From NCBI RefSeq assembly GCF_014203735.1, contig NZ_JACHJQ010000001.1, positions 793,269-857,268 of the forward strand: a DNA stretch of 64,000 bases. Reading direction: 5' to 3'. This stretch comes from Actinophytocola algeriensis. GTDB taxonomy: Bacteria > Actinomycetota > Actinomycetes > Mycobacteriales > Pseudonocardiaceae. The translations under genes were made by a program, and so were the position numbers. The stretch's first letter is position 1, and each line of letters begins with the position of its first letter. Below, piece by piece: positions 1 to 64,000 of the stretch. The notes below the pieces were generated by a model. It saw only the letters and a list, made by a program, of their open reading frames with translations, had not been told where the DNA came from and did no database searches.

Positions 1-198
1 GTCCGTGCTGTCCACATCGGATGGTGACGCGTTCTCCTTGCGGCCGGCGGCTTCCAGCGACGGGCCCCAGTACAGCAGGTGGTGGACCAGCTCCCGCACG
101 TCGAACTCGGCGCAGGGCGTCGGGTTCGTGAGCTGACCGGGTTCGATGGCGCGGACGACGTCGGCCAGAGCGTCGGCCGCGGTGGACATGTGTGACAT
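1..198 (-). CDS. TIGR03086/DinB-like mycothiol-associated metal-binding protein (N-terminal part)
   Basis: The first 66 codons of a leftward gene that runs off the window edge. The opening residues contain LTNPTPCAEFDVRELVHHLL, the N-terminal signature of the TIGR03086/mycothiol-dependent maleylpyruvate isomerase superfamily, which are DinB-fold helical bundles with a metal-binding His triad. Only the first helices are visible, so the metal ligands and substrate cannot be judged. ATG at 198 is chosen because translation is open to the edge; ATG at 189 (fourth codon) is an alternative. It is divergent from the AraC-type regulator, 35 bases away, which could control it. The family is fairly sure; the function is not known. 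Confidence 0.75.
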   Translation of the reverse strand, partial: MSHMSTAADALADVVRAIEPGQLTNPTPCAEFDVRELVHHLLYWGPSLEAAGRKENASPSDVDSTD

Positions 199-233
199 GA
201 CGGCGAGGCTAGGTCGGCGGTACGCGGGCGGTA

Positions 234-1007
234 TTGAACGAACGCGACATAGACTCGGCCACCGTGGGAAGGGATGTCCGCGAGGTCGGGAGCGCCTGGA
301 CGAAGTACCAGCGCCACGGCCACCCGGAACCGTCGGCGGCGCTGCGACCGTGGGTCGCGCGCTACTGGGTCGTGGACTGGGACTACGAGGAGCCCTACCG
401 GCAGAAGATCGTGCCGTACCCGAACGTGCACCTGTCGTTCGGCGGGGGCCGCGCCGACGTGAACGGCGTGGTCAGCGGCCACCAGATCAAGGTCCTGGAC
501 GGTGTCGGGCACGTGTTCGGCGTCGCGTTCCGGCCCGGCTGCTTCCGCCCGTGGCTCGGCGCGGCGGTCTCGACGATCACCGACCGGGTGGTACCCGCGG
601 CCGAGGTGTTCGGGCCGGACGTGCCGGCGGACCCGGACGCCGCGACGGTCGACCGGTTCCTGCTCGGCCACCTGCCGGAGCCCGATCCGCGTGCGTTCGC
701 CGCGGCGGACGCGGTGGCGGCCATCGCGGACCACCCGGACGTGACCAGGGTCGAGACGCTCGCCGAGCGCTTGAGGATGAGCGTGCGCGGGGTGCAGCGG
801 CTGTTCGCCGAGTACGTCGGCATCGGGCCGAAGTGGGTGATCCGCCGCTACCGCCTGCACGAGGTGACCGAGCGGATGGCGGCCGGCGGCGACATCGACT
901 GGGCCGCTCTCGCCGCCGACCTCGGCTACGCGGACCAGGGCCACTTCATCCGCGACTTCAAGAGCATGTTCGGCGAACCACCCACCTGGTACGCACAGCG
1001 CTACTGA
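234..1007 (+). CDS. AraC-family transcriptional regulator
   Basis: A 257-residue regulator. The N-terminal half (about residues 20-130) resembles the DUF6597 sensor-like domain seen in many actinobacterial AraC proteins (start HPEPSAALRPWVARYWVVDW). The C-terminal half (about 160-257) is a double helix-turn-helix AraC/XylS DNA-binding domain, ending in the family hallmark GYADQGHFIRDFKSMFGEPP. The start is TTG at 234; GTG at 264 in the same frame is a reasonable alternative, and neither has a strong Shine-Dalgarno. It is divergent from the DinB-like gene and is probably a local regulator. The ligand is unknown. Confidence 0.85.
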   Translation: MNERDIDSATVGRDVREVGSAWTKYQRHGHPEPSAALRPWVARYWVVDWDYEEPYRQKIVPYPNVHLSFGGGRADVNGVVSGHQIKVLDGVGHVFGVAFRPGCFRPWLGAAVSTITDRVVPAAEVFGPDVPADPDAATVDRFLLGHLPEPDPRAFAAADAVAAIADHPDVTRVETLAERLRMSVRGVQRLFAEYVGIGPKWVIRRYRLHEVTERMAAGGDIDWAALAADLGYADQGHFIRDFKSMFGEPPTWYAQRY

Positions 1008-1570
1008 CTCCGCGCGGACGGTCCGGCCAGCGCGTAGGCCACCAGACCCACCGCGCCGAGCACGCACGCGGCGACCGTCGCGGCGCCGGAGTGAGCGGGC
1101 TGGACCGGCCACGTCAGCAGCGGCGCGGGCGGGGTCCTCGCCGCGAGGATCGCGGTGACGCCGACGACCGTCCACACCATCGGCACACACCACGCGAGCC
1201 CACCACCCAGCACGACGACCCCCAGCGCGGCCAGGCCGGTCAGCCCGATCGCGTTGCGCACCACCACGTCCGCGGGCATCCCCAGTGCCGCGACGGACCC
1301 CGCCGCCACCACGCAGACCGTGACCGCGTGGACCGCCCTGCGCGGCCGCCAGTCCAGTGCCGCGGTCCGCTCCAGTGACGGGTCCGGTCCCGCGAGCGAC
1401 GTGGCCGCCACCGACACGACGACCGTGACCGCGAACAACGCGAGCACCACCCGGGTGATCTCCGCGTCGCTCCCTGCCGCGAGCAGCCCGAGCGCGGCGG
1501 CGGACACGAGGGCGATCCCCGTGCTCGCCGCCGCCCGCCGCGACCGCACGTACAGCAGGAGCCACCTCAT
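1001..1570 (-). CDS. Small polytopic membrane protein of a sigma/ABC operon
   Basis: A protein of 189 residues with about six hydrophobic segments (near 14-32, 40-60, 80-98, 108-125, 128-146, 165-183) and no recognisable enzymatic motif. Its ATG overlaps the TGA of the upstream permease-like gene (ATGA), so it is translationally coupled as the last gene of the leftward operon sigma factor, anti-sigma, ABC ATPase, membrane protein, this gene. By position it is probably a second membrane component of the ABC exporter, possibly a permease subunit. That assignment rests on context rather than sequence identity. Its 3' end overlaps the AraC gene end by 7 bases on the opposite strand. Confidence 0.7.
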   Translation of the reverse strand: MRWLLLYVRSRRAAASTGIALVSAAALGLLAAGSDAEITRVVLALFAVTVVVSVAATSLAGPDPSLERTAALDWRPRRAVHAVTVCVVAAGSVAALGMPADVVVRNAIGLTGLAALGVVVLGGGLAWCVPMVWTVVGVTAILAARTPPAPLLTWPVQPAHSGAATVAACVLGAVGLVAYALAGPSARSQ

Positions 1571-2873
1571 GCCGTGGCCAAGGTGGACAGGTCGCCGCGG
1601 CAGTCGAGCGCGGCCTCGCGGTAGGCGGCCATCCGCGCCGCCTGCTCCGCCGCGGGCAGCGACCGCAGCTCCTGCCACGTCGCGCGGATGTCGTCCTCCG
1701 CGGCGTCCCACACGTCGTCGGAGCCGGGATATGGCGCCAGTTCGCCGGTGAACCACGACGTCGCGACGATGCGGGCCCCGACCTGGCTGGTCACGGTGTC
1801 CCAGTCCGAGGTGTGCACGCACGACGGGGTTCCCGCGCCGGCGAGCAGGGTGAGCTTGAGGCGCTCCGGATCGGTGACCGGGCCTGCGAAGAAGAGCACG
1901 GGCACCACGTCCGGCGACGGTGACCGGAAGTCGTCGGCGGGTGGGTACTCGGTGACCGACGTCGGTGGCGAGGGGAGTTTTCCGAGCAGTGCCAATGCTT
2001 CGCGTGCGGGGCCGACGAGTGCCGGCAGGTAGCCCTCGTGTGCCCGCATGACGCACACCCTCGGCCCGTCGGTGTCGCACACCAGTACCCGCGCGTCCTC
2101 GTCGGCCACCACCGGACTGTCCACACCCGACAGGACCGGCACGGTCACCGCCGCGGCCAGCGCGACCGGCAGCAGCGCGGCGACCCGTGCCCGTGCCCGC
2201 GCCGCGACGGCCAGGCAGAAGCCGGTGGCGCCGATCCCCGTGAACCACAACGCCTGCGTGGCGGTCACCGCCGGGTCGACCGTGGTGAACACGGTGATGT
2301 CCGGCGCCTCGAACGCCGGTGTCAGCAGCAGCGGCCACCCCCGCTGGATCACCGCGATCTGCGCCGCGAGCGCGGCGACGGCCAGCACCGGCGGAGTGAT
2401 GAGCGACGGTAGGAGCCGCCCGATCCCGAAGCCCAGCAACGCGATCCCGACCAGAGCCGGCACCATGACCCCGGCCACCGGCAGCCATCCGATGGGGAAG
2501 TAGCTCGCGTTCGCCGCCACCTGCACACCGCCGACCGCCAGCAGCACGAGGTAGCCCGCGGTGAGCGCGATCGAGACCGCGCCCACTGTCGGCAGCAGTC
2601 GCCGCCACATGGGCTTCGGGGCCGAAGCGAACAGCTCGGTCACCCGCGACCGCCCGTCCCGCATCCCTTGCCACGCCCCGATCCCCAGCACGAACGGCCA
2701 CAGGAACAGCGTCAGGTAACGGGTCCACTGGGCGAGCCCGATCCACTGCTCGTGCCACGGCGCGGTGTTCTTCCACCACGGCCCGGACAGCGAGTAGACG
2801 AGGCCGAGGGAGAAGACCACCAGGCCGATCCCCAGCACGGGCGCGGTGGAGCGCCGCAGTTCGGTGCGCAGGA

Positions 2874-2877
<4 letters not shown>
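1567..2877 (-). CDS. ABC-2-like membrane protein with a large C-terminal extracytoplasmic-type domain
   Basis: A 436-residue protein. The N-terminal part (about 1-235) has some six transmembrane segments laid out like an ABC-2 exporter permease. The remaining 190 residues are soluble, polar and carry a pair of Cys residues in a VLVCDTDGPRVCVMRAHEG segment. Its start overlaps the stop of the upstream ATPase gene by four bases and its stop overlaps the next membrane gene (ATGA at both ends). With the ATPase it probably forms an ABC transporter of unknown substrate. I do not recognise the C-terminal domain; it could be a ligand-binding or protease-like ectodomain. Confidence 0.7.
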
Positions 2878-3653
<776 letters not shown>

Positions 3654-3663
3654 GTTGTCTCCT

Positions 3664-4467
3664 TCAGAGTTCGAGCCGCGTGAAGACGGCGGCACGCAGC
3701 CGGACCACAGCCGCGCCCGCCACGAGCACGGCCGCCCACACCCCCAGTGCGGCCGGTTCGAGCACCGCGGGCGGCCGTGCCGTGACGAGGCTCGGCCCGA
3801 TGACGAGCGCCGCCCACCCGCCCACCAGGACGGCCGCCGCGCGGCGCACGCCGGTGAAGGCGCCGAGCGCGAGCGTGGCGACCGTGAAAGCCAGGCAGGG
3901 CAGGAGCCACCGCAGCGGCGAGGTCCAGGTGGCGACCGCCAGGAGCGGGATCACCACGGCGAGGACCGCGACCGTGCGGCGCAGCACCAGGTACAGCCCG
4001 GCCCTCGGGGTGGCGGCGACCAGCTCGTGGGCCGGGTCGAGCCCGCGCGCCCAGGCCGCCGCCACACCCGCGACCGGTGCGATCGGGGCGAGCAGCAACG
4101 CGAGCGACGGGAAGGGCTGCGGGATGAGCCGGTCGGCCACCAGCGCGAGGAGGGTGATCAGCACCGTCATCCCGAGCCACGGCCCCATCGCGGGGGTGGC
4201 CCAGGTGGCGAGCCACCGGCCGCGACGGACGGGCGCCGGTTCCGGTGACGGTTCGAGGCCCGCCCACACCTGGTCCAGGAGCGGGGTGACGGACACCGCC
4301 TGCGCGGCGAGCCGCGCCCGGCAGTCCGCGCACGACTCGAGGTGCACCTCGACCGCCCACACGACGTCGGCGGCGAGGTCGTCCCCGTCCGCGTAGCCGC
4401 GCAGCAGTTCGGTGGACGCGTGCCAGGTCATCTGTGCCCCATGGTTCGCTCCGCAAGCTCTGCTCAC
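3664..4467 (-). CDS. zf-HC2 membrane anti-sigma factor
   Basis: A protein of 267 residues. An N-terminal zinc-binding anti-sigma domain carries the HxxxCxxC motif (H42, C46, C49 in VHLESCADCRARLA). About six transmembrane segments follow, in place of the single one of classical RsrA/RseA-like proteins. The GTG start at 4467 overlaps the sigma factor stop (GTGA); a downstream ATG at 4431 would keep the whole domain. Tight coupling to the ECF gene says it holds that sigma factor inactive at the membrane. The multi-pass C-terminus suggests it may also be a sensor or a permease-like partner of the ABC proteins downstream. Confidence 0.85.
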   Translation of the reverse strand: MSRACGANHGAQMTWHASTELLRGYADGDDLAADVVWAVEVHLESCADCRARLAAQAVSVTPLLDQVWAGLEPSPEPAPVRRGRWLATWATPAMGPWLGMTVLITLLALVADRLIPQPFPSLALLLAPIAPVAGVAAAWARGLDPAHELVAATPRAGLYLVLRRTVAVLAVVIPLLAVATWTSPLRWLLPCLAFTVATLALGAFTGVRRAAAVLVGGWAALVIGPSLVTARPPAVLEPAALGVWAAVLVAGAAVVRLRAAVFTRLEL

Positions 4468-4988
4468 AGTGCCTCCCGCATCGCGAGGCGTGCTCTGCGC
4501 GCCCTCGTCTTGACCGTGCCCTCCGGGACCCCCAGCAACGCGGCCGTCTCGCGGACGGTCAGCCCGTCCACCACCATCGCCTGCAGCACCTGCCGCAGTT
4601 CCGGTGCGAGCCGGTCGAGCGCGACCCCCACCCGGTCACCGACCACATCGGACAGTGCCTCGTCCTCCGCGGCCGGGGCGACCGGCTCGGCGGCGAGTGG
4701 CACCGCGGCTTCCCTGGCCCGCCTGCGGAACGCGTCCACGAGCCGCCGGGCCGCGATCGTCCACAGCCACCCGACCGCCGTCCCGTCCACCGCCGCACCC
4801 GCGAAGCTGCCCGCCGCCCGCCACACGGCGAGATAGGTCTCCTGCAGCACCTCGGCGACGATCTGGTCGTCCGAGCACCGCCGCCGCAGCCGCACCGCGA
4901 GCCACGGCGACGTGCGCCGGTACAGCTGCTCGAACGCCGCCCGGTCGCCGTTCGCCACTCGCCGGACGAGTTCCTCCTCGTCACACAT
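4464..4988 (-). CDS. ECF RNA polymerase sigma factor
   Basis: A 174-residue sigma-70 family protein with region 2 (about 15-80, including the DQIVAEVLQETYLAVWRAAG core-binding helix) and region 4 (about 115-170, VRETAALLGVPEGTVKTRARRARLAMRE helix-turn-helix; quoted in part as LGVPEGTVKTRARRARLA). It heads the leftward operon with its zf-HC2 anti-sigma factor and an ABC exporter. Such operons are usually autoregulated, but I cannot assign a specific promoter motif in the 75 bases before the divergent cutC gene. Confidence 0.9.
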   Translation of the reverse strand: MCDEEELVRRVANGDRAAFEQLYRRTSPWLAVRLRRRCSDDQIVAEVLQETYLAVWRAAGSFAGAAVDGTAVGWLWTIAARRLVDAFRRRAREAAVPLAAEPVAPAAEDEALSDVVGDRVGVALDRLAPELRQVLQAMVVDGLTVRETAALLGVPEGTVKTRARRARLAMREAL

Positions 4989-5063
4989 ATCCGGCTAGAC
5001 GACCACCTTTCCGCCCAGGTTCTCGAATCGAGGTGACCTGCGTCACGCTGGATACTCATCCTC

Positions 5064-5780
5064 ATGCGGGTGGAGATCAGCGTCGAGTCGGTGGCGGGTG
5101 CGCGGGTCGCGGCGGCGGCCGGGGCGGCGCGGGTGGAGCTGTGCGCGGGCCTGTCCGACGGCGGCCTCACCCCGAGCGCCGCGCTGATCGAGGCGGCGTC
5201 CGCGCTGGCCGAGGTGCATGTGCTGGTGCGGCCGAGGCCAGGCGACTTCCACTACACCCGCGACGAGCTGGACCTGATCGTCCGCGACATCGCCGTCGCC
5301 CGCGAGCACGGCGCGACCGGCGTCGTCGTCGGCGCGCTGACCGGCGACGGTCGTGTCGACGACCGCTGTGCTGATTTCGTGGCCGCCGCGGCGGGCATGC
5401 AGACCACGTTCCACCGCGCGATCGACGTCAGCGCCGACTCCCGGCAGGCACTGGACCGCCTGGCGGCACTGGGTTTCACGCGCGTGCTCACGTCCGGTCG
5501 CCGCCGCTCCGCGCTCGACGGCGCACCGTTGATCAAGGACCTCGCCGCACGGGACGACCGCATCGAGGTCATGGCGTGCGGCGGGGTCCGGGCCGCGAAC
5601 GCCGCACAGGTCATCGCCGCGACCGGGGTGCGCGACCTGCACGCGGCGCCCCGCCGCCCGGTGGGCGGGGCGCCCGGCGGGGACGTCTCGTACGCGGGTG
5701 CCGGCGTGCCTCCCGGTCTCGACCACTTCGAGACCGACCCGGACGAGGTCGCCGCGCTCTGCGCCGTTCAGACCGAGTAG
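5064..5780 (+). CDS. cutC: Copper homeostasis protein CutC family
   Basis: A 238-residue TIM-barrel protein of the CutC family: N-terminal EISVESVAGARVAAAAGAAR, central VLVRPRPGDFHYT, then the family blocks TTFHRAID and VLTSGRRRSALDG. CutC has been linked to copper tolerance, but its biochemical role is unsettled. The length is normal for the family. It is divergent from the ECF sigma gene. A short inverted repeat (GTGAC-N4-GTCAC, about 5031-5044) lies in the promoter region and could be an operator; this is unproven. The 3' end overlaps the convergent mycothiol enzyme gene by 13 bases. Confidence 0.9.
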   Translation: MRVEISVESVAGARVAAAAGAARVELCAGLSDGGLTPSAALIEAASALAEVHVLVRPRPGDFHYTRDELDLIVRDIAVAREHGATGVVVGALTGDGRVDDRCADFVAAAAGMQTTFHRAIDVSADSRQALDRLAALGFTRVLTSGRRRSALDGAPLIKDLAARDDRIEVMACGGVRAANAAQVIAATGVRDLHAAPRRPVGGAPGGDVSYAGAGVPPGLDHFETDPDEVAALCAVQTE

Positions 5781-6463
5781 GTCAGCAGCTCCTCGGCCAG
5801 CGCCCGGTCGCCGGTCACGGTGACGCGGTCCAGCGGCAGCCGCCGCATGAGCACCAGCAGCAGGTCCTGTGTGGTCCCGGACAGCGTGGTGTCGGTGTCG
5901 GCCGTGCCAGGCCGCCACGTGTGCCCGTCCGCCGCGCGGGTGATCAGCCAGCCGTCCCCGGTGGGCGGTCGCAGAGCGATCGTGCCTTCGCGCGTACCGG
6001 GGAACGTCGCGAGACCCGGCGCGGCCAGCAGGTCGAGCCCTTCGCTGATGACGTCCGCTGCCCGCGCCGGCGGCACCGTGAACGGCACACCCACGGTCAA
6101 CGCCGCGTCCGCCGTGTGCACGACCAGGTCCGCGAGCGCCCGCCGCACCCACCAGCGCGCGGGCCGCGGTCCTGCCAGCGTCCACACCGGAGTGCCGGGT
6201 CCGGCCTCGGCCACGGCCGAGCGCAGCTCGTCGGCGCCCGCCAGCAGCCAGCCCCGCCAGTCGGCGGGCGGCTCGGCGTCCCTGGGGTCGGGCGGGACCG
6301 CCGCCGCCCCCGACCGCACCACCCCCGCCATCCAGCGCGGTGCCTGCCCCATGTGCCCGACGAGGTCCCGCAGCGTCCAGCCCGGGCACGTCGGCACCGG
6401 CGCGTCCGGGGCCGCGCCCGTCACGATCGTGGCGAAGTCGGCGGTCTGCTCCTGTAGCTCCAT
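5768..6463 (-). CDS. Maleylpyruvate isomerase-family mycothiol-dependent enzyme
   Basis: A 231-residue protein with the TIGR03083-type N-terminal DinB/MDMPI four-helix domain: DFATIVTGAAPDAPVPTCPG, then WTLRDLVGHMGQAPRWMAGV and VVHTADAALTVG supplying the putative metal-binding histidines. A C-terminal MDMPI_C-like beta-domain follows (about 145-231). The family uses mycothiol in isomerisation or conjugation reactions, and the substrate here is unknown. It is convergent with cutC and divergent from the MerR-family gene 27 bases away, which is a likely regulator. Confidence 0.85.
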   Translation of the reverse strand: MELQEQTADFATIVTGAAPDAPVPTCPGWTLRDLVGHMGQAPRWMAGVVRSGAAAVPPDPRDAEPPADWRGWLLAGADELRSAVAEAGPGTPVWTLAGPRPARWWVRRALADLVVHTADAALTVGVPFTVPPARAADVISEGLDLLAAPGLATFPGTREGTIALRPPTGDGWLITRAADGHTWRPGTADTDTTLSGTTQDLLLVLMRRLPLDRVTVTGDRALAEELLTYSV

Positions 6464-6490
6464 GCGCCGTAACGTAGGAACTCCAGTCGG

Positions 6491-7405
6491 GTGGAGGTGC
6501 GAGCGAGTGTGACCGGGAACACGCTGGGCATCGGCGATCTGTCACACCTGACCGGCGTGCCCGTGCGCACCATCCGCTTCTACTGCGACGAGGGCATCCT
6601 CGAGACCAGCCGCAGCGCGGGCGGCCACCGCCGGTTCGACCCCGACGCCGTCGAACGGCTCACGCTCGTGCGCCGGATGCGGGCACTCGGCCTCGGACTG
6701 CCCGCGATCACCGGCGTGCTCACCGGCCGCCGCACACTCGACGAGGCCGTCGCCACCGAACGGGCCGCGCTGGACGTCGAGCTGGCGGCGCTCGCGTGGC
6801 GGCGCGCCTCGCTGCTGGCCGTCGAGCAGGCCCGCCCCGAGGACCGGGCCGCGCGGCTCGAGCTGCTCGCCGCCGCCCACGACGGGCACGCCGCCCACGA
6901 CGCGCTGGTCGCGTTCTGGCACAACGTGTTCGTCCACCCGCTCACCACCGAGCTGCGCCACGCGTTCATCGTCATGAACGTGCCCGCACCGCCCGAGGAC
7001 CCGACGCCGGAACAGGTCGTCGCGTACGCGGAGCTGGTGACCGTCGCGCACGAGATGGCGGCGCCGTACCTGGCCCGCGCACGCGCCAACGCCCACCTCG
7101 ACGAGCCCGCTCTCCTCACGGGTGTCGGCGCGGCGTGCGAGCTCGTGATCCCACTGGTCGAGGCGGGCAGGCCACCGGCGCCCGGCCCGGAGCTGGACCG
7201 GTTCGTCGACGCCCACGCGGACGTGCGGGGCCGCCGCGACACCGTCGAGTTCCGGCGTGAGCTGCTCGCCTACGCGGCACCCGACCGCGACCCGAGGATG
7301 CGCCGCTACTGGACGCTCGTCGGTGCGGTCACCGGCCAACCGGCGACCGTCGGCACGTGGCACGGCTGGCTGCTGGACGCCCTCGCCTCCTCGGTCCGGG
7401 CATGA
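6491..7405 (+). CDS. MerR-family transcriptional regulator
   Basis: A 304-residue regulator. Residues about 13-80 are a MerR winged helix-turn-helix (IGDLSHLTGVPVRTIRFYCD, then RSAGGHRRFDPDAVERL and the LGLGLPAI hinge). A coiled dimerisation helix and an unusually long helical C-terminal domain (about 130-304) of unknown ligand specificity follow. There is no Cys cluster typical of metal sensors, so a small-molecule or multidrug-type sensor is more likely. The start is GTG at 6491; a GTG seven codons on (6509-6511) is also possible. It is divergent from the mycothiol-enzyme gene. Confidence 0.85.
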   Translation: MEVRASVTGNTLGIGDLSHLTGVPVRTIRFYCDEGILETSRSAGGHRRFDPDAVERLTLVRRMRALGLGLPAITGVLTGRRTLDEAVATERAALDVELAALAWRRASLLAVEQARPEDRAARLELLAAAHDGHAAHDALVAFWHNVFVHPLTTELRHAFIVMNVPAPPEDPTPEQVVAYAELVTVAHEMAAPYLARARANAHLDEPALLTGVGAACELVIPLVEAGRPPAPGPELDRFVDAHADVRGRRDTVEFRRELLAYAAPDRDPRMRRYWTLVGAVTGQPATVGTWHGWLLDALASSVRA

Positions 7406-7420
7406 CCGGCACAGTCGGGT

Positions 7421-8179
7421 CTACGGCAACTCGTCACCCATGAGCGTCTCGTCCTCGTGCACGGAACGCAGCGGGGTGACGGTCACGTACCCCTCCTCGA
7501 GCAGCGCGGCGTCCGTGCCCGGCTCCAGCTCACCGTCCACCTCGACGCTGCCGACCTCGATCGCGCCCTCGTCGAGCTGGGTCACCTTGTGCTGCACCCG
7601 CCCGTACGAGGCGAGCCGGGCCCACCGCGCGGGCTTCAGCTCGCGCACGTCCGGCACGTTCACGTTCAGCACCGCACCGGGGTTCAGCTCCGCCGCCACC
7701 GGCAGCAGCGTCCGCGCGACCCGCGCCGCGCGGTCCCAGCTCGGTTCGAAGTCCGCGTCGAGCGGCAGGTCCAGCGACACCGCGAGCGCGCGGGCCCCGT
7801 TCACGCCCCCGGTCAGCGCGGCCCCGACGGTGCCGGAGTGCAGCACCGCGCTCCCCACGTTGCCGCCCCGGTTGATCCCGGACAGCACGATGTCCGGCTT
7901 GCCGCCGAACCCGTCGTGGCACGCGGCGAGCACGATCAGCGCCGGGTGCGCGGCCACGGCGTACACCTCGACGTCCGGCAGGTCCGGGAGCGTCCTGCGC
8001 TCGACCGTGACCTGCCGGTTGTTCTTCGCCGCCGTGAGCCCCGCGCTGGTGCCGCTGGACTCCGTGGCGGGCGCGGCCACCACGGTGTCCCAGCCGAGGT
8101 CACGCGCGCAACGCGCGAGTGCCACCAGGCCGGGGGAGTCGATGCCGTCGTCGTTCGTCACCAGTACGCGCGGGCCCAT
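7421..8179 (-). CDS. surE: 5'/3'-nucleotidase SurE
   Basis: A 252-residue metal-dependent phosphatase removing 5' or 3' phosphates from nucleoside monophosphates. The active-site loop is at the very N-terminus (VLVTNDDGIDSPG with the DD pair). SSGTSAGLT follows, then the second motif VLSGINRGGNVGSAVLHSGTVG, seen here as SGINRGGN and HSGTVGAA, which are diagnostic for SurE. The length is normal. It lies nine bases downstream of a PfkB-family sugar kinase in the same direction, so the two may be co-transcribed and act in nucleotide or ribose salvage. Confidence 0.93.
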   Translation of the reverse strand: MGPRVLVTNDDGIDSPGLVALARCARDLGWDTVVAAPATESSGTSAGLTAAKNNRQVTVERRTLPDLPDVEVYAVAAHPALIVLAACHDGFGGKPDIVLSGINRGGNVGSAVLHSGTVGAALTGGVNGARALAVSLDLPLDADFEPSWDRAARVARTLLPVAAELNPGAVLNVNVPDVRELKPARWARLASYGRVQHKVTQLDEGAIEVGSVEVDGELEPGTDAALLEEGYVTVTPLRSVHEDETLMGDELP

Positions 8180-8188
8180 GCATGTCGA

Positions 8189-9118
8189 CTACCCCGCCGA
8201 CGTGATTTCTACCCGTTCCGCGAGCGCCCGCACGGCGTCACCGCTGCCGCTGCCCAGCCCGTGCCGCGTCACGTTGAGCGCGCCGGCCGCCGCACCGAGC
8301 CGCAGCGCGTCCTCGATGTCCTTGCCCTGCGCGAAAGCGGCCGCGATCCCCGCGGTCATCGAGTCGCCGCCGCCCCTGGTGTCCACCGGCTCCAGCGACG
8401 GCCCGCTCACCAGCAGCCCGGCGTCCCCGTACACGGCGAGCGTCGGCTCCGCGGCCCTCGACACGACCACGAGCTCCACGCCGTCGTCGACGATCGACCG
8501 TGCCGCCTTGGTCAGCGCGCCGACGCTGTCGTCGTCGGCGCGGCCGTCCTCGAGCAGTTCCTCGTGGCTGACCTTCACCACCGCAGGTGTCCCGGCGAGC
8601 GCGGCGGACAGGCGCTGCCCGGCCAGGTCGACGATCACCCGGCACCCGTTGCGCACGAGGTCGGTGGTCAGCCGCTCGTACACGGCGACGGGCACGACCT
8701 CCTCGGCCGACTCGTCGACCGAGCCGCTCAGCACCGCGACACCGGAGGCCATGCCCGCGATGACGGTCAGCTCGTACAGGTCGTCCAGCTCGTGGCGGGT
8801 CAGCGGATCCGGCCGCTGCTCGACCACCGAATTCCGGTCCCCGTCGCGGCGGTCGTGCACGTAGGCGCCGTTGCGCGCGGTGACGTCCCGCGCCCGCACG
8901 TCGACGTCGTGCCCGGCCAACAGGTGCCGCAGCACGTGGCCGGTCTCGCCGCCGAGCGCGCAGCACAACGTCACCGGCGTACCGAGCGCGGTGATCATCC
9001 GCGCCTGCCAGAACCCTTGGCCGCCGGCGTGCAGGTGCACGTCCGGTTGCCCGTCGAGATCTTCCACCGTCACCGTCAGCTGAGGAGACGGTGCGAACAC
9101 ACTCACCCGTTCAGTCAC
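8189..9118 (-). CDS. PfkB-family carbohydrate kinase
   Basis: A 309-residue ribokinase-like sugar kinase. The N-terminal substrate-binding region has HLHAGGQGFWQARM (the G-G-x-x-x-N/W-x-A segment) and ALGTPVTLCCALGGETG. The C-terminal PfkB signature 2 is DTRGGGDSMTAGIAAAFAQG, in which the catalytic Asp of the GAGD motif is conserved as GGGD. The start is taken as GTG 9118; GTG 9106 is also in frame. Phosphofructokinase, tagatose-6-phosphate kinase or ribokinase-type chemistry cannot be told apart from sequence. It is followed by surE. Confidence 0.85.
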   Translation of the reverse strand: MTERVSVFAPSPQLTVTVEDLDGQPDVHLHAGGQGFWQARMITALGTPVTLCCALGGETGHVLRHLLAGHDVDVRARDVTARNGAYVHDRRDGDRNSVVEQRPDPLTRHELDDLYELTVIAGMASGVAVLSGSVDESAEEVVPVAVYERLTTDLVRNGCRVIVDLAGQRLSAALAGTPAVVKVSHEELLEDGRADDDSVGALTKAARSIVDDGVELVVVSRAAEPTLAVYGDAGLLVSGPSLEPVDTRGGGDSMTAGIAAAFAQGKDIEDALRLGAAAGALNVTRHGLGSGSGDAVRALAERVEITSAG

Positions 9119-9181
9119 AAACGGGACATACCCGCCCTGGCGGGGAAGTAGTCGGTTGACACCGCACGGACGATCGTCGGC

Positions 9182-10045
9182 ATGCGGATGCACCCGGACG
9201 AGGCCCACATCGACACCGGCCTGGTGCGGCGGCTGGTGGCGGGCCAGTTCCCCGAGTGGGCGGCCCTGCCGGTCGAGCCGGTGCCGTCGTCGGGCACGGA
9301 CAACGCGATGTACCGCCTGGGCGACGACCTGTCGGTGCGCCTGCCCCGGATCCCCGGCGCGGCGGACGACGTCGAGCGGGAGCAGCGGTGGCTGCCGCGG
9401 CTGGCACCACACCTTCCGGTGACGGTGCCGTCGCTGGTCACGCGGGGTGTCCCGGCCGAGGGTTATCCGCACCCCTGGGCGGTGTACCGCTGGCTGCCCG
9501 GCGCCAACCCGGTCACGGCCGACGACGAACTTGCCGAGGAGCTGGCCGCGTTCGTGCACGCGTTGCGGAAGGTGCCCGCCGCGGACGCCCCGGCGGCGAG
9601 CCGCGGCGTACCGCTGGCCGCGCGGGACGCGGAGACCCGGGCGGCCCTCGCACGGTCGGCGGACCTGGTCGACACCGCCGCGCTCACCCGGATCTGGGAC
9701 GAGGCGCTGCGCCTCCCGGCCCGGGACGGTCCGCCGACGTGGTTGCACGGCGACCTGACCCCGGGCAACGTGCTGGTCCGGGACGGCAGGCTGAGCGCGG
9801 TGATCGACTGGAGCTGCGCGGGTGTCGGCGACCCGACGGTGGACCTCGAGGTGGCGTGGAACCTGCTCCCCGCCCCGGCGCGCGAGGTCTACCGCGCGGC
9901 GCTGGCCGCGGACGAGGTGACGTGGCTGCGCGGCCGGGCGTGGGCGCTGTCGATCGCGATCATCCAGCTGCCGTACTACCTGGAGACGAACCCGGCGCTG
10001 GCGGCCAACTCGCGGCACGTCCTCGCGGCGGTCCTGGCCGACTAA
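9182..10045 (+). CDS. Aminoglycoside phosphotransferase (APH)-family kinase
   Basis: A 287-residue kinase-like protein with the APH fold. The nucleotide-binding part is SSGTDNAMYRLGDDLSVRLP, the catalytic loop is WLHGDLTPGNVLV (catalytic Asp in HGD) and the metal-binding segment is SAVIDWSCAGVGDP. Chromosomal members like this usually act on metabolites rather than conferring resistance. It closely resembles the actinobacterial APH group whose members include hygromycin- and streptomycin-type kinases, but the substrate is not inferable. It is divergent from the PfkB gene and is followed 24 bases later by the enoyl-CoA hydratase-like gene. Confidence 0.88.
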   Translation: MRMHPDEAHIDTGLVRRLVAGQFPEWAALPVEPVPSSGTDNAMYRLGDDLSVRLPRIPGAADDVEREQRWLPRLAPHLPVTVPSLVTRGVPAEGYPHPWAVYRWLPGANPVTADDELAEELAAFVHALRKVPAADAPAASRGVPLAARDAETRAALARSADLVDTAALTRIWDEALRLPARDGPPTWLHGDLTPGNVLVRDGRLSAVIDWSCAGVGDPTVDLEVAWNLLPAPAREVYRAALAADEVTWLRGRAWALSIAIIQLPYYLETNPALAANSRHVLAAVLAD

Positions 10046-10069
10046 GTTACTCGCCAGTATTGTGACGGC

Positions 10070-10717
10070 ATGCCAACGCTCAAGCGGGATGACGACGTCT
10101 ACGTGCTCGACCTGGGAGACGGCGAGAACCGCTTCCACCCGGACTGGCTGGCCGCGGTGAACACCGCGCTGGACGAGGTGGAGAGCGCCCCGGCCCCGCT
10201 GGTGACGACGGCGAGCAGCAAGATCTACTCGAACGGCCTCGACCTCGACTGGCTGGGGCAGCACGGCGACCAGCTGATGGGGTACGTCGCGGACGTGCAG
10301 GCGCTGCTGGCCCGCGTGCTCGAGTTCCCGACGCCCACCGTGGCCGCGATCCCCGGCCACGCGTTCGCCGCGGGCGCCATGCTCGCGCTGGCGCACGACT
10401 TCCGCGTGATGCGCGCCGACCGGGGTTTCTTCTGCCTGCCGGAGGTGGACATCAACATCCCGTTCACCCCGGGCATGGCGGCGCTGATCCAGTCGAAGCT
10501 GGTCCCGGCGACCGCGCACGAGGCCATGACGACCGGTCGCCGGTACGGCGGCGCGGAGGCGGCGGCCGAGGGCCTGGTGGACGAGGCGGTCCCGGAGCCG
10601 GAGGTGCTGGCGAACGCCATGAAGCGGGCCCGCTCGCTGGTGGGCAAGAACCCCGAGACGCTGAAGGCGATCAAGGCGCAGATGTACACCGGCCCGCTGG
10701 CGGCCCTGCGCGACTGA
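10070..10717 (+). CDS. Enoyl-CoA hydratase/isomerase-family protein
   Basis: A 215-residue protein of the crotonase fold, short for the family (about 260). The CoA-binding region is SSKIYSNGLDLDWL and the oxyanion-hole region is AAIPGHAFAAGAMLALAHDF; the usual GxxxGGG is rendered HAFAAGAM. Then comes FFCLPEVDINIPFTPGM, which resembles plant and actinobacterial delta3,delta2-enoyl-CoA isomerase-like (PEC/ECI) proteins. The catalytic Glu position may be E in LPEVDI. It may be in one transcription unit with the upstream APH-family gene. A palindromic terminator follows. Confidence 0.85.
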   Translation: MPTLKRDDDVYVLDLGDGENRFHPDWLAAVNTALDEVESAPAPLVTTASSKIYSNGLDLDWLGQHGDQLMGYVADVQALLARVLEFPTPTVAAIPGHAFAAGAMLALAHDFRVMRADRGFFCLPEVDINIPFTPGMAALIQSKLVPATAHEAMTTGRRYGGAEAAAEGLVDEAVPEPEVLANAMKRARSLVGKNPETLKAIKAQMYTGPLAALRD

Positions 10718-10735
10718 GCGGACGACCCAGGTGAG

Positions 10736-10757
10736 CCCGCCTGACCGGTCAGGCGGG
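10736..10757. terminator. Perfect palindromic bidirectional terminator
   Basis: An 11-bp arm CCCGCCTGACC (10736-10746) is followed immediately by its exact complement GGTCAGGCGGG (10747-10757). It lies between two convergent genes and overlaps the stop codon of the ABC-F gene. There is no U-tract, as is usual for actinobacterial terminators. Confidence 0.7.
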
Positions 10758-12353
10758 TCCGGTCTCGGTGAGCACTCCGTCCGCGAGCCGCAACCACCGC
10801 GTCACGCCGATGTCCGCGAGGAAGCGGTCGTCGTGGCTGACCACCACGAACGCACCCTGGTAGGCCCGCAGGGCGCTGGTCAGCTGCTCGACGCTGACCA
10901 GGTCGAGGTTGTTCGTGGGCTCGTCGAGGAGCAGCAACCGCGGCGCTGGTTCGGCCCGCAGGACGCACAACAAGGTGGCCCGCAGCCGTTCCCCGCCGGA
11001 CAGGGCCCCGACCGGCAGCTGCGCCCGTTCCTCCCGGAACAGGAACCGGGCGAGCAGGTACATGGTCTCCGTCGCCGACAACGAGGGCGCGAACCGCCGC
11101 AGGTTCTCCATCGTGCTGAGGGAGAGGTCGAGCAGGTCCAGCCGCTGTGACAGGTAGGCGATGCGCCCGTCGGCCCGGTGCATCAGCCCGCCGTCCGGTT
11201 CGAGGTCCCCGCTCATCACCCGCAGCAGGGTCGACTTCCCGGCACCGTTGCCGCCGGTGAGCGCCACCCGCTCCGGCCCGCGCAGCGCGAGCGTCAGGCC
11301 TTCGCCCGCGAACATTTCCCGCACCCGGATCCGTTCACCGTGGAACACGGTCCGGCCCGCGGGCACCGCGGTGTCCGGCAGGGACAGGGACAGGGTGTCG
11401 TCCTCCCGCAGGGCGAGGTCCGCCTCGTCGCGCCGGGCCCGCGCCTCCTCCACTCGTTGCGAGTGCACGTCATCGGCCCGGCCCGCGGACTCCTGCGCCT
11501 TCCTCTTCAACCCACCACGGATGATCCGCGGGATGTCGGTGTTCGTGCGCGCACCGGTGGCGGCTCGTTTCGTGGCACGTTCCCGCGCCTCCTGCAGCTC
11601 CCGCTTCTCGCGCTTGAGGTCTGCCTCGGCGCTGCGGAGGTTCTTCTCCGCCACCTCACGAGCGGCCTGCTTCGCGGCGTCGTAGGCCGAGAAGTTGCCA
11701 CCGAAGAACACGAGCCCGCCACGTTCCAGCTCCGCGATCCGGTCCATCCGGTCGAGCAGCGCCCGGTCGTGGCTCACCAGCAGCAGGCAGCCCTTCCAGT
11801 CGCCGAGCACGTCGTACAACCGCCGCCGCGCGCTGCGGTCGAGGTTGTTGGTCGGCTCGTCGAGCAACAGGACGTCCGGCTGCTTCAGCAGTTGGGCGGC
11901 CAGCCCGAGCGACACGACCTGCCCGCCGGACAGCGTGCCGAGCGTCCGGTCCAGCGTGACGTCCCCGAGCCCGAGCCGGTCCAGCTGCGCCAGCGCGCGT
12001 TCCTCGACGTCCCAGTCGTTCCCGACGACGGTGAAGTTCTCCTCGCTGGCGTCGCCGCCCTCGATGGCCGCCAGCGCGCGCATCACCGGTGCGATCTCCA
12101 GCACCTCGGCCACCGTCGGCTCACCCGTGAGCGGCAGTGCCTGCGGCAGGTACCCGAGCAACCCGTCGACGGTGACGGCACCCCGGCTGGGTGCGTACTC
12201 CCCGGCGACCAGCTTCAGCAGCGTGCTCTTCCCGGCGCCGTTGGGCGCGACGAGTCCGGTGCGCCCTGCGCTGACGGAGAAGGACAGGTCGGAGAAGACG
12301 GTGGTCCCGTCCGGCCACGAAAAGGACAGGTTCGAACAAACGATCTTGGACAT
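10749..12353 (-). CDS. ABC-F family ATPase (antibiotic-resistance/ribosome-protection type)
   Basis: A 534-residue protein with two ABC domains and no transmembrane segments. Domain 1 has Walker A APNGAGKST, signature LSGGQVVSLGLAAQLL and LLLDEPTNNLD. A Lys/Arg/Glu-rich coiled linker follows (about 240-320, the P-site tRNA interaction motif of ABC-F proteins). Domain 2 has GGNGAGKST, LSGGERLRATLLCVL and LLLLDEPTNNLD. ABC-F proteins act on the ribosome, either dislodging antibiotics or tuning translation; this one is clearly distinct from EttA at 35.8 kb. ATG 12353 (MSKIVCSNLSF) is chosen because domain homology begins there. The region upstream carries a possible leader peptide and hairpins, and a TATCTT -10-like box (12531-12536). 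Confidence 0.88.
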   Translation of the reverse strand: MSKIVCSNLSFSWPDGTTVFSDLSFSVSAGRTGLVAPNGAGKSTLLKLVAGEYAPSRGAVTVDGLLGYLPQALPLTGEPTVAEVLEIAPVMRALAAIEGGDASEENFTVVGNDWDVEERALAQLDRLGLGDVTLDRTLGTLSGGQVVSLGLAAQLLKQPDVLLLDEPTNNLDRSARRRLYDVLGDWKGCLLLVSHDRALLDRMDRIAELERGGLVFFGGNFSAYDAAKQAAREVAEKNLRSAEADLKREKRELQEARERATKRAATGARTNTDIPRIIRGGLKRKAQESAGRADDVHSQRVEEARARRDEADLALREDDTLSLSLPDTAVPAGRTVFHGERIRVREMFAGEGLTLALRGPERVALTGGNGAGKSTLLRVMSGDLEPDGGLMHRADGRIAYLSQRLDLLDLSLSTMENLRRFAPSLSATETMYLLARFLFREERAQLPVGALSGGERLRATLLCVLRAEPAPRLLLLDEPTNNLDLVSVEQLTSALRAYQGAFVVVSHDDRFLADIGVTRWLRLADGVLTETGPA

Positions 12354-12368
12354 GACGACGCTCTCATG

Positions 12369-12393
12369 CGGCGGGCGTGCGAAAGCCGCCCGG
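12369..12393 (-). promoter_or_regulatory. Hairpin directly upstream of the ABC-F gene (possible attenuator)
   Basis: On the minus strand the leader contains CGGGCG-GCTTTCGCA-CGCCCG, a 6-bp GC-only stem ending some 16 bases before the ATG. A second potential pairing, GCGGTG with CACCGC, lies further upstream (about 12430-12456). Mutually exclusive hairpins of this kind control other ABC-F resistance genes by attenuation. The regulatory role here is inference. Confidence 0.35.
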
Positions 12394-12468
12394 AGGAAGA
12401 CAGGGCAGAAGGAGGGTGCGGCCACAGGCGGTGTCACCACGTCGGGGCACCGCTGGCCGGCTCCGGAT

Positions 12469-12498
12469 CTACCCGGAGATGTCGTCCTCAGCCACCAT
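12469..12498 (-). CDS. Candidate 9-residue leader peptide of the ABC-F gene
   Basis: A short ORF (MVADE-type: Met-Val-Ala-Glu-Asp-Asp-Ile-Ser-Gly, then TAG), read leftward, preceded by GAGGAG (12509-12514) ten bases before the ATG. It lies about 115 bases ahead of the ABC-F start and just downstream of a TATCTT -10-like box. Leader peptides that sense stalled ribosomes are known for msr, lmr and vml-type ABC-F genes. The resemblance here is positional only, and chance cannot be excluded for so short an ORF. Confidence 0.3.
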   Translation of the reverse strand: MVAEDDISG

Positions 12499-12567
12499 CA
12501 ACAGAACGCTCCTCACGATCAACCACCTCGAAGATAGCAGCGTGCGCTGGGGGCGCCGCCGCCCACC

Positions 12568-12596
12568 TTGACATCGGCTCGAACATTTGTTCGACT
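12568..12596 (+). promoter_or_regulatory. Promoter -35 with consensus LexA (SOS) box
   Basis: TTGACA (12568-12573) is followed five bases later by TCGAACATTTGTTCGA (12579-12594). This exactly fits the actinobacterial/mycobacterial SOS box TCGAAC-N4-GTTCGA and is in fact a 7+7 perfect palindrome. A weak -10 (TCGACT) would sit 17 bases from the -35. The box therefore lies in the promoter spacer, a standard position for LexA repression of rightward transcription toward the Fic-like gene. It is also upstream of the leftward ABC-F promoter. Confidence 0.65.
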
Positions 12597-12678
12597 ACAT
12601 GAGGGAGTCTGGTGGCGGGGTCCGGAGGGAGGGACCGCGGTTTCGTGATGGCGTCCCCCGGCGGCGCCGAAGGTGGAT

Positions 12679-12703
12679 CACCCGGGCTTCGCCCCCGGAC
12701 CGG
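12679..12703. repeat. REP-like GC-rich palindromic element
   Basis: The intergenic motif CCCGGGCTTCGCCCCCGG lies in the leader of the Fic-like gene. It resembles the CCGGGGGCGAAGCCC element at about 63.3 kb in reverse orientation. Such extragenic palindromes are common in actinobacteria; here it may also fold in the 5' leader. Confidence 0.4.
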
Positions 12704-12784
12704 TGCGGATTCCTGGATGGTGATCTTGCGTGTGGACTTTGAAAGGTTTGCCGATTTTCGGTCCGGTCGGCCAGTCTTTCCGCC

Positions 12785-14002
12785 ATGCCTGACGCAATGT
12801 CCGCCGAGACGGGCCGTTGGTTCCTCGCTGAAGGCATCGGTGACATTCCGCCTCGGGTTCGCATGGAAGGCGCGTTCCTGCCGCGTCCATTGCCGTCCAT
12901 GGTGCGGTTGCTGCCGCAGACCTACCGCATTCTCGCCGAGGCGGAACAGGCGATCGGAAGGCTCGACGAGGCGGCGGCGCGGTTGCCCAACCGGGCCGGG
13001 CTCGTACGGCTGGCCCAGCTGCGCGACGTGCACGGGTCGGGAGAACTCGGCGGCGTATTCGGGGCATTGCGGGAACTGCTCCTCGCGGATTTGCCGGGCA
13101 ACGCGGGAACTCCGGAGGTCGACCTCGGCCTGCGGCGATATCTGCGCGCCAACGACGAGGCGGTGGCGTGGGTCCGCGCGGGTGGCCTGATCAACCTCAC
13201 GTTGTTCAGCAGGCTCGGCTCGATCCTCGACGGCGCGGCGGACTCGCTGGGGCACATCGACGACGACGAGGTGATGGAGATCGCGTGGCGCACCGGGCCA
13301 GGTTGGCTTGGTGGCCCCGATCCACGCGACGCGTACCTCGTCGCCGTCCCGCCCGGCGCGGAGCTGCAGACCAGCGGCATGCAGTGGTCGGCGTGGGTGG
13401 ACTCCGGCTGCGAGGCGCCGCTGCTGGCCAGGGTCGCGCTGGGGCACTACCAGCTGTCCGTGCTGTCGCCGGTCGCGCACGCCGGTCACCTGTCCCGGCT
13501 GTACATCACGCTCGCGCTCATTCGGGAGGGCGCGCTGGCCGACCCGCTGCTGCCGGTGTCGGAATGGCTGAGCAGGCACCGGGACGACTACCGCGACCGC
13601 ATTCTCGACATGGTGCACAAGGGAGATCTCGATGGATTCCTCGTCTTCTTCGCCACGGGCATCGCGGACCTGTGCCGTAACCAGCTGCGATTCATCGACC
13701 GGGTCGAACGAATCAGTGCGGAACACCTCAGCAGGATCGGCAGGCGCATGGACGGAATCGTCCGCGTCACCCGCGACCTCGCGGCCACCCCGATCACCAC
13801 GAACAGCCAGATAGCGCAGCGCTGTGGAATCAGCGTGCAACAGGCCGCGAGCCTGACGAAACAACTCCAGCGGATCGGCGTCGTGCGCAGCATGAACGGG
13901 CGCAACCACCCGCAGGTTTTCACCGTCCCGGACGTGATGGACCTTTTCGAACTGAACTACCCGACCCCACCCGACGGCGACGACGAGGTGTTCGACAGGT
14001 AG
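12785..14002 (+). CDS. Fic-family protein with degenerate catalytic motif (pseudoenzyme) and C-terminal winged helix
   Basis: A 405-residue protein. The N-terminal part follows the Fic N-terminal domain pattern (FLPRPLPSMVRLLPQTYRIL, then AEAEQAIGRLDEAAARLPN). The core follows the Fic helices ALGHYQLSVLSP, then RLYITLALIREGAL and EWLSRHRDDYRDRILDMVHK-GDLDGFLVFFA. The C-terminus (about 330-390) is a winged helix-turn-helix (TTNSQIAQRCGISVQQAASL). Where active Fic AMPylases carry HPFxDGNGRxGR, this protein reads SPVAHAGHLSRL (about residues 228-239), so the catalytic His and the phosphate-binding G-N-G-R are gone. The (S/T)xxxEG inhibitory helix is also not recognisable. AMP transfer is therefore unlikely; a DNA-binding or scaffold role is possible. 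It lies downstream of an SOS box. Confidence 0.75.
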   Translation: MPDAMSAETGRWFLAEGIGDIPPRVRMEGAFLPRPLPSMVRLLPQTYRILAEAEQAIGRLDEAAARLPNRAGLVRLAQLRDVHGSGELGGVFGALRELLLADLPGNAGTPEVDLGLRRYLRANDEAVAWVRAGGLINLTLFSRLGSILDGAADSLGHIDDDEVMEIAWRTGPGWLGGPDPRDAYLVAVPPGAELQTSGMQWSAWVDSGCEAPLLARVALGHYQLSVLSPVAHAGHLSRLYITLALIREGALADPLLPVSEWLSRHRDDYRDRILDMVHKGDLDGFLVFFATGIADLCRNQLRFIDRVERISAEHLSRIGRRMDGIVRVTRDLAATPITTNSQIAQRCGISVQQAASLTKQLQRIGVVRSMNGRNHPQVFTVPDVMDLFELNYPTPPDGDDEVFDR

Positions 14003-14793
14003 GGGAAGTCGAGGTCACCGGCCAGCAGCGCACGGACCCGGTTCGCCTCCTCCTCGTCGACGTCGACGAGCAGCGCGAGGGCCTGGCTCCACCGGTTCCG
14101 CGCGGCGTTGTGGTTGCCCTGTTCCCACCGCGTGCGCCCGGACCACACGAGCACGCGCGCGTGCTCGGCGGGCGCCGCACCGGTCCGGCCCATGATCTCG
14201 TCGGCCTGGTCGAAGTACGCCATGGCCGACCGCACCCGGCCCGCGGCGTGCATCGTGGTGCCGACCTCGGCGAGCGCGGCCGCGGTCCCGGGCTGGTCGC
14301 CCGCGTCGCGGCGCACGTCCACCAGCCCGAGGTACGCGTCGAGCGCCTTCCCGAGCCGCCGCCAGTCGCGGTACAGCGACCCGAGCGCGGCGAGGACCCG
14401 GTCCTGACCGGGCAGCCCGTCGCGGCGCAGGACCGCGAGCGCACGCACCCACCGCTCTTCGGCCACCGCCCGGTCGCCACCCTCGGCGAACGTGGCGGCG
14501 GCGCGGTGCAGCAGGTCGGCCAGCACACCCGGCTCCCGGTCCGCGATGGCGAGCGCCTCGCCCGCCTCGGCCAGCTCGGTCCACCACCGCGGGTCCCGCA
14601 GCAGCCGGGCCGAGGGCCAGACGGCGGCCGCGAGCCGGGTGCCCAGCCCGCGTGCCGTGTCGCGGTCACAAGCGAGCACGGCGGCCACCACCTCGGCCCG
14701 GTGCGCGGCGAGCCACGCGCCGACCGCCGCGGCTCCGTGCTCGTCGAGGTCCACCGCCTGGACCAGGTCGAGGACGCGTGTGTGCTCCGACAT
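13957..14793 (-). CDS. Tetratricopeptide-repeat protein
   Basis: A 278-residue, almost wholly helical protein with TPR-like pairs from about residue 90 onward (AEERWVRALAVLRRDG, RDWRRLGKALDAYLGLVDVR, AGRVRSAMAYFDQADEI, QGNHNAARNRWSQALALL). There is no signal peptide or enzymatic domain, so it is probably cytoplasmic and binds a protein partner. Its 3' end overlaps the 3' end of the Fic-like gene by 46 bases in convergent orientation. ATG 14793 is the first Met before the homologous helical region; longer in-frame extension is proline- and arginine-rich and unlikely to be coding. Confidence 0.75.
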   Translation of the reverse strand: MSEHTRVLDLVQAVDLDEHGAAAVGAWLAAHRAEVVAAVLACDRDTARGLGTRLAAAVWPSARLLRDPRWWTELAEAGEALAIADREPGVLADLLHRAAATFAEGGDRAVAEERWVRALAVLRRDGLPGQDRVLAALGSLYRDWRRLGKALDAYLGLVDVRRDAGDQPGTAAALAEVGTTMHAAGRVRSAMAYFDQADEIMGRTGAAPAEHARVLVWSGRTRWEQGNHNAARNRWSQALALLVDVDEEEANRVRALLAGDLDFPYLSNTSSSPSGGVG

Positions 14794-15055
14794 GTCACCC
14801 ACCTGCGTCACGGTACGGCCTGACACCGTCAATGATGGCGCACCGGCCGGGCGAGTCCTCGCGCACGGCGGCTCGGCAGCCGCCTCCTGCGACGATTTCC
14901 GGGATTTGTCTCCTGACTTTGTCTTCGTTTCCCGATATCGAAACGATCCACAAAGGCCGGACCGCGCACTGTTCCGCACGCTGGGATATGACCCCCGCAG
15001 GGGCCCGCCCGCAGACTTGATTCGACCACTGCCGCCGGACACGAGGGTGAGTTTC

Positions 15056-16435
15056 ATGAGCGAGAGGTTCCAGGCGGGGTCGGTGCCGGTCGCGTGGTTG
15101 CGGGAGAACGTCGCAGGCCGCGTCCTCGAGCCGGCCGACGCAGGTTTCGACGAGGCGTGCGCGGTCTTCATGGGCGGGATGGACCAGCGCCCGGCCGTGA
15201 TCGTGCAGCCCGCCGACGCCCACGACGTGGCAAAGGGCGTCGTGGCGGCCCGTGAGACCGGGGTCCCCCTGGCGGTCAAGAGCGGTGGGCACAGCCCGTT
15301 CGCCCTCCCCGACGGCGGGATCCTCATCCACGTGACGTCACTGCGCGACCTGGAGATCGACACGGAGACGCGCACGGTGTGGGCCGGGTCGGGCCTGACC
15401 ACGGGCGAGGTCACCGCGGCGGTCCACGAGCACGGTCTGGTCCTCGGCTTCGGTGACACGGACACGGTCGGGATCGGCGGCATCACCCTCGGCGGCGGCA
15501 TCGGTTACCTGGCCCGCAAGTACGGGCTCACCATCGACCACCTGCTGGCGGCCGAGATCGTCACCGCGGACGGCGAGATCCGCGTCGTCGACGAGGAGAG
15601 CGACCCGGAGCTGTTCTGGGCGATCCGCGGCGCGGGCGCCAACTTCGGCGTGGTGACCCGCTTCCGGTTCCGCCTGCAGGAACTCAGCACGGTGTACGCC
15701 GGTCTGCTGGTGCTGCCCGCCACGCCGGAGACCATCACCGAGTACTGCGAGCTGTCCCTGGCCGCGCCGGACGAGCTGACCAGCATCGGCAACATCTTCC
15801 TGGGGATCCCCGCGCCGTTCATCCCGGAGGACAAGGTCGGCACCCCGGTGCTCATGGTGATGATGGTCTACGCGGGCGAGGGCGAGGTCGCCGAGCGGGC
15901 ACTGGCGCCGTTCCGCGGAATCACGACCCCGCTCGCCGACATGATCGCGCAGGTCCCGTACCCGGCCATCTTCCCGAACAAGGGGATCAACGGCGACCAC
16001 ATCGCGGCGGACAGCAACTTCTACCTGGACGAGATCGCCATCGCCGACGCGAAGCTGCTGCTCGAACAGATCGAGCAGTCGACCGCCGACATGGCCGCGG
16101 TGCAGATCCGGCCGCTCGGCGGCGCGACCGCCAGGGTGCCGCAGGACGCCACCGCCTACGCCCACCGCGACCGCAATTTCATGGTCCACCTCGCGGCGTT
16201 CTACTCCGACCTGAGCACCGCCGACGAGCACCACCGCTGGGCCACCGACCTCACCGTCACGCTGCAGAAGGGCGTGCCGGGCGTGTACGTGAACTTCCTG
16301 AGGGGCGACAGCGCGGCCCGCATCCGCGAGGCCTACCCGCCCGCCACGTGGGAGCGGCTGCGTGCGGCCAAGCGGACCTACGACCCCGGCAACCTGTTCC
16401 GGCTGAACAGCAACATCCCGCCCTCGGACGGGTAA
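15056..16435 (+). CDS. FAD-binding oxidoreductase (BBE-like, berberine bridge family)
   Basis: A 459-residue flavoprotein with an FAD_binding_4 domain (about 40-180) and a C-terminal BBE segment (YPPATWERLRAAKRTYDPGN and LFRLNSNIPP). VKSGGHSPFALPDGG places the 8-alpha-histidyl FAD attachment residue at H79. The second covalent cysteine of bicovalent enzymes (xGxCxxVGxGG) is replaced in GFGDTDTVGIGG, so mono-covalent FAD is predicted. There is no signal peptide, so the enzyme is cytoplasmic. Members oxidise sugars or secondary metabolites; the substrate is unknown. The start is ATG 15056 after GAGGGTGAG. A strong terminator follows 15 bases after the stop. Confidence 0.9.
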   Translation: MSERFQAGSVPVAWLRENVAGRVLEPADAGFDEACAVFMGGMDQRPAVIVQPADAHDVAKGVVAARETGVPLAVKSGGHSPFALPDGGILIHVTSLRDLEIDTETRTVWAGSGLTTGEVTAAVHEHGLVLGFGDTDTVGIGGITLGGGIGYLARKYGLTIDHLLAAEIVTADGEIRVVDEESDPELFWAIRGAGANFGVVTRFRFRLQELSTVYAGLLVLPATPETITEYCELSLAAPDELTSIGNIFLGIPAPFIPEDKVGTPVLMVMMVYAGEGEVAERALAPFRGITTPLADMIAQVPYPAIFPNKGINGDHIAADSNFYLDEIAIADAKLLLEQIEQSTADMAAVQIRPLGGATARVPQDATAYAHRDRNFMVHLAAFYSDLSTADEHHRWATDLTVTLQKGVPGVYVNFLRGDSAARIREAYPPATWERLRAAKRTYDPGNLFRLNSNIPPSDG

Positions 16436-16449
16436 CCCCCGCGGATCGG

Positions 16450-16481
16450 AAACCGTGTCGCCTGGTCCGGCGGCACGGTTT
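16450..16481 (+). terminator. Rho-independent terminator after the flavin oxidoreductase
   Basis: Arms AAACCGTGTCGCC (16450-16462) and GGCGGCACGGTTT (16469-16481) pair at 12 of 13 positions around the loop TGGTCC, and a short T-run follows. It sits 15 bases beyond the stop codon of the flavin oxidoreductase. Confidence 0.85.
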
Positions 16482-16717
16482 TCGTGCGTGCCGTCCAGCT
16501 GTCGGTGCCCGGGGTTGGCGTTGCCCGGTTCTCCGGACCGTCGTCTGTGGAGTGAAGCCGTCCCCGAAGAGTGCGTTTCGAGAGGACGATCACCTAATGC
16601 GGCACATCGCGGCTGAGTTCGCGCAGCTCAGCGGCTGGTGGCCGCGCGGCTCCAGAAAGTTCGGCACGCTTCTCGGCGGTCCGGCTTCCGACTCAGGACA
16701 CCAGCGCGGCACGAGCG
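16482..16717. other. Intergenic stretch without a recognisable gene
   Basis: About 235 bases between the terminator and the sulfotransferase remnant. Small ORFs on both strands lack a ribosome binding site and recognisable family motifs. It marks the left edge of the decayed accessory region. Confidence 0.5.
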
Positions 16718-17270
16718 TCAGACGGCGATGCGGTGTTGGGCGAGCCGGTCGTAGAAGGGCTGGTGGTGGGCGGCGACGCGGCGCAGGTGGTCGTTGGTGT
16801 CCGGGGACTCGTGGTGCGCCGCCGCCGGCTTGGAGGCCAGGCCGCTGCTCTCGGCCACCTCCGCGTGCCAGCGGGCCGTGCGCTGCCAGGTCGACTGGTG
16901 GCCGGGGGACCAGTTCAGCGCCTCGGGCATGAACTCGAGCCCGACGCGTTCGCAGTACGCCCGGACCGTGGATTCCGGTCTGGCGACGAGGTCGTCGCCG
17001 TCGATGACCAGCGGGGTCTCGCCGGTGGCGGTGCGTACGGTCTCGAAGATGCCGTTCAGGCGCTCGAACCCGTACTCGTCGAGGGTGGCGTCCGGGTTCT
17101 TGGCGTAGTGGGAGGCGATCGCGCCGCGGGGTTCCCGGATCATGAACGTGTTGGTGACGTGGGTGAACAGGCGCTCGTCGTCGGTCAGCGGAGCGTGTTC
17201 GTAGTCGGAGGTGTCCTTGGCGAACACCCGGCGCCCGCCTGCGTTGACCTCGAGCAGCACGTCGATGAGT
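16718..17270 (-). pseudogene. 5'-truncated sulfotransferase-like gene
   Basis: The C-terminal two thirds of a sulfotransferase-like protein, intact from about QLIDVLLEVNAGGRRVFAKD through VTNTFMIREPRGAIASHYAK, ETPLVIDGDDLVARPES and the C-terminal HHQPFYDRLAQHRIAV. The family's N-terminal PAPS-binding P-loop (P-R-S-G/R-S-T) and its start codon are absent. Upstream of about 17,270 the reading frame runs into antisense of another gene fragment. The only internal Met (MIREPRG) could not give a functional enzyme. It is inactivated by the same deletion that removed the start of the chloramphenicol-phosphotransferase-like gene. Confidence 0.75.
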
Positions 17271-17527
17271 TGCTGCTGACCCCGGATCTGCTGCCGACAT
17301 GGATGGATGCGTTGTCTGGTCTGGAAGTGCTGCTGGTGCGCGTTACGTGCCCGCTCGTGGTCGCAGAACAGCGGGAACGCGCCCGGCGCAACCCGAGCGG
17401 GCTCGCACGAGGCCACTACCGCATGGTTCATGACCACGGCACCACCTACGACATGACCGTCGACAGCACCACGGGAACGCCCGCCGAACTGGCCAGAGCT
17501 GTACTGCGCAGGCAACTCGTCCGATAG
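17258..17527 (+). pseudogene. 5'-truncated chloramphenicol 3-O-phosphotransferase-like gene
   Basis: The last 88 or so codons match the C-terminal half of the CPT family: DELLLTPDLLPTWMDAL, then GLEVLLVRVTCPLVVAEQRE, GLARGHYRMVHDHG and YDMTVDSTTGTPAELA. The P-loop and the catalytic Asp-containing N-terminal half are missing. The in-frame sequence to the left is simply antisense of the sulfotransferase fragment, so any longer protein would be an artefact. It is therefore a nonfunctional remnant. CPT-like genes are common in actinomycetes and need not confer resistance. Confidence 0.7.
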
Positions 17528-17875
17528 GACCTGCCGACGGATGATGTCGTTAGACTGACCGTGGCGCCTCCGTGAGCACGCGACTGCCGAATCCCACGCA
17601 CTCTCACGCCGCCGAGCGGTCGCCTGAAGATCCGGCGGAGCGCCAGGTGCAGACCAGTATTTCGTTTCACCCCAGCGCACGTTCACGCTGAAGCACCTGC
17701 TCTTGTTGTCGGGCTGTCGCAATTCCGACCACATAGCCCGCACGCGGGAGCGGGTGGAGCGGACTGTGGGAGCAAATGAGAGCCAAAGGAGTACGGATGC
17801 GGGACATACAAAGAAGGGTTAGCCGTGAGACCTGATGCATCGAAACCCGTGACTGTATATCTGCAGGAACTCACG
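17528..17875. other. Unassigned decayed sequence
   Basis: Between the CPT-like remnant and the XRE-like remnant, the longest open frames (for example leftward up to 17743) begin with polar, low-similarity sequence (CFSVNVRWGETKYWSA). They have no family signature that I recognise. Base use is less G/C-biased at third positions than in the flanking genes, fitting eroded or transferred DNA. No function is assigned. Confidence 0.45.
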
Positions 17876-18027
17876 CAGCGTGGCGGCCTCGCGCCACGAT
17901 CGGCGCGGGGCAGGTCCTTCAGGTGTGCTCGCTCCGCCTCGTCGAGTTGCAGGGCGTGGGCAAGGCCGTCGATCACGCTGTCGGAGACGCCGGTTGCGTT
18001 GTCCCGTCGAGGGTCTCCCTCATCTCA
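17876..18027 (-). pseudogene. Remnant of an XRE-family (MmyB-type) regulator
   Basis: Read leftward, the segment encodes DNATGVSDSVIDGLAHALQL, then DEAERAHLKDLPRAD. This is the junction between the helix-turn-helix and the MmyB-like ligand domain of the large actinomycete XRE regulator family. Both the N-terminal helix-turn-helix start and the roughly 180-residue C-terminal domain are missing. Flanking frames do not continue the family. It is a fossil rather than a functional gene. Confidence 0.65.
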
Positions 18028-18261
18028 CCGCGTCGGCTGAATCACACCCCATCAACACCTCGACTTCCACAGTGGACGTCCGATTGCGACTCCAATGTCG
18101 CTGCGAGCACAGATCGAACACAGGGTCACCGTGCTCGCACGGATGGTGCACAGTGGAGTACGGGCGAACTACGGGCAGCGCGGCGCGAGGAGCACCCCCT
18201 ACGATGTCCACGGCGCAGGGTCGCGCCCTGACCGGTCACGCCCTGATCAATGGGAGGACAC

Positions 18262-18813
18262 ATGACCGTCCGGCGGCCGAGCGAGCAGATGCCCGCTCTG
18301 GAACGCGCCAGGGCTCAGGCGGCGCAGGTCTTCGGGCCACAGACCGCCAAGCGGCTCGCCATGTTCCGCAACGGTGTCCTCTACGTCAATCCCGGTGGAT
18401 GGGCGCGGTTCCTGGCCTGGCTGGTCGACGTCGTCGTGTCGGTGCTCGTTATGGCGGTCGGTGTCTTCGTCGCGGTCGGCGTGGGCCTCGCGGCCGGCCT
18501 CGACAACAGGACGGCAGGCGGGATCGGGATCGCGACGCTGTTCCTGGCGCCGTTGCTGTACGGCGGGTTGTGCTTCCGCAACGGCCGCGCGCTCGGCGGG
18601 GTACTCACCGGCACCCAGGTCGTACGCATCAAGGACGGTGGCAGGATCGGCGGCTGGGCATCATGGGCGATGCTGGTTCGAGTCCTGTTTCCACTGCTGG
18701 CCATCGGCATGATCATCGGCGCGCTGGGCGGCGGTGGAACAGGCCCGGGTTCGGACAGGGTCAGTGTGGACCCCCATGCGATCCGCCAACTCCATGCCGT
18801 CGGCATCACATGA
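18262..18813 (+). CDS. RDD-family membrane protein
   Basis: A 183-residue protein with an RDD domain: WARFLAWLVDVVVSVLVMAV (the R-x-x-A-x-x-x-D hallmark of the family, here RFLAWLVD), then a LYGGLCFRNGRALGGVLTGTQ and VVRIKDGGRIGG loop and a last hydrophobic segment. About three transmembrane helices are predicted. GGGAGGA lies just before ATG 18262, which fixes the start; an upstream ATG contains that ribosome binding site. The gene overlaps the first of three small lipoprotein-like genes by four bases (ATGA), implying a four-gene unit. The role of RDD proteins is unknown; transport or sensing has been suggested. Confidence 0.85.
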   Translation: MTVRRPSEQMPALERARAQAAQVFGPQTAKRLAMFRNGVLYVNPGGWARFLAWLVDVVVSVLVMAVGVFVAVGVGLAAGLDNRTAGGIGIATLFLAPLLYGGLCFRNGRALGGVLTGTQVVRIKDGGRIGGWASWAMLVRVLFPLLAIGMIIGALGGGGTGPGSDRVSVDPHAIRQLHAVGIT

Positions 18814-19232
18814 CCCGGAGGCGACGTGTGGGCCTGTTGGCCTTGGTGATCGGCCTGGCGACGGTGGTTGTCGGCACCCTCGCGGCATGTGGTGGCGGTG
18901 CCGCGCGTGCGTGCGAGGAGGCGCTGACCGCCGCCGCGACCTCCGTGGACGGTGTGGTCGCGGCCGAGTTCACCTGCGAGCGGTCGTTCGGCAACCCGAG
19001 CCAGGAGGGGTCGGTCACGATCGCGGGCACCACCGAGACGGCGGTGGCCGCGGTGATGGAGGACGTGCTCCAGGCGTTCGCCGCCTCGTCAGAGCTGGGT
19101 GACGCGACCGTGGTGTACACCCGGTTCGCCAACGAGGACGGCACCATCTCGGTCCACGAGGGCCTGGCCGGGTTCAACGGGACGCCGTCGATCCGTGACC
19201 TCCGCGAGCACTACGGCATCACGCCCGGCTGA
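18810..19232 (+). CDS. Small lipoprotein, paralogue 1 of a tandem triplet
   Basis: A 140-residue protein. The signal peptide has RRRR, a hydrophobic core LLALVIGLATVVVGTL and lipobox LAAC, giving a lipid-anchored mature protein of about 113 residues beginning CGGGAARACEEAL. The mature part has an alternating alpha/beta pattern and ends in DLREHYGITPG, shared with paralogue 3. Conserved features across the triplet are the sequence V-x-x-A-E-F-x-C, an aromatic/Gly loop, NEDG-(S/T)-I and the G-I-(T/A)-P-G terminus. ATG overlaps the RDD stop. I do not recognise the family. It is likely exported and extracytoplasmic. Confidence 0.8.
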   Translation: MTRRRRVGLLALVIGLATVVVGTLAACGGGAARACEEALTAAATSVDGVVAAEFTCERSFGNPSQEGSVTIAGTTETAVAAVMEDVLQAFAASSELGDATVVYTRFANEDGTISVHEGLAGFNGTPSIRDLREHYGITPG

Positions 19233-19253
19233 GGAACGACCGAGTGCCGGGAT

Positions 19254-19733
19254 GTGCGTGGACGTCGACTGCAGGCTGTGATGGGCAGGAGATGGGCGCG
19301 CCTCAGGGGTCGGCTCGTGCGGAGGATGGCCGAGGCAGGGCCCGTCGGGGGCATACTCGCCGCGCTGCTCAGCTTGGGGAGAGCGCGGAACTGGGACTGT
19401 GAGGACGTGTTCCGGGAGACGGCGCTCGCCGTCGACGGTGTGGTGTCGGCCGAGTTCGACTGCAGCGACATGTTCGGTGGCGGCTGGCAGCGGGGCAAGG
19501 TGATCCTCCGGGCGTCGTCGCGTGAGGAGGCGGTGCGGGTGATGGACGCGCTGTTGCGGGCGTTCGCCGCCGAGCCGCGCCTCGAACCCCGGTGGTCGAC
19601 GCCGCAGGAATACCGGAACGAGGACGGGTCGATCGTCGTCGGAGCGGGGGCGGCCGGGTTCCCGGCGGTGCCGAGGATCCGTGAGGTACGCGCGCGCTAC
19701 GGCATCGCGCCAGGGGAAGGATTGACCGAGTGA
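19254..19733 (+). CDS. Paralogue 2 of the tandem triplet, with an altered N-terminus
   Basis: From about residue 45 on, this is close to paralogue 3: NWDCEDVFRETALAVDGVVS, AEFDCSDMFGGGWQRGKVIL, YRNEDGSIVVGAGAAGFPAV and RYGIAPG. The N-terminus (MGRRWARLRGRLVRRM then a weak AGPVGGILAALLSLG stretch) has no lipobox Cys. The protein is either a degenerate, non-lipidated copy or has a mis-evolved signal. The start is uncertain: GTG 19254 or ATG 19281. The 3' end overlaps the next gene by four bases (GTGA). Expression together with its neighbours is likely from the spacing. Confidence 0.65.
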   Translation: MRGRRLQAVMGRRWARLRGRLVRRMAEAGPVGGILAALLSLGRARNWDCEDVFRETALAVDGVVSAEFDCSDMFGGGWQRGKVILRASSREEAVRVMDALLRAFAAEPRLEPRWSTPQEYRNEDGSIVVGAGAAGFPAVPRIREVRARYGIAPGEGLTE

Positions 19734-20137
19734 CGCGGCGTGCGCGATGGTGGTTGTTGCCGGTGGTCGTAGCGGCGGTGCTGCCGGTCTCGGCGTGTTC
19801 GTCCAGTGCCGCCAGGTGCGAGGAAGCGTTCACCGCGGTGACGACGTCGGTGTCCGGTGTGGCCTCCGCGGAGTTCGACTGCAGCGACCAGTTCGGCGGC
19901 GGCTGGCAGCGTGGTCACGTGGTGGTCGAGGCAAGCACCGAGGACGAGGCCATCGCCGTGGTGGACGCGATTCTGCGGGCCTACGCCGCATCGCCCGACC
20001 TCGAGGACCGCTGGGCAACACCGCAGAAGTACTTGAACGAGGACGGGTCGATCATCGTCAGCGCGGGCGACGTCGGGTTCCCCGCCGTGCCGAACGTCGA
20101 CGAGGTGCGCGAGCACTACGGCATCACACCCGGCTGA
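19730..20137 (+). CDS. Small lipoprotein, paralogue 3 of a tandem triplet
   Basis: A 135-residue protein with an orthodox lipoprotein signal (TRRARWWLLPVVVAAVLPVSAC, lipobox VSAC) and mature part CSSSAARCEEAFTAV, EFDCSDQFGGGWQRGHVVV, KYLNEDGSIIVSAGDVGFPA and EHYGITPG. The GTG start follows GGGGAAGGA and overlaps the stop of paralogue 2. Two internal Cys (in ARCEE and EFDCSD) are conserved in paralogues 1 and 3 and could form a disulfide outside the membrane. Family and function are unknown. Confidence 0.8.
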   Translation: MTRRARWWLLPVVVAAVLPVSACSSSAARCEEAFTAVTTSVSGVASAEFDCSDQFGGGWQRGHVVVEASTEDEAIAVVDAILRAYAASPDLEDRWATPQKYLNEDGSIIVSAGDVGFPAVPNVDEVREHYGITPG

Positions 20138-20165
20138 CACCGCAGACAAGTTCTGGGTCACTGTC

Positions 20166-20761
20166 GGCTCCGCGTGAACGCGATGGCGTGGACGTGTGCG
20201 GCGACCAGAGTGCGGTGCGTCTCGGTGGAGCCGAACCCGGTGACACGCCGACCCGCGCCCATGCTGAGTGACGGGCGGGTGGAAGCACCGGTCACGCGCA
20301 GCGATCGTGACCTTCTCCGCATCGCGGACCCGGCGGGCGGAGTGCAGGGCGAGGCAGTCGCTCGGCACCACGTCCCACCCGGTTCCGGACATCACCATGA
20401 CCCCGGCACGGGTTGCTTCGTCGTCTTTGGACTCCGCCAGCGCAAAAGGTGGCGAACTCGGCGGTGGTGTCGAGGTAGTGAACTCCGCCCTCGATGCACG
20501 CGTCCATCAGCGGGTGCGCCGTGTTCCGGAACGGGTCGGCGACGTTGAGCAGGCAGTCGACATCCTTCAATGCCTCGCGCACCGCGTCGGCATCGTCGAC
20601 ATCGAACACGCGCGCCCCGACGCCCAGTGCATTGGCCAGTTCGCCGTGCGACCGTGGTCTCGTCCGGCCACCGTCGTGTCGAGGCCGATCTGCACGGCCC
20701 GTTCCGCGACGAGCCGGCCGGTGTACCCGGTCGCGCCGTAGATGAGGAGTCGTCCGTTCAC
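20166..20761 (-). pseudogene. Saccharopine dehydrogenase-like NAD(P)-binding protein, frameshifted and shortened
   Basis: Read leftward, three consecutive pieces in different frames reconstruct the family order. The Rossmann start is GRLLIYGATGYTGRLVAERA. It is followed by ALGVGARVFDVDDADAVREA, CLLNVADPFRNTAHPLMDAC and EGGVHYLDTTAEFATF, then ATRAGVMVMSGTGWDVVPSD and CLALHSARRVRDAEKVTIA. Beyond that the frame decays, and only about half of the normal 360-400 residues remain. At least two frameshifts and a C-terminal deletion make it nonfunctional. Full-length homologues are trans-acting enoyl reductase or saccharopine-reductase-like oxidoreductases. Confidence 0.7.
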
Positions 20762-20954
20762 TGCCGCGGGTTCTTTCCATTTCCAGGTGCCGTTCGAACG
20801 CTGGGAACCGACCAGGACGACTTCGGTCCGGAAAAGCAACGTCGGACAGTGTGATCCGACGGCCACCGGATCAGGTGGCGTCGGGCCGTTACCAGGACCG
20901 GAACCGTCCGGATTCACGGCTACCGTGGGACACGATCTTCGAGAGGAGCTTGCG

Positions 20955-21317
20955 ATGACTGGTCAAGAAGGGCATGACGACGCCGGTCTCACCGACGCGG
21001 AGGCACGGGCGCGGCAGGTGCGCGGTCTCTACGAACAACTCGAGCGGCACCTGCTGGGCAGGACGTGGACGCTGCCGGAACTTGCGGTGGGCTTCACCAA
21101 CGACGCGGCCCATGTCGGCCGCCTGGTGCTCGCGGCCGAGCGCACGTGGGACATCGACGGCGATGTGAATGCCGAGCTGCGCCACAAGCTCGCCGAGTGC
21201 CTCTGGTGGGTCTTCGTGCTCGCCGACCGTCTCGGCGTCGACCTGCCAGAGGCTTACGCATCCACAATGGACCGCATCCGCGGTGGACTCGAGCAGTCCG
21301 TCCGGCGCATGACCTAG
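20955..21317 (+). CDS. MazG-like nucleotide pyrophosphohydrolase-family protein
   Basis: A 120-residue all-alpha protein resembling short MazG-like proteins. A central helix reads ELAVGFTNDAAHVGRLVLAA and a later one ELRHKLAECLWWVFVLADRLG. The E-x-x-E...E-x-x-D metal ligands of active MazG are represented by E in HKLAEC and D in VLADRLG, while the first E-x-x-E pair is weak, so catalytic activity is uncertain. GAGAGGAG lies seven bases before ATG 20955. It is convergent with, and overlaps by four bases, the GyrI-like gene. If active it would hydrolyse (d)NTPs in housekeeping. Confidence 0.7.
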   Translation: MTGQEGHDDAGLTDAEARARQVRGLYEQLERHLLGRTWTLPELAVGFTNDAAHVGRLVLAAERTWDIDGDVNAELRHKLAECLWWVFVLADRLGVDLPEAYASTMDRIRGGLEQSVRRMT

Positions 21318-21919
21318 GGGGCAACGGGGTCACGCAGGATCGTGCGCAGGTGCTCCTGTGGGGTGGTGGCGGTGAACGGGTCCAGGTGGATCTCGTGGTG
21401 CGCGCCGACGCGGCGCAGGCCGCGAGCCGATGCGAAGGCGCCGAGCCGCGCGAGTGTGCCGAACTCCTCCGCGAAAGGCCCGTGGTGCATGACCTGCACG
21501 ACCAGTCGTTCGGGCAGGGTGAAGAGCGTCAGGTCGTCGTCGGCCGGGGAGACGGTACGGCGTGCGGACGCGAGGTCCTCGGCGGTGGTGTCGTCGCTGA
21601 CCTGTGCCAGCACGCGGTACTCGAGCATGTCGATGGGATTGACGCTGTAGAAGTCGGCGATCTCGACGGAGGCGGCGTCCGCGGGGTACCGGTAGAGGAT
21701 TTCGACGACGTCCGCGGTGTCATCCGGCCGCAGGGCGGGCGGGAGAGCGGCGGCGGTCGCCGCGACGAGCACCTTCTTGCGGTAGAAGCTGTCGGTACCT
21801 GGACGTCCGCGTCCGGTGGTGGAGATGAACGTGGTGCGTGGGGCCCAGACGAGCTCCGGCGTGTCGGCGGCGTGCGGGTGCGCGGTCGCCGAAGCGGCTG
21901 TGCTGTCAGTGGTGTTCAT
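21314..21919 (-). CDS. GyrI-like (SbmC-fold) small-molecule-binding protein
   Basis: A 201-residue protein of the GyrI-like superfamily. The strands and helices are SFYRKKVLVAATAAALPPAL, SVEIADFYSVNPIDMLEYRV, FTLPERLVVQVMHHGPFAEE and HHEIHLDPFTATTPQEHLRT. The last motif, with its dispersed acidic and aromatic residues, is typical of the SHS2-duplication ligand pocket. Stand-alone members bind or hydrolyse lipophilic compounds. It lies 30 bases downstream of an SDR gene and probably forms an operon with it, controlled by the divergent WYL regulator. The ligand is unknown. Confidence 0.8.
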   Translation of the reverse strand: MNTTDSTAASATAHPHAADTPELVWAPRTTFISTTGRGRPGTDSFYRKKVLVAATAAALPPALRPDDTADVVEILYRYPADAASVEIADFYSVNPIDMLEYRVLAQVSDDTTAEDLASARRTVSPADDDLTLFTLPERLVVQVMHHGPFAEEFGTLARLGAFASARGLRRVGAHHEIHLDPFTATTPQEHLRTILRDPVAP

Positions 21920-21949
21920 GGGTTCTCCTGAGTTGTAGGTCTGATCCGG

Positions 21950-22699
21950 TCAGTGTCTGCGGCTCTCGCCGCCGTCGACGACGAGTTCGGCTCCGGTGAC
22001 GAAGCCGTTGGTGGCCAGGAAGAGCGCGGCTTCGGCGGCTTCGACGGCCTGTCCGAGCCGCCCGAGAGGTACCCCCTCGGCGAGCCGGGCCCGCAGCAGG
22101 ATGCGAGCGGCCTCGTCGTCACCGGCGTCGGCGAGGATCCCGGGTGTTTCGATGTAACCGGGGGCAAGGGTGTTGACGCGAATACCGCGCGGGGCCAGTT
22201 CGTTGGCCCAGACCCGGCCCAGGGCGTGCACAGCCGCTTTCGACGCCCCGTACACGCCGAAGGACGGCGTGCCGGTGAACGCGGCGGTGGACCCGTTCAG
22301 GATGATCGAGGAGCCCTCGTGGAGCAGGGGCAGAGCCTTCTGCACGGTGAGGACGACGCCGCGCACGTTGGTCCGGAAGATCTGGTCGAGGTGCTGCTCG
22401 GTCACGTCCTCCAGCGGAGCGAAAGACCCGCCACCCGCGTTGGCGAACAGGACGTCGATTTGGTCTCCGGAGGCGGTGATCGTGTCCATGAGCCGAGCGA
22501 TGTCGGCCGGTTCGGCGATGTCGGCGCGCACGGGCGTCGCCCGCTCTCCGATCTGCTCCGCCGCCGCGGCCAACTCCGGCGCGCGCCGGCCCGTCAGGTA
22601 GACGTGCGCCCCTTCCTCGGCGAACCGCCGGGCGGTGGCGAGCCCGATGCCTGAGCTGCCGCCGGTGACCAGCGCGGTCGTGCCGTCGAGTTGACCCAT
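21950..22699 (-). CDS. SDR-family NAD(P)-dependent oxidoreductase
   Basis: A complete 249-residue classical short-chain dehydrogenase: cofactor motif TGGSSGIGLA (residues 12-21), NAG in FANAGGGSF, catalytic Ser in ILNGSTAAFTG and YGASKAA carrying the catalytic Tyr-x-x-x-Lys, then the C-terminal loop LAPGYIETPG. It is likely an alcohol or ketone oxidoreductase of unknown substrate. It is divergent from the WYL-domain regulator, 109 bases apart, which suggests regulation by it, and is followed by the GyrI-like gene. Confidence 0.92.
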   Translation of the reverse strand: MGQLDGTTALVTGGSSGIGLATARRFAEEGAHVYLTGRRAPELAAAAEQIGERATPVRADIAEPADIARLMDTITASGDQIDVLFANAGGGSFAPLEDVTEQHLDQIFRTNVRGVVLTVQKALPLLHEGSSIILNGSTAAFTGTPSFGVYGASKAAVHALGRVWANELAPRGIRVNTLAPGYIETPGILADAGDDEAARILLRARLAEGVPLGRLGQAVEAAEAALFLATNGFVTGAELVVDGGESRRH

Positions 22700-22808
22700 G
22701 TGCTGTGTACCTCCGTGCCGAACGTCGAGGTGCCGTGTTGCGCCTCGTCTGCGACGGTACGAGGAGTTGCGGACAGGTTCGGCCCGGAATTCGCGCTATC
22801 CTCGTGGT

Positions 22809-23801
22809 GTGCTCAGCGCCTCACATCGCCTCTTGCGGTTGCTCACGGTGCTGTCGACACGTCCGGAATGGACCGCGGCCGAGCTCGCCGAGCGTCTCGG
22901 AATCCATGAGCGGACAGTGCGCAGGGACATCGCGAAGCTGCGGGAGCTGGGCTACGGCATCGACGCGGCGACCGGGCCGCACGGCGGGTACCGGCTGGGC
23001 CAGGGCACGCAGATGCCGCCCTTGAGCCTCGACGACGACGAGGCCTTGGCAACGGCGATCGCGCTGCGTCAGCTGGCCTGGCGCGGTCCTGACGGTGAAG
23101 GCCACGCCGCACTCGGCGCGTTGGTGAAGCTTCAGCGGTCCTTGCCGCGGCGGGTGGCTGATTCCCTGCGCAGTTTCGATGCCGTGGTCGCCGAGGCCGG
23201 CGATGCACCGGAGGCCACGGCATGGGGGCAGGTGGATCCCGTGGTCCTGGCAGGGCTCGCGGGCGCCTGCCGGGCGCGTGAACGCGTCCGTCTGTCCTAT
23301 CGCGACAGGCGGGGCAGCGGCAGCGAACGTGAGCTGGAGCCACGCCAGGTGGTCCGCACGGCTCACCGCTGGTACCTCGTCGCCTGGGACCTCACCCGCG
23401 GCGACTGGCGCGTGTTCCGTGCCGACCGGATCCGCGACGTCACCGTCACCGGCCGGGCAGATCCACGGCGACCGGAGGTCGACGCGGCCGCGATGGTCGA
23501 GGCGGCGATCACCAGCACCCCCTACGAGGTCCATGCCGATGTGGAGATCCCCCGTTCCCTGACCGCGGTAAGCGCGCTCATCCCGGCCACGGTGGCCCGG
23601 CACCGCGCCAACGGCCCCGACCGCACCATCACCCGGCTCGGCGGGCCCAGCACACAGTGGATCGCCGACTACCTCCTCCAGCTCGGCGTGCCATTCCGGG
23701 TCGTCGCACCCGACGAGGTGCGGCGGCTCGTCGTCGACCGCCTCCAGCAACTGCTCGCCCTGCAGCAGAACGGACCCGACCCCACAGTGGACGGGTTCTA
23801 G
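22809..23801 (+). CDS. YafY/HTH_11-WYL transcriptional regulator
   Basis: A 330-residue protein. An N-terminal winged helix-turn-helix (RLLRLLTVLSTRPEWTAAEL, then LGIHERTVRRDIAKLRELGY) is followed by a WYL domain (about 165-235, VRLSYRDRRGSGSERELEP and HRWYLVAWDLTRGDWRVFRA) and a C-terminal WCX extension. WYL proteins bind nucleic acid or small ligands and act as regulators. The start is GTG 22809. Divergent arrangement with the SDR/GyrI pair makes those its probable targets. The length is normal. Confidence 0.9.
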   Translation: MLSASHRLLRLLTVLSTRPEWTAAELAERLGIHERTVRRDIAKLRELGYGIDAATGPHGGYRLGQGTQMPPLSLDDDEALATAIALRQLAWRGPDGEGHAALGALVKLQRSLPRRVADSLRSFDAVVAEAGDAPEATAWGQVDPVVLAGLAGACRARERVRLSYRDRRGSGSERELEPRQVVRTAHRWYLVAWDLTRGDWRVFRADRIRDVTVTGRADPRRPEVDAAAMVEAAITSTPYEVHADVEIPRSLTAVSALIPATVARHRANGPDRTITRLGGPSTQWIADYLLQLGVPFRVVAPDEVRRLVVDRLQQLLALQQNGPDPTVDGF

Positions 23802-24011
23802 CGGTTGTCTGCCAGGATCAGATCGGCCACGGCGGCCAGGTCCGGGCCGACGATGTCCTGGTGGTCGCCGACTGGGCTCGGCACCGTTCCGGGTGCTGTG
23901 GTCGGACGCAGTTCGCGAGGCGGTCCACCGACGGCCGGTGGCGCTGGCCGAGCACAACCCGTTCGCCACCCCTGAGGCACCCGGCCGCGCCGCTCCGGAC
24001 CGCCCGGGACG
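23802..24011 (-). pseudogene. Short unidentified C-terminal remnant
   Basis: A leftward frame ending with PSPVGDHQDIVGPDLAAVAD and then LILADNR looks like the tail of an alpha/beta-hydrolase-type or similar enzyme (compare a V-G-D-H-D catalytic-Asp loop). No start or core domain is present. It is low-confidence debris at the right border of the WYL gene. Confidence 0.3.
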
Positions 24012-24235
24012 TCAACCCCGGAGGCCCGCCTCGTACTCGGCGACCGCGTCACGCAGGACATCGGCGACCGTTGTCGTCTTCAGCGACGCGCAGAGAGCCT
24101 GGGACACCTCGGCGTAGACCCTGCCCAGCACCGGCTGAATGCCGTAGCCGACGCTGGTCGCGATGCGCTGCGAGGTGGCGATCTCCTTGTCGGTGCCGCG
24201 CCGGTCGAACGCGATCCACGTCAGCACGTGGACGA
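24012..24235 (-). pseudogene. Rrf2-family regulator with internal deletion
   Basis: The leftward frame begins at the usual Rrf2 N-terminus region (HVLTWIAFDRRGTDKEIATS QRIATSV, shown in two parts). It then jumps directly to the C-terminal segment IQPVLGRVYAEVSQALCASL, KTTTVADVLRDAVAEYEAG. The wing and the hinge, roughly 45 residues, are missing, and the translation start is lost at the junction with the SDR fragment. It is a nonfunctional remnant. Confidence 0.6.
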
Positions 24236-24246
24236 GGAGACGTGCG

Positions 24247-24432
24247 ACGGGACAGCTCGACGCGAAGGTGGCACTCGTTACCGGAGGAACCGAGGGCATC
24301 GGCCTGGCGACCGCCCGGCGCTTGGCATCCGAGAGGGCGACGGTGTACGTAACCGGTCGCCGTCAGGACAAGGTGGCCGCCGCGGTCGTGGAAATCGCGG
24401 ACGACGTCACCGGGTTCACCGGCGACGGCCGA
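24247..24432 (+). pseudogene. N-terminal fragment of an SDR oxidoreductase
   Basis: The frame reads GQLDAKVALVTGGTEGIGLA, TARRLASERATVYVTGRRQD then KVAAAVVEIADDVTGFTGD, the Rossmann nucleotide-binding start of a classical SDR. After about 60 residues a frameshift leads to ADLGSLDRLF, and the rest of the enzyme (catalytic Ser, Tyr, Lys) is absent. It directly follows the truncated Rrf2 start in divergent orientation. That is a common native pairing, so the pair was probably once functional. Confidence 0.65.
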
Positions 24433-24461
24433 CCTCGGCAGCCTCGACCGCCTCTTTCGCC

Positions 24462-24650
24462 TTGACCGGGGAGCGCGAGAACCGGCTCGACGGACGCACC
24501 TGCGCCATCCGCGACCTGCTCATCCAGGCCCCACCCCCGGTCGTCGCCAGCATGCTCGGCTACCGCCCGGCCTGCGTTGGGGTCCTCGCGGCCGAGGCTG
24601 GCGCGACTTGGAAGCGTTACGCAGCAAGCGATCACACACCTCGAAGCTAG
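24462..24650 (+). mobile_element. C-terminal remnant of a tyrosine-recombinase-type integrase
   Basis: About 60 codons reading RLDGRTCAIRDLLIQAPPPV, VASMLGYRPACVGVLAAEAG and ATWKRYAASDH. These match the distinctive C-terminal tail (A-P-x-P-V-V-A-x-x-L-G-Y ... A-G-x-T-W-x-R-Y-A) of a group of actinomycete site-specific integrases. The tail is joined to the SDR fragment without an intervening gene, marking an excision or deletion scar of a mobile element. The catalytic core is absent. Confidence 0.6.
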
Positions 24651-24941
24651 AGACGACGGCTTTACGCCCGGGGGATCCCATGATCGGTGTTCCCGCCACG
24701 ACCGGCGGCTCATGGGTGCGGTGGGGTGCTCGAACCCAGCGTGGCCGCCGAATGACGAGCGATCACATTGGCTAGTCCTGTCTCAGTAGACCCCGCCGGC
24801 TGACGTGCCCGGTGCAGGTGACCTATCTGCCACGGTTCGGCTGCCCGAAAAGCGCTCTTCCCAGGCGTGCCTACGAAGAGCCGACAAATGGCGCGGGTCC
24901 TCCTCGCGAGGGGAAGACCCGCGCAGTGCGGATTGGTGTGC
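24651..24941. other. Intergenic stretch without a recognisable gene
   Basis: About 290 bases between the integrase remnant and the end of the sigma/anti-sigma pair. ORFs are short, lack ribosome binding sites and match no family I know. I see no clear inverted repeat that would serve as a terminator. Confidence 0.5.
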
Positions 24942-25967
24942 TCAGCGGGGTAGGACGAGACGGTTGGCGATGTCGTACAGGTCGGTCAGCGGCACGCTGC
25001 CGGCGATGAGGATCGGGGCGTCATTGACCGCGTCGAGTACCCACAGGCTGTGGTGGCCGTTCTCGTTGACGTAACGCGTCGGGTGGCCTTGCGTGGGCTG
25101 GCCAGGGTCGCCCCTCGGCGCGTTGGCGGTGCTGAGCCTGATCGGCGGCATGGTGGTACAGGTGCCCAGCTCGTAGCCCGTGCTGAGCGCCGACCCGAGG
25201 GGGGAGGGATCGAAGGGCTTCCCGACATCGAAGGCGCAGATCCGCATTCCGCCTGGGAGGTCGCGCAACCCGAACGACGGGGTGACTGTCGTGTTGCCCG
25301 GGTAGCGGAGGTTCTGCGCGACCCGGCGGCCGACGTCGACCAGCTGCTGCGCGGGCGCCGTGTAGGGGAACTCGGTCAACACGTGCACATACATCGCCCC
25401 GCCGTCGGGGTGTGGGACGTACAGCTCGTAGCCGCCCGGGCCGCCGGCGTCCGAGCTTTCGACACCGCGCTGCCCGTTGATGGTGACGGGGTTGCCCGGG
25501 CGGGACCTGACCGCCACCTCGTCGACCGACGCCATCGGGAAATGCTGGACGTTGACGTTGAGGTTTTGACCGTTGGCCGTGACGGTGAGCATGTACTCAC
25601 CGCCGTACAGTGGCGTGTCCGGGTCGTCCTGGGTGGCTACGACGTTGACTCGTTGCACGCGATAGTCGACCGAACCCGGCGGTAGCCAGCCGAGGGAGAA
25701 GGGCATCCGCAGGTCCGCGATGGCCGGCTCGGCCTGAACCTCGTCGGCAGGGGCGGCGACGTTGTCAGCGGGGGCGGAGCGGTTCAGCGCCACGACGGTG
25801 ACCGCGGCGAGGGTCAACGCGGCCACCCCGGCGGCGACCGCGAGCGGCCTGCTCACCGTGCGCCTGCGGTCGATGCGCTGCTGAGCGGCGGCGAGCACCG
25901 TGTCGTCGTCGGGCACGTCGTGTTCGTGCGCGGTGAAGGTGTCCTTGATCAGCTTCTCGATGTCCAT
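24942..25967 (-). CDS. Membrane-anchored putative anti-sigma partner of a SigE-family factor
   Basis: A 341-residue protein. The N-terminal cytoplasmic segment (MDIEKLIKDTFTAHEHDVPD, then a basic RIDRRRTVSRP stretch) is followed by one transmembrane helix (AVAAGVAALTLAAVTVVALN, about 52-71) and a large extracytoplasmic domain rich in beta strands (about 90-341). No zf-HC2 motif is present. The same topology is common for genes following actinobacterial SigE-family sigma factors. Its ATG shares a base with the sigma stop (TGATG), so the two are translationally coupled. An anti-sigma or sensor role is inferred; the ectodomain is unrecognised. Confidence 0.7.
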   Translation of the reverse strand: MDIEKLIKDTFTAHEHDVPDDDTVLAAAQQRIDRRRTVSRPLAVAAGVAALTLAAVTVVALNRSAPADNVAAPADEVQAEPAIADLRMPFSLGWLPPGSVDYRVQRVNVVATQDDPDTPLYGGEYMLTVTANGQNLNVNVQHFPMASVDEVAVRSRPGNPVTINGQRGVESSDAGGPGGYELYVPHPDGGAMYVHVLTEFPYTAPAQQLVDVGRRVAQNLRYPGNTTVTPSFGLRDLPGGMRICAFDVGKPFDPSPLGSALSTGYELGTCTTMPPIRLSTANAPRGDPGQPTQGHPTRYVNENGHHSLWVLDAVNDAPILIAGSVPLTDLYDIANRLVLPR

Positions 25968-26467
25968 CAGCTCTCCTTGGCCTCCGCCAGCTGCTCGATG
26001 GTCAAGCCGCTTCGCAATGTCGTCAGCGCCTTGTGGGCGTGGGCGCGCACGGTGGATTGGGCGCAGCCGAGCAGGTCGGCGATCTCGGCGTCGACGAGTT
26101 GCTCGTAATACCGCAGCACCACCACAGCTCGCTGGCGCTTGGGCAGCCGCGCCAGGCGCTGCCACATGTCCTCGCGTAACGCGTGGTCCGAGGCGAAGTC
26201 GTCCGGTCGCGCCTCGTCCGGAAGCTCATCTGCGGCGATCAGGCGCGCCGACCTGCTGCGTCGCCAGGACAGGTAGCCGTTGGTGACCATCCGCAGGACG
26301 TAGCGGTCCGGGTGGTCCGTGTCGCTGATCCGGGACCAGCGGCGGTAGACCTTGACCAGCACGTCCTGCACCAGATCAGCGGCCTGCTCCCGCTCCCCGG
26401 TGAGCATCCTCGCGTACCGCAGCAACCGCGGCAGCTGCGCCCGGACGAAGTTCTCGTAGTTAGCCAT
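25967..26467 (-). CDS. SigE-family RNA polymerase sigma factor
   Basis: A 166-residue sigma-70 factor of the actinobacterial SigE family. Region 2 is NFVRAQLPRLLRYARMLTGE, then QAADLVQDVLVKVYRRWSRI; region 4 is RQRAVVVLRYYEQLVDAEIA, then DLLGCAQSTVRAHAHKAL. ATG 26467 (MANYENF) is preferred; an in-frame GTG three codons earlier is possible. It is coupled to the downstream membrane protein, probably its regulator. Its target promoters are unknown. Confidence 0.9.
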   Translation of the reverse strand: MANYENFVRAQLPRLLRYARMLTGEREQAADLVQDVLVKVYRRWSRISDTDHPDRYVLRMVTNGYLSWRRSRSARLIAADELPDEARPDDFASDHALREDMWQRLARLPKRQRAVVVLRYYEQLVDAEIADLLGCAQSTVRAHAHKALTTLRSGLTIEQLAEAKES

Positions 26468-26718
26468 CACTACCAAAGACTCTGCCCGAAGACGATCTGT
26501 TTACTCCGCGCCGCAGCCACCGATGTCGACCTCCGGCGTACAACGGCCGTCGACGCGGGCGAGCCGGCGGCGCGGGCAGTGGCCCGGCTCAGAGCCAGCA
26601 GCGCAACGCGACCTCCGCGTGGGCAAGCCGAGTGAATCGGCCGTCGCCTGCCGCGACCGCATCCCGTAGGCCCGCGGCGATTACCGCTCTGGGCTGATCT
26701 TCGCCCAGTCGGAGCGGG
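26468..26718. other. Junction sequence between sigma factor and truncated integrase
   Basis: A leftward frame carries AVIAAGLRDAVAAGDGRFTR then LAHAEVALRCW, which I do not recognise and which has no start. It probably represents sequence brought against the integrase when its C-terminus was lost. Confidence 0.4.
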
Positions 26719-27753
26719 TCAATGATCTGGGACGCTCGGGCAGGCGGGGAGCCAGGACCTTCGCCGCTCGCTGGTCTCCGGGTCGAGCGTGGCGCCCGCC
26801 GCCGCGGCCAGTGCCGCGCACCGGGCCAGGTGCTCACGCAGCACCTCCACTGTTTCCGGATCGAGCACGACACGGGTGTGTCGTTTGCCCTTGGGGTCGC
26901 CGGTGTAGATGTCCCTGCCGTCCTGCTTGATCACGAGCCCGAACTCCGCCACCCCCGACTCGAGATCCACAGCTGATATCCGCAACCCGCACAGGTCGCC
27001 GCGACGTTTGCCGGTGGTGAACGCCAGCCACACGCAGGCCCCCCACGCGGGGTCGTTGCGCCACGCCTTGTTGATGAGCTGTGCGGCCTCGTGGGTCTTG
27101 GGCGGTTGGGGATTCGGTTTGGGAGCCTCCGGCGGTGGCACCTGATCGAGGGGGTTGGCTCCCAGCCACTCCCAGACGACGGCCCGGCCGAACGCGCCGT
27201 TCAAGATCGTGTGTATCTCCCTGACCGAGGACGTGGACAGGCCCTCGCACTGGTGTCGCACGCAGCGGTGGTCGCGCTCATGCTGACGTGGAGTCCGGTG
27301 GTCGACCTGTGGTTGCCGTCCGCAGTGCTTGCGGCACCGCCGCAGCTCCGCGAAGAACGTTTCGAGCACGTGCGGGTGTGCCTTCTTGAGCGAGGTCTCG
27401 CCCAGCAGAGGGCGGATGTGGTTCTTCTGTTTGTTGCGCCAGCCGCGCAGCGTCCCCCGGTCGATGTCGATGACGTCGAGGAACGCGTTGATCAGCTCGT
27501 CGACCGTCGCGTTCGTCCGCGGCGCCTTCTGATCATCGACCGTCTTGAGCCAGCGGATCAGTGCCCGCTCAGCAGCCTTGTCCAGGCCCGGTGTGTTGGC
27601 CGCGACCGTCTCGCCGACATAGATCGGCTTCTTGGTGACCGGGTCCAGGCCGTTGTAGACCCGGATCCGCTTTGCTCCGCTACGGAGCGTCTCGATGTTC
27701 CCTCGTCTGCGCTGGTCGGAGCGCCTACCCCTAGACGTCATGACTTCCCCCAT
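26719..27753 (-). mobile_element. Site-specific integrase, C-terminally truncated
   Basis: 344 codons. There is a SAM-like core-binding domain (about 60-130: ATVDELINAFLDVIDIDRGT, LRGWRNKQKNHIRPLLGE) and the start of the tyrosine-recombinase catalytic domain (SSVREIHTILNGAFGRAVVW, FTTGKRRGDLCGLR with the first catalytic Arg, KGKRHTRVVLDPETVEVL). After about residue 325 the sequence leaves the family. The H-x-x-R box and the nucleophilic Tyr are missing, so the enzyme cannot be active. It lies 82 bases from tRNA-Arg(TCT), a typical attachment site, with its start toward the tRNA. It is the relic of an integrated element. Confidence 0.8.
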
Positions 27754-27834
27754 GACTCGAATCTATGCCACGGGTGATGCCACGGAGATCATTCAGCTGT
27801 CCCCGCCAGCGCTGTTCGCGCTGGTCAGGGTCTG

Positions 27835-27907
27835 CGCCCCCGGCAGGACTCGAACCTGCGACCCAGAGCTTAGAAGGCTCCTGCTCTGTCCGCTGAGCTA
27901 CGAGGGC
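27835..27907 (-). tRNA. tRNA-Arg (anticodon TCT)
   Basis: A 73-base cloverleaf. The acceptor stem GCCCTCG pairs with CGGGGGC (one T-G), the D-arm is in AGCTCAGCGGACAGAGC, the anticodon loop is CTTCTAA (TCT), and the T-arm is GCAGGTTCGAGTCCTGC; the discriminator is G. No encoded CCA. It lies between the truncated integrase and the lacI-type gene and is the probable attachment site of the lost element. Confidence 0.95.
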
Positions 27908-28003
27908 ATGAGGCAGCCGACCGCGCGAGGCGGATGGCTGTCCCTGGGTCTGATCGTTCGGAGAGGCTCTGGCGTTTCTCGTTCTGGCCAAGTCGGCCTG
28001 AGG

Positions 28004-29083
28004 TCACACCACCGCGGCGGTCGAGCCGCGGACCTGGAGGTCGACTCCGATGGTCACCGGTCTGCCCGGTCTGGCGCCGTCCAGCATGCGTAACGCCAGC
28101 TCACCGGCCTGCCGGCCCTTGGCGACGAGGTCCTGCCGGACGGTGGTCAGCGGCGGATCGGCCCAACTGGCGGCCGGGGTGTCATCGAAGCCCACGACGG
28201 AGACCTCTCCCGGCACCGACAGCCCGAGCTCGTTCGCGGCGCGGATCGCGCCCAGCGCCAGCTCGTCGGACATGCAGAGCACCGCGGTTGGTCTCGGTTC
28301 GAGCCCGAACAGCCACCTGGCGCCCTCCCTGCCCATCTCGCGCGCGTTGCCCGGTGCCTCCCAGAACGGCACCGCGTCCGCAAGAATACCCTGTTCACCG
28401 AGGGCTTCCCGGTAACCGGCGAGGCGGTCGAGGGTCACCTCGAAGTGCGCCTGCTCGATCCTTTGTGGACTGACCGGCCCGCCGACGCCGTCCGCGCTCA
28501 GGCCGAGGCCGACGATGCCCACGTGCCGGTGCCCCAGTCCGGCGACGTGCTTCGCGGCCAGGTACGCGCCACCCCGGTCGTCCACCCGCACCCGCGCCGA
28601 CTTCGGCACGAACGGCTGGTCGACCACCACGAGCGGCAGGTCCCTGGCCCGCACCGCCTCCAGCGCCGGAGCGTTGTCCGGCAGCGAGTACGCCACCACG
28701 ACGTCGGTCTGGGCCCGCATCACCGACTGCGCGCGCGGTCCGTCGCCGCTCACACCGGGCAGGAGCAGCAGTGATCGCTCTCCGGTGTCCATTGTGGATG
28801 ACAGGGCGTCGAGCATGATCGACAGGGCGGGGTCGGAGAACGCCGAGGACAGCCCGTCGCACAGCATGAACGCCACCGAGCCGGCCTGTTTCGTCGCGAG
28901 GCTCCGCGCGACCGGGTCCGGTCCGGCGTAGCCCAGCTGCTTCGCGGTCGCGATGATCCGCTCGCGCAGCGCGCCGGAGAGCTGGTCCGGCCGGTTGTAC
29001 GCGTTCGACACCGTCGCCCGGGAGACGCCGACACGCTGGGCGATGGTGTCCAGCGTCGGTCGCCTTTCCCGGTCCTGGGTCAC
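28004..29083 (-). CDS. LacI-family transcriptional regulator
   Basis: A 359-residue regulator. An N-terminal LacI helix-turn-helix (LDTIAQRVGVSRATVSNAYN, residues about 10-29) and hinge (SLATKQ) are followed by a periplasmic-binding-protein-like effector domain (Peripla_BP_3; AVLCMSDELALGAIRAANEL, VSVVGFDDTPAASWADPPLT). The length is standard. A perfect 16-bp palindrome (29128-29143) lies between it and the divergent MFS gene, so it probably represses both. The effector is unknown, presumably a sugar-like molecule. Confidence 0.93.
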   Translation of the reverse strand: MTQDRERRPTLDTIAQRVGVSRATVSNAYNRPDQLSGALRERIIATAKQLGYAGPDPVARSLATKQAGSVAFMLCDGLSSAFSDPALSIMLDALSSTMDTGERSLLLLPGVSGDGPRAQSVMRAQTDVVVAYSLPDNAPALEAVRARDLPLVVVDQPFVPKSARVRVDDRGGAYLAAKHVAGLGHRHVGIVGLGLSADGVGGPVSPQRIEQAHFEVTLDRLAGYREALGEQGILADAVPFWEAPGNAREMGREGARWLFGLEPRPTAVLCMSDELALGAIRAANELGLSVPGEVSVVGFDDTPAASWADPPLTTVRQDLVAKGRQAGELALRMLDGARPGRPVTIGVDLQVRGSTAAVV

Positions 29084-29127
29084 GCCGCAAGCCTACGACC
29101 AGGTGCGACAGCAAACGCGTAGCCACG

Positions 29128-29143
29128 ACTGAAGCGCTTCAGT
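29128..29143. promoter_or_regulatory. LacI-type operator
   Basis: ACTGAAGCGCTTCAGT is a perfect 8+8 palindrome with a central CG, typical of LacI-family operators. It lies 45 bases from the regulator start and 36 bases from the transporter start. Confidence 0.85.
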
Positions 29144-29178
29144 ACGATGGGCGCGAGGGGTACAGGGAGGAGAAACAG

Positions 29179-30387
29179 GTGCGCTCGGGGCGGCTCTCAG
29201 TGTTCATGGTGTTCGCGCTCAACGGCGTGGTCATCGGCTCGTGGGCACCACGCATGCCGGCACTGGCCGAACAGATCGGCGCCACTGCCGGTGTGCTCGG
29301 CCTGGCGCTGCTCGGCGCGAGCATCGGCATGATCGCCGCCGCGTCGCTCACCGGCCGCCTGTGCGCGCGGTTCGGCGCACGGGTGATGGTCCTCGTCTCC
29401 GCGCTCGCGACCGCTGTCGTCCTGCCGGTCCTCGCCTCGGTCGGCTCGCCGCTGCAGCTCGGGCTGGTCCTCGTGCTGCTCGGCGCCTCGGTCGGCATGC
29501 TCGACGTGGCCATGAACGTGGCCGCGGTCACCGTGATCCGCCGCACGGAACGCCCGCTGATGCCGGTCTTCCACGCCGGGTTCAGCTTCGGCGCGCTGGC
29601 GGGGTCCATGGGTGCCGCGTTCGCCGCGGGCCACGGGCTCGGCCTGGTCCCGCACTTCTCGCTGGTCGCGGGCGCCACGGTGCTGCTCGTGGCGGGCACG
29701 ATCACGTTCGTGCCGCGCGAGGAGGCCGCCGCCGACACCGGCGAGCACACCGGCCCCGACCGCCGCATGCTGCGCAGGCCGGTCCTGTGGCTGCTCGGCC
29801 TCATCGCGCTGTTCTCCGCGATCGTCGAGGGCGCCAGCGGCGACTGGTCCGCGCTGTTCGGGGTCCGCGAGCGCGGCATGTCCGAGGCGGCAGGCGCGGT
29901 CACGTTCTCGGTCTTCTGCGTCGCCATGGGCATCGTGCGCCTGCTCGGCGAGCAGATCGAGCGCCGCTTCGGTGCCGTGAAGGTCCTGGTCACCGGCTCG
30001 CTGATGGCCGGCTTCGGACTGATCATGATCGCGGCCGTCCCCTCCGCGTGGCTCGCCTACGTCGGGTTCGCGATGGCGGGCGGCGGGCTCGCGTTCGCGT
30101 TCCCGGTCGCGCTCGACCTCGCGGGCGCGGTCGGCAGGCGCGGCGACGGGACCGGCGGCGAACGCGAGATCGGCTTCGTCACGACCATCGCCTACTCGGG
30201 CTTCCTGATCGGCCCGCCCATGATCGGCGGCGTCGCGCAGGTGACGAACCTCGAGTTCGCCATCGGCTTCGCCGGGGTGATCGCGCTGCTCATCGCACCG
30301 GCGGCGATCGCGTCGGCCCGCGCCCGCAGGCGCGAGAGTGAGGCGGCCGGCCGCGAAAAGGAGACGATCGCACCGGCGACGCTCTAG
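29179..30387 (+). CDS. MFS transporter
   Basis: A 402-residue integral membrane protein with about twelve transmembrane helices in two halves. It opens with SVFMVFALNGVVIGSWAPRM and has MFS loop residues ARFGARVMVLVS (the G-x-x-x-D/R-x-G type motif A). The family resembles the FucP/YbjJ-like branch, and substrate is not inferable. The start is GTG 29179 after GGGAGGAGAAAC. Divergent from the LacI regulator and directly behind its operator, so it is probably derepressed by the regulator's ligand. Confidence 0.9.
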   Translation: MRSGRLSVFMVFALNGVVIGSWAPRMPALAEQIGATAGVLGLALLGASIGMIAAASLTGRLCARFGARVMVLVSALATAVVLPVLASVGSPLQLGLVLVLLGASVGMLDVAMNVAAVTVIRRTERPLMPVFHAGFSFGALAGSMGAAFAAGHGLGLVPHFSLVAGATVLLVAGTITFVPREEAAADTGEHTGPDRRMLRRPVLWLLGLIALFSAIVEGASGDWSALFGVRERGMSEAAGAVTFSVFCVAMGIVRLLGEQIERRFGAVKVLVTGSLMAGFGLIMIAAVPSAWLAYVGFAMAGGGLAFAFPVALDLAGAVGRRGDGTGGEREIGFVTTIAYSGFLIGPPMIGGVAQVTNLEFAIGFAGVIALLIAPAAIASARARRRESEAAGREKETIAPATL

Positions 30388-30410
30388 ATGCCGGTGACTA
30401 CAGTCAGGGC

Positions 30411-32384
30411 GTGTCCGTCGACAGCACCGCGAAAACCGCCCACTCGCGGATTCCCAGCGTCGTCCCGCTGATCTTCGTCTCGGCGCCGTTCGCGGCACTG
30501 GTCGCCGTCGTGCTGCTCAGCTACACGGCCCCGGACGCGACGCTGGACGTGCAGTTCGGTGCGGCGGTGCGCGTGGCGGCTGAGGCTGGCGCGGTGCTCA
30601 CCGTCGGGTGCCTGCTGTTCGCCGCCTTCCTTGTGGCGCCCCAGAAGTCGGGCCTCATCGGCGCAGGCGGGTACGCGGCGCTGCGGACCGCTGCGTGGTC
30701 GGCGCTGGTGTGGTTCGCGGGCGCCGTCGCGTCCGTCCCGTTCCTCGTCGCCGACGCGATCGGCCGCCCGGTGTCGACGGTCCTGCGCGACCCGGCGCTG
30801 ATGTTCGAGCTCGTCGGGGTCCTCGAACAGGCGAAGGCCTGGCTGATCACCGCGGGCATCGCCCTGTTCATCGCGTTCGCCGCGTTCGTCATGCTGTCGT
30901 GGGGCTGGATCACCGTGCTCTTCGGCCTCAGCGTGTTCGGCGTGCTGCCGGTGCCGATGACCGGGCACTCGTCCTCGGGCGGCAACCACGACCTGGCCAG
31001 CAACAGCCTCGTGTTCCACCTGGTCGCGGCGTCGCTGTGGGTCGGTGGCCTGGTCGCGCTCATGATGTACGCCAGACGGTTCGAACGCGGGCCCGCGATG
31101 ACCGTCGCCGCCACCCGGTTCTCCTCGGTGGCGCTGGTGTGCTGGATCGCGATGGCGGTCTCCGGCGTGATCAACGCCTGGGTGCGGGTGCCGGTCAGCA
31201 CGGTGTTCGACAGCTCCTACGGCTGGCTGGTGATCGCCAAGATCGTCGCGCTGGGGCTGCTCGGCGCGTTCGGCTACTTCCACCGCCAGTACAGCGTCCG
31301 CGCCATCCAGGAAGGTGGCACGAGCAGGCTCCTGGTGCGGCTCGCCGCGGTCGAGGTGCTGGTCATGTTCCTCACCATCGGCATCGCGGTCGCGCTGGCC
31401 CGCACCCCACCGCCGCCGCTCGAGTACCTGCCCGGCCAGGTCGAGCTGGAGCTGGGCTACCCGATCGACGCCCCGCCGACGCTGCTGAACCTGCTGACCG
31501 CGTGGCGGTTCGACCTCATCTTCGGCACGCTCGCGATCGCCATGGCCGTCCTGTACCTGATGGGCGTGCGCAAGCTGCTGGCCAGGGGCGACAAGTGGCC
31601 GATGGGCCGGGTCGTCGCGTGGCTCGCGGGGTGCGCGACGATCCTCTTCGCGACCTCGTCCGGCATCGGCCGGTACTCGGCCGCCATGTTCAGCGTGCAC
31701 ATGGAAGTGCACATGATGCTGTCCATGCTGGCGCCGGTGCTGCTGGTGCTCGGCGGGCCGGTCACGCTGGCGCTGCGGTCGCTGCCGGTGGCGGGCAAGG
31801 ACGGGGTGCCTGGCCCGCGTGAGTGGCTGCTGGCGCTGGTCCGCTCGCCGCTGTCGCGGTTCCTGACCAACCCGATCGTCGCGCTGGTGCTGTTCGTCGG
31901 GTCGTTCTACGTCCTGTACTTCTCCGGCCTGTTCGACTGGGCGCTGGACAAGCACTGGGCGCACCTGCTGATGAACGCCCACTTCCTGCTGGTCGGCTAC
32001 GTCTTCTACTGGCCGGTGATCGGCATCGACCCGTCGCCGCGCAGGCTGCCGCACGTCGCCCGGCTCGGCATGGTGTTCGCGTCACTGCCGTTCCACGCGT
32101 TCTTCGGCGTGATCCTCATGGGCATGAACACGGTCATCGGCCAGGAGTTCTACCAGCGGCTGGCGCTGCGCTGGAACAGCGACCTGCTGTCCGACCAGCG
32201 GCTCGGCGGCGGGATCGCGTGGGCGGCCGGTGAGCTGCCGCTGCTGATCGTGCTCGTCGCGCTGCTGGTCCAGTGGGCCCGCGCGGACGACCGCGAGGCC
32301 CGGCGGCAGGACCGCCGGGCCGACATGGAAGGCGACGACTCCGACCACGCCGCCTACAACGCGATGCTGAAGAAGCTCAACTAG
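30411..32384 (+). CDS. Fused CopD-domain/cytochrome c oxidase assembly (CtaG-like) membrane protein
   Basis: 657 residues with about 15 transmembrane helices. The N-terminal half (to about 350) includes a CopD-type domain (residues about 200-345: SNSLVFHLVAASLWVGGLVA, YGWLVIAKIVALGLLGAFGY), which in CopCD imports copper. The C-terminal half is a CtaG/Caa3-type assembly domain with the Met/His copper-binding helices FSVHMEVHMMLSMLAPVLL, ALDKHWAHLLMNAHFLLVG and the LPFHAFFGVILMGMN segment. The combination suggests copper delivery to cytochrome oxidase in the cytoplasmic membrane. Start GTG 30411; the ribosome binding site is weak. The fusion itself is known in actinobacteria. Confidence 0.88.
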   Translation: MSVDSTAKTAHSRIPSVVPLIFVSAPFAALVAVVLLSYTAPDATLDVQFGAAVRVAAEAGAVLTVGCLLFAAFLVAPQKSGLIGAGGYAALRTAAWSALVWFAGAVASVPFLVADAIGRPVSTVLRDPALMFELVGVLEQAKAWLITAGIALFIAFAAFVMLSWGWITVLFGLSVFGVLPVPMTGHSSSGGNHDLASNSLVFHLVAASLWVGGLVALMMYARRFERGPAMTVAATRFSSVALVCWIAMAVSGVINAWVRVPVSTVFDSSYGWLVIAKIVALGLLGAFGYFHRQYSVRAIQEGGTSRLLVRLAAVEVLVMFLTIGIAVALARTPPPPLEYLPGQVELELGYPIDAPPTLLNLLTAWRFDLIFGTLAIAMAVLYLMGVRKLLARGDKWPMGRVVAWLAGCATILFATSSGIGRYSAAMFSVHMEVHMMLSMLAPVLLVLGGPVTLALRSLPVAGKDGVPGPREWLLALVRSPLSRFLTNPIVALVLFVGSFYVLYFSGLFDWALDKHWAHLLMNAHFLLVGYVFYWPVIGIDPSPRRLPHVARLGMVFASLPFHAFFGVILMGMNTVIGQEFYQRLALRWNSDLLSDQRLGGGIAWAAGELPLLIVLVALLVQWARADDREARRQDRRADMEGDDSDHAAYNAMLKKLN

Positions 32385-32490
32385 TCAGCCTCCCCGGATT
32401 TAAAGGGTTGGTGGCTGGGTGCCGTCACGTTCCCCTGAGGTATCCGCTGATCAGGCACAGACGTCAGCGCAAAGATCCACGGGACAGGTC
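32385..32490. other. Convergent intergenic spacer
   Basis: About 105 bases separating the CopD-fusion gene from the end of the drug-efflux permease gene. It includes an AT-rich TTTAAAGG patch. I see no strong hairpin. Confidence 0.4.
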
Positions 32491-33318
32491 CTAGAACGAC
32501 AGGGAACGGCGGAAGCCGCGCACCGCGGCCACGATGCCAACGACCATCAGCAGGGCGCTCGCCGCGAGTGCCGCCGCGACCCCGTTGCCGACCGGCAGAT
32601 CCAGCGCCAGGTTGCGGGACGCGTCGACCGCGTAGGTCAGCGGGTTGACCGTGGCGACCACCCGCAGCCAGGCGGGCAGCCCGTCGACCGGCACGAACGC
32701 GCTGGACGCGAACATCAGCGGGAACATCGCGAGGAACCCGATGGTCTGCATCGACTCCGCGTTGCGTACCCACGCCCCGATCGCGAGAAAGATCCACGAC
32801 AGCGCCCAGCTGACGGCCAGGGCCAGCAAGAACGCCGGCAGCACGCCCAGTACGCCCCCGGCAGGGGAGAAGTCGAACAGCACCACGGCCGCGACCAGCA
32901 GGATCACCAGCTGCAGCGCGGTGCGGACCAGATCCGACAGGCTGCGCGCGACCAGCACCGAACCCTGGTGGATCGGCAGCGACCGCAGCCGGGCCAGCAC
33001 GCCGTTCTTCATGTCCGACACGAGCCCGATGCCGGACTGGAGCGCCGCCCCGATGCCGGTCGTGACCAGGATCGCGGGCATCAGGTAGTTGATGTAGGTG
33101 ACCCCGGCGGGGAAGCTGCCGGTGTTCGCCATGCCGCTGAAGACCTGGCTGAACAGCAGCAACATGATCAGCGGCTGCAGCACGCTGAAGATCACCAGTT
33201 TGGGGTCGCTCACCAGCGAGCGCAGCGACCTGCCGGTGAGGATGGCGATCTGTGACGTGACTCCGGTGCCGCGCCAGCGGGGGAGCGCCGTGGTCGGCGC
33301 GACGGTTGCGGTGGTCAT
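32491..33318 (-). CDS. ABC-2 type efflux permease (DrrB-like)
   Basis: A 275-residue permease with six transmembrane helices and the ABC-2 signature region (PLTYAVDASRNLALDLPVG near the C-terminus). The N-terminal cytoplasmic tail precedes SQIAILTGRSLRSLVSDPKL, as in the daunorubicin-resistance DrrB group. It starts 11 bases after the stop of the ATPase gene and forms an exporter with it. The operon is headed by a TetR regulator. Substrate is probably a hydrophobic drug or lipid; this is inference from the family. Confidence 0.9.
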   Translation of the reverse strand: MTTATVAPTTALPRWRGTGVTSQIAILTGRSLRSLVSDPKLVIFSVLQPLIMLLLFSQVFSGMANTGSFPAGVTYINYLMPAILVTTGIGAALQSGIGLVSDMKNGVLARLRSLPIHQGSVLVARSLSDLVRTALQLVILLVAAVVLFDFSPAGGVLGVLPAFLLALAVSWALSWIFLAIGAWVRNAESMQTIGFLAMFPLMFASSAFVPVDGLPAWLRVVATVNPLTYAVDASRNLALDLPVGNGVAAALAASALLMVVGIVAAVRGFRRSLSF

Positions 33319-33329
33319 GACTGGCTCCT

Positions 33330-34268
33330 TCAGGCGGCCTTGTTCTTGGCGAGGGTGAGGTAGACGTCGTCGAGGCTCGGCTCGGTGAGTGCCAGCTCGG
33401 CCACCTCGACGCGGACCTCGTCGAGCGCGCGGACCACGACGGCGAGGTCCGCGGAGGTGTCGACGGGGGTGCGCAGCTCGGCGCGTGGCTCGTCGAGCAC
33501 CGGCGCGAGGCCGTGGCGCTCGAGCGAGACGATGGCGGCGGGCGCGTCCTGCGGCGAGGCGAGCGTGACGTGCACGGCCCGCTTGCCGACCTGCGACTTC
33601 AGCTCCGCGGCCGTGCCGGAGGCGACGACCCTGCCCGCCGACAGCACCGTGATCGCGTCGGCGAGGCGGTCGGCCTCCTCGAGGTACTGGGTGGTCAGCA
33701 ATACGGTCGTACCGTCACCGACCAGCTCCTCGACGATCCCCCACATGCCGAGCCGGCTCTCCGGGTCCAGGCCGGTCGTCGGCTCGTCGAGGAAGATCAC
33801 GTCCGGCCTGCCGACCAGGCTCGCGGCGAGGTCGAGCCGCCTGCGCATGCCGCCCGAGTACGTCCTGGCGGCCCGCTTGGCGGCGGCGGTGAGGTCGAAC
33901 AGGTCCAGCAGCTCGTCGGCCCGCGCCCTGGCCTCGCGGCGGGTCGCGCCGAGCAGCCGGGCGATGAGCACGAGGTTGTCGACCCCGGAGAGCTGCTCGT
34001 CGACGGACGCGAACTGCCCGGTCAGGCCGATGCGTCCGCGCACCTCGTCGCCGTCGCGCGCCACGTCGAACCCTGCGACGCGGGCCGTGCCGCTCGTGGG
34101 CGGGAACATCGTGGTGAGGATGTTGACCAGCGTGGTCTTGCCTGCGCCGTTGTGGCCGAGCAGGCCGAGCACGGATCCGCGCGGCACCTCGACGGTGACG
34201 GCGTCGAGTGCGGTCACGTCGCCGAAGGCCTTGGTGATTCCGGTGGCCTCGATCATGAGGTCGTTCAT
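33330..34268 (-). CDS. DrrA-like ABC transporter ATP-binding protein
   Basis: A 312-residue protein: Walker A GHNGAGKTT, signature YSGGMRRRLDLAASL, Walker B VIFLDEPTTGLDP and the H-loop replaced by TTQYLEEADRLAD, as in daunorubicin-resistance ATPases. The extra C-terminal 80 residues (ASPQDAPAAIVSLERHGLAP, LTEPSLDDVYLTL) are the DUF4162/DrrA extension. ATG overlaps the TetR stop by four bases (ATGA). It powers the adjacent permease. Confidence 0.93.
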   Translation of the reverse strand: MNDLMIEATGITKAFGDVTALDAVTVEVPRGSVLGLLGHNGAGKTTLVNILTTMFPPTSGTARVAGFDVARDGDEVRGRIGLTGQFASVDEQLSGVDNLVLIARLLGATRREARARADELLDLFDLTAAAKRAARTYSGGMRRRLDLAASLVGRPDVIFLDEPTTGLDPESRLGMWGIVEELVGDGTTVLLTTQYLEEADRLADAITVLSAGRVVASGTAAELKSQVGKRAVHVTLASPQDAPAAIVSLERHGLAPVLDEPRAELRTPVDTSADLAVVVRALDEVRVEVAELALTEPSLDDVYLTLAKNKAA

Positions 34269-34909
34269 GGCTTGCTCCCCTTTTCAGTGCGGATGACCCC
34301 GTGGAGGAACAGGTCGACGATCTCGGCCGGGTCCCCCATGGACTCGCCGAAACCGTGGCCCTGCATGCGGTTGGTGAACACGAGGCCGAGCAGCATCCGC
34401 ACGGCCCGCTCGGGGTCGACGCGGAGGTTGTCGGCGGTCTCGTCGAACAGGCCGCCCATGGCGTGCGATACGCGGAGCATCTCGGGTGGCGGGCCCGGCT
34501 CGTGTTCTTTCTCGTCCCCGTGCATGCGCTGCCGCATGGCCTCGGGGGAGACGCCGCCGGTCCGCATCGCCTGCCCGACGGCCCAGATGCGGTCGAGGTA
34601 GCCGCTGATCGCCTCGACGCCGAGGGTGAGCCGCCCCGCCAGCGGGCCGCCGGTGCCGATGCGCTCAATGACCGCGACTTCCTCGTCGGAGTTCAACCCG
34701 GCCCGCATGCAGGCGATGAGCAGGTCCTGCTTGTCCTTGAAGGCGCGGAAGACCGTGCCCTCTGCGATGCCCGCGGCGGCGGCGATCTGGCTCGTGGAGA
34801 CGTTGCCGCCGTGCTCGATCAGCAGGGGGAGTGTCGTGCGCACGATCGCGGCGCGCCGCTCTTCCTGGCTCATCGCGGGCGCCCGGCGCCTCTTCTCGTC
34901 CTCGACCAT
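34265..34909 (-). CDS. TetR-family transcriptional regulator
   Basis: A 214-residue regulator with N-terminal helix-turn-helix (AAIVRTTLPLLIEHGGNVST, SQIAAAAGIAEGTVFRAFKD) and a variable helical ligand domain. ATG 34909 (MVEDEKRRRAP) is chosen; upstream Met codons lie within the operator region. It is the first gene of the efflux operon and has two tandem palindromes 13-55 bases ahead of it, implying autorepression and induction of the pump by a ligand. Confidence 0.92.
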   Translation of the reverse strand: MVEDEKRRRAPAMSQEERRAAIVRTTLPLLIEHGGNVSTSQIAAAAGIAEGTVFRAFKDKQDLLIACMRAGLNSDEEVAVIERIGTGGPLAGRLTLGVEAISGYLDRIWAVGQAMRTGGVSPEAMRQRMHGDEKEHEPGPPPEMLRVSHAMGGLFDETADNLRVDPERAVRMLLGLVFTNRMQGHGFGESMGDPAEIVDLFLHGVIRTEKGSKP

Positions 34910-34921
34910 GCTGCCAATGTA

Positions 34922-34964
34922 TGAGTGAGTTCTCACTCACGTCAATGAGTGAGGACTCACTCAT
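34922..34964. promoter_or_regulatory. Two tandem TetR operators
   Basis: Operator 1 is TGAGTGAG-TT-CTCACTCA (34922-34939). Operator 2 is ATGAGTGAG-GA-CTCACTCAT (34945-34964). Both are perfect inverted repeats of the same half-site (TGAGTGAG) with a 2-base spacer, 24 bases centre to centre, directly upstream of the TetR gene. Confidence 0.9.
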
Positions 34965-35104
34965 GCGGTGACGCCTACCACAGCCCACCGACATTTCCCG
35001 GTCCGCGCCGCCGTCGATCGGCGAGTTGTCCACAGCAGCACCGGTGATCCACAACCCGCCGGTAACTCCCGGCACCCGTCGGCCGTTCGCGGCACGCTTG
35101 GCCC

Positions 35105-35545
35105 ATGTTCGAAACACCGATCACCGTCACCGGCCGGGTCGTCACCGACGTGGCGACCCGCGTGACCGCGGCGGGAGACAAAGTGGCCAACTTCCGCATC
35201 CTCTGCCAGGAACGCCGCTACGACAGGGAACAGGAGACATGGGTGGACGGCGACCGCCTGTACATGCGCGTGACCGGCTGGCGCAAGCTCGCCGAGGGCC
35301 TGGGTGCGCTGGAGAAAGGTGACCAGGTGGTGGTGAGCGGCCGGCTGAAGGTCCACGAGTACACCGCCGCGGACGGCACCCTGCGCGCCGGCCCCGAGAT
35401 CGATGCCCGGGCAGTGGGCCCGGACCTCGCCTGGCACACGGTGATCGTCAACCGGCGAGCGTGGGCGTCCGCGGACCAACTCGCGCTGGTCGGACCGACG
35501 GGCCAACCCGAGACACCGGAAGAGGAGGTGGCCGACGCGGCCTGA
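35105..35545 (+). CDS. ssb: Single-stranded DNA-binding protein (SsbB-type)
   Basis: A 146-residue OB-fold protein: ETPITVTGRVVTDVATRVTA, VANFRILCQERRYDREQETW, LYMRVTGWRKLAEGLGALEK and GDQVVVSGRLKV. The C-terminus (ETPEEEVADAA) lacks the DDDIPF-like acidic tip needed to recruit partners in major SSBs, so this is a secondary SSB. The gene order SSB, EttA, (GGDEF), GDH matches M. tuberculosis Rv2478c-Rv2476c. It may function in DNA uptake or repair. Confidence 0.9.
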   Translation: MFETPITVTGRVVTDVATRVTAAGDKVANFRILCQERRYDREQETWVDGDRLYMRVTGWRKLAEGLGALEKGDQVVVSGRLKVHEYTAADGTLRAGPEIDARAVGPDLAWHTVIVNRRAWASADQLALVGPTGQPETPEEEVADAA

Positions 35546-35578
35546 TCTCCGCCTCTCTCACCGTCTGCCCCAGGTTTC

Positions 35579-35623
35579 CGCAGGAGCCGAACCTGCGACC
35601 CAGAGCGTGGCGGCCTCGCCCAC
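35579..35623 (-). other. Degenerate tRNA-Arg-like sequence (possible att remnant)
   Basis: From 35580 on, 25 of 27 bases match the T-arm/variable-loop segment of tRNA-Arg(TCT) at 27.84 kb, including an uninterrupted CGAACCTGCGACCCAGAGC. Similarity then fades through the anticodon arm. The acceptor and D-arms are absent. It is either a tRNA pseudogene or an attachment-site scar. Confidence 0.6.
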
Positions 35624-35823
35624 GGTGGAGGGCCACACAATGTTCGTCCACCCGGCCGACCCGGTCGGGTGAACCAGCCGAGTCCCGGAAGGAGTCGATC
35701 ACCCTGGCCTTCGTGGTCCGGTCCCTCTGCCGGTGGATTGCCGCCTGACCGCACATCGTTCGCGTAGGCAAAACAGCCACACCGCGGTCATGGCCGAGCA
35801 CCGACCGCTCTACGATCGCGCCC

Positions 35824-37500
35824 ATGGCCGAGTTCATCTACACCATGAAGAAGGTGCGCAAGGCGCACGGGGACAAGGTCATCCTTGATGACGTCTACAT
35901 CCAGTTCTACCCCGGGGCGAAGATCGGGGTGGTCGGCCCCAACGGCGCTGGCAAGTCGAGCGTGCTCAAGATCATGGCGGGGTTGGACCAGCCGAACAAC
36001 GGCGAGGCGTTCCTGTCCCCCGGGTACACGGTCGGCATCCTGCAGCAGGAGCCGCCGCTGAACGAGGAGAAGACGGTCCTCGGCAACGTCCAGGAGGGCG
36101 TCGGCGAGATCCACCAGAAGCTCATCCGCTACAACGAGATCGCCGAGCTGATGGCGACGGACTACTCGGACGAGCTGATGGAGGAGATGAGCAAGCTCCA
36201 GGAGGACATCGACCACGCGGACGCGTGGGACCTGGACTCGCAGCTCGAGCAGGCGATGGACGCGCTGCGCTGCCCGCCGCCGGACGCGGACGTCACGCTG
36301 CTCTCCGGTGGTGAGCGCCGACGGGTGGCGCTGTGCAAGCTGCTGCTGTCGAAGCCGGACCTGCTGCTGCTGGACGAGCCGACCAACCACCTGGACGCGG
36401 AGAGCGTGCTGTGGCTGGAACAGCACCTGCAGCAGTACTCGGGCGCCGTCCTCGCCGTCACACACGACCGGTACTTCCTGGACAACCTCTCGCAGTGGAT
36501 CCTCGAGCTCGACCGGGGGCGCGCGCACCCGTACGAGGGCAACTACTCCACCTACCTGGAGAAGAAGGCCGAGCGGCTCGCGGTCCAGGGCAAGAAGGAC
36601 CAGAAGCTGCAGAAGCGGCTGAAGGACGAGCTCGCGTGGGTGCGGTCCAACGCGAAGGCGCGGCAGACCAAGTCCAGGGCTCGTCTCGACCGGTACGAGG
36701 AGATGGCGGCGGAGGCCGAGCGGACGCGCAAGCTCGACTTCGAGGAGATCCAGATCCCGCCGGGGCCGAGGCTGGGCAACATCGTCGTCGAGGTCGACAA
36801 GCTCAGGAAGGGCTTCGGCGACCGGGTCCTGATCGACGGCCTGTCGTTCGACCTGCCCCGCAACGGCATCATCGGCGTGATCGGGCCGAACGGTGTCGGC
36901 AAGTCGACGCTGTTCAAGACCATCGTGGGCATGGAGAAGCCGGACGCGGGCGAGGTCAAGGTCGGCGACACGGTGAAGCTGTCCTACGTCGACCAGGAAC
37001 GTGGCGGGATCGACCCGAAGAAGAACGTGTGGGAGGTGGTGTCGGAAGGGCTGGACTACATCCACGTCGGCCAGGTCGAGATGCCGTCCCGCGCGTACGT
37101 CAGTGCGTTCGGGTTCAAGGGTGCCGACCAGCAGAAGCCGGCGGGCGTGCTGTCCGGTGGCGAGCGCAACCGGCTCAACCTGGCGCTGACCCTCAAGCAG
37201 GGCGGCAACCTGATCCTGCTCGACGAGCCGACGAACGACCTCGACGTGGAAACTCTCGGCTCGCTCGAGAACGCGTTGGAGCAGTTCCCGGGCTGTGCGG
37301 TCGTGATCTCTCACGACAGGTGGTTCCTCGACCGCGTCGCGACGCATATCCTCGCGTGGGAGGGCACCGACGAGAACCCAGCCAAGTGGTTCTGGTTCGA
37401 GGGCAACTTCGAGGGCTACGAGAAGAACAAGATCGAGCGCCTCGGAGAGGAAGCCGCCCGCCCGCATCGGGTCACCTACCGCAAGCTGACCCGCGACTAG
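35824..37500 (+). CDS. ettA: Energy-dependent translational throttle protein EttA
   Basis: A 558-residue ABC-F protein acting on the ribosomal E site. Two ABC domains: Walker A GPNGAGKSS (38-46), signature LLSGGERRRVALCKLL, Walker B LLLLDEPTNHLD; then GPNGVGKST, LSGGERNRLNLALTL, LILLDEPTNDLD. Arg/Lys-rich linker and arm regions between them (AVQGKKDQKLQKRLKDELAW, ARQTKSRARLDRYEE). N-terminus MAEFIYTMKKVRKAHGDK is diagnostic for EttA. In ATP-limited cells EttA is known to throttle the first peptide-bond step. Followed 12 bases later by the large TPR protein gene. Confidence 0.95.
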   Translation: MAEFIYTMKKVRKAHGDKVILDDVYIQFYPGAKIGVVGPNGAGKSSVLKIMAGLDQPNNGEAFLSPGYTVGILQQEPPLNEEKTVLGNVQEGVGEIHQKLIRYNEIAELMATDYSDELMEEMSKLQEDIDHADAWDLDSQLEQAMDALRCPPPDADVTLLSGGERRRVALCKLLLSKPDLLLLDEPTNHLDAESVLWLEQHLQQYSGAVLAVTHDRYFLDNLSQWILELDRGRAHPYEGNYSTYLEKKAERLAVQGKKDQKLQKRLKDELAWVRSNAKARQTKSRARLDRYEEMAAEAERTRKLDFEEIQIPPGPRLGNIVVEVDKLRKGFGDRVLIDGLSFDLPRNGIIGVIGPNGVGKSTLFKTIVGMEKPDAGEVKVGDTVKLSYVDQERGGIDPKKNVWEVVSEGLDYIHVGQVEMPSRAYVSAFGFKGADQQKPAGVLSGGERNRLNLALTLKQGGNLILLDEPTNDLDVETLGSLENALEQFPGCAVVISHDRWFLDRVATHILAWEGTDENPAKWFWFEGNFEGYEKNKIERLGEEAARPHRVTYRKLTRD

Positions 37501-37512
37501 GTTGGGGGTGCG

Positions 37513-40500
37513 GTGGCGGCGGCCTGGAACGACCTACCGGCGATCGGTGGGCTGCACGAGTGCGCCGCGCTCGTGGGCTCAGCGGAAGCGCTCCGTGTGA
37601 GCGCGCCGGAGCTCAGTGTCCAGCTCGCCAGGCGCGCGCTGCTGGTCGGCGCCACCGACGCCTCGGCAGCCACCACCGACGTCGGTGAGGGCAGGAACCT
37701 GTTGATGCGTGCACAGGCGTTGCTCGCGTCGGGGTTCGTCCGGGTCAGCCAGCACCCGAAGGCCGTCGAACCCGGGTTCGCGGCCCTCGCGCTGGCCGAG
37801 TCCGGCGGTGCCCCGGACGTCGCCGCCGGGGTGCGGATCGATCTGGCCGCGTGCGCGCAGCAGGTCGGCGAGCCGCTCCTGGGCGGCGCGATCCTGCGTC
37901 CGGTGCTGGAGTCCGTGCAGACACCGCCGTCGGTGCGGGCCACGGCACTGGGCAGGCTCGTCGGCTGCGTCGCACACGTGGCACGGCGCGACGACATCGA
38001 GGACGCGCTCTCCGAAGCCGACCGCCTGCTCGCCGCCGACAACGGGATCACCGCGGACGTGCGGCGGATGGAACGGGCCCGCCTCGCGGTGCGGTCCGCC
38101 GGCTACCACCGCTGGTACGGCGACACCGAGGACGCGATCACCGCGGCCCGCGAGGGGCTGAACCTGCTGACCAGGTTGCGCAGCGACCTGCGATCGGAAA
38201 GCGACCGGCTGCGGGCGCGGCTGTCGCTGGAGCTGGTGTGCGGTCTGCTCGACGAAGGCGAGCTGCACGAGGCGGAGGCGGCCGCACACCCGGTCGTCGA
38301 CGAGCCGGTGCGCGCCACGTCGGCGGCCTCGGTCGGCAGGCTGATGCTGGCACTGGCGACGCGGGTGTACCTGCCGTCCGGCCAGACGGACCGCGGCAGG
38401 CACCTGCTGGACCAGGCGGCGTGGATGGCGGAACGCCACGCGTTGGACGGTTTGCGTGCCGACACGCTGACCGAGGTGTCCCGCCTCGATGAGCAGGCGG
38501 GCCGGGCAGGCGACGCACTGGAGGCGATGCGGTCGGCCCGTGCGGCCGAGCACCGCCGCATGCGCGCGGTGTCGCGCGCCGCCCGCATCGTGCTGGTGGA
38601 GGTGGGCGCCAACCACGGCGTCCGCGACACCACCCAGCAGTCGGTGGCGGCGATGGTGCGTCAGCTCGCACACCCGGCCGGGCTGCCTGCCGCGGTGGCT
38701 CCGCCGCCACAGGTCGGCCCCTCCTCGGCCACACCGTCGCGGGAGAACCACACGCCACCCGCCGCCGCGGAGCTGGCGGGCACGGTCGACATGGACGACG
38801 AGGGCACCCGCCTGCTGGACCGGGAGGCCTTGTTCCGCAGGCTCCGCTCGGTCCGCAAGGGCGAACGGCCGGTCGCGCTGACCCTGGTCCGCCTCGAACC
38901 GAACGGTGACGGTGGCAAGGACGACGACCGCGGTCCGGACACGGGCATCATGGCCGGCCTGGCCGACAGGGTCCGTGACATGGCCCCGGACAACGCCGAG
39001 GTGGCGAGGTCCGACGGCGGTGAGCTCGCGGTCATCCTCCCCGCCACCACGAGGGACCAGGCGGAGGAGTTCGCGGCCACCATCCGCGAGTCCGACTGGG
39101 CGAGCGCCGAGGACATGAACATCAGCACCGGCGTGGTGCAGACAGACCATGCCACCACCGACGCGGCAGGCATGCTGACCGCGGCCCGCGACGCACTGAC
39201 CCCAGGACAGCCCCCCGCACAGACGGCACAGGTCCCGCCCCAAGCGGCACAGACTCCGGCACACACGGCGCAGGCTCAGGCGGCGCAGGCTCAGGCGGCG
39301 AACGCGGCCTCTCTGGCGGACACGTCGGCGGCACTGCACTCGGCCCTGTCGGAGGACACGCCCACCAGACCGCTGAACGCGAGGCCTGCCGAACAGGGGC
39401 CTGCTGAGCAGGGGACCACCGAACAGGCAGGCGGCCGCTCGATCCTGAGCGCCCTGAGCATCCCGTCGGGCAGCGGCGGCCGCCGAAGGGCGGGCGAGGA
39501 ACAACCCCCGGGTGCGAAGTCCCGCTGGCCGGCCGAACCGGCGGAGGCCCCGCGCTGGACCAGGGCGGAACGAAGGGCACAACAGGAGTCGACCTGGCTC
39601 GCCGACCCGACCTCAAGACCCCAGGGCGGCTGGCCCGCCTCGGCGGAGGAACCGAGCCAGGGCAAACGAGCCGCCACGCCGGACAAGCCGTCGTTCGGCG
39701 AAACCGTTGCCCTGAACCGAACCCAGCTCCCCACCCACCACGGCAACCCCCCGGGCGAGACCACCCGCCGCGACCTCCGGACCCCGGCGACCACAGGCTC
39801 CTCGGCCACAACCAACGAGGCCGCTCGGCCATCCGCCGCCCCCCAGGACACCGCGGCGCCCGCCTCCGCCGCCCCGACGAACACCGCCCCGACGAACACC
39901 GCGCCCTCGGACACCTCCGGCCGCCACGGCACCCCGGCACCCGCTCGCGGCGAGGAGCCGGGAGCCGCTCCTCAAGCCGCCACGGATGCGAGCGCGTCCG
40001 CCGGCTCGGCGAGCAACACCACCGAGGCGCCGCGCGCCGGGACTGCTACCGGGCGCCCTGCCGAGTCCGAAGCGGCGAGCAGTCAGGCCGCGGATGCGCC
40101 GGATGTTCCGGCGGGTCGCGTCTCGCCCCCGCATGAGGACACCGCGAAGCCGGACGTTCCCGCTGAGCCGCCGTCCGCCGCGGTCGCCACCGCGAGTGGC
40201 GCCGACGCTCCTGAGCCAGGCCTGAACGGGACCGGTGGCTGGGGTTCCGGAGACGGCGGGTTCGCGGCCGGGCTCGCGGGGCTGTCCAGCGGAGGAACGC
40301 TGCGCGGTGCGGGCGATGCCGAGTCCCAGCGGTCCTCCTACGAGGAGACCAAGGCCGAACTCGCCAGGATGATGTCCGCGCTCAACGCCAGGTCGCTCGC
40401 GTCGCGGGAGAGCAAGAGCAACGGGGCCCGGCAGTCGGTGCCTGCCCCGCCCGAGCCCGACGTACCCGAGCCGCCCGCCCGGTCCGACGTGGCCGAACCC

Positions 40501-41148
40501 GTGCCGGAACCCACCGTGCCGGAACCCGCCGTGCCCGTCCCGGCCCCGCAGCCCGCGCCAGGGCAGCGGTCCGGGCTCATGGCGGCCTTCGACGCGCTCA
40601 CCGGGCCCCTGCCCGGCCTCCGGGCTGAGTTCGACGCCGCCGCCGAGCTCCCCGCGCGCAGGCCGGCCAAGTCGTGGGCCGAGCTGGAGTCGTCGGCCGT
40701 GGTGGAGTCCCCCGCGGACGACCTGTTCGGGACCGAACCAGGGGCCGAGCCCGGGACCGAACCGGGCACCGAACCAGGGACCGGGACCGAGGCCGTCGCC
40801 GAGACCAGGACCACCGAGAAGCCGAAGTTCCGCTCCTCGCTGGGAGCGGCGTTCGCCGAGTTCGGGGCGACCGAGAAAAAGGTCACAGAACCGGTCAAGG
40901 AAACGGTTCAGGAAACCTCGTACGACGAGCCGATCGGACCGCAGCCGCGGCCCAACCACCTCCCGCGACGCGGGGAGAGGTCCTCCGCGACGATCGCCAG
41001 CCTGCTCACCGAGGCACTCGCCGCATACCAGTCCACGGCCGAAGATGCCGAGGAACCCCGGGCTCCCGAGCGGTTCGACTCCTTCGTCGGGGACGAGGCG
41101 GAACGGCAGCAGTCGGGGGTCAGAGGACGGCACCGGTCGCCCGAATGA
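37513..41148 (+). CDS. Large TPR / degenerate GGDEF protein with long disordered C-terminus
   Basis: 1211 residues. Residues about 1-380 are TPR-like helical repeats (AALGRLVGCVAHVARRDDIE type; quoted VGCVAHVARRDDIEDAL). Residues about 430-555 fold like a GGDEF domain (LLDREALFRRLRSVRKGERP, VALTLVRLEP), but the signature reads RSDGGELAVILP at 499-510, so the GG(D/E)EF active loop is displaced and cyclase activity is doubtful. The rest (about 560-1211) is Pro/Ala/Glu-rich and low complexity, with short repeats such as EPGTEPGTEPG. It lies between ettA and gdh, an insertion relative to M. tuberculosis. No transmembrane helix is evident. Start GTG 37513, 12 bases after ettA. Confidence 0.75.
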   Translation: MAAAWNDLPAIGGLHECAALVGSAEALRVSAPELSVQLARRALLVGATDASAATTDVGEGRNLLMRAQALLASGFVRVSQHPKAVEPGFAALALAESGGAPDVAAGVRIDLAACAQQVGEPLLGGAILRPVLESVQTPPSVRATALGRLVGCVAHVARRDDIEDALSEADRLLAADNGITADVRRMERARLAVRSAGYHRWYGDTEDAITAAREGLNLLTRLRSDLRSESDRLRARLSLELVCGLLDEGELHEAEAAAHPVVDEPVRATSAASVGRLMLALATRVYLPSGQTDRGRHLLDQAAWMAERHALDGLRADTLTEVSRLDEQAGRAGDALEAMRSARAAEHRRMRAVSRAARIVLVEVGANHGVRDTTQQSVAAMVRQLAHPAGLPAAVAPPPQVGPSSATPSRENHTPPAAAELAGTVDMDDEGTRLLDREALFRRLRSVRKGERPVALTLVRLEPNGDGGKDDDRGPDTGIMAGLADRVRDMAPDNAEVARSDGGELAVILPATTRDQAEEFAATIRESDWASAEDMNISTGVVQTDHATTDAAGMLTAARDALTPGQPPAQTAQVPPQAAQTPAHTAQAQAAQAQAANAASLADTSAALHSALSEDTPTRPLNARPAEQGPAEQGTTEQAGGRSILSALSIPSGSGGRRRAGEEQPPGAKSRWPAEPAEAPRWTRAERRAQQESTWLADPTSRPQGGWPASAEEPSQGKRAATPDKPSFGETVALNRTQLPTHHGNPPGETTRRDLRTPATTGSSATTNEAARPSAAPQDTAAPASAAPTNTAPTNTAPSDTSGRHGTPAPARGEEPGAAPQAATDASASAGSASNTTEAPRAGTATGRPAESEAASSQAADAPDVPAGRVSPPHEDTAKPDVPAEPPSAAVATASGADAPEPGLNGTGGWGSGDGGFAAGLAGLSSGGTLRGAGDAESQRSSYEETKAELARMMSALNARSLASRESKSNGARQSVPAPPEPDVPEPPARSDVAEPVPEPTVPEPAVPVPAPQPAPGQRSGLMAAFDALTGPLPGLRAEFDAAAELPARRPAKSWAELESSAVVESPADDLFGTEPGAEPGTEPGTEPGTGTEAVAETRTTEKPKFRSSLGAAFAEFGATEKKVTEPVKETVQETSYDEPIGPQPRPNHLPRRGERSSATIASLLTEALAAYQSTAEDAEEPRAPERFDSFVGDEAERQQSGVRGRHRSPE

Positions 41149-41203
41149 GGCGCAGGGTTACGTCGTACGGTTGGCCCGTCGCCCTCGCGTGATCGCTTAG
41201 TCT

Positions 41204-41223
41204 GTGTGCCGCATGTGGCACAC
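41204..41223. promoter_or_regulatory. Operator-like inverted repeat upstream of gdh
   Basis: GTGTGCC-GCATGT-GGCACAC is a perfect 7-bp inverted repeat with a 6-base spacer, 32 bases before the gdh start. It overlaps the likely transcription start region (a TTAGTCT -10-like sequence is adjacent). The binding protein is unknown. Confidence 0.5.
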
Positions 41224-41255
41224 CGTCGTGCCGCCAATCGTGGAGTCGCCTGAAC

Positions 41256-44200
41256 ATGAGCTCGCCCGGAACCCGCACCCGCACCGACAGAACCGGTGGG
41301 TTGGACCGGACAGAAACCGAGGAGACCCCGGAACAACGCCGGGACGATCTCATCGAGCAGGCCGCGTCGGCCGCCCCGGACATGGCGGACCTGATCCGGC
41401 ACTACTACCGCTACATCCCGCCGGAGGAGGTCAACGACACCGATCCGGTTGACCTGGTCGGGATCGTGCGCACGCACCGTGACCTCGCCGCACGCCGGGT
41501 GCCCGGCCGGCCCGCGGTCCGCGTCTTCAACCCGGACGCCGAGACCGACGGCTGGCGCACCGCGGGCACCGTGGTGCAGCTGGTCAACGACGACATGCCG
41601 TACCTGGTCGAGTCGGTGAGCGCCGAGCTCGTCCGCAACGGCCTGCAGGTGCACCGGGTCGTGCACCCGATCGTCGTCGTCAGCCGGGACGTCACCGGCG
41701 GCCTGCGTGACATCCTCACCGACGCCGAGGCGGACGACCCGCCATCGGACGCGCTCGCGGAGTCGTGGATGTCGATCGAGGTCGACCTCATCACCGACGC
41801 CGACCGCAGCCGCGAGATCGAGAGCCGCCTCCTGTCGGTCCTCAACGACGTCCGCGAGGTCGTCGAGGACACCGACCGCATGGCGGGCACCGCCCGCGCG
41901 CTCGCCGACCGGCTGGAAGTCAGCCCGCCGATCGACGAGGCGCTGTCCCTCGAGGGCGCGGCCCTGCTCCGCTGGCTCGCCGACGGCCACTTCACCTTCC
42001 TCGGCTACCGCAGCTACGACCTCGTCCGCGACGGCGGCAGGCGCGCGCTCAAGGCCGTCCTCGCGAGCGGCCTCGGCGTGCTGCGCCAGGACAGCCTCGC
42101 CACCCGCGGCCTCACCGCGGGCCCGGACGCCGACGCCGCCGCCACCTCGCCGGACCTGCTGATCCTCACCGAGGCGTCCGCGCCGTCGTCGGTCCACCGG
42201 TCGACCTACCCGTACTACGTCGGCGTCAAGATGTTCGACGAGAACGGCGAGGTCACCGGTGAGCACCGCTTCCTCGGCGTGTTCACGATCAACGCGCTGC
42301 ACGAGGACGTGCTCGACATCCCGGTCGTCGGCCGCCGCGTCCGCGAGGTCATCCACCGCGCGGGCTTCCCGCTGGAGTCCTACACCGGGCAGAAGATGCT
42401 CGAGGTCATCCAGAACTGGCCGCGCTCGGAGCTGTTCTCCACCAACACCGACACGCTGTACCAGACGACGACCGGCGTGATCGCGCTCGCCGACCGCCGC
42501 CGCCTGCGCCTGTTCCTGCGTCAGGACCCGTACGGCCGGTTCTTCTCCTGCCTGGTGTTCCTGCCGCGCGACCGCTACACCACCACCTCGCGCCTGGCGA
42601 TGACGGGCGTCCTCATCGACGAGCTGGCGGGCACGAACCTCGAGTTCGCCACCCGCATCGGCGAGACCCCGCTGGCCCAGGTCCACTTCACGGTGCACAC
42701 CGACCCGGAGGTGTCGACGGACGTCGACGTCAACCGCATCCAGGAGCGGCTGACCGAGGCCGTCCGCACCTGGGACGACCGCCTCGTCGAGGCCGTGTTC
42801 GCCGAGCAGCGGGACCGGGTCGACAGCGGCGCCCGCCGTGAGGGCGACATGGTCGCGGTCGGCGCCGAGTCCGCCACCGAGCAGGGCCTGCGGTTCGCGA
42901 GCGTGTTCCCGGAGGGCTACAAGGAGGACTTCTCCGCCGTCGAGGCGCTCACCGACCTGCGCAGGCTGGAAGGGCTGCGTGCCGGCGGTGGCCTCGACAT
43001 GTCGTTCTACCGCCCCGGGGACGCGAAGCCCGGCGAACGCCGCTTCAAGCTGTACCTCGAGGGCGAGGGCGTCACGCTGTCGCAGATGCTGCCGGTGCTG
43101 CAGAACATGGGTGTGGAGGTCGTCGACGAGCGGCCCTACGAGCTGCACCGCGAGGACGGCACCCGCTGGTGGATCTACGACTTCGGCCTGCGGATCGACG
43201 AGTCGGTCGTCGAGGACAAGACCCCCGAGCAGCAGCTGCGGCAGCGCACCCTGTTCCAGGACGCGTTCGGCGCGATCTGGCGCGGGGACGCCGAGCCCGA
43301 CCGGTTCAACTCGCTCGTGCTGCGTGGCGGGCTGAGCTGGCGGCAGGCGGCGCTGGTGCGCGCCTACTCCCGCTATCTGCGCCAGGCCGGTGTCCCGTTC
43401 GACCAGGGCGACGTCGAGGACACGGTGCTCGACCACGCCGAGGTCGCGATCGCACTGGTCCGGTTGTTCGAGACCCGCTTCGACCTCGCCAAGGCCGACG
43501 AGGTGCGGGACCGGGCGATGGAGTCCCAGGTCGCCGAGATCACCACGATGATCGACGAGGTCACGAGCCTCGACGCGGACCGCATCCTGCGCAGCCTCCT
43601 GGCGCTGATCAGGGCGACGCTGCGGACCAACTACAACGTCCGCGACTCCCGAGGCGAGCCGCGGCCCTACCTCGCGGTCAAGCTCGATCCCGCGCAGGTC
43701 ATCGACCTGCCCAGCCCGAGACCGAAGTTCGAGATCTTCGTGTACTCGCCTCGGGTCGAGGGTGTGCACCTGCGGTTCGGCCCGGTCGCGCGCGGCGGGT
43801 TGCGCTGGTCGGACCGCCGCGCGGACTTCCGCACGGAGATCCTGGGCCTGGTCAAGGCGCAGGCGGTGAAGAACGCGGTCATCGTGCCGGTCGGCGCGAA
43901 GGGCGGGTTCGTGGTGAAGCGCCCGCCCGCGGGTGACGACCGCGAGGCGTTCATGGCCGAGGGCATCGCCTGCTACAAGGACTTCATCTCCGGCCTGCTG
44001 GACCTGACCGACAACCTGCGCGCGGGCGAGGTGGTCCCGGCCAAGGACGTGGTCCGCTACGACGCCGACGACACCTACCTGGTCGTCGCGGCCGACAAGG
44101 GCACCGCCACGTTCTCCGACATCGCGAACGAGGTCGCCGCGAGCTACGGCTTCTGGCTCGGTGACGCGTTCGCCTCCGGTGGTTCGGTCGGCTACGACCA

Positions 44201-46223
44201 CAAGGCCATGGGCATCACCGCCCGCGGCGCGTGGGAGAGCGTGAAGCGGCACTTCCGCGAGCTCGGCAAGGACACGCAGACCGAGGACTTCACGGTCGTC
44301 GGCATCGGTGACATGGCCGGCGACGTGTTCGGCAACGGCATGCTGCTGTCCGAGCACATCCGCCTCGTCGCCGCGTTCAACCACATGCACGTGTTCATCG
44401 ACCCGAACCCCGACGCGGCCACCTCCTACGCGGAACGGCGACGCCTGTTCGACCTGCCCCGCTCCAGCTGGGACGACTACGACCGGTCGCTGATCAGCGA
44501 GGGCGGCGGCGTGTGGCCGCGCACGCTGAAGTCGATCCCGATCAGCGAGCAGGCCCGGGTCGCGCTGGGGCTCGACGAGGGCATCACGAAGCTGTCGCCG
44601 CCCGAGCTGATGAAGGCGATCCTGCTGGCGCCCGTCGACCTGCTGTGGAACGGCGGCATCGGCACGTACGTGAAGGCGGAGACCGAGTCGCACGCGGACG
44701 TGGGCGACAAGGCCAACGACGCGATCCGCGTCGACGGCGCCGCGCTGAAGGTCAAGGTCGTCGGCGAGGGCGGCAACCTGGGCCTGACCCAGCGCGGCCG
44801 CATCGAGTTCGCGAAGGCGGGCGGCAAGGTCAACACCGACGCGCTCGACAACTCGGCGGGCGTGGACTGCTCCGACCACGAGGTCAACATCAAGATCCTG
44901 CTCGACCAGCTGGTCGCGGGCGGGACGCTCGCGCGGGAGCAGCGCAACGAGCTGCTCGCGGAGATGACCGACGAGGTCGCCGACCTCGTGCTGGCCGACA
45001 ACTACTCGCAGAACGCGGTGCTCGGCGCGAGCCGCGCGCACGCGGTGTCGATGCTGACCGTGCTCGCGCGGCTGGTCAACGACCTGGAGACGACGTCCGG
45101 GCTGGACCGCGGCCTGGAGGCGCTGCCGACGAAGGCGCAGTTCCGCGACATGGACAAGCGGGGCGAGGGCCTCACCTCGCCCGAGCTGGCCACGCTGCTG
45201 GCGCACGTCAAGCTGCGGCTCAAGCACGAGGTCCTTGCCTCCGAGCTGCCCGACGCCGACGTGTTCGCGCGCAGGCTGCCGGAGTACTTCCCGACGCAGC
45301 TGCGGGAGCGGTTCGGCAGCGGCACCGACTCGGCGATCGGCAACCACCCGCTGCGCCGCCAGATCACGACGACGCTGGTGGTCAACGAGGTGGTCGACGG
45401 CGGCGGCGTCTCGTACGCGTTCCGCCTGGCCGAGGAGATGAACGCGTCCGCGACCGACGCCGTGCGCGCGTTCACGGCCGTCACCAGGATCTACGACCTG
45501 GACGGCCTGTGGCGCGACATCCGCGCGCTGGACAACGTGGTGCCGACGGCGGTCGCCGACGACATGGTGCTGGAGACCAGGCGCCTGCTGGACCGCGCGT
45601 CGCGCTGGCTGCTGTCCAACCGGCCGCAGCCGCTCGCGGTCGGCGCGGAGATCAACCGCTTCGGCAGGGTGGTCGCCGAGCTGGCGCACGACGTGCCGTC
45701 GCTGCAGCGCGGCGCGGAACGCGAGGAAGCCGCGCAGCGGGCCGAGGAGCTGGTGTCCCACCGGGTGCCCGCCGAGCTGGCGCGGCGGATCGCGGCCCTG
45801 CTCGACTGCTACGGGCTGCTGGACATCACCGAGGTCGCCGAGCTGGCCGACCGCGACGGGCTCGACACCGAGCGCAGCCCGCGCGAGACCGCCGAGCTGT
45901 ACTACGCGCTGTCCGAGCACCTCAACATCGACTCGATGCTGACGTCGATCAGCGCGCTGGAACGCGGCAACCGCTGGCACGCGCTCGCCCGGCTCGCGCT
46001 GCGGGACGACCTGTACTCGTCGCTGCGGGCGATCACGCTCGACGTGCTGCGCCAGAGCGACCCCGGCACGTCCGCGGACGAGAAGATCGAGAACTGGGAG
46101 CGCGCCAACTCCCGGCGCATCTCCCGGTCCCGCGAGTCCCTGGAGGAGATCCGCGGGGTGGGCATGATGGACCTCGCGACACTCTCCGTCGCCACTCGGC
46201 AGGTGCGCAGTATGGTTCGGTAG
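41256..46223 (+). CDS. gdh: NAD-dependent glutamate dehydrogenase (large, ~180-kDa class)
   Basis: 1655 residues. It oxidises glutamate to 2-oxoglutarate and ammonia with NAD+. The N-terminal ACT-like regulatory region (about 50-700) precedes the catalytic core, whose recognisable blocks are ARGGLRWSDRRADFRTEILG, LVKAQAVKNAVIVPVGAKGG (catalytic Lys) at about residues 848-885, GIGDMAGDVFGNGMLLSEHI and the NAD-binding GEGGNLGLTQRGRIEFAKAG. The length agrees with the Streptomyces/mycobacterial L-180 type. It is the counterpart of M. tuberculosis Rv2476c, controlled there through GarA/Odhl-type binding; not testable here. The stop overlaps the next GTG. Confidence 0.95.
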   Translation: MSSPGTRTRTDRTGGLDRTETEETPEQRRDDLIEQAASAAPDMADLIRHYYRYIPPEEVNDTDPVDLVGIVRTHRDLAARRVPGRPAVRVFNPDAETDGWRTAGTVVQLVNDDMPYLVESVSAELVRNGLQVHRVVHPIVVVSRDVTGGLRDILTDAEADDPPSDALAESWMSIEVDLITDADRSREIESRLLSVLNDVREVVEDTDRMAGTARALADRLEVSPPIDEALSLEGAALLRWLADGHFTFLGYRSYDLVRDGGRRALKAVLASGLGVLRQDSLATRGLTAGPDADAAATSPDLLILTEASAPSSVHRSTYPYYVGVKMFDENGEVTGEHRFLGVFTINALHEDVLDIPVVGRRVREVIHRAGFPLESYTGQKMLEVIQNWPRSELFSTNTDTLYQTTTGVIALADRRRLRLFLRQDPYGRFFSCLVFLPRDRYTTTSRLAMTGVLIDELAGTNLEFATRIGETPLAQVHFTVHTDPEVSTDVDVNRIQERLTEAVRTWDDRLVEAVFAEQRDRVDSGARREGDMVAVGAESATEQGLRFASVFPEGYKEDFSAVEALTDLRRLEGLRAGGGLDMSFYRPGDAKPGERRFKLYLEGEGVTLSQMLPVLQNMGVEVVDERPYELHREDGTRWWIYDFGLRIDESVVEDKTPEQQLRQRTLFQDAFGAIWRGDAEPDRFNSLVLRGGLSWRQAALVRAYSRYLRQAGVPFDQGDVEDTVLDHAEVAIALVRLFETRFDLAKADEVRDRAMESQVAEITTMIDEVTSLDADRILRSLLALIRATLRTNYNVRDSRGEPRPYLAVKLDPAQVIDLPSPRPKFEIFVYSPRVEGVHLRFGPVARGGLRWSDRRADFRTEILGLVKAQAVKNAVIVPVGAKGGFVVKRPPAGDDREAFMAEGIACYKDFISGLLDLTDNLRAGEVVPAKDVVRYDADDTYLVVAADKGTATFSDIANEVAASYGFWLGDAFASGGSVGYDHKAMGITARGAWESVKRHFRELGKDTQTEDFTVVGIGDMAGDVFGNGMLLSEHIRLVAAFNHMHVFIDPNPDAATSYAERRRLFDLPRSSWDDYDRSLISEGGGVWPRTLKSIPISEQARVALGLDEGITKLSPPELMKAILLAPVDLLWNGGIGTYVKAETESHADVGDKANDAIRVDGAALKVKVVGEGGNLGLTQRGRIEFAKAGGKVNTDALDNSAGVDCSDHEVNIKILLDQLVAGGTLAREQRNELLAEMTDEVADLVLADNYSQNAVLGASRAHAVSMLTVLARLVNDLETTSGLDRGLEALPTKAQFRDMDKRGEGLTSPELATLLAHVKLRLKHEVLASELPDADVFARRLPEYFPTQLRERFGSGTDSAIGNHPLRRQITTTLVVNEVVDGGGVSYAFRLAEEMNASATDAVRAFTAVTRIYDLDGLWRDIRALDNVVPTAVADDMVLETRRLLDRASRWLLSNRPQPLAVGAEINRFGRVVAELAHDVPSLQRGAEREEAAQRAEELVSHRVPAELARRIAALLDCYGLLDITEVAELADRDGLDTERSPRETAELYYALSEHLNIDSMLTSISALERGNRWHALARLALRDDLYSSLRAITLDVLRQSDPGTSADEKIENWERANSRRISRSRESLEEIRGVGMMDLATLSVATRQVRSMVR

Positions 46224-46651
46224 TGGGTGTCTTCATCGCCGAGGTCCAACCGCGTTGGTCGGACATGGATTCGTACGGCCACGTCAATCACGCCAACACC
46301 GTGACGCTGCTCGAGGAGGCCCGCGTCGCGCTGCTCTTCACCGAGGGTGCGCGGCACGGAGCCGAGGGCATGGCGCGCGGTGTGGTGGTGGCCAAGCTGT
46401 CCGTGGACTACCTGATGCCGATCATCGCGGACGGCAATCCGGTGCGGGTGTCGGTGTCCGTGAGCGACATGCGGCACGCCGCCTTCACCCTCGACTATCG
46501 GGTCCACAGTGGACCGTTGGAGGAGATGGCCGCCGTGACCGCCCAGACGCTGATGGTGCCGTACGACACGGCGAGCGGCAGGCCGCGCAGGCTCACCGAG
46601 GGCGAGCGGGACTTCCTCGCGGCCTACCGGAGTGGGAGCAACGGTGCCTGA
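46223..46651 (+). CDS. Acyl-CoA thioesterase (4HBT/hotdog)
   Basis: 142 residues of the hotdog fold: EVQPRWSDMDSYGHVNHANT carries the catalytic Asp of the 4-hydroxybenzoyl-CoA thioesterase family, followed by LSVDYLMPIIADGNPVRVSV. GTG 46223 shares its G with the gdh stop (TAGTG), giving translational coupling. Position corresponds to M. tuberculosis Rv2475c. The acyl substrate is unknown. Confidence 0.87.
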   Translation: MGVFIAEVQPRWSDMDSYGHVNHANTVTLLEEARVALLFTEGARHGAEGMARGVVVAKLSVDYLMPIIADGNPVRVSVSVSDMRHAAFTLDYRVHSGPLEEMAAVTAQTLMVPYDTASGRPRRLTEGERDFLAAYRSGSNGA

Positions 46652-47279
46652 GCTGACCTTCGCCGACCCGTCCGAACGGGACGACCTCGGCGCGTTCGTG
46701 GCCCGTGCGGTGCGCCTCGACGGGCAGACCGCGGTGCGGCTGCGCAACCGCGACGGCGACCGCGTGGACGCGTGGGTCGCGACGCCGTTCGACGTGCTCG
46801 CCACGAGGACCGTGCGGGGCGCCATGGAGCCGGGCGACGTGACGGTGTTCGGCAACGACCTCCTCGCCGCGCTCGCGGTGTCGCGGGCCGACCGGGTCGA
46901 CCCGGGCCGCGCGGTCGACATGCAGTGGCGCTCCGCGCTGCCGCCGCAGGCGCACTGGCAGGTCGTCGAGGAGCAGCTGCCCGCGAAGGTCGTGTCGGAG
47001 CTGACCGAGCGGGGCCTCGAGCTGGCGCGGGAGAACCAGGGACCGCACGGCACCCCGCCCGCGTCGCTGCTCGACCAGACGGTGCTCACGGTGTCCGGCG
47101 ACGGCCTCGAGGTGAAGATCCCGATGCGGTGCCTGTTCGCCATGTCGGGCATGGGTTTCGTCGGCTCCGGCGACGAGGAGCACGTCCGCGTCACCGCGAC
47201 CGACGCGTGGCTGCGCATCGACGCCCGGTTCGGCGCGGTGGTGCGCAGAAGGCACGCGTTGCTGCCATTGCTCGTCTGA
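46644..47279 (+). CDS. Conserved actinobacterial hypothetical protein (Rv2474c-type)
   Basis: 211 residues if started at GTG 46644 (VPELTFADP), which overlaps the thioesterase stop by eight bases; GTG 46632 is also in frame but GGGAGCAAC sits properly for 46644. Mixed alpha/beta; notable conserved-looking segments are FVARAVRLDGQTAVRLRNRD, TPFDVLATRTVRG and LFAMSGMGFVGSGDE. No catalytic motif is recognised. Synteny with gdh and the thioesterase suggests the same protein as Rv2474c. Function unknown. Confidence 0.8.
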   Translation: MPELTFADPSERDDLGAFVARAVRLDGQTAVRLRNRDGDRVDAWVATPFDVLATRTVRGAMEPGDVTVFGNDLLAALAVSRADRVDPGRAVDMQWRSALPPQAHWQVVEEQLPAKVVSELTERGLELARENQGPHGTPPASLLDQTVLTVSGDGLEVKIPMRCLFAMSGMGFVGSGDEEHVRVTATDAWLRIDARFGAVVRRRHALLPLLV

Positions 47280-47298
47280 GCGTGGTTCGATGGGTGGC

Positions 47299-47598
47299 AT
47301 GAGCGACCCGGAGGACCCGACACGCCGGTTCCTGGACCAGACCGTGCCCAGGCACGACGAATGGGATGGCCGGGAGCCGGAGGACGGCCCGGCCCGGCCG
47401 AGGCACGTCCAGTACCCCAGCGAGCCGGTGGAGCCGTTGAGCGCCAAGGAACGCCGCTCGAACACGATCCGCGGGGTGGCGTGGGGCGCGGCCTCACTGG
47501 GCGCGTTCGGCGCGGGTGCGGCACTGTCCGACGACGAGGCGCGGGCCGAGTCACCGGAGATGGACGCCGGGTTCGGCGAGATCGGCAGCGGTCTGTAG
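47299..47598 (+). CDS. Small hypothetical protein with a possible membrane segment
   Basis: 99 residues: a charged N-terminal half (EDPTRRFLDQTVPRHDEWDG) and a short hydrophobic stretch (GVAWGAASLGAFGAGAAL, about 62-79) followed by an acidic tail. ATG 47299 follows GGTGG; ATG 47290 is an alternative. Weak coding evidence apart from codon bias and position. No family recognised. Confidence 0.6.
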   Translation: MSDPEDPTRRFLDQTVPRHDEWDGREPEDGPARPRHVQYPSEPVEPLSAKERRSNTIRGVAWGAASLGAFGAGAALSDDEARAESPEMDAGFGEIGSGL

Positions 47599-49176
47599 TC
47601 AGACGAGCCAGACGGCGGTGTCCGGCGGCAGCATGCCGTCGGCGAGTGCGTCACTGGCCAGCAGGATCTCGCCCGGCGGCAGCGGCACCGCGGTGTCCGA
47701 GGCGTTGAGGACGCACACGAGCCCGCCGCCCTTGCGGCGGTACGCGAAGCAGCCGGCCGGGGCGCCGTACCACTCCAGCTCCGTGCCCGCGAACGCCGCG
47801 TGCGACTTGCGCAGCTCGATCGCGTGCCGGTACAGCGACAGCGTCGAGTCCGCGTCCTCCAGCTGCCGCTCCACGGTCAGCTTCGCCCAGTCCTGCGGCA
47901 TCGGCAGCCACGTCGACGTGCCGGGGGAGAAGCCGAACGGCGGTTCGCCGCCCTCCCAGGGCAGCGGCACGCGGCAGCCGTCGCGACCGCGGTCCTGGCC
48001 GCCGGACCGGAAGTACTTCGGGTCCTGGATGGCCCAGTCCGGCAGTGCCACGTTCGGCAGGCCCAGCTCCTCGCCGTTGTACAGGTACACCACGCCGGGC
48101 AGCCCCAGCTCGACGAGCGCCATCGCCCGCGCGCGCTGCTCGCCCTGGTGACCGTCGCCGTAGCGGGTCACCTCGCGTGCCACGTCGTGGTTGGACAGCG
48201 TCCACGTCGGCGGCGCCTGCGCGGCGGCAGCGGTCGCCAGCGACGCCTCGATCGCGGTGCGCAGCTCGGCCGCGTCGAACGGCGCCAGGACCAGCCGGAA
48301 GTTGAAACCCAGGTGCAGCTCGTCGGGCCGCAGGTAGCGGGCGAGCCGCTCGTTGTCGGTCACCCAGATCTCGCCGACCGCCATCGCGCCGGGGTACTCG
48401 TCGAGGACGCGGCGGACCAGCCGGTGGATGTCGTGCACGCCGTCGTCGTCGAACCGGGGGTCGTACAGGTCGTGCTGGCCGATCGTGTTGCCCGCGCGCG
48501 GGTCCATGTCCGGCAGGTCGGCGGGCTTGGCCATGCCGTGCGCGACGTCGATGCGGAACCCGTCGACGCCGCGGGCGAGCCAGAACCGCAGCGTCTGCTC
48601 CAGGTCGGCGCGCACCTCGGGGTGTTCCCAGTTCAGGTCGGGCTGCCGCACGTCGAACAGGTGCAGGTACCACGGGCCCGGCGTGCCGTCGGGCTCCGCG
48701 ACCTGCGTCCACGCGGACCCGCCGAAGACGCTGACCCAGTTGTTCGGCGGCCCGTCACCCCGGCCGGGACGGAAGATGTAGCGGTCGCGGGCGCGGGGGT
48801 CGGCGAGAGCCTCGGTGAACCACACGTGCTCGTCGCTCGTGTGGTTCGGCACCAGGTCGATCGTGATCTTGATGCCGTGGGCGTGCGCCTCGCTGACCAG
48901 CCGGTCGAACGCGTCGAGGTCGCCGAACAGCGGATCGACGTCCCGCGGGTCGGCCACGTCGTAGCCGTGGTCGGCCATGGGGGAGCGGAAGAACGGGGTC
49001 AGCCACAGCGCGTCGACGCCGAGCAACTCCAGGTAACCGAGCCGGTCGCGGATGCCGTCCAGGTCGCCGACGCCGTCGCCGTCCGAATCGGCGAACGAAC
49101 GGACGTAGACCTGGTAGAAGGTCGCGTCTCGCCACCAGTCGGAGGCGTCCCTTGGGGTGTCCCCGGCTCTACGCAC
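47599..49176 (-). CDS. aglA: Glycoside hydrolase family 13 alpha-glucosidase / oligo-1,6-glucosidase type
   Basis: 525 residues, a (beta/alpha)8 alpha-amylase fold: start ATFYQVYVRSFADSDGDGVG, DLVPNHTSDEHVWF (conserved region I with DxxxNH), DGFRIDVAHGMAKPADLPD (nucleophile Asp), VGEIWVTDN (acid/base Glu) and TWTLSNHDVAREVTRYGDG (transition-state Asp). No signal peptide, so it acts inside the cell on malto-/isomalto-oligosaccharides or trehalose-like substrates. It matches M. tuberculosis Rv2471 in position. Confidence 0.93.
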   Translation of the reverse strand: MRRAGDTPRDASDWWRDATFYQVYVRSFADSDGDGVGDLDGIRDRLGYLELLGVDALWLTPFFRSPMADHGYDVADPRDVDPLFGDLDAFDRLVSEAHAHGIKITIDLVPNHTSDEHVWFTEALADPRARDRYIFRPGRGDGPPNNWVSVFGGSAWTQVAEPDGTPGPWYLHLFDVRQPDLNWEHPEVRADLEQTLRFWLARGVDGFRIDVAHGMAKPADLPDMDPRAGNTIGQHDLYDPRFDDDGVHDIHRLVRRVLDEYPGAMAVGEIWVTDNERLARYLRPDELHLGFNFRLVLAPFDAAELRTAIEASLATAAAAQAPPTWTLSNHDVAREVTRYGDGHQGEQRARAMALVELGLPGVVYLYNGEELGLPNVALPDWAIQDPKYFRSGGQDRGRDGCRVPLPWEGGEPPFGFSPGTSTWLPMPQDWAKLTVERQLEDADSTLSLYRHAIELRKSHAAFAGTELEWYGAPAGCFAYRRKGGGLVCVLNASDTAVPLPPGEILLASDALADGMLPPDTAVWLV

Positions 49177-49231
49177 AATCGACCATCCTGCCAGTCGTCA
49201 CCGGGACGCGAACAGGAATTCGGTGGTTCCG

Positions 49232-49630
49232 CTACGTCCAGCTGTTCATCAGGCTGTTGGCGGCCATCTCCAGATACCCCCACAACTGGCGCCGATGCTG
49301 GTCGGACAAACCGGCCTCGTCTACCGCTGTTCGCATGCATCGCAGCCAGGCGTCCCGCTCGATCGGCCCGATCGCGAACGGTGCGTGCCGCATCCGCAAC
49401 CGTGGGTGGCCGCGACGCTCGGAGTAGGTGTGCGGCCCGCCCCAGTACTGCATCAGGAACAGCCGCAGGCGCTCCTCGGCGGGCCCGAGGTCCTCTTCGG
49501 GGTACAGCGGGCGCAGCACCTCGTCCTTGGCGACCTCCTCGTAGAACCGCGCGACGATGCGGTGGAAGACCTCCTCGCCGCCGGCGGTCTCGTAGAAGCT
49601 CGCTACTTCCTCAGGGGTAGGTGTGGCCAC
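49232..49630 (-). CDS. glbO: Truncated hemoglobin, group II (GlbO-type)
   Basis: 132 residues: [32 protein letters not shown]-type loop ([20 protein letters not shown]), [20 protein letters not shown] carrying the group-II Trp and the proximal His region ([10 protein letters not shown]), as in mycobacterial GlbO. GTG 49630 (VATPTPEEV) is preferred over a longer in-frame start; no strong ribosome binding site. It binds heme and oxygen. Neighbour of the glucosidase as in M. tuberculosis (Rv2470). Confidence 0.92.
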
Positions 49631-49652
49631 GTTTCCATCCTGCCATCCGTGC

Positions 49653-50627
49653 TCAGGCTTCCGAGTTGTTGGTGTAGCCACGCACCACGGGGCCCTGGAT
49701 GCCCGCGTCCTCGAACGCCTCCATGATCCGCGCCCGCAACGTCCGCTGCACCGCCCACTGGCGGCCGGGCCGCACCTTGACGGTCATCCGCAGCATGATG
49801 CCCTCGGTGGCGGACACCCGCTCGACGCCGAGCACCTCCGGCGGCTCGAGCACGTCCTCGGCCACCGGCTCGTTCTCGGCGGCGTAGGTCGCGATGCGGC
49901 CGAGGATGTCGGTGGCCTGCCCGACATCGGCGCCGTAGCCGATCGGCACGTCCACGACCGCGACGGCGAAGCCCTGGCTCGAGTTGCCGACGCGGAGGAT
50001 CTCGCCGTTGCGGACGTACCAGACGGTGCCGTTCACGTCCCGCATGGTGGTGATCCGCAGGCCGACGGCCTCGACGGTGCCGGAGGCCTCACCGACGTCC
50101 ACGACGTCACCGACGCCGTACTGGTCCTCCAGCATCATGAAGACACCGGACAGGAAGTCCTTGACGACGTTCTGCGCACCGAACCCGACCGCGACGCCGA
50201 GGATGCCGGCGGAGGCCAGCACCGGCGCCAGGTTCACGCCCAGCTCGGCCAGGATCATCATGAACGCGATCCCGAACACGAGCACCGACGTGATCGACTT
50301 GAACACCGAGCCGATGGTCTTGGCGCGCTGGGCCCGCCGCTCGGAGAGCAGCGTGCCGAGCGCCTGAGGTGCTCGTTCCCTCAGCGGCCGCAGCAGGGTC
50401 GGGATGTTGCCGCCGCTGGCGCGGGTGAGGCGGTCGATCAGCTTGCGTGCGAGGGACCGGATGACCATGGCGACGATCAGGATCAGGATGATCGTGAGCG
50501 GTTTGGCGACCAGCCAGTCCGCCGATGACGCGAGCCACTGATTGCCGGTCAGCTGCTTCACCGTGTCGCACCAGTTGTCGCCCGGGTCGCACTCGGGGGC
50601 CTGGAAAGACAACTCAACATCGGTCAC
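49653..50627 (-). CDS. MscS-family mechanosensitive ion channel
   Basis: 324 residues. A first transmembrane helix ([18 protein letters not shown], about 40-58), then a second ([20 protein letters not shown]) and the pore-lining third helix with the Gly/Ala-rich MscS signature ([37 protein letters not shown]). The cytoplasmic beta domain and C-terminal alpha/beta domain follow. It releases solutes under hypo-osmotic shock. GTG 50627 is the tentative start. Divergent from the HNH gene. Present here as an addition to the mycobacterial order. Confidence 0.92.
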
Positions 50628-50829
50628 GGGCCCGACGATAACGGCGCGGCAACGATGCCCGTTCAGTGGCCGGTGTGACAGAAATCGCGCGCACCGCCAG
50701 GGGCCGGGTCCCTCAAGGTCGATTCGGTCACCGATCAAGCACAGTGGCCGGACACGTTCCGCAACACGCGTGCGTTCCGGGGGTGATCTGTGGTCTGCTA
50801 GGGCTGCCAGATCCGGTGGAGGTGGTCGC

Positions 50830-51468
50830 GTGCCCGACCGACATCCGACTCCGATCGGCGCCGCCCGAGGGCCGGCGCCGCGGACGCCCGTGCGTCCGCA
50901 AGCCGTACCGTCGGATGCCGGCGCGACCGAGCCGCCCAGTGGCTCCCTGCCCTGGGGCAAGCGGCGCGTGCTGCTGCTCAACACCACCTTCGAGCCGCTC
51001 ACGGCGTTACCCCTGCGCCGCGCGGTGGTGCTGGTCGTGTGCGGCAAGGCCGAGGTGGTCCACGGTGACCCGGCCGGGATCGTGCTGCACTCCGCGAGCG
51101 ACAGCGTGGTCGTCCCGTCCGTGATCCGCCTCTCCAGCTACGTGCGCGTGCCGTACCGGGCACGCGTGCCGCTCACCAGAGCAGGCCTCATGCACCGGGA
51201 CAGACATCGCTGCGCCTACTGCGGTGGCCGGGCGGAGACCATCGACCACGTGATCCCGCGCAGCCGCGGCGGCGAGCACACGTGGCAGAACTGTGTGGCG
51301 TGCTGCGTGAAGTGCAACCACCGCAAGGCCGACAAACTGCTCTCCGAGCTGGGCTGGCGGCTGCGGGTGGTGCCGAGGGCGCCGCGCGGAACGCACTGGC
51401 GCCTGCTCGCGGGCGTCATGGACACCGATCCCCAGTGGCTGCCTTACCTGGGAGAGCCGGCCGCGTAG
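50830..51468 (+). CDS. HNH endonuclease-domain protein
   Basis: 212 residues. N-terminal unknown domain (VLLLNTTFEPLTALPLRRAV, VVLVVCGKAEVVHGDPAGIV), then an HNH domain: HRCAYCGGRAETIDHVIPRS (CxxC and DHxxPxSRGG), WQNCVACCVKCNHRKADKLL (CxxCN). GTG 50830 follows GGTGGAGGTGG. The widespread actinobacterial family (compare Rv2469c in the same syntenic block) has no known substrate. Its stop is inside a perfect 12-bp hairpin that terminates transcription toward the convergent repeat-protein gene. Confidence 0.9.
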   Translation: MPDRHPTPIGAARGPAPRTPVRPQAVPSDAGATEPPSGSLPWGKRRVLLLNTTFEPLTALPLRRAVVLVVCGKAEVVHGDPAGIVLHSASDSVVVPSVIRLSSYVRVPYRARVPLTRAGLMHRDRHRCAYCGGRAETIDHVIPRSRGGEHTWQNCVACCVKCNHRKADKLLSELGWRLRVVPRAPRGTHWRLLAGVMDTDPQWLPYLGEPAA

Positions 51469-51479
51469 GCCGGCTCTCC
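51451..51479. terminator. Perfect hairpin terminator between HNH and repeat-protein genes
   Basis: GGAGAGCCGGCC (51451-51462), loop GCGTA, GGCCGGCTCTCC (51468-51479): twelve perfect pairs, overlapping the HNH stop codon. Bidirectional by symmetry. Confidence 0.85.
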
Positions 51480-51490
51480 GCTGGAAAGGA

Positions 51491-51730
51491 CTAGGACGCG
51501 GTCACCCGCGTGCCGAGCGTGACCCGGGTGCCGCGCGTGACGCGGGTGCCTGCGGTGACGCGGGTACCCCTGGTCACCCGGGTGCCGCGCGTGACCCTGG
51601 TGCCTGCCGTGACGCGTGTTCCCCGTGTGACCCTCGTGCCTCGGGTGACCCTGGTGCCAGCCGTGACGCGGGTGCCGAGGCAGGCGGACTGGTCCGAACG
51701 GGTGATGATCGACGGGCTGGTGGTCTGCAT
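51491..51730 (-). CDS. Small protein of ten GTRVTx hexapeptide repeats
   Basis: 79 residues: an 18-residue leader (MQTTSPSIITRSDQSACL), then ten consecutive hexapeptides GTRVT-A/R/L without interruption and a final Ser. The sixth residue follows A-R-R, A-R-R, A-R-L, A, so there is also an 18-residue (54-bp) superperiod. This is the size of one left-handed beta-helix coil. ATG 51730 is chosen because GAGGAG lies eight bases upstream; a possible promoter TTGTCG-17-TAGCTT (51800-51828) precedes it. The DNA is an 18-bp tandem repeat. The opposite strand is also open, but lacks a ribosome binding site. No known family; function unknown. Confidence 0.55.
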   Translation of the reverse strand: MQTTSPSIITRSDQSACLGTRVTAGTRVTRGTRVTRGTRVTAGTRVTRGTRVTRGTRVTAGTRVTRGTRVTLGTRVTAS

Positions 51731-51799
51731 GACGGGGACTCCTCGGCGATACGGGCACGGAGAGTGCCGTGGGAAGGACCGCAAGGGCCGTACAGGTGA

Positions 51800-51828
51800 A
51801 AGCTATGAGGTTGAACTGTAATCGACAA
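51800..51828 (-). promoter_or_regulatory. Candidate promoter of the hexapeptide-repeat gene
   Basis: On the minus strand TTGTCG (51823-51828) and TAGCTT (51800-51805) are separated by 17 bases, about 70 bases before the ATG. Only partial consensus matches. Confidence 0.35.
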
Positions 51829-52022
51829 GACGTAAAGCGTGACGATGCGATGTCGTTCTGTGTGTTGACGCCGTTCGCGCGTCGTGCTTCATCCCGTTGC
51901 ATGAGTGACCGGTGGGCGCACGGCCCAACGCGGCTACCAGGCCCGCGGTAGCGATCACCCGATGTGATCTTGAGCGGCCCCCGCGGCTGCCGAGTGTCGC
52001 GGCCCGTCCGGGGCTGGGTAAT
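51829..52022. other. Intergenic region between the repeat gene and ctaJ
   Basis: With the candidate promoter segment to its left, this is a 300-base gene-free stretch separating two divergent genes. It is less G/C-rich near 51,800-51,900 than its surroundings. Short ORFs have no supporting features. Confidence 0.45.
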
Positions 52023-52031
52023 GTGTCGCGC

Positions 52032-52274
52032 GTGAGCGTCGTGGAGACCATTCTGATCTACGCGGTGATCCCGCTGGCCATTTATGGCCTGGTGGCGTTG
52101 CTGACCTTGCGGGACAAGTCCACGAAGGCGCCGCGGTACCGACCGGGGCAGCCCTGGGAGTACCCGGCGGTCTGGTGGACCGCGAACCCGGCGGGCGCCG
52201 ACGCGTCCGCGGTACCGACCGGTGGCGGCAAGCCGCGCCCCACGGCCAAGGGAGGCGCTCGTGGCAGCTGGTGA
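52032..52274 (+). CDS. ctaJ: aa3-type cytochrome oxidase subunit CtaJ-like protein
   Basis: 80 residues with one N-terminal transmembrane helix (VETILIYAVIPLAIYGLVAL) followed by RDKSTKAPRYRPGQPWEYPA and VWWTANPAG, the pattern of the small CtaJ subunit found in the actinobacterial III2IV2 respiratory supercomplex. In M. smegmatis the ctaJ gene also lies beside the DUF5130 and pepN genes, as here. The start is GTG 52032; GTG 52023 is in frame. Its stop overlaps the next start by 14 bases. Confidence 0.75.
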   Translation: MSVVETILIYAVIPLAIYGLVALLTLRDKSTKAPRYRPGQPWEYPAVWWTANPAGADASAVPTGGGKPRPTAKGGARGSW

Positions 52275-52758
52275 GGTCGTACTGCACCGCAAGCCGGGCG
52301 ACATCGTCGACGAGGACGTCGAGCACGGGCACGCCGCGGTCGTGACCGCGAGCGGCCGCGTGTCGGTCGCCAGGGAGTACACGCCCGCGAAGCCGGAGCT
52401 GCCGTTCAACACGGTGCAGCTGGCCCGCCTCGACGAGGCGCTGACGCTGTCCGCCCGCTCGACGGGCCTCGGGTTCAGCGTCTACCTCGGCGACCTGGGC
52501 GCCGACACCCGCGCGACGGCCGAGCAGCTGCACGCCGAGTCCGGCGAGACCGCGCCGTCCGTGGTGCTCATCGCCGTGTCACCCGGCCAGCGCAGGGTCG
52601 AGATCGTGACCGGCGCGGACTCCACCCGCCGCCTGCCCGACCGCGCCTGCAACCTGGCGGTCATGAGCATGGTCGCGTCCTTCAAGGAGGGCGACCTGGT
52701 CGGCGGCCTGGTGAGCGGCCTGCGCATGCTCACCGACCAGGCGGGCCCCAAGCACTAG
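52261..52758 (+). CDS. DUF5130 (TPM-like) protein
   Basis: 165 residues of the actinobacterial DUF5130 family, a TPM-like alpha/beta fold: PFNTVQLARLDEALTLSARS, GLGFSVYLGDLGADTRATAE, VVLIAVSPGQRRVEIVTGAD, and VMSMVASFKEGDLVGGLVSG. GTG 52261 follows AAGGGAGGCGC; it overlaps ctaJ by 14 bases, implying co-translation. Function unknown. A long hairpin terminator follows. Position corresponds to M. tuberculosis Rv2468c. Confidence 0.88.
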   Translation: MAAGEVVLHRKPGDIVDEDVEHGHAAVVTASGRVSVAREYTPAKPELPFNTVQLARLDEALTLSARSTGLGFSVYLGDLGADTRATAEQLHAESGETAPSVVLIAVSPGQRRVEIVTGADSTRRLPDRACNLAVMSMVASFKEGDLVGGLVSGLRMLTDQAGPKH

Positions 52759-52770
52759 CAGACCGAAGAA

Positions 52771-52806
52771 GAACGCCGCGCCCTCCAGTCGGAGAGCGCG
52801 GCGTTC
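52771..52806. terminator. Long hairpin terminator (DUF5130 / pepN)
   Basis: GAACGCCGCGC pairs perfectly with GCGCGGCGTTC; the loop contains a second stem CTCC-AGTC-GGAG. TCGT follows on the plus strand. Lies between convergent genes. Confidence 0.9.
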
Positions 52807-52839
52807 TCGTATCCGTGACTTCGGGCCGGGCTGTGGGAA

Positions 52840-55404
52840 CTACGGGGTGTCGAACGCCCGGGCGGCCAGGGCCCGGAGGATCCCGGCGCGGCCTTCGGAG
52901 ACCAGGCGGCGCAGGGCAGGCGGGTGGGACTCGTCTGCCAGCCACGCGTCGGCCGCGGCCACGGTGTCCTCCGACACCGCCCACGACGGGAACAGGCCCA
53001 GCGCCACCGGCTGCGCCCGCTCACTGGACCGCCGCGCCCACACGTCCGCCACGTCCGCGAAGTACCGCGCCACGTACGGCGCCAGCAGCTCCTTCTGCGT
53101 CGGGTGCGAGAAGCCCGCGATGATCGCCTCGTTCTTGGCGTTCGGCAGCTCGTCGTCGTGCACGGCCCGGCGCCACGCCTCGGCCTTCACGTCGGCGGAC
53201 GGCCGCAGCGCCCGCGTCCGCTCCGCCTGCCGCTGACCGGTCGCGGTCGGGTCGGCTGTGAGCGTCGCCTCGACCTCGTCGTCGGTCGCCGCGTCGTGCG
53301 CCACCAGCGCCTGCAGCAGCCGCCAGCGCAGGTCCGTGTCCACCACGAGCCCCTCGAGCGGCGCCGACCCGTCCAGCCACCCGCGCAGCACGGCCAGCTG
53401 GTCGGCCTCGAGCACCGACCCGGTCAGCGAGTTCACGAACGCCAGCTGCTGGTCGGACTCCGTCGCCGGGTCCGCGGCCAGCGCGAACAGCCGGTCGGTG
53501 AACATCCGCCAGCCCTCGGGCGCCCACGCCGGGTCCGCGTACGAGTTGATCGCCGTCTGCGCCTGCAGCAGCAGCCGCTGCACCACGCCGACCTCGGTCT
53601 CCGCCGGCAGCCCGTGCGCCACGAGCGTCACGAAGTCCCGCGCCTTCAGCTCTGCCTCACGCGTCATCTCCCACGCCGCCGACCAGCACAGCGTGCGGGG
53701 CAGCGGCTCGGTGATGTCGCCGATCCGGTCGACCAGCGTCACCAGCGAGTCCGGGTCGAGCCGCATCGTGCAGTAGCTGAGGTCGTCGTCGTTGACCAGC
53801 ACGAGCTTGCCGCGGGACACCCCGACCAGGTCCGGCACCTCGGTGCGCTCGCCCGTCACGTCCAGCTCCACGCGGTGCGTGCGCACCAGCTTGCCGTCGG
53901 CGGAGTCGTCGTACACGCCGACGGCGACCCGGTGCGTGCGCAGCTCACCGGCACCCGGCTTCGCCCCGCCCTGCGTGATCGCGAACGACGTGAACGTGCC
54001 GTCGGCGCCGACCTCGAACGAGGGCCGCAGCGAGTTCAGGCCGGTCGTCTCCAGCCACTGCGCGCTCCACCACGACAGGTCGCGCCCGGACGCCTCCTCC
54101 AGCGCCGAGAGCAGGTCGGCCAGCGTCGCGTTGCCCCACGCGTGCTTCGCGAAGTACACCCGCAGCCCGGACAGGAAGTGCTCCTGCCCCACATAGGCGA
54201 CGAGCTGCTTGAGCACGGAAGCGCCCTTGGCGTAGGTGATGCCGTCGAAGTTGACCTCGACCGCCTGCAGGTCCGGGATGTCCGCCGCGACCGGGTGCGT
54301 CGACGGCAGCTGGTCCTGCCGGTACGCCCACGACTTCTCGATGTTCGCGAAGCTGGTCCACGCGTGCTTGTACTCGGTCGCGCCCGCCTGCGCGAGCACC
54401 GACGCGAACGTCGCGAACGACTCGTTCAGCCACAGGTCGTTCCACCACCGCATGGTGACCAGGTCGCCGAACCACATGTGCGCCATCTCGTGCAGCACGG
54501 TCTCGCAGCGCCGCTCGTAGGAGTAGCGGGTGACCCTGCTCCGGAACACGTAGTCCTCGAGGAAGGTCACGCAGCCCGCGTTCTCCATGGCGCCCGCGTT
54601 GAACTCCGGCACGAAGCACTGGTCGTACTTGCCGAACGGGTAGGCCACGCCGAAGTTGCTGTGGTAGAAGTCGAAACCCTGCTTGGTCTCGGTGAACAGG
54701 CGCTCGGCGTCCATGTGCTCGGCGAGCGAGGCGCGGCAGTAGATGCCGAGCGGGATCGTGGTGTGCTCGTCGGAGTACTCGTCGCGCCACTCCGCGTACG
54801 GGCCCGCCACGAGCGCGGTCACGTACGTCGACATCCGCTCGGTGGTCTCGAAGACGTGCCGGACCGCGCCCTCGGCGGTCGGCTCGCTCGACTCCACCGT
54901 CGCGTTCGAGATGACCTTCCAGTCCTCCGGGGCGGTGATCGTGAACCGGAACGTCGCCTTCAGGTCGGGCTGGTCGAAGCAGGTGAACATGCGCTTCGCG
55001 TCGGCGGTCTCGAACTGCGTGTACAGGTAGACGCCGCCGTCGACCGGGTCGGTGAACCGGTGCAGACCCTCGCCGGTGTTCATGTACCGGCAGGTCGCGG
55101 CGACGGTCAGCTCGTTCTCCTCGGCCACCGACGACAGCGCGATGCCCTTGTCCTCGGTGTAGCCGGACACGTCGACGGCGGTGCCGTTCAGGGTCGCGTT
55201 CTCCACGGACGCGGCGACCAGGTCGATCCAGGTGTCCGCGCCTGCCTCCTTGCTCGCGAAGCGCACGGTGGTGGTGGATGTGAACGTGGTGTCGCCCGGC
55301 TTGCCGCCGCCGTCCGTGAGGTCCAGCTCGACGTCGTAGGACCGGACGTCGAGCAGCGCGGCGCGCTGTTGTGCTTCGTCACGGGTCAGGTTGGGCGGGG
55401 CCAC
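52840..55404 (-). CDS. pepN: Aminopeptidase N (M1 zinc metallopeptidase)
   Basis: 854 residues. The N-terminal beta domain is followed by the exopeptidase motif GAMEN (in EFNAGAMENAGCVTFLEDYV), the zinc site HEMAHMWFGD-x18-NE (VLHEMAHMWFGDLVTMRWWN, DLWLNESFATFAS) and the helical ERAP1-like C-terminus. Removes N-terminal residues from peptides in the cytoplasm. Length and motifs are those of the actinobacterial PepN (M. tuberculosis Rv2467). Confidence 0.96.
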   Translation of the reverse strand: MAPPNLTRDEAQQRAALLDVRSYDVELDLTDGGGKPGDTTFTSTTTVRFASKEAGADTWIDLVAASVENATLNGTAVDVSGYTEDKGIALSSVAEENELTVAATCRYMNTGEGLHRFTDPVDGGVYLYTQFETADAKRMFTCFDQPDLKATFRFTITAPEDWKVISNATVESSEPTAEGAVRHVFETTERMSTYVTALVAGPYAEWRDEYSDEHTTIPLGIYCRASLAEHMDAERLFTETKQGFDFYHSNFGVAYPFGKYDQCFVPEFNAGAMENAGCVTFLEDYVFRSRVTRYSYERRCETVLHEMAHMWFGDLVTMRWWNDLWLNESFATFASVLAQAGATEYKHAWTSFANIEKSWAYRQDQLPSTHPVAADIPDLQAVEVNFDGITYAKGASVLKQLVAYVGQEHFLSGLRVYFAKHAWGNATLADLLSALEEASGRDLSWWSAQWLETTGLNSLRPSFEVGADGTFTSFAITQGGAKPGAGELRTHRVAVGVYDDSADGKLVRTHRVELDVTGERTEVPDLVGVSRGKLVLVNDDDLSYCTMRLDPDSLVTLVDRIGDITEPLPRTLCWSAAWEMTREAELKARDFVTLVAHGLPAETEVGVVQRLLLQAQTAINSYADPAWAPEGWRMFTDRLFALAADPATESDQQLAFVNSLTGSVLEADQLAVLRGWLDGSAPLEGLVVDTDLRWRLLQALVAHDAATDDEVEATLTADPTATGQRQAERTRALRPSADVKAEAWRRAVHDDELPNAKNEAIIAGFSHPTQKELLAPYVARYFADVADVWARRSSERAQPVALGLFPSWAVSEDTVAAADAWLADESHPPALRRLVSEGRAGILRALAARAFDTP

Positions 55405-55533
55405 TGGTCACCTCAGGTCGTTGTTCGGAACTGACAATCCTGTTCATCGGCATCCAATCACCCAGCGGTACGGTTTGGCCCGTCAGGCGTGAAGAACGGG
55501 AAGAACTCTTCGGTTTCGCCGGTTGCTCTGGTT

Positions 55534-56148
55534 ATGACTGCTACCAGTGAGACGAAGATCGACTTCTATTTCGACCCCTTGTGCCCGTTCGCCTGGATCA
55601 CCTCCAGGTGGATTCTCGAAGTCGAGCAGCAACGTGACGTCGACCTGCGCTTCCGTGTGATGAGCCTCTCCGTGCTCAACGAGGGCCGCGACCTTCCCGA
55701 GGACTACCGGAAGATGCTCGACAACGGGTGGGGCCCCGTGCGCGTGGCGATCGCCGCCGCGCAGGCGCACGGTGAGGAGGTCCTCCGCGACCTGTACACC
55801 GCGATGGGTACCCGGATCCACAACCAGGGCAACAAAGATCTGGACGTCGTCATCAAGGAGGCGCTCGCCGAGGTCGGTCTGCCCGCGGAGCTCGCGGAGG
55901 CGGCGCACACCAGCGCCAACGACGAGGCGCTCCGCAAGAGCCACCACGAGGGCATGGACCCGGTCGGCATGGACGTCGGCACCCCGACCATCCACGTGAA
56001 CGGCACCGCGTTCTTCGGCCCGGTGCTGAACTCCATCCCGCGCGGCGAGGACGCCCTGAAGGTGTTCGACGGCACAGTCGCACTGGCGAGTTTCCCCAAC
56101 TTCTTCGAGCTCAAGCGCACCAGGACCGGCGATCCGTCCTTCGACTGA
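55534..56148 (+). CDS. DsbA-fold mycothiol-dependent nitroreductase-like protein (Rv2466c family)
   Basis: 204 residues of the thioredoxin/DsbA-like family: [15 protein letters not shown] places the redox Cys at 17-18 as C-P-F-A, with no second Cys (Rv2466c has CPWC). [20 protein letters not shown] carries the cis-Pro loop. Mycobacterial homologues reduce nitro compounds with mycothiol; with a single Cys a mycothiol-mixed-disulfide mechanism would still be possible. ATG 55534 is preferred ([11 protein letters not shown]). Divergent from pepN, as in M. tuberculosis. Confidence 0.87.
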
Positions 56149-56210
56149 CCCGAGTTGATGTGACAGGCTGGGCTTCAGTCCCGGCGTACGCGTCACATCA
56201 CGGAGGATCG

Positions 56211-57638
56211 ATGGCCGCCCCCACCGTCAGCACCGCCCACTTCGTCAACGGATCGTTCACCGACAGCAGCGTCGGTGGCGAGCGGATCGACGTCGTCAAC
56301 CCGGCGACGGAAGAGGTCATCGCGTCGGTGCCGGCGGGCACCCAGAGCGACGCCGACGCGGCAGTACAGGCCGCTGCGTCGGCCTTCGAGGCGTGGGCCG
56401 CGACGCCGCTGTCCGAGCGCGTCGCCGCGGTCGGCCGCGTCAACGACGGTCTGCGCGCCCGCGCCGCCGAGCTGGCGGCGACGATCACCGCCGAGGTCGG
56501 CACGCCGATCATGTTCTCGCAGAAAGTGCAGGTCACCAACCCGGTCGGCATCACGGCCGGGGTGCTGGCGGAGATCGAGGCCGGCGCACTCGACCCGGTG
56601 ACGTTCGGCAACTCGACGGTCGTGCGTGACCCGATCGGTGTCGTCGCCGCGATCACCCCGTGGAACTTCCCGCTCCAGCAGATGGTCGCGAAGGTGACAC
56701 CCGCGCTGGTCGCGGGCAACACGGTGGTGCTGAAGCCCAGCGAGGTCGCCCCGCTGACCGCGGGCCTGCTGGCCGCGATCATCGAGGAGGCCGGGCTGCC
56801 CGCAGGCGTCTTCAACATGGTCCACGGCACCGGCCCGGTCGCGGGCGAGGCGCTGGCCGCGCACCCGCTCGTCGACATGGTGTCGTTCACCGGCTCGACC
56901 CGCGCGGGCCGCCGCGTGGCCGCCGTCGGCGCCGAGACCATCAAGAAGATCGCACTCGAGCTGGGCGGCAAGTCCGCGTCGGTGGTGCTCGACGACGCCG
57001 ACCTCGCGCGCGCGGTCAAGATCACCGTCGCGAACAGCTACATGAACAACGGCCAGGCGTGCAGCGCGTTCACCCGCCTGCTGGTGCCCGCGGACCGGCA
57101 CGACGAGGCCATCGAGATCGCGGCCGCCGCCGCCGCGAAGTACGTGCCCGGCGACCCGGCACTCGAGTCGACCCGCATCGGCCCGTCGGTCTCGGCGGCG
57201 CAGCGCGACCGCGTGGTCGGCTACATCCGCACGGGCGTCGAAGAGGGCGCGACGTTGGCGGCGGGCGGCCCAGACCCCGTCGAGGGCCGCGGCTACTTCG
57301 TGCGCCCGACGGTCTTCGGCAACGTCACGCCGGACATGACGATCGCGCAGGAGGAGATCTTCGGCCCGGTCCTGTCGGTCATGCCCTACACCGACACCGA
57401 CGACGCCGTGCGCATCGCGAACGGCACCCAGTACGGCCTGGCCGCCGGTGTGTTCGGCGCCGACGCCGACCGGGCCCGGGCCGTGGCCGGGCGGCTGCGG
57501 GCCGGACAGGTCGACATCAACGGTGCCGCGTTCAACACCAAGGCCCCGTTCGGGGGCGTCAAGCAGTCCGGCAACGGCCGCGAGTTCGGCCGCTACGGGC
57601 TGGAGGAGTTCACCGAGCTGAAGTCGATCCAGGCCTAA
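56211..57638 (+). CDS. NAD(P)-dependent aldehyde dehydrogenase
   Basis: 475 residues, complete ALDH fold: ITPWNFPLQQMVAKVTPALV, SFTGSTRAGRRVA (cofactor), LELGGKSASVVLDDADL (catalytic Glu) and NNGQACSAFTRLLVP (catalytic Cys), then EEIFGPVLSVMPY and FGGVKQSGNGREFGRYG. GGAGGA lies four bases before ATG 56211. Substrate unknown; the FGGVKQSGNGRE ending is shared with betaine- or vanillin-type ALDHs. 3' end overlaps the convergent MBL-fold gene by four bases. Confidence 0.93.
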   Translation: MAAPTVSTAHFVNGSFTDSSVGGERIDVVNPATEEVIASVPAGTQSDADAAVQAAASAFEAWAATPLSERVAAVGRVNDGLRARAAELAATITAEVGTPIMFSQKVQVTNPVGITAGVLAEIEAGALDPVTFGNSTVVRDPIGVVAAITPWNFPLQQMVAKVTPALVAGNTVVLKPSEVAPLTAGLLAAIIEEAGLPAGVFNMVHGTGPVAGEALAAHPLVDMVSFTGSTRAGRRVAAVGAETIKKIALELGGKSASVVLDDADLARAVKITVANSYMNNGQACSAFTRLLVPADRHDEAIEIAAAAAAKYVPGDPALESTRIGPSVSAAQRDRVVGYIRTGVEEGATLAAGGPDPVEGRGYFVRPTVFGNVTPDMTIAQEEIFGPVLSVMPYTDTDDAVRIANGTQYGLAAGVFGADADRARAVAGRLRAGQVDINGAAFNTKAPFGGVKQSGNGREFGRYGLEEFTELKSIQA

Positions 57639-58333
57639 CGTCTGCCGCGGGCCAGGTCGTTGCGCTGGCGCCGCACGAACTCCGCGTCGACCGGGTCCCC
57701 GTGACCGGGCACGACCACGGCGGGTCTCAGATCGAGGATCCGGTCGAGCGCGGACGGCCAGTGGGACGCGTGCGAGTCCGGCCCGATCGACGGTGGCGCG
57801 CCCTGTTCCACCAGGTCACCCGCGAACACCACGTCCACGTCCGGCACGTGCACGAACACGTCGTGGTCGGTGTGCGCCGGCCCGGCGTGGACGAGCGTCA
57901 CCGTGCGGCCGCCGAGGTCCAGCAGCACCTGTGAGGTGATCACCTCAGTCGGCGCGACCAACTGCGCCGAGGCGAGGCGGTCGGCCTGCTCAGCCTTGCC
58001 CTCCGACCGGTACTTCGCCGACCACACGCGCCGCTGCCGCTCGCCCTCCGCGAGGATCAGCGACCGGCACCGCTCGTGTGAGATCACCGAGGCGGGCAGG
58101 AACGCGGCCGTGCCGAAGAAGTGGTCGAAGTGCGCGTGCGTGATCACCACGGTCCACGGCAGCGGCGTCACGAACCGCACCGCGGCCGCCATCGACGCGC
58201 CGTGCACCTCGTCCGTGCCGGTGTCGATCACCAGGCAGTGCGTGTCACCCACGACGAGCCCGAGCGTCTGGTCCAGCTCGACATAACGGCGCGCGTAGAC
58301 GCCGTTCGCGACTTCGACCCATCGGCCGCTCAT
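57635..58333 (-). CDS. MBL-fold metallo-hydrolase
   Basis: 232 residues: zinc motif VITHAHFDHFFGTAAF (HxHxDH), then VHAGPAHTDHDVFVHVPD, VVFAGDLVEQGAPPS and PAVVVPGHGDPVD complete the dinuclear site. No signal peptide. Broad family (thioesters, lactones, RNA). ATGA overlap with the upstream comB-like gene gives translational coupling. Confidence 0.88.
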   Translation of the reverse strand: MSGRWVEVANGVYARRYVELDQTLGLVVGDTHCLVIDTGTDEVHGASMAAAVRFVTPLPWTVVITHAHFDHFFGTAAFLPASVISHERCRSLILAEGERQRRVWSAKYRSEGKAEQADRLASAQLVAPTEVITSQVLLDLGGRTVTLVHAGPAHTDHDVFVHVPDVDVVFAGDLVEQGAPPSIGPDSHASHWPSALDRILDLRPAVVVPGHGDPVDAEFVRRQRNDLARGRR

Positions 58334-59085
58334 GCGGCGAACGCGCCGTTGACCAGCACGGGCACGACCGCGCTGACGTCCACGTCGCCCGCCAGCTTCA
58401 CGTCGTCGGGCACCCCGGCGGCGACCAGCTCGCGCCCGGAGACTGAGTCGGCGAGCACCGCCGGGATCCGGTCCGCGACGGCCCGGTAGGACACCGCCGC
58501 GAGCTCAGCCTCGGAAGACGGCGCCGCCCGCCCGGTCACCGCCGCGGCGATGGCGCCCGCACCGAGGTAGTCCTCGACCGACGGCCGCAGGGTCTGCTGC
58601 GGCCGCCAGCGCTCACCGCCCGCGATCACGCCGATGGGCCGGTCCCCGGCGATCGCGGCCGCTGCCGCGCCGACGGCGGACGCGTTGCGCAGGCAGCCCG
58701 CCAGCACGGTGGCGCCGGTCTCGGCGGCCACCGCGGACAGGGTCGCCCCGTTGGGTGAGGAGATCCCCAGCAGGACGTCCGGTGGCAGCTCGGTCAACGA
58801 CGACGGCCGCAGCGACCACCCGGCGTGGCCGATCGACTCGTCGAGGCCGGACGGCGTCAGCACCGCACCGGCGGCCTTCGCCGCCTCGGCCGCGCGTTCG
58901 TCGTGCCACGGCAGCGGCAGGACCCGCGCGCCACGTCCCAGTGCCACGTCGACCGTGGTCGTGAACACCAGCACATCGACGACGACGAGCACCGCGCAGC
59001 GGGGACCGAGCGCACGAACACCGTCCAGGCCCCACTCGACGCGAAGGTCGAAGCCGTCCTGTTCGAAGACCGTCACCGGGCACAT
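58330..59085 (-). CDS. comB: 2-phosphosulfolactate phosphatase (ComB) family protein
   Basis: 251 residues: CAVLVVVDVLVFTTTVDVAL (ComB Asp-containing loop), LPLPWHDERAAEAAKAAGAV, GISSPNGATLSAVA and VLAGCLRNASAVGAAAAAI; these are ComB family blocks. Archaeal ComB makes sulfolactate in coenzyme M synthesis; actinobacteria do not make coenzyme M, so the true substrate here is unknown. Mg-dependent phosphatase is the likely chemistry. Overlaps the MBL gene start. Confidence 0.83.
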   Translation of the reverse strand: MCPVTVFEQDGFDLRVEWGLDGVRALGPRCAVLVVVDVLVFTTTVDVALGRGARVLPLPWHDERAAEAAKAAGAVLTPSGLDESIGHAGWSLRPSSLTELPPDVLLGISSPNGATLSAVAAETGATVLAGCLRNASAVGAAAAAIAGDRPIGVIAGGERWRPQQTLRPSVEDYLGAGAIAAAVTGRAAPSSEAELAAVSYRAVADRIPAVLADSVSGRELVAAGVPDDVKLAGDVDVSAVVPVLVNGAFAA

Positions 59086-59103
59086 GCTTCCAGAACTGGC
59101 AGA

Positions 59104-59583
59104 ATGCCGGGCGTGCGTGTCTACCTGGGTTCCGACCACGCGGGCTTCGAACTGAAGGCGCATCTCGTCAAGTACCTGTCCGACGCCGGTCACGAGGTCA
59201 CCGACGTCGGCCCGGCCGAGTACGACGCCGCCGACGACTACCCGCCGTACTGCGTCGAAGCGGCGCGTCGCACGGTCGCCGACGAGGGCAGTCTCGGCGT
59301 GGTGATCGGCGGTTCCGGCAACGGTGAGCAGATCGCGGCCAACAAGGTGCCCGGCTGCCGTGCCGTGCTGGCGTACAACACCGAGACCGCCGAGCTCGGC
59401 CGCGCGCACAACGACGCGCAGGTCATCGCCGTCGGCGGGCGCATGCACAGCACCGAGGACGCCACGGCCATCGTCGAGGCGTTCCTCGCGACGTCCTTCT
59501 CCGGCGACGAGCGCCACGCCCGGCGCATCGCCATGCTGACCGACTACGAGCGCACCGGCACCCCGCCGCCGCTGCCCGCCTGA
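59104..59583 (+). CDS. rpiB: Ribose-5-phosphate isomerase B
   Basis: 159 residues: VYLGSDHAGFELKAHLVKYL, DDYPPYCVEAARRTVADEGS, GVVIGGSGNGEQIAANKVPG and AELGRAHNDAQVIAVGGR, all RpiB/LacA signature blocks. Interconverts ribose-5-P and ribulose-5-P in the pentose phosphate pathway. ATG 59104; GTG 59113 is an alternative start. Three bases before the Nei-like gene, an operon as in M. tuberculosis. Confidence 0.96.
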   Translation: MPGVRVYLGSDHAGFELKAHLVKYLSDAGHEVTDVGPAEYDAADDYPPYCVEAARRTVADEGSLGVVIGGSGNGEQIAANKVPGCRAVLAYNTETAELGRAHNDAQVIAVGGRMHSTEDATAIVEAFLATSFSGDERHARRIAMLTDYERTGTPPPLPA

Positions 59584-59586
59584 GCC

Positions 59587-60387
59587 GTGCCAGAGGGTCA
59601 CACACTCCACCGGCTCGCCCGTCTGCACACCAAGCGGTACGGGAAACGTCCGGTCTCTGTGTCGAGCCCACAGGGCCGGTTCCCGGCGTCTGTGGTGGAC
59701 GGCAGGGTGCTGGCGCGGGCGGAGGCCTACGGCAAGCACCTGTTCCACGTGTACGGCCCGGACGCGATCGTGCACGTCCACCTCGGCCTGTACGGCACGT
59801 TCACCGAGCAGCCGCTGCCGACGACGCTGCCGGTCGGCCAGGTGCGGATGCGGATGGTGGGCGAGACGCACTGGACCGACCTGCGCGGGCCGACGCGCTG
59901 CGAGGTGCTGAACGTCGCCGAACAGCGGGAGCTGCTGTCGAAGCTGGGCCCGGACCCGTTGCGCCGCAACGCGGACCCGGCCGCGGCGTACGCGCGGATC
60001 ACCCGCTCGAAGCTGCCGGTGGCGGCGCTGCTGATGGAGCAGAAGATCCTCGCGGGCGTTGGCAACGTGTACCGCGCCGAGCTGCTGTTCCGCCACGGCG
60101 TGAACCCGATGCTGCCTGGCCGGGACCTCGGCGACGTCCTGTGGAAGGACATGTGGGCGGACCTGGTGGACCTGATGCGCGACGGGGTGCGCAAGGGACG
60201 CATCGACACCGTCCGCGACGAGCACCTGCCGCACGTGACCGGTCGCGCGCCGAGGGTGGACCGGCACGGCGGCGAGGTGTACGTGTACCGGCGCACCGAC
60301 ATGCCGTGCCTGGTGTGCGGCACGCCCGTCCGCAAGGCGGAGCTGGCGGCCCGCAACCTCTACTGGTGCCCCACCTGCCAGGCCTGA
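59587..60387 (+). CDS. nei: Fpg/Nei-family DNA glycosylase (Nei2-type)
   Basis: 266 residues. VPEGHTLHRLARLHTKRYG has the catalytic Pro2-Glu3 of endonuclease VIII; the middle helix-two-turn-helix includes AALLMEQKILAGVGNVYRAE, and the C-terminal zinc finger is CLVCGTPVRKAELAARNLYW, CPTCQ. Excises oxidised bases. GTG start 59587. Strong palindromic terminator follows nine bases after the stop. Confidence 0.93.
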   Translation: MPEGHTLHRLARLHTKRYGKRPVSVSSPQGRFPASVVDGRVLARAEAYGKHLFHVYGPDAIVHVHLGLYGTFTEQPLPTTLPVGQVRMRMVGETHWTDLRGPTRCEVLNVAEQRELLSKLGPDPLRRNADPAAAYARITRSKLPVAALLMEQKILAGVGNVYRAELLFRHGVNPMLPGRDLGDVLWKDMWADLVDLMRDGVRKGRIDTVRDEHLPHVTGRAPRVDRHGGEVYVYRRTDMPCLVCGTPVRKAELAARNLYWCPTCQA

Positions 60388-60395
60388 ACGCGCTG

Positions 60396-60430
60396 AAGGG
60401 CACCTTCGGGAGTGTCCCGAAGGTGCCCTT
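60396..60430. terminator. Perfect 16-bp palindromic bidirectional terminator
   Basis: AAGGGCACCTTCGGGA (60396-60411), loop GTG, TCCCGAAGGTGCCCTT (60415-60430). All sixteen positions pair. Between convergent nei and the Gly-rich membrane protein gene. Confidence 0.93.
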
Positions 60431-60442
60431 CACGGCGTTGGG

Positions 60443-61228
60443 TCAGAACCCGCCGAAGTCCCCGCCACCGCCGTAGTCTCCGCCGCCGCCGTAGTCACCA
60501 CCGCCGTAGTCGCCGCCGTAGTCACCACCGCTGTCGCCGCCACCGGCGTCGCCCGCGTCACCGCTCTCCGCCGCGTCGGCCTGGCCCGCGTCGTAGCCCT
60601 GCTCCCAGGCCTGCGCGTCCGGGATCCCGTACATGCCGGAGAACATCGCGCTGAACAGCAGCATCGAGCCGACACCCCAGGCACCCGCCACGAGCGCCGG
60701 CTTCCACCACGGCTCGCTGTACCAGCCCTGCGGCACCGGCCGCCCGGCCACGCGCCCACCCGGGTAGTAGTGCGGCGTCGCGTCGCTCGGCTGTGCGGAG
60801 GCCTCGAGGTCGCGGCCCTCCACGTTCACCCTGCGGTCCTCGGTGACCTTGCCCGCCCGTTCCCGCTCCGCGTCCGCGGGCAGCTCGGGGCCCGGGTCCA
60901 TGTCCATGGCCAGCCGCGCGGCACGCACGTAGTACAGGCCCTCCAGGGCCGTCGACGTGACGAGCCGGGCCTGCTCGGCGGTGGCCGCCTGCTCCATCTG
61001 CGACCCCGCGGCCGTGTACCGCTCGGAGGCGTCGGCGAGCGCCTGCTTGGCAGGCTCGTTCGTGCCGACCAGGTTCACCACCTGCCCACCGAGCCGCTCG
61101 ACCCAGCGCCGCGCGTCCGCCTTGGCGTCCTCGAGCCGCTGCTGTTTGGCGTTGGCCTGGTTCTTCATGTAGGTCGCCGCCAGTGCCACCACGACAAGCA
61201 CCAGCACCACGACGACGATCGTCCCCAT
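60443..61228 (-). CDS. Membrane protein with Gly/Asp/Tyr-rich C-terminal repeats
   Basis: 261 residues. N-terminal transmembrane anchor (TIVVVVLVLVVVALAATYM), a long helical, coiled-coil-prone region (about 22-115, KNQANAKQQRLEDAKADARR), a second hydrophobic segment (ALVAGAWGVGSMLLFSAMFS, about 180-200), and a tail of irregular GGGDYGGDYGG-type units ending in F. The tail is low complexity, flexible and could drive assembly. Not seen in the M. tuberculosis block. No enzymatic motif; function unknown. Confidence 0.78.
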   Translation of the reverse strand: MGTIVVVVLVLVVVALAATYMKNQANAKQQRLEDAKADARRWVERLGGQVVNLVGTNEPAKQALADASERYTAAGSQMEQAATAEQARLVTSTALEGLYYVRAARLAMDMDPGPELPADAERERAGKVTEDRRVNVEGRDLEASAQPSDATPHYYPGGRVAGRPVPQGWYSEPWWKPALVAGAWGVGSMLLFSAMFSGMYGIPDAQAWEQGYDAGQADAAESGDAGDAGGGDSGGDYGGDYGGGDYGGGGDYGGGGDFGGF

Positions 61229-61360
61229 CACTGCACCTTCCGACGGCAAAGCCTTGTGAACGGACAACGGGGACGCTACGCCCGGAGTTCCGGGGTCGCG
61301 TGGCGAGTAATATTCCCGTAAGACGTGCGACCCGGCATTGGTCTGACCTATCGTGGAGGG

Positions 61361-61897
61361 ATGGTCTTCCGCCACAGTCCGGACGAGCCGGTACTGGTGC
61401 GCGAGGCCACCCAGAACGACGCGAAAGCCATCGGCGAGGTGCACGCCGAGGCGTGGCGGGTGGCGCACCGGGACCTCTTCGAGAGCCACTGGTTGCGCAG
61501 GTTCACCGACGAGCGTCGCCGGCGCTGGAAGTCGGTCATGGCATCCCGCGACTTCGTCCGCGACACCCTGCTGGTAGCCGAGCGCGGTGACCGCCTGGTG
61601 GCGTTCGTGTACTTCGGGCCGGTCGACTACGGCGTCCGCGAGGGCGAGATCTTCGACCTGTACGCACACCCCACGGCATGGGGCAGCGGAGTCGCGTGGA
61701 CGCTGATGGACAACACGTGGGAGTTGCTGGTCGACGCGAGGTACCGCCGAATCCACCTGTGGACGATCACCGGCGCCAACCGTGCCAGGCACTTCTACGA
61801 GTCGTTCGGCTTCACCCAGACCACCAGGACCCGCGAGGTCGACTTCGGGGACGGCAGACCGGTGCTGGAGGTGGAATACCTACGCAGCACCAGATAA
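61361..61897 (+). CDS. GNAT-family N-acetyltransferase
   Basis: 178 residues from ATG 61361: LVREATQNDAKAIGEVHAEA, EIFDLYAHPTAWGSGVAWTL (acetyl-CoA motif A, normally Q/R-x-x-G-x-G/A; here WGSGVA) and HLWTITGANRARHFYESFGF (motif B). GGAGGG is only two bases from this ATG, so GTG 61325 is a possible start instead. Acceptor unknown. Its 3' end overlaps the convergent thioesterase by 18 bases. Confidence 0.85.
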   Translation: MVFRHSPDEPVLVREATQNDAKAIGEVHAEAWRVAHRDLFESHWLRRFTDERRRRWKSVMASRDFVRDTLLVAERGDRLVAFVYFGPVDYGVREGEIFDLYAHPTAWGSGVAWTLMDNTWELLVDARYRRIHLWTITGANRARHFYESFGFTQTTRTREVDFGDGRPVLEVEYLRSTR

Positions 61898-62281
61898 CGC
61901 CGAACGAATGTCGTCCGGCATCGGCTTGGGCACCAAAGTGGACGAGTCGACGAACACGTGCCGCATCTCCCCGTCGGCGACAAGCCGTTCCCCGACCCGG
62001 TACTCGGGCCGAATGATCAGGCTCGTGTTCCCGAGGTGCGCGACCGGCATCGAGATGTCGAGGACTTCGTCGAACCGCGCCGCACTGCGGTAACGAAGCG
62101 TCGCCTCGGCCACGACGACGTCGAACCCACGCCCCACCATCTCCTGGTACGGCGAGATCCGGTCCCGCCACAGCTCGGTGAGCGCGTTGTCGTAGTAGAA
62201 GAGGTAGTGCCCGTTGAAGACAACCCCTTGCTGATCACACTCGCTGTACCGAACCCGAAGCCGATGAACGAAGACGCTCAC
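61880..62281 (-). CDS. Acyl-CoA thioesterase (hotdog, YbgC-like)
   Basis: 133 residues: FVHRLRVRYSECDQQGVVFN, GHYLFYYDNALTELWRD carries the Y-x-E/D-x-D-x-x-G hotdog active-site pattern, with the acidic residue in SECDQQG. ATGA overlap with the SDR gene upstream means they are in one operon. Likely removes CoA from short or hydroxy acyl groups. Confidence 0.87.
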   Translation of the reverse strand: MSVFVHRLRVRYSECDQQGVVFNGHYLFYYDNALTELWRDRISPYQEMVGRGFDVVVAEATLRYRSAARFDEVLDISMPVAHLGNTSLIIRPEYRVGERLVADGEMRHVFVDSSTLVPKPMPDDIRSALSGAA

Positions 62282-63033
62282 CGCTCACCCACAGCGTCAC
62301 TGCCGGCGAACCGGCTGAGCCGAGCAGCGGCCTGGGGGGCCAGCTGCCCGAAGACAACCCCGGCCCGCCGGACAGGATCGGCGACATCCACTTCGGCCCG
62401 ATCATGCCGGACCGCCCGAACCACAGCAGCGGCAACATCGTCAGGCGACTTGGCCTGAAACCCAGCCGGAAGAGCAACCCCGTCGGGTGCTGCCGCGTCG
62501 GAGACCGCCCCGACGTTCACCAGGGACACCCCGACCCCCAGCGGCCCCCAGTCCTGCCGAAGCGCGAGAGCGAACCCCCGGACCCCGAACCACGCGGCAC
62601 TGTGCAACGAGGACGCGGGCCCGACCGTCTTCCCTCCCAGGGAGGAAACGAAGACGATGTGCCCGGACCCGCGGGCAACCATCCGCTCCCCGACAAGCCG
62701 GGCGAGTGTCAGCGGAACCCGCAGGTTGACGTCAAGCACCCGGTCAACCTCATCAAGCGAGTGATCGGTGAGCAACCCACCCCCGTCGACCCCGGCCGCG
62801 AGCACGAGCAGGTCGACGTCCCCAGCGAAGTCGACCACCCGCACCAGCTCATCCCGGTCCGCGAGATCGGCGACAACCCCCCGCCCGTCAACCTCAGCGG
62901 CGACGGCCTCGACCAGCTCCCCCCGCAACCCGGTGACGGTGAGCGAACACCCTTCCCCCCGCAACCGCCGGGCAACAGCCCGCCCCAGCCCCCCAGTGGC
63001 CCCGGTAACAAGAGCGGCCCCACGAATCTCCAT
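62278..63033 (-). CDS. SDR-family protein lacking the YxxxK catalytic pair
   Basis: 251 residues with an intact SDR Rossmann motif (LVTGATGGLGRAVARRL) and NNAG-equivalent LVLAAGVDGG, Ser in IVFVSSLGGKTVG. The usual S-x-Y-x-x-x-K-F region reads SSLHSAAWFGVRGFALALRQ, so Tyr is His and Lys is Trp. The Rossmann fold is kept but normal hydride/proton chemistry is unlikely. It is in one operon with the hotdog thioesterase (ATGA). Start ATG 63033. Confidence 0.85.
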   Translation of the reverse strand: MEIRGAALVTGATGGLGRAVARRLRGEGCSLTVTGLRGELVEAVAAEVDGRGVVADLADRDELVRVVDFAGDVDLLVLAAGVDGGGLLTDHSLDEVDRVLDVNLRVPLTLARLVGERMVARGSGHIVFVSSLGGKTVGPASSLHSAAWFGVRGFALALRQDWGPLGVGVSLVNVGAVSDAAAPDGVALPAGFQAKSPDDVAAAVVRAVRHDRAEVDVADPVRRAGVVFGQLAPQAAARLSRFAGSDAVGER

Positions 63034-63163
63034 GGCGGGATGGTAATCGCCCAGGCAGAACCCCCACGCCCCACAGCCCGCGTCCAACCGCGCCAACAAG
63101 CACTAGGACACCCACGAGGAACAGGCGCGACCGAGAGCGGCGCGAGGAGATCCCGAAGGACGA

Positions 63164-63211
63164 GGGCAGAGAGAGAACTGAGCAGAGAGAGAACCGGGCA
63201 GAGAGAGAACC
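63164..63211. repeat. Three tandem 16-bp repeats
   Basis: Units GGGCAGAGAGAGAACT, GAGCAGAGAGAGAACC and GGGCAGAGAGAGAACC follow head to tail, with the start of a fourth (GGGCAG). No ORF or operator symmetry accompanies them. Confidence 0.85.
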
Positions 63212-63296
63212 GGGCAGCGGAACGAGACATTGCCCCCAGAGGAGAACCCAAGGCAACCCCGCGAAGCTCAAGCAACAGGCACGAAACCGGCGAAGG

Positions 63297-63347
63297 GGGT
63301 CCGGGGGCGAAGCCCGCCGGGCGGGACGCGGGGGTTGCACCCCCACA
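63297..63347. repeat. REP-like extragenic palindrome
   Basis: GGGGTCCGGGGGCGAAGCCC is followed by GCGGGGGTTGCACCCCC, a compound palindrome seen between genes of many actinomycetes. Related sequence at about 12.69 kb. Confidence 0.5.
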
Positions 63348-63404
63348 AGAAATGGCGAGTGAGCAGGGCGAGCGCTCTCCGCGAGCAGGGGTGCCCCACG
63401 AACG

Positions 63405-63475
63405 AGCGGGTGACGGGAATCGAACCCGCATGACCAGCTTGGAAGGCTGGGGCTCTGCCATTGAGCTACACCCGC
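63405..63475 (-). tRNA. tRNA-Gly (anticodon TCC)
   Basis: Cloverleaf: acceptor GCGGGTG with CACCCGC, D-arm in TAGCTCAATGGCAGAGC, anticodon stem-loop GCCTTCCAAGC (TCC), T-arm CGGGTTCGATTCCCG, discriminator T. No encoded CCA. Confidence 0.95.
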
Positions 63476-63554
63476 GTGCGCCGCTACCGGGCGGCGCGAG
63501 GACAGCCTAGCGTGCCGCGTTAAGCTGTGGCGGGTGTCCCTGGTGAGGGACCGC

Positions 63555-63628
63555 CGGGATGTGGCGCAGCTTGGTAGCGCATTCGCTTTGGGAGCGAAGG
63601 GTCGCAGGTTCAAATCCTGTCATCCCGA
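63555..63628 (+). tRNA. tRNA-Pro (anticodon TGG)
   Basis: Cloverleaf of 74 bases: acceptor CGGGATG with CATCCCG, D-arm GGCGCAGCTTGGTAGCGC, anticodon loop TTTGGGA (TGG), T-arm GCAGGTTCAAATCCTGT, discriminator A. Followed by a small hairpin. Confidence 0.95.
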
Positions 63629-63648
63629 CTCGACTCTGGGAGGAGTCT

Positions 63649-63666
63649 GTCCGCGCGGGCGCGGAC
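63649..63666 (+). terminator. tRNA-Pro terminator hairpin
   Basis: GTCCGCG-CGGG-CGCGGAC is a perfect seven-bp stem with a four-base loop, 20 bases after the tRNA. Confidence 0.65.
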
Positions 63667-63834
63667 CAGTGTCGTCTCGTTGTCTCGTCATGGGGTCAAG
63701 CCCCCAAGCCCCTATGACTGGGCGGGCGCAGGCGGCGAGAACGCCAGGTCGGCACCCGCCCGCCTCGCCTGACCGTGAGTTCCATACACTCGCGAGAGCC
63801 CAAACCGGTCAACCCAGCTACCCAGGAGATCACG

Positions 63835-64000
63835 TTGAAGAGCACCGTCGAGCACCTGAGCCCGACGCGGGTCCGGATCAACGTCGAGGTGCCGTTCGAC
63901 GAGCTCAAGCCGAACTTCGACCGCGCGTACAAGAAACTCGCCGCACAGGTCCGCATCCCCGGCTTCCGCCCCGGCAAGGCACCCGCCCGGGTCATCGAGT
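63835..64000 (+). CDS. tig: Trigger factor (N-terminal part)
   Basis: First 55 codons before the window ends: [40 protein letters not shown], then the ribosome-binding signature PGFRPGKAP (G-F-R-x-G-K), which docks onto ribosomal protein L23. AGGAG seven bases upstream supports the TTG start (63835). Ribosome-associated peptidyl-prolyl isomerase and chaperone for nascent chains. tRNA-Gly, tRNA-Pro and tig in this order, after rpiB and nei, is a conserved actinobacterial arrangement. Confidence 0.93.

Follow-up and report, generated by a model that had tools for sequence, protein, structure and literature searches.

A family of short Arg-centred repeat arrays conserved at one locus in Pseudonocardiaceae

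The minus strand of positions 51491–51730 encodes a repeat protein that represents a new family kept in Pseudonocardiaceae. The gene lies in the window, the 64,000-nucleotide stretch of DNA analysed here. The gene, the DNA block that precedes it and the pattern of its units are kept across much of the bacterial family though no described protein family fits, and sequence comparison therefore makes a real, conserved protein family nearly certain. The position of the gene, its ATG, its Shine-Dalgarno sequence and the upstream block are conserved, and the repeat units are under selection at the protein level. As the leading, still tentative explanation, we propose an array of short strand motifs that acts multivalently inside the cell and, in many lineages, is subject to regulated turnover.

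The repeat gene, its locus and its upstream block

The original prediction described a leader followed by ten GTRVTx hexapeptides and gave no strand. The coding strand is the minus strand; the plus strand of the same interval carries a different frame. Translation of the minus strand yields Met, 17 further residues, exactly ten GTRVT(x) units, one Ser and the TAG codon (Table 1). The variable residue x runs in the predicted order A, R, R, A, R, R, A, R, L, A, and the single predicted Cys is located at position 17 of the 79-residue protein. The window protein is the sole match in its own 9.7-Mb genome. On reading, the leader is polar and contains no evident signal peptide, which suggests that the protein is probably intracellular. 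In a set of 108 distinct proteins, left after removal of identical ones and with starts chosen by Shine-Dalgarno score, the loose leader pattern of Table 1 occurs in 58 leaders, a count made without a chance control. Folding of the 5′ leader of the window gene was unexceptional (z −0.74), and no Rfam match was obtained for positions 51400–52100.

Table 1. Features of the repeat gene and its neighbourhood in the window
Feature	Position	Strand	Basis
Repeat-protein CDS, 79 residues, ATG to TAG	51491..51730	−	Open frame, codon test
18-residue leader MQTTSPSIITRSDQSACL with ITRS (an example of the loose pattern x-T-[RLHQ]-[SPLMDR])	51677..51730	−	
Ten tandem 18-nt units encoding GTRVTx	51497..51676	−	
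C-terminal Ser, protein end T-A-S	51494..51496	−	
Shine-Dalgarno sequence GAGGAG	51739..51744	−	
Conserved block TTTCACCTGTACGGCCCTTGC, start ~73 nt before ATG	51781..51801	−	Pattern scan
Candidate −10 TAGCTT, which shares two bases with the start of the block	51800..51805	−	By eye
Candidate −35 TTGTCG, part of a CTTGT segment that recurs, 17 nt away from the candidate −10	51823..51828	−	By eye
HNH endonuclease gene, convergent, 22 bp from the repeat-gene stop; true start probably further in	50542..51468	+	HNH_5, E 2.5e-12
Small membrane-protein-like gene, divergent, start approximate	52044..52274	+	Pfam: no match
DUF5130/TPM gene, conserved neighbour, start approximate	52222..52758	+	Profile match

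A search of Pseudonocardiaceae for the leader and repeats, as the original prediction had suggested, returned orthologs at the same locus in much of the family. The window protein matched in 161 of 297 family genomes and in all six genus genomes. Among the 75 loci gathered with it (L001–L075, several of which represent one genome twice), 74 are the same locus, and the HNH gene adjoins the repeat ORF in all 74 except L067. The remaining locus, L075, is a Streptomyces by-hit and was rejected as a family member. The divergent small membrane-protein-like gene, which we take to be ctaJ-like, is one of the conserved neighbours (HNH, ctaJ-like, DUF5130, pepN and MscS), all of which occur with or without the repeat gene.

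HNH loci were also fetched from the 20 genomes, of 20 genera, listed by name among the 136 family genomes without a window-protein match. An antisense ORF is present at 14 of these 20 loci, and 13 of the 14 use a unit other than GTRVT: the units are GVRIS in seven (one with two units), GVRIH in two, and SVRIT, GVRIE, GVRVT, GVRVN and a loosely spaced GTRVT in one each. The upstream block is found in the same 14 genomes (up to six mismatches allowed, 0–4 seen). The other six have neither antisense ORF nor block in the stretch fetched; four of these leave just 72–139 bp between the HNH and ctaJ-like matches, and in two the ctaJ-like gene falls outside that stretch. Fetching by the block added 39 loci, 37 of which contain the ORF; the other two block hits (L184 and L185; three mismatches each, no repeat ORF) were rejected as false. 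A class-wide protein search matched 85 of 394 genomes, including the own genome and two family members. None of 17 class-wide loci (L078–L094) has an adjoining HNH, ctaJ-like or DUF5130 gene or three motif copies in one frame.

The upstream block is promoter-like. Its family consensus is TTTCACCTGTACGG(G/C)CCTTGC, and it occurs in 70 of the 74 proteins that were identified independently of it; in L022, one of those without it, a contig edge cuts the upstream region. Of the 104 proteins that have the block (up to four mismatches), 100 have its start 70–80 nt ahead of the ATG and four have it at 53 nt. CTTGT and TANNTT-like segments about 17 nt apart were seen by eye further upstream of the block; a sigma-70 consensus scan found no site. 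A recognisable altered copy of the block, TTTCACACGTACGGGTTCTTGC, precedes the genes of L054, L065 and L076, and is a natural variant useful for mapping block function.

In the own genome the block matches once, perfectly (up to three mismatches allowed), and the genus genomes give one match in five of six and two in G003. The block thus stands essentially alone upstream of the repeat gene in the genus and names no co-regulated genes, and a regulon reading was rejected because the block is essentially confined to the repeat gene in these six genomes. In the whole family the block matches in 219 of 297 genomes, a tally that includes some chance hits, since a reversed control pattern matches in about 95 (hand count). 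In genera g5 and g42, where none of the loci examined has the gene, the block occurs in one of 43 genomes (hand count), and that one is the false hit L185. Class-wide, it matches in 31 of 394 genomes, compared with about 46 for the reversed control (hand count); the own genome and one family genome match perfectly, and the other listed hits have two or three mismatches. None of ten class-wide block loci (L138–L147) has an open frame with more than one motif copy.

Other repetitive features are present in the window. A 449-residue open frame at 60443–61792 (minus strand) has a Gly/Tyr-rich GDYGGG tail, with 12–33 bp tandem repeats at 60450–60592. A 16-bp tandem repeat, GCAGAGAGAGAACCGA, is found in 3.2 copies at 63166–63217 near tRNA-Gly and tRNA-Pro genes. 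A 1211-residue open frame at 37513–41148 (plus strand) contains short in-frame tandem repeats, such as EPGTEPGTE, at 39217–40809.

Coding strand and selection on the units

Compared with their consensus, the ten 18-mers contain 36 nucleotide differences that cause only five residue changes in the minus frame, with 19.8 expected, and all five are at x; none of 1000 permutations gave a value as low. Of the 19 differences that fall in the five GTRVT codons of the window gene, 16 lie at codon position 3 and three are CGN/AGG Arg changes, so all 19 leave GTRVT unaltered. One plus-strand frame is also low in changes (nine, with 20.4 expected; 0 of 1000 permutations). We read this constraint as a partial mirror of the minus frame, because it is on the minus strand alone that AGG/CGN exchanges leave the residue unchanged.

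The same pattern is observed across orthologs. GTRVT is encoded by 208 different 15-mers among 1084 units from 74 loci (several being one genome twice), which demonstrates synonymous freedom rather than absence of change, because the units were picked as GTRVT. For GTRVT, identity at third codon positions is 0.480 among units of one gene, 0.467 between adjacent units and 0.444 between genes (1052 units, 64 genes); the corresponding values are 0.572, 0.581 and 0.571 for SVRIT and 0.623, 0.640 and 0.610 for GVRIS. The near equality of synonymous divergence within and between genes indicates that the unit copies are held by protein-level selection and that the units are mostly old, not recent duplicates. 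Copies of each protein's dominant motif are exact in 1596 cases and differ by one mismatch in 37 (copies with two or more mismatches fall outside this count), which points to strong selection on the units.

These data bear on whether the array is a noncoding minisatellite or is coded from the plus strand. Such a reading could draw on the 18-bp tandem array, in which both strands contain long open frames, on the constrained plus-strand frame and on some family-search matches with one internal stop. However, the two stop-containing matches that could be tied to a fetched ORF (G001/L004 and G035/L176) extend beyond the true stop, the residues are kept while synonymous sites are nearly randomised, and a search of the minus strand for the start, Shine-Dalgarno sequence and block located all three. 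None of the 108 ORFs breaks frame, yet they were gathered as open frames. The codon data largely refute a noncoding minisatellite, and this reading, with its plus-strand variant, is almost certainly wrong.

Motif types, spacing and fold

One pentapeptide of the general form [GS]-[TVI]-R-[VI]-polar dominates each protein and is lineage-specific. The dominant motif of the 108 proteins is GTRVT in 64, SVRIT in 17, GVRIS in 13, GIRVN in five, GVRVT in three, GVRIH and GVRVN in two each, and GVRIE and GTRIT in one each. All nine variants retain a central Arg between two β-branched residues, preceded by Gly or Ser and followed by a polar residue, whereas charge, linkers, unit number and tail vary in the family; this is the pattern expected of a linear motif with a conserved reader and avidity from copy number.

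The proteins contain from 2 to 51 units, with only two in L110 and L153 and only three in L097, L164, L166 and L175. The variation in repeat number that the original prediction proposed to look for is found between species, at 7 to 12 units across the six genus genomes. Spacers between units measure 1 to 35 residues, and 835 of 1495 are a single residue, which corresponds to period 6; the window protein keeps this period over all ten units. Spacers are mostly three or four residues in SVRIT and GVRIS arrays, six in GVRVT arrays, and two and seven in GIRVN arrays. Net charge ranges from −10 to +69 across the family, with GTRVT arrays at +9 to +69 and SVRIT arrays reaching down to −10, and no single binding mode is therefore obvious. 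Recurring degenerate units, MDTPAT and RDTAGTRVT, are seen inside the arrays of L065, L067 and L076. Actinokineospora and a relative (L069, L071–L074 and L182) have 18–51 units in R-linked doublets or triplets, joined by linkers such as SVLEC and AELIN.

On a maximum-likelihood tree of 105 HNH neighbours, ten labels (the nine motifs and absence) need 12 changes, the least possible being nine. Nine motif types by themselves imply that the motif of a whole array was replaced at least eight times. GTRVT is present on either side of a deep split, which suggests that it is the oldest type if the drawing root is taken as the root. Absence of the gene is seen both close to the drawn root and in a nested position among GVRIS.

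In the mechanism that we tentatively favour, each unit would be a short β-strand-forming linear motif, with the two β-branched residues on one face of the strand and the Arg between them on the other. Joined by variable linkers, the motifs would bind many copies of one conserved putative partner, and the array could thereby act as a scaffold or sponge. Arrays of two or three units and spacers of 1–35 residues fit separate motifs better than one rigid fold.

The second-ranked explanation, rather unlikely in our estimate, is a β-solenoid with variable loops, or short chains that stack into an intermolecular cross-β fibre, with Arg outside. The alternating β-branched/polar pattern and the majority of period-6 spacers are consistent with it, and so is the repetition of the sixth residue. 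The original prediction placed the units in an 18-residue superperiod, which holds in part: identity of x at a lag of three units is 0.479 versus 0.336 in shuffled arrays (z 8.2; 52 runs, 667 units), but lags of four, five and six are raised too (z 2.6, 2.4 and 4.2, respectively), and the superperiod is only partly general. In the patterns listed for GTRVTx arrays, the x residues mostly form RR doublets parted by small residues. Because the lag-three pattern of x is real and third-position identity is only slightly raised at that lag (0.480 versus 0.428–0.474 at other lags), x itself appears to be under some selection.

Family libraries give no convincing match, in agreement with the original finding of no known family. 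The PASTA model (PF03793) scores 21.3 bits against the window protein, below the gathering threshold of 23.2, with a best stretch of 15 residues. Hexapep (PF00132) scores 26.6 bits against a cut-off of 27 for L104 and is not listed for the other nine of the ten proteins or for the window protein. LpxD and NeuD models match the window protein below cut-off, and NosD and Beta_helix give sub-threshold matches among the orthologs. The window protein has five weak PDB hits (E 0.03–1), all of which we take, from their names, to be left-handed β-helix proteins; two of the eight PDB hits of the SVRIT array L180 are type VI spike proteins. DUF2345 is above cut-off in one of ten proteins, L180 (75.1 versus 30.7 bits, E 6.6e-21). 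This likeness to the VgrG/DUF2345 β-needle is limited, in that half of the permuted forms match too and the identified neighbours include no secretion genes. DUF6799 (L168) and ChapFlgA and Glyco_hydro_65C (L180), each above cut-off in one of ten proteins only, were rejected as family identities. No anti-phage defence or phage identity was found with PADLOC (0 of 10 proteins) or PHROG (0 of 8), and the window protein matched no phage records in a BLAST search whose low-complexity filter can hide repeats; a plasmid search with L180 only gave two low-identity matches (37% and 27%).

Permuted motifs served as a control. For one ortholog, eight of nine permuted forms were used, and DUF2345 was kept in four of the eight, one of them above cut-off, with a best E of 4.2e-9 versus 6.6e-21 for the true order. 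Permuted window forms retained LpxD/NeuD-type models in one of eight, and that form scored better than the true order. The true sequence beats most permuted controls on β-helix models, but permuted forms also yield unrelated matches above cut-off (HemolysinCabind and DUF5766). The β-helix matches thus arise partly, not wholly, from period and composition, and they lend weak support to strands rather than proof of a coil.

The left-handed β-helix of the original prediction, with three hexapeptides per turn, is weakened, and a constant family-wide period is absent: spacers of 2 to 35 residues also occur, spacer lengths are lineage-specific and six orthologs have two or three units, all of which argues against one constant-period coil. 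Arg ladders also look unfavourable on physical grounds. Known left-handed β-helix hexapeptide proteins (Hexapep, LpxD and the gamma-carbonic-anhydrase fold) share with most GTRVT members the hexapeptide period and one aliphatic residue per unit; the present family differs in its linkers of 1–35 residues, its 2–51 units and its lack of a catalytic domain. Ice-binding solenoids carry regular T-x-T arrays. The suggested binding of ice by Thr ladders is refuted as a role of the whole family, and binding of surfaces by them is not supported, since GVRIS, GVRIH, GVRIE or GIRVN units make up the arrays of some orthologs.

C termini and putative function

Many family members end like a tmRNA-encoded SsrA tag. 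The C terminus is LAA in 43 of 108 proteins, [DE][FYLV][ASTV]LAA in 33 and AA in 62, compared with zero LAA and four AA ends in a set of 227 genes called heuristically in 400 kb of G286, a genome with an LAA-ended member. LAA also ends 27 of the 74 proteins found without the block, and the LAA state changes at least ten times on the HNH tree. The remaining 65 proteins, the window's included, lack this end; proteins of the six genus genomes end in TAS or TA, with TAS in the window. The tmRNA tags of the genomes examined end, for example, in QREFALAA, QRDFALAA or QRDVALAA, and SsrA-like protein ends include QSDFSLAA, RSDFALAA and RQNDFSLAA. Protein end and same-genome tag agree at three to six of the last eight residues in eight of 11 genomes and at one or two in three, the genomes having been picked by hand, many for their tails. 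The window protein agrees with its tag at one of these eight residues.

An SsrA tag whose last residues are LAA reduces LacZ in Mycobacterium tuberculosis (PMC3613350), and mycobacterial CarD, which ends in LAAAS, is degraded by Clp protease under starvation (PMC8820732). Like such Clp substrates, the present proteins carry a C-terminal LAA, or a TAS that resembles AAS, in an actinobacterium; CarD differs in being a transcription factor that binds RNA polymerase. E. coli ClpXP degrades GFP-YALAA and not GFP-LAA (PMC7652416), which means that LAA by itself is not necessarily a degron. Judging from these resemblances, the tail probably serves as a degron in some members of the family but not in others. 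For the multivalent array, Clp protease would keep the amount low or switchable in lineages with tmRNA-tag-like ends.

Ranked third, and improbable, is a multicore RiPP-like precursor, whose leader would be recognised by an enzyme encoded elsewhere and whose cores would be modified and cut. The original prediction had likened the protein to a ribosomal peptide precursor, and the leader with its many identical cores and diverse linkers, the Arg between β-branched residues and the lineage-specific core sequence keep that likeness alive. Graspetide precursors with several core repeats exist (PMC8939145) and likewise combine a leader with repeated cores, but the repeat gene adjoins no ATP-grasp or other recognised maturase, and its cores lack a pattern of Thr with Glu/Asp. 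None of the conserved neighbours is a recognised modifying enzyme, maturase or transporter, and they are present whether or not the repeat gene is. The leader pattern is loose and LAA tails are hard to fit to such a precursor. Very doubtful, finally, is a nucleic-acid-binding Arg array acting as a nucleoid or RNA chaperone; the basic GTRVT arrays would suit this role, but SVRIT arrays with Asp-rich linkers become acidic with the motif unchanged.

An extension of the multivalent array, which we consider quite improbable, is an adaptor-degron: the array would capture many partner copies via x-β-R-β-x strands, and the SsrA-like tail would deliver them to Clp protease. If this were true, the number of units would set the capacity of a genetically tunable protein sink, and the motif would have switched in step with its partner at least eight times across the family, given the nine motif types.

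Judging from family libraries and from literature searches in which none of the titles listed concerned this family, the gene is apparently undescribed; it has its own conserved block and strong selection on every repeat copy. The family constitutes a natural experiment, in which the same gene carries 2 to 51 motif copies and the motif has been replaced array-wide at least eight times with the Arg and its β-branched flanks kept. The identity of the partner would reveal the reader of such a motif and why copy number matters.
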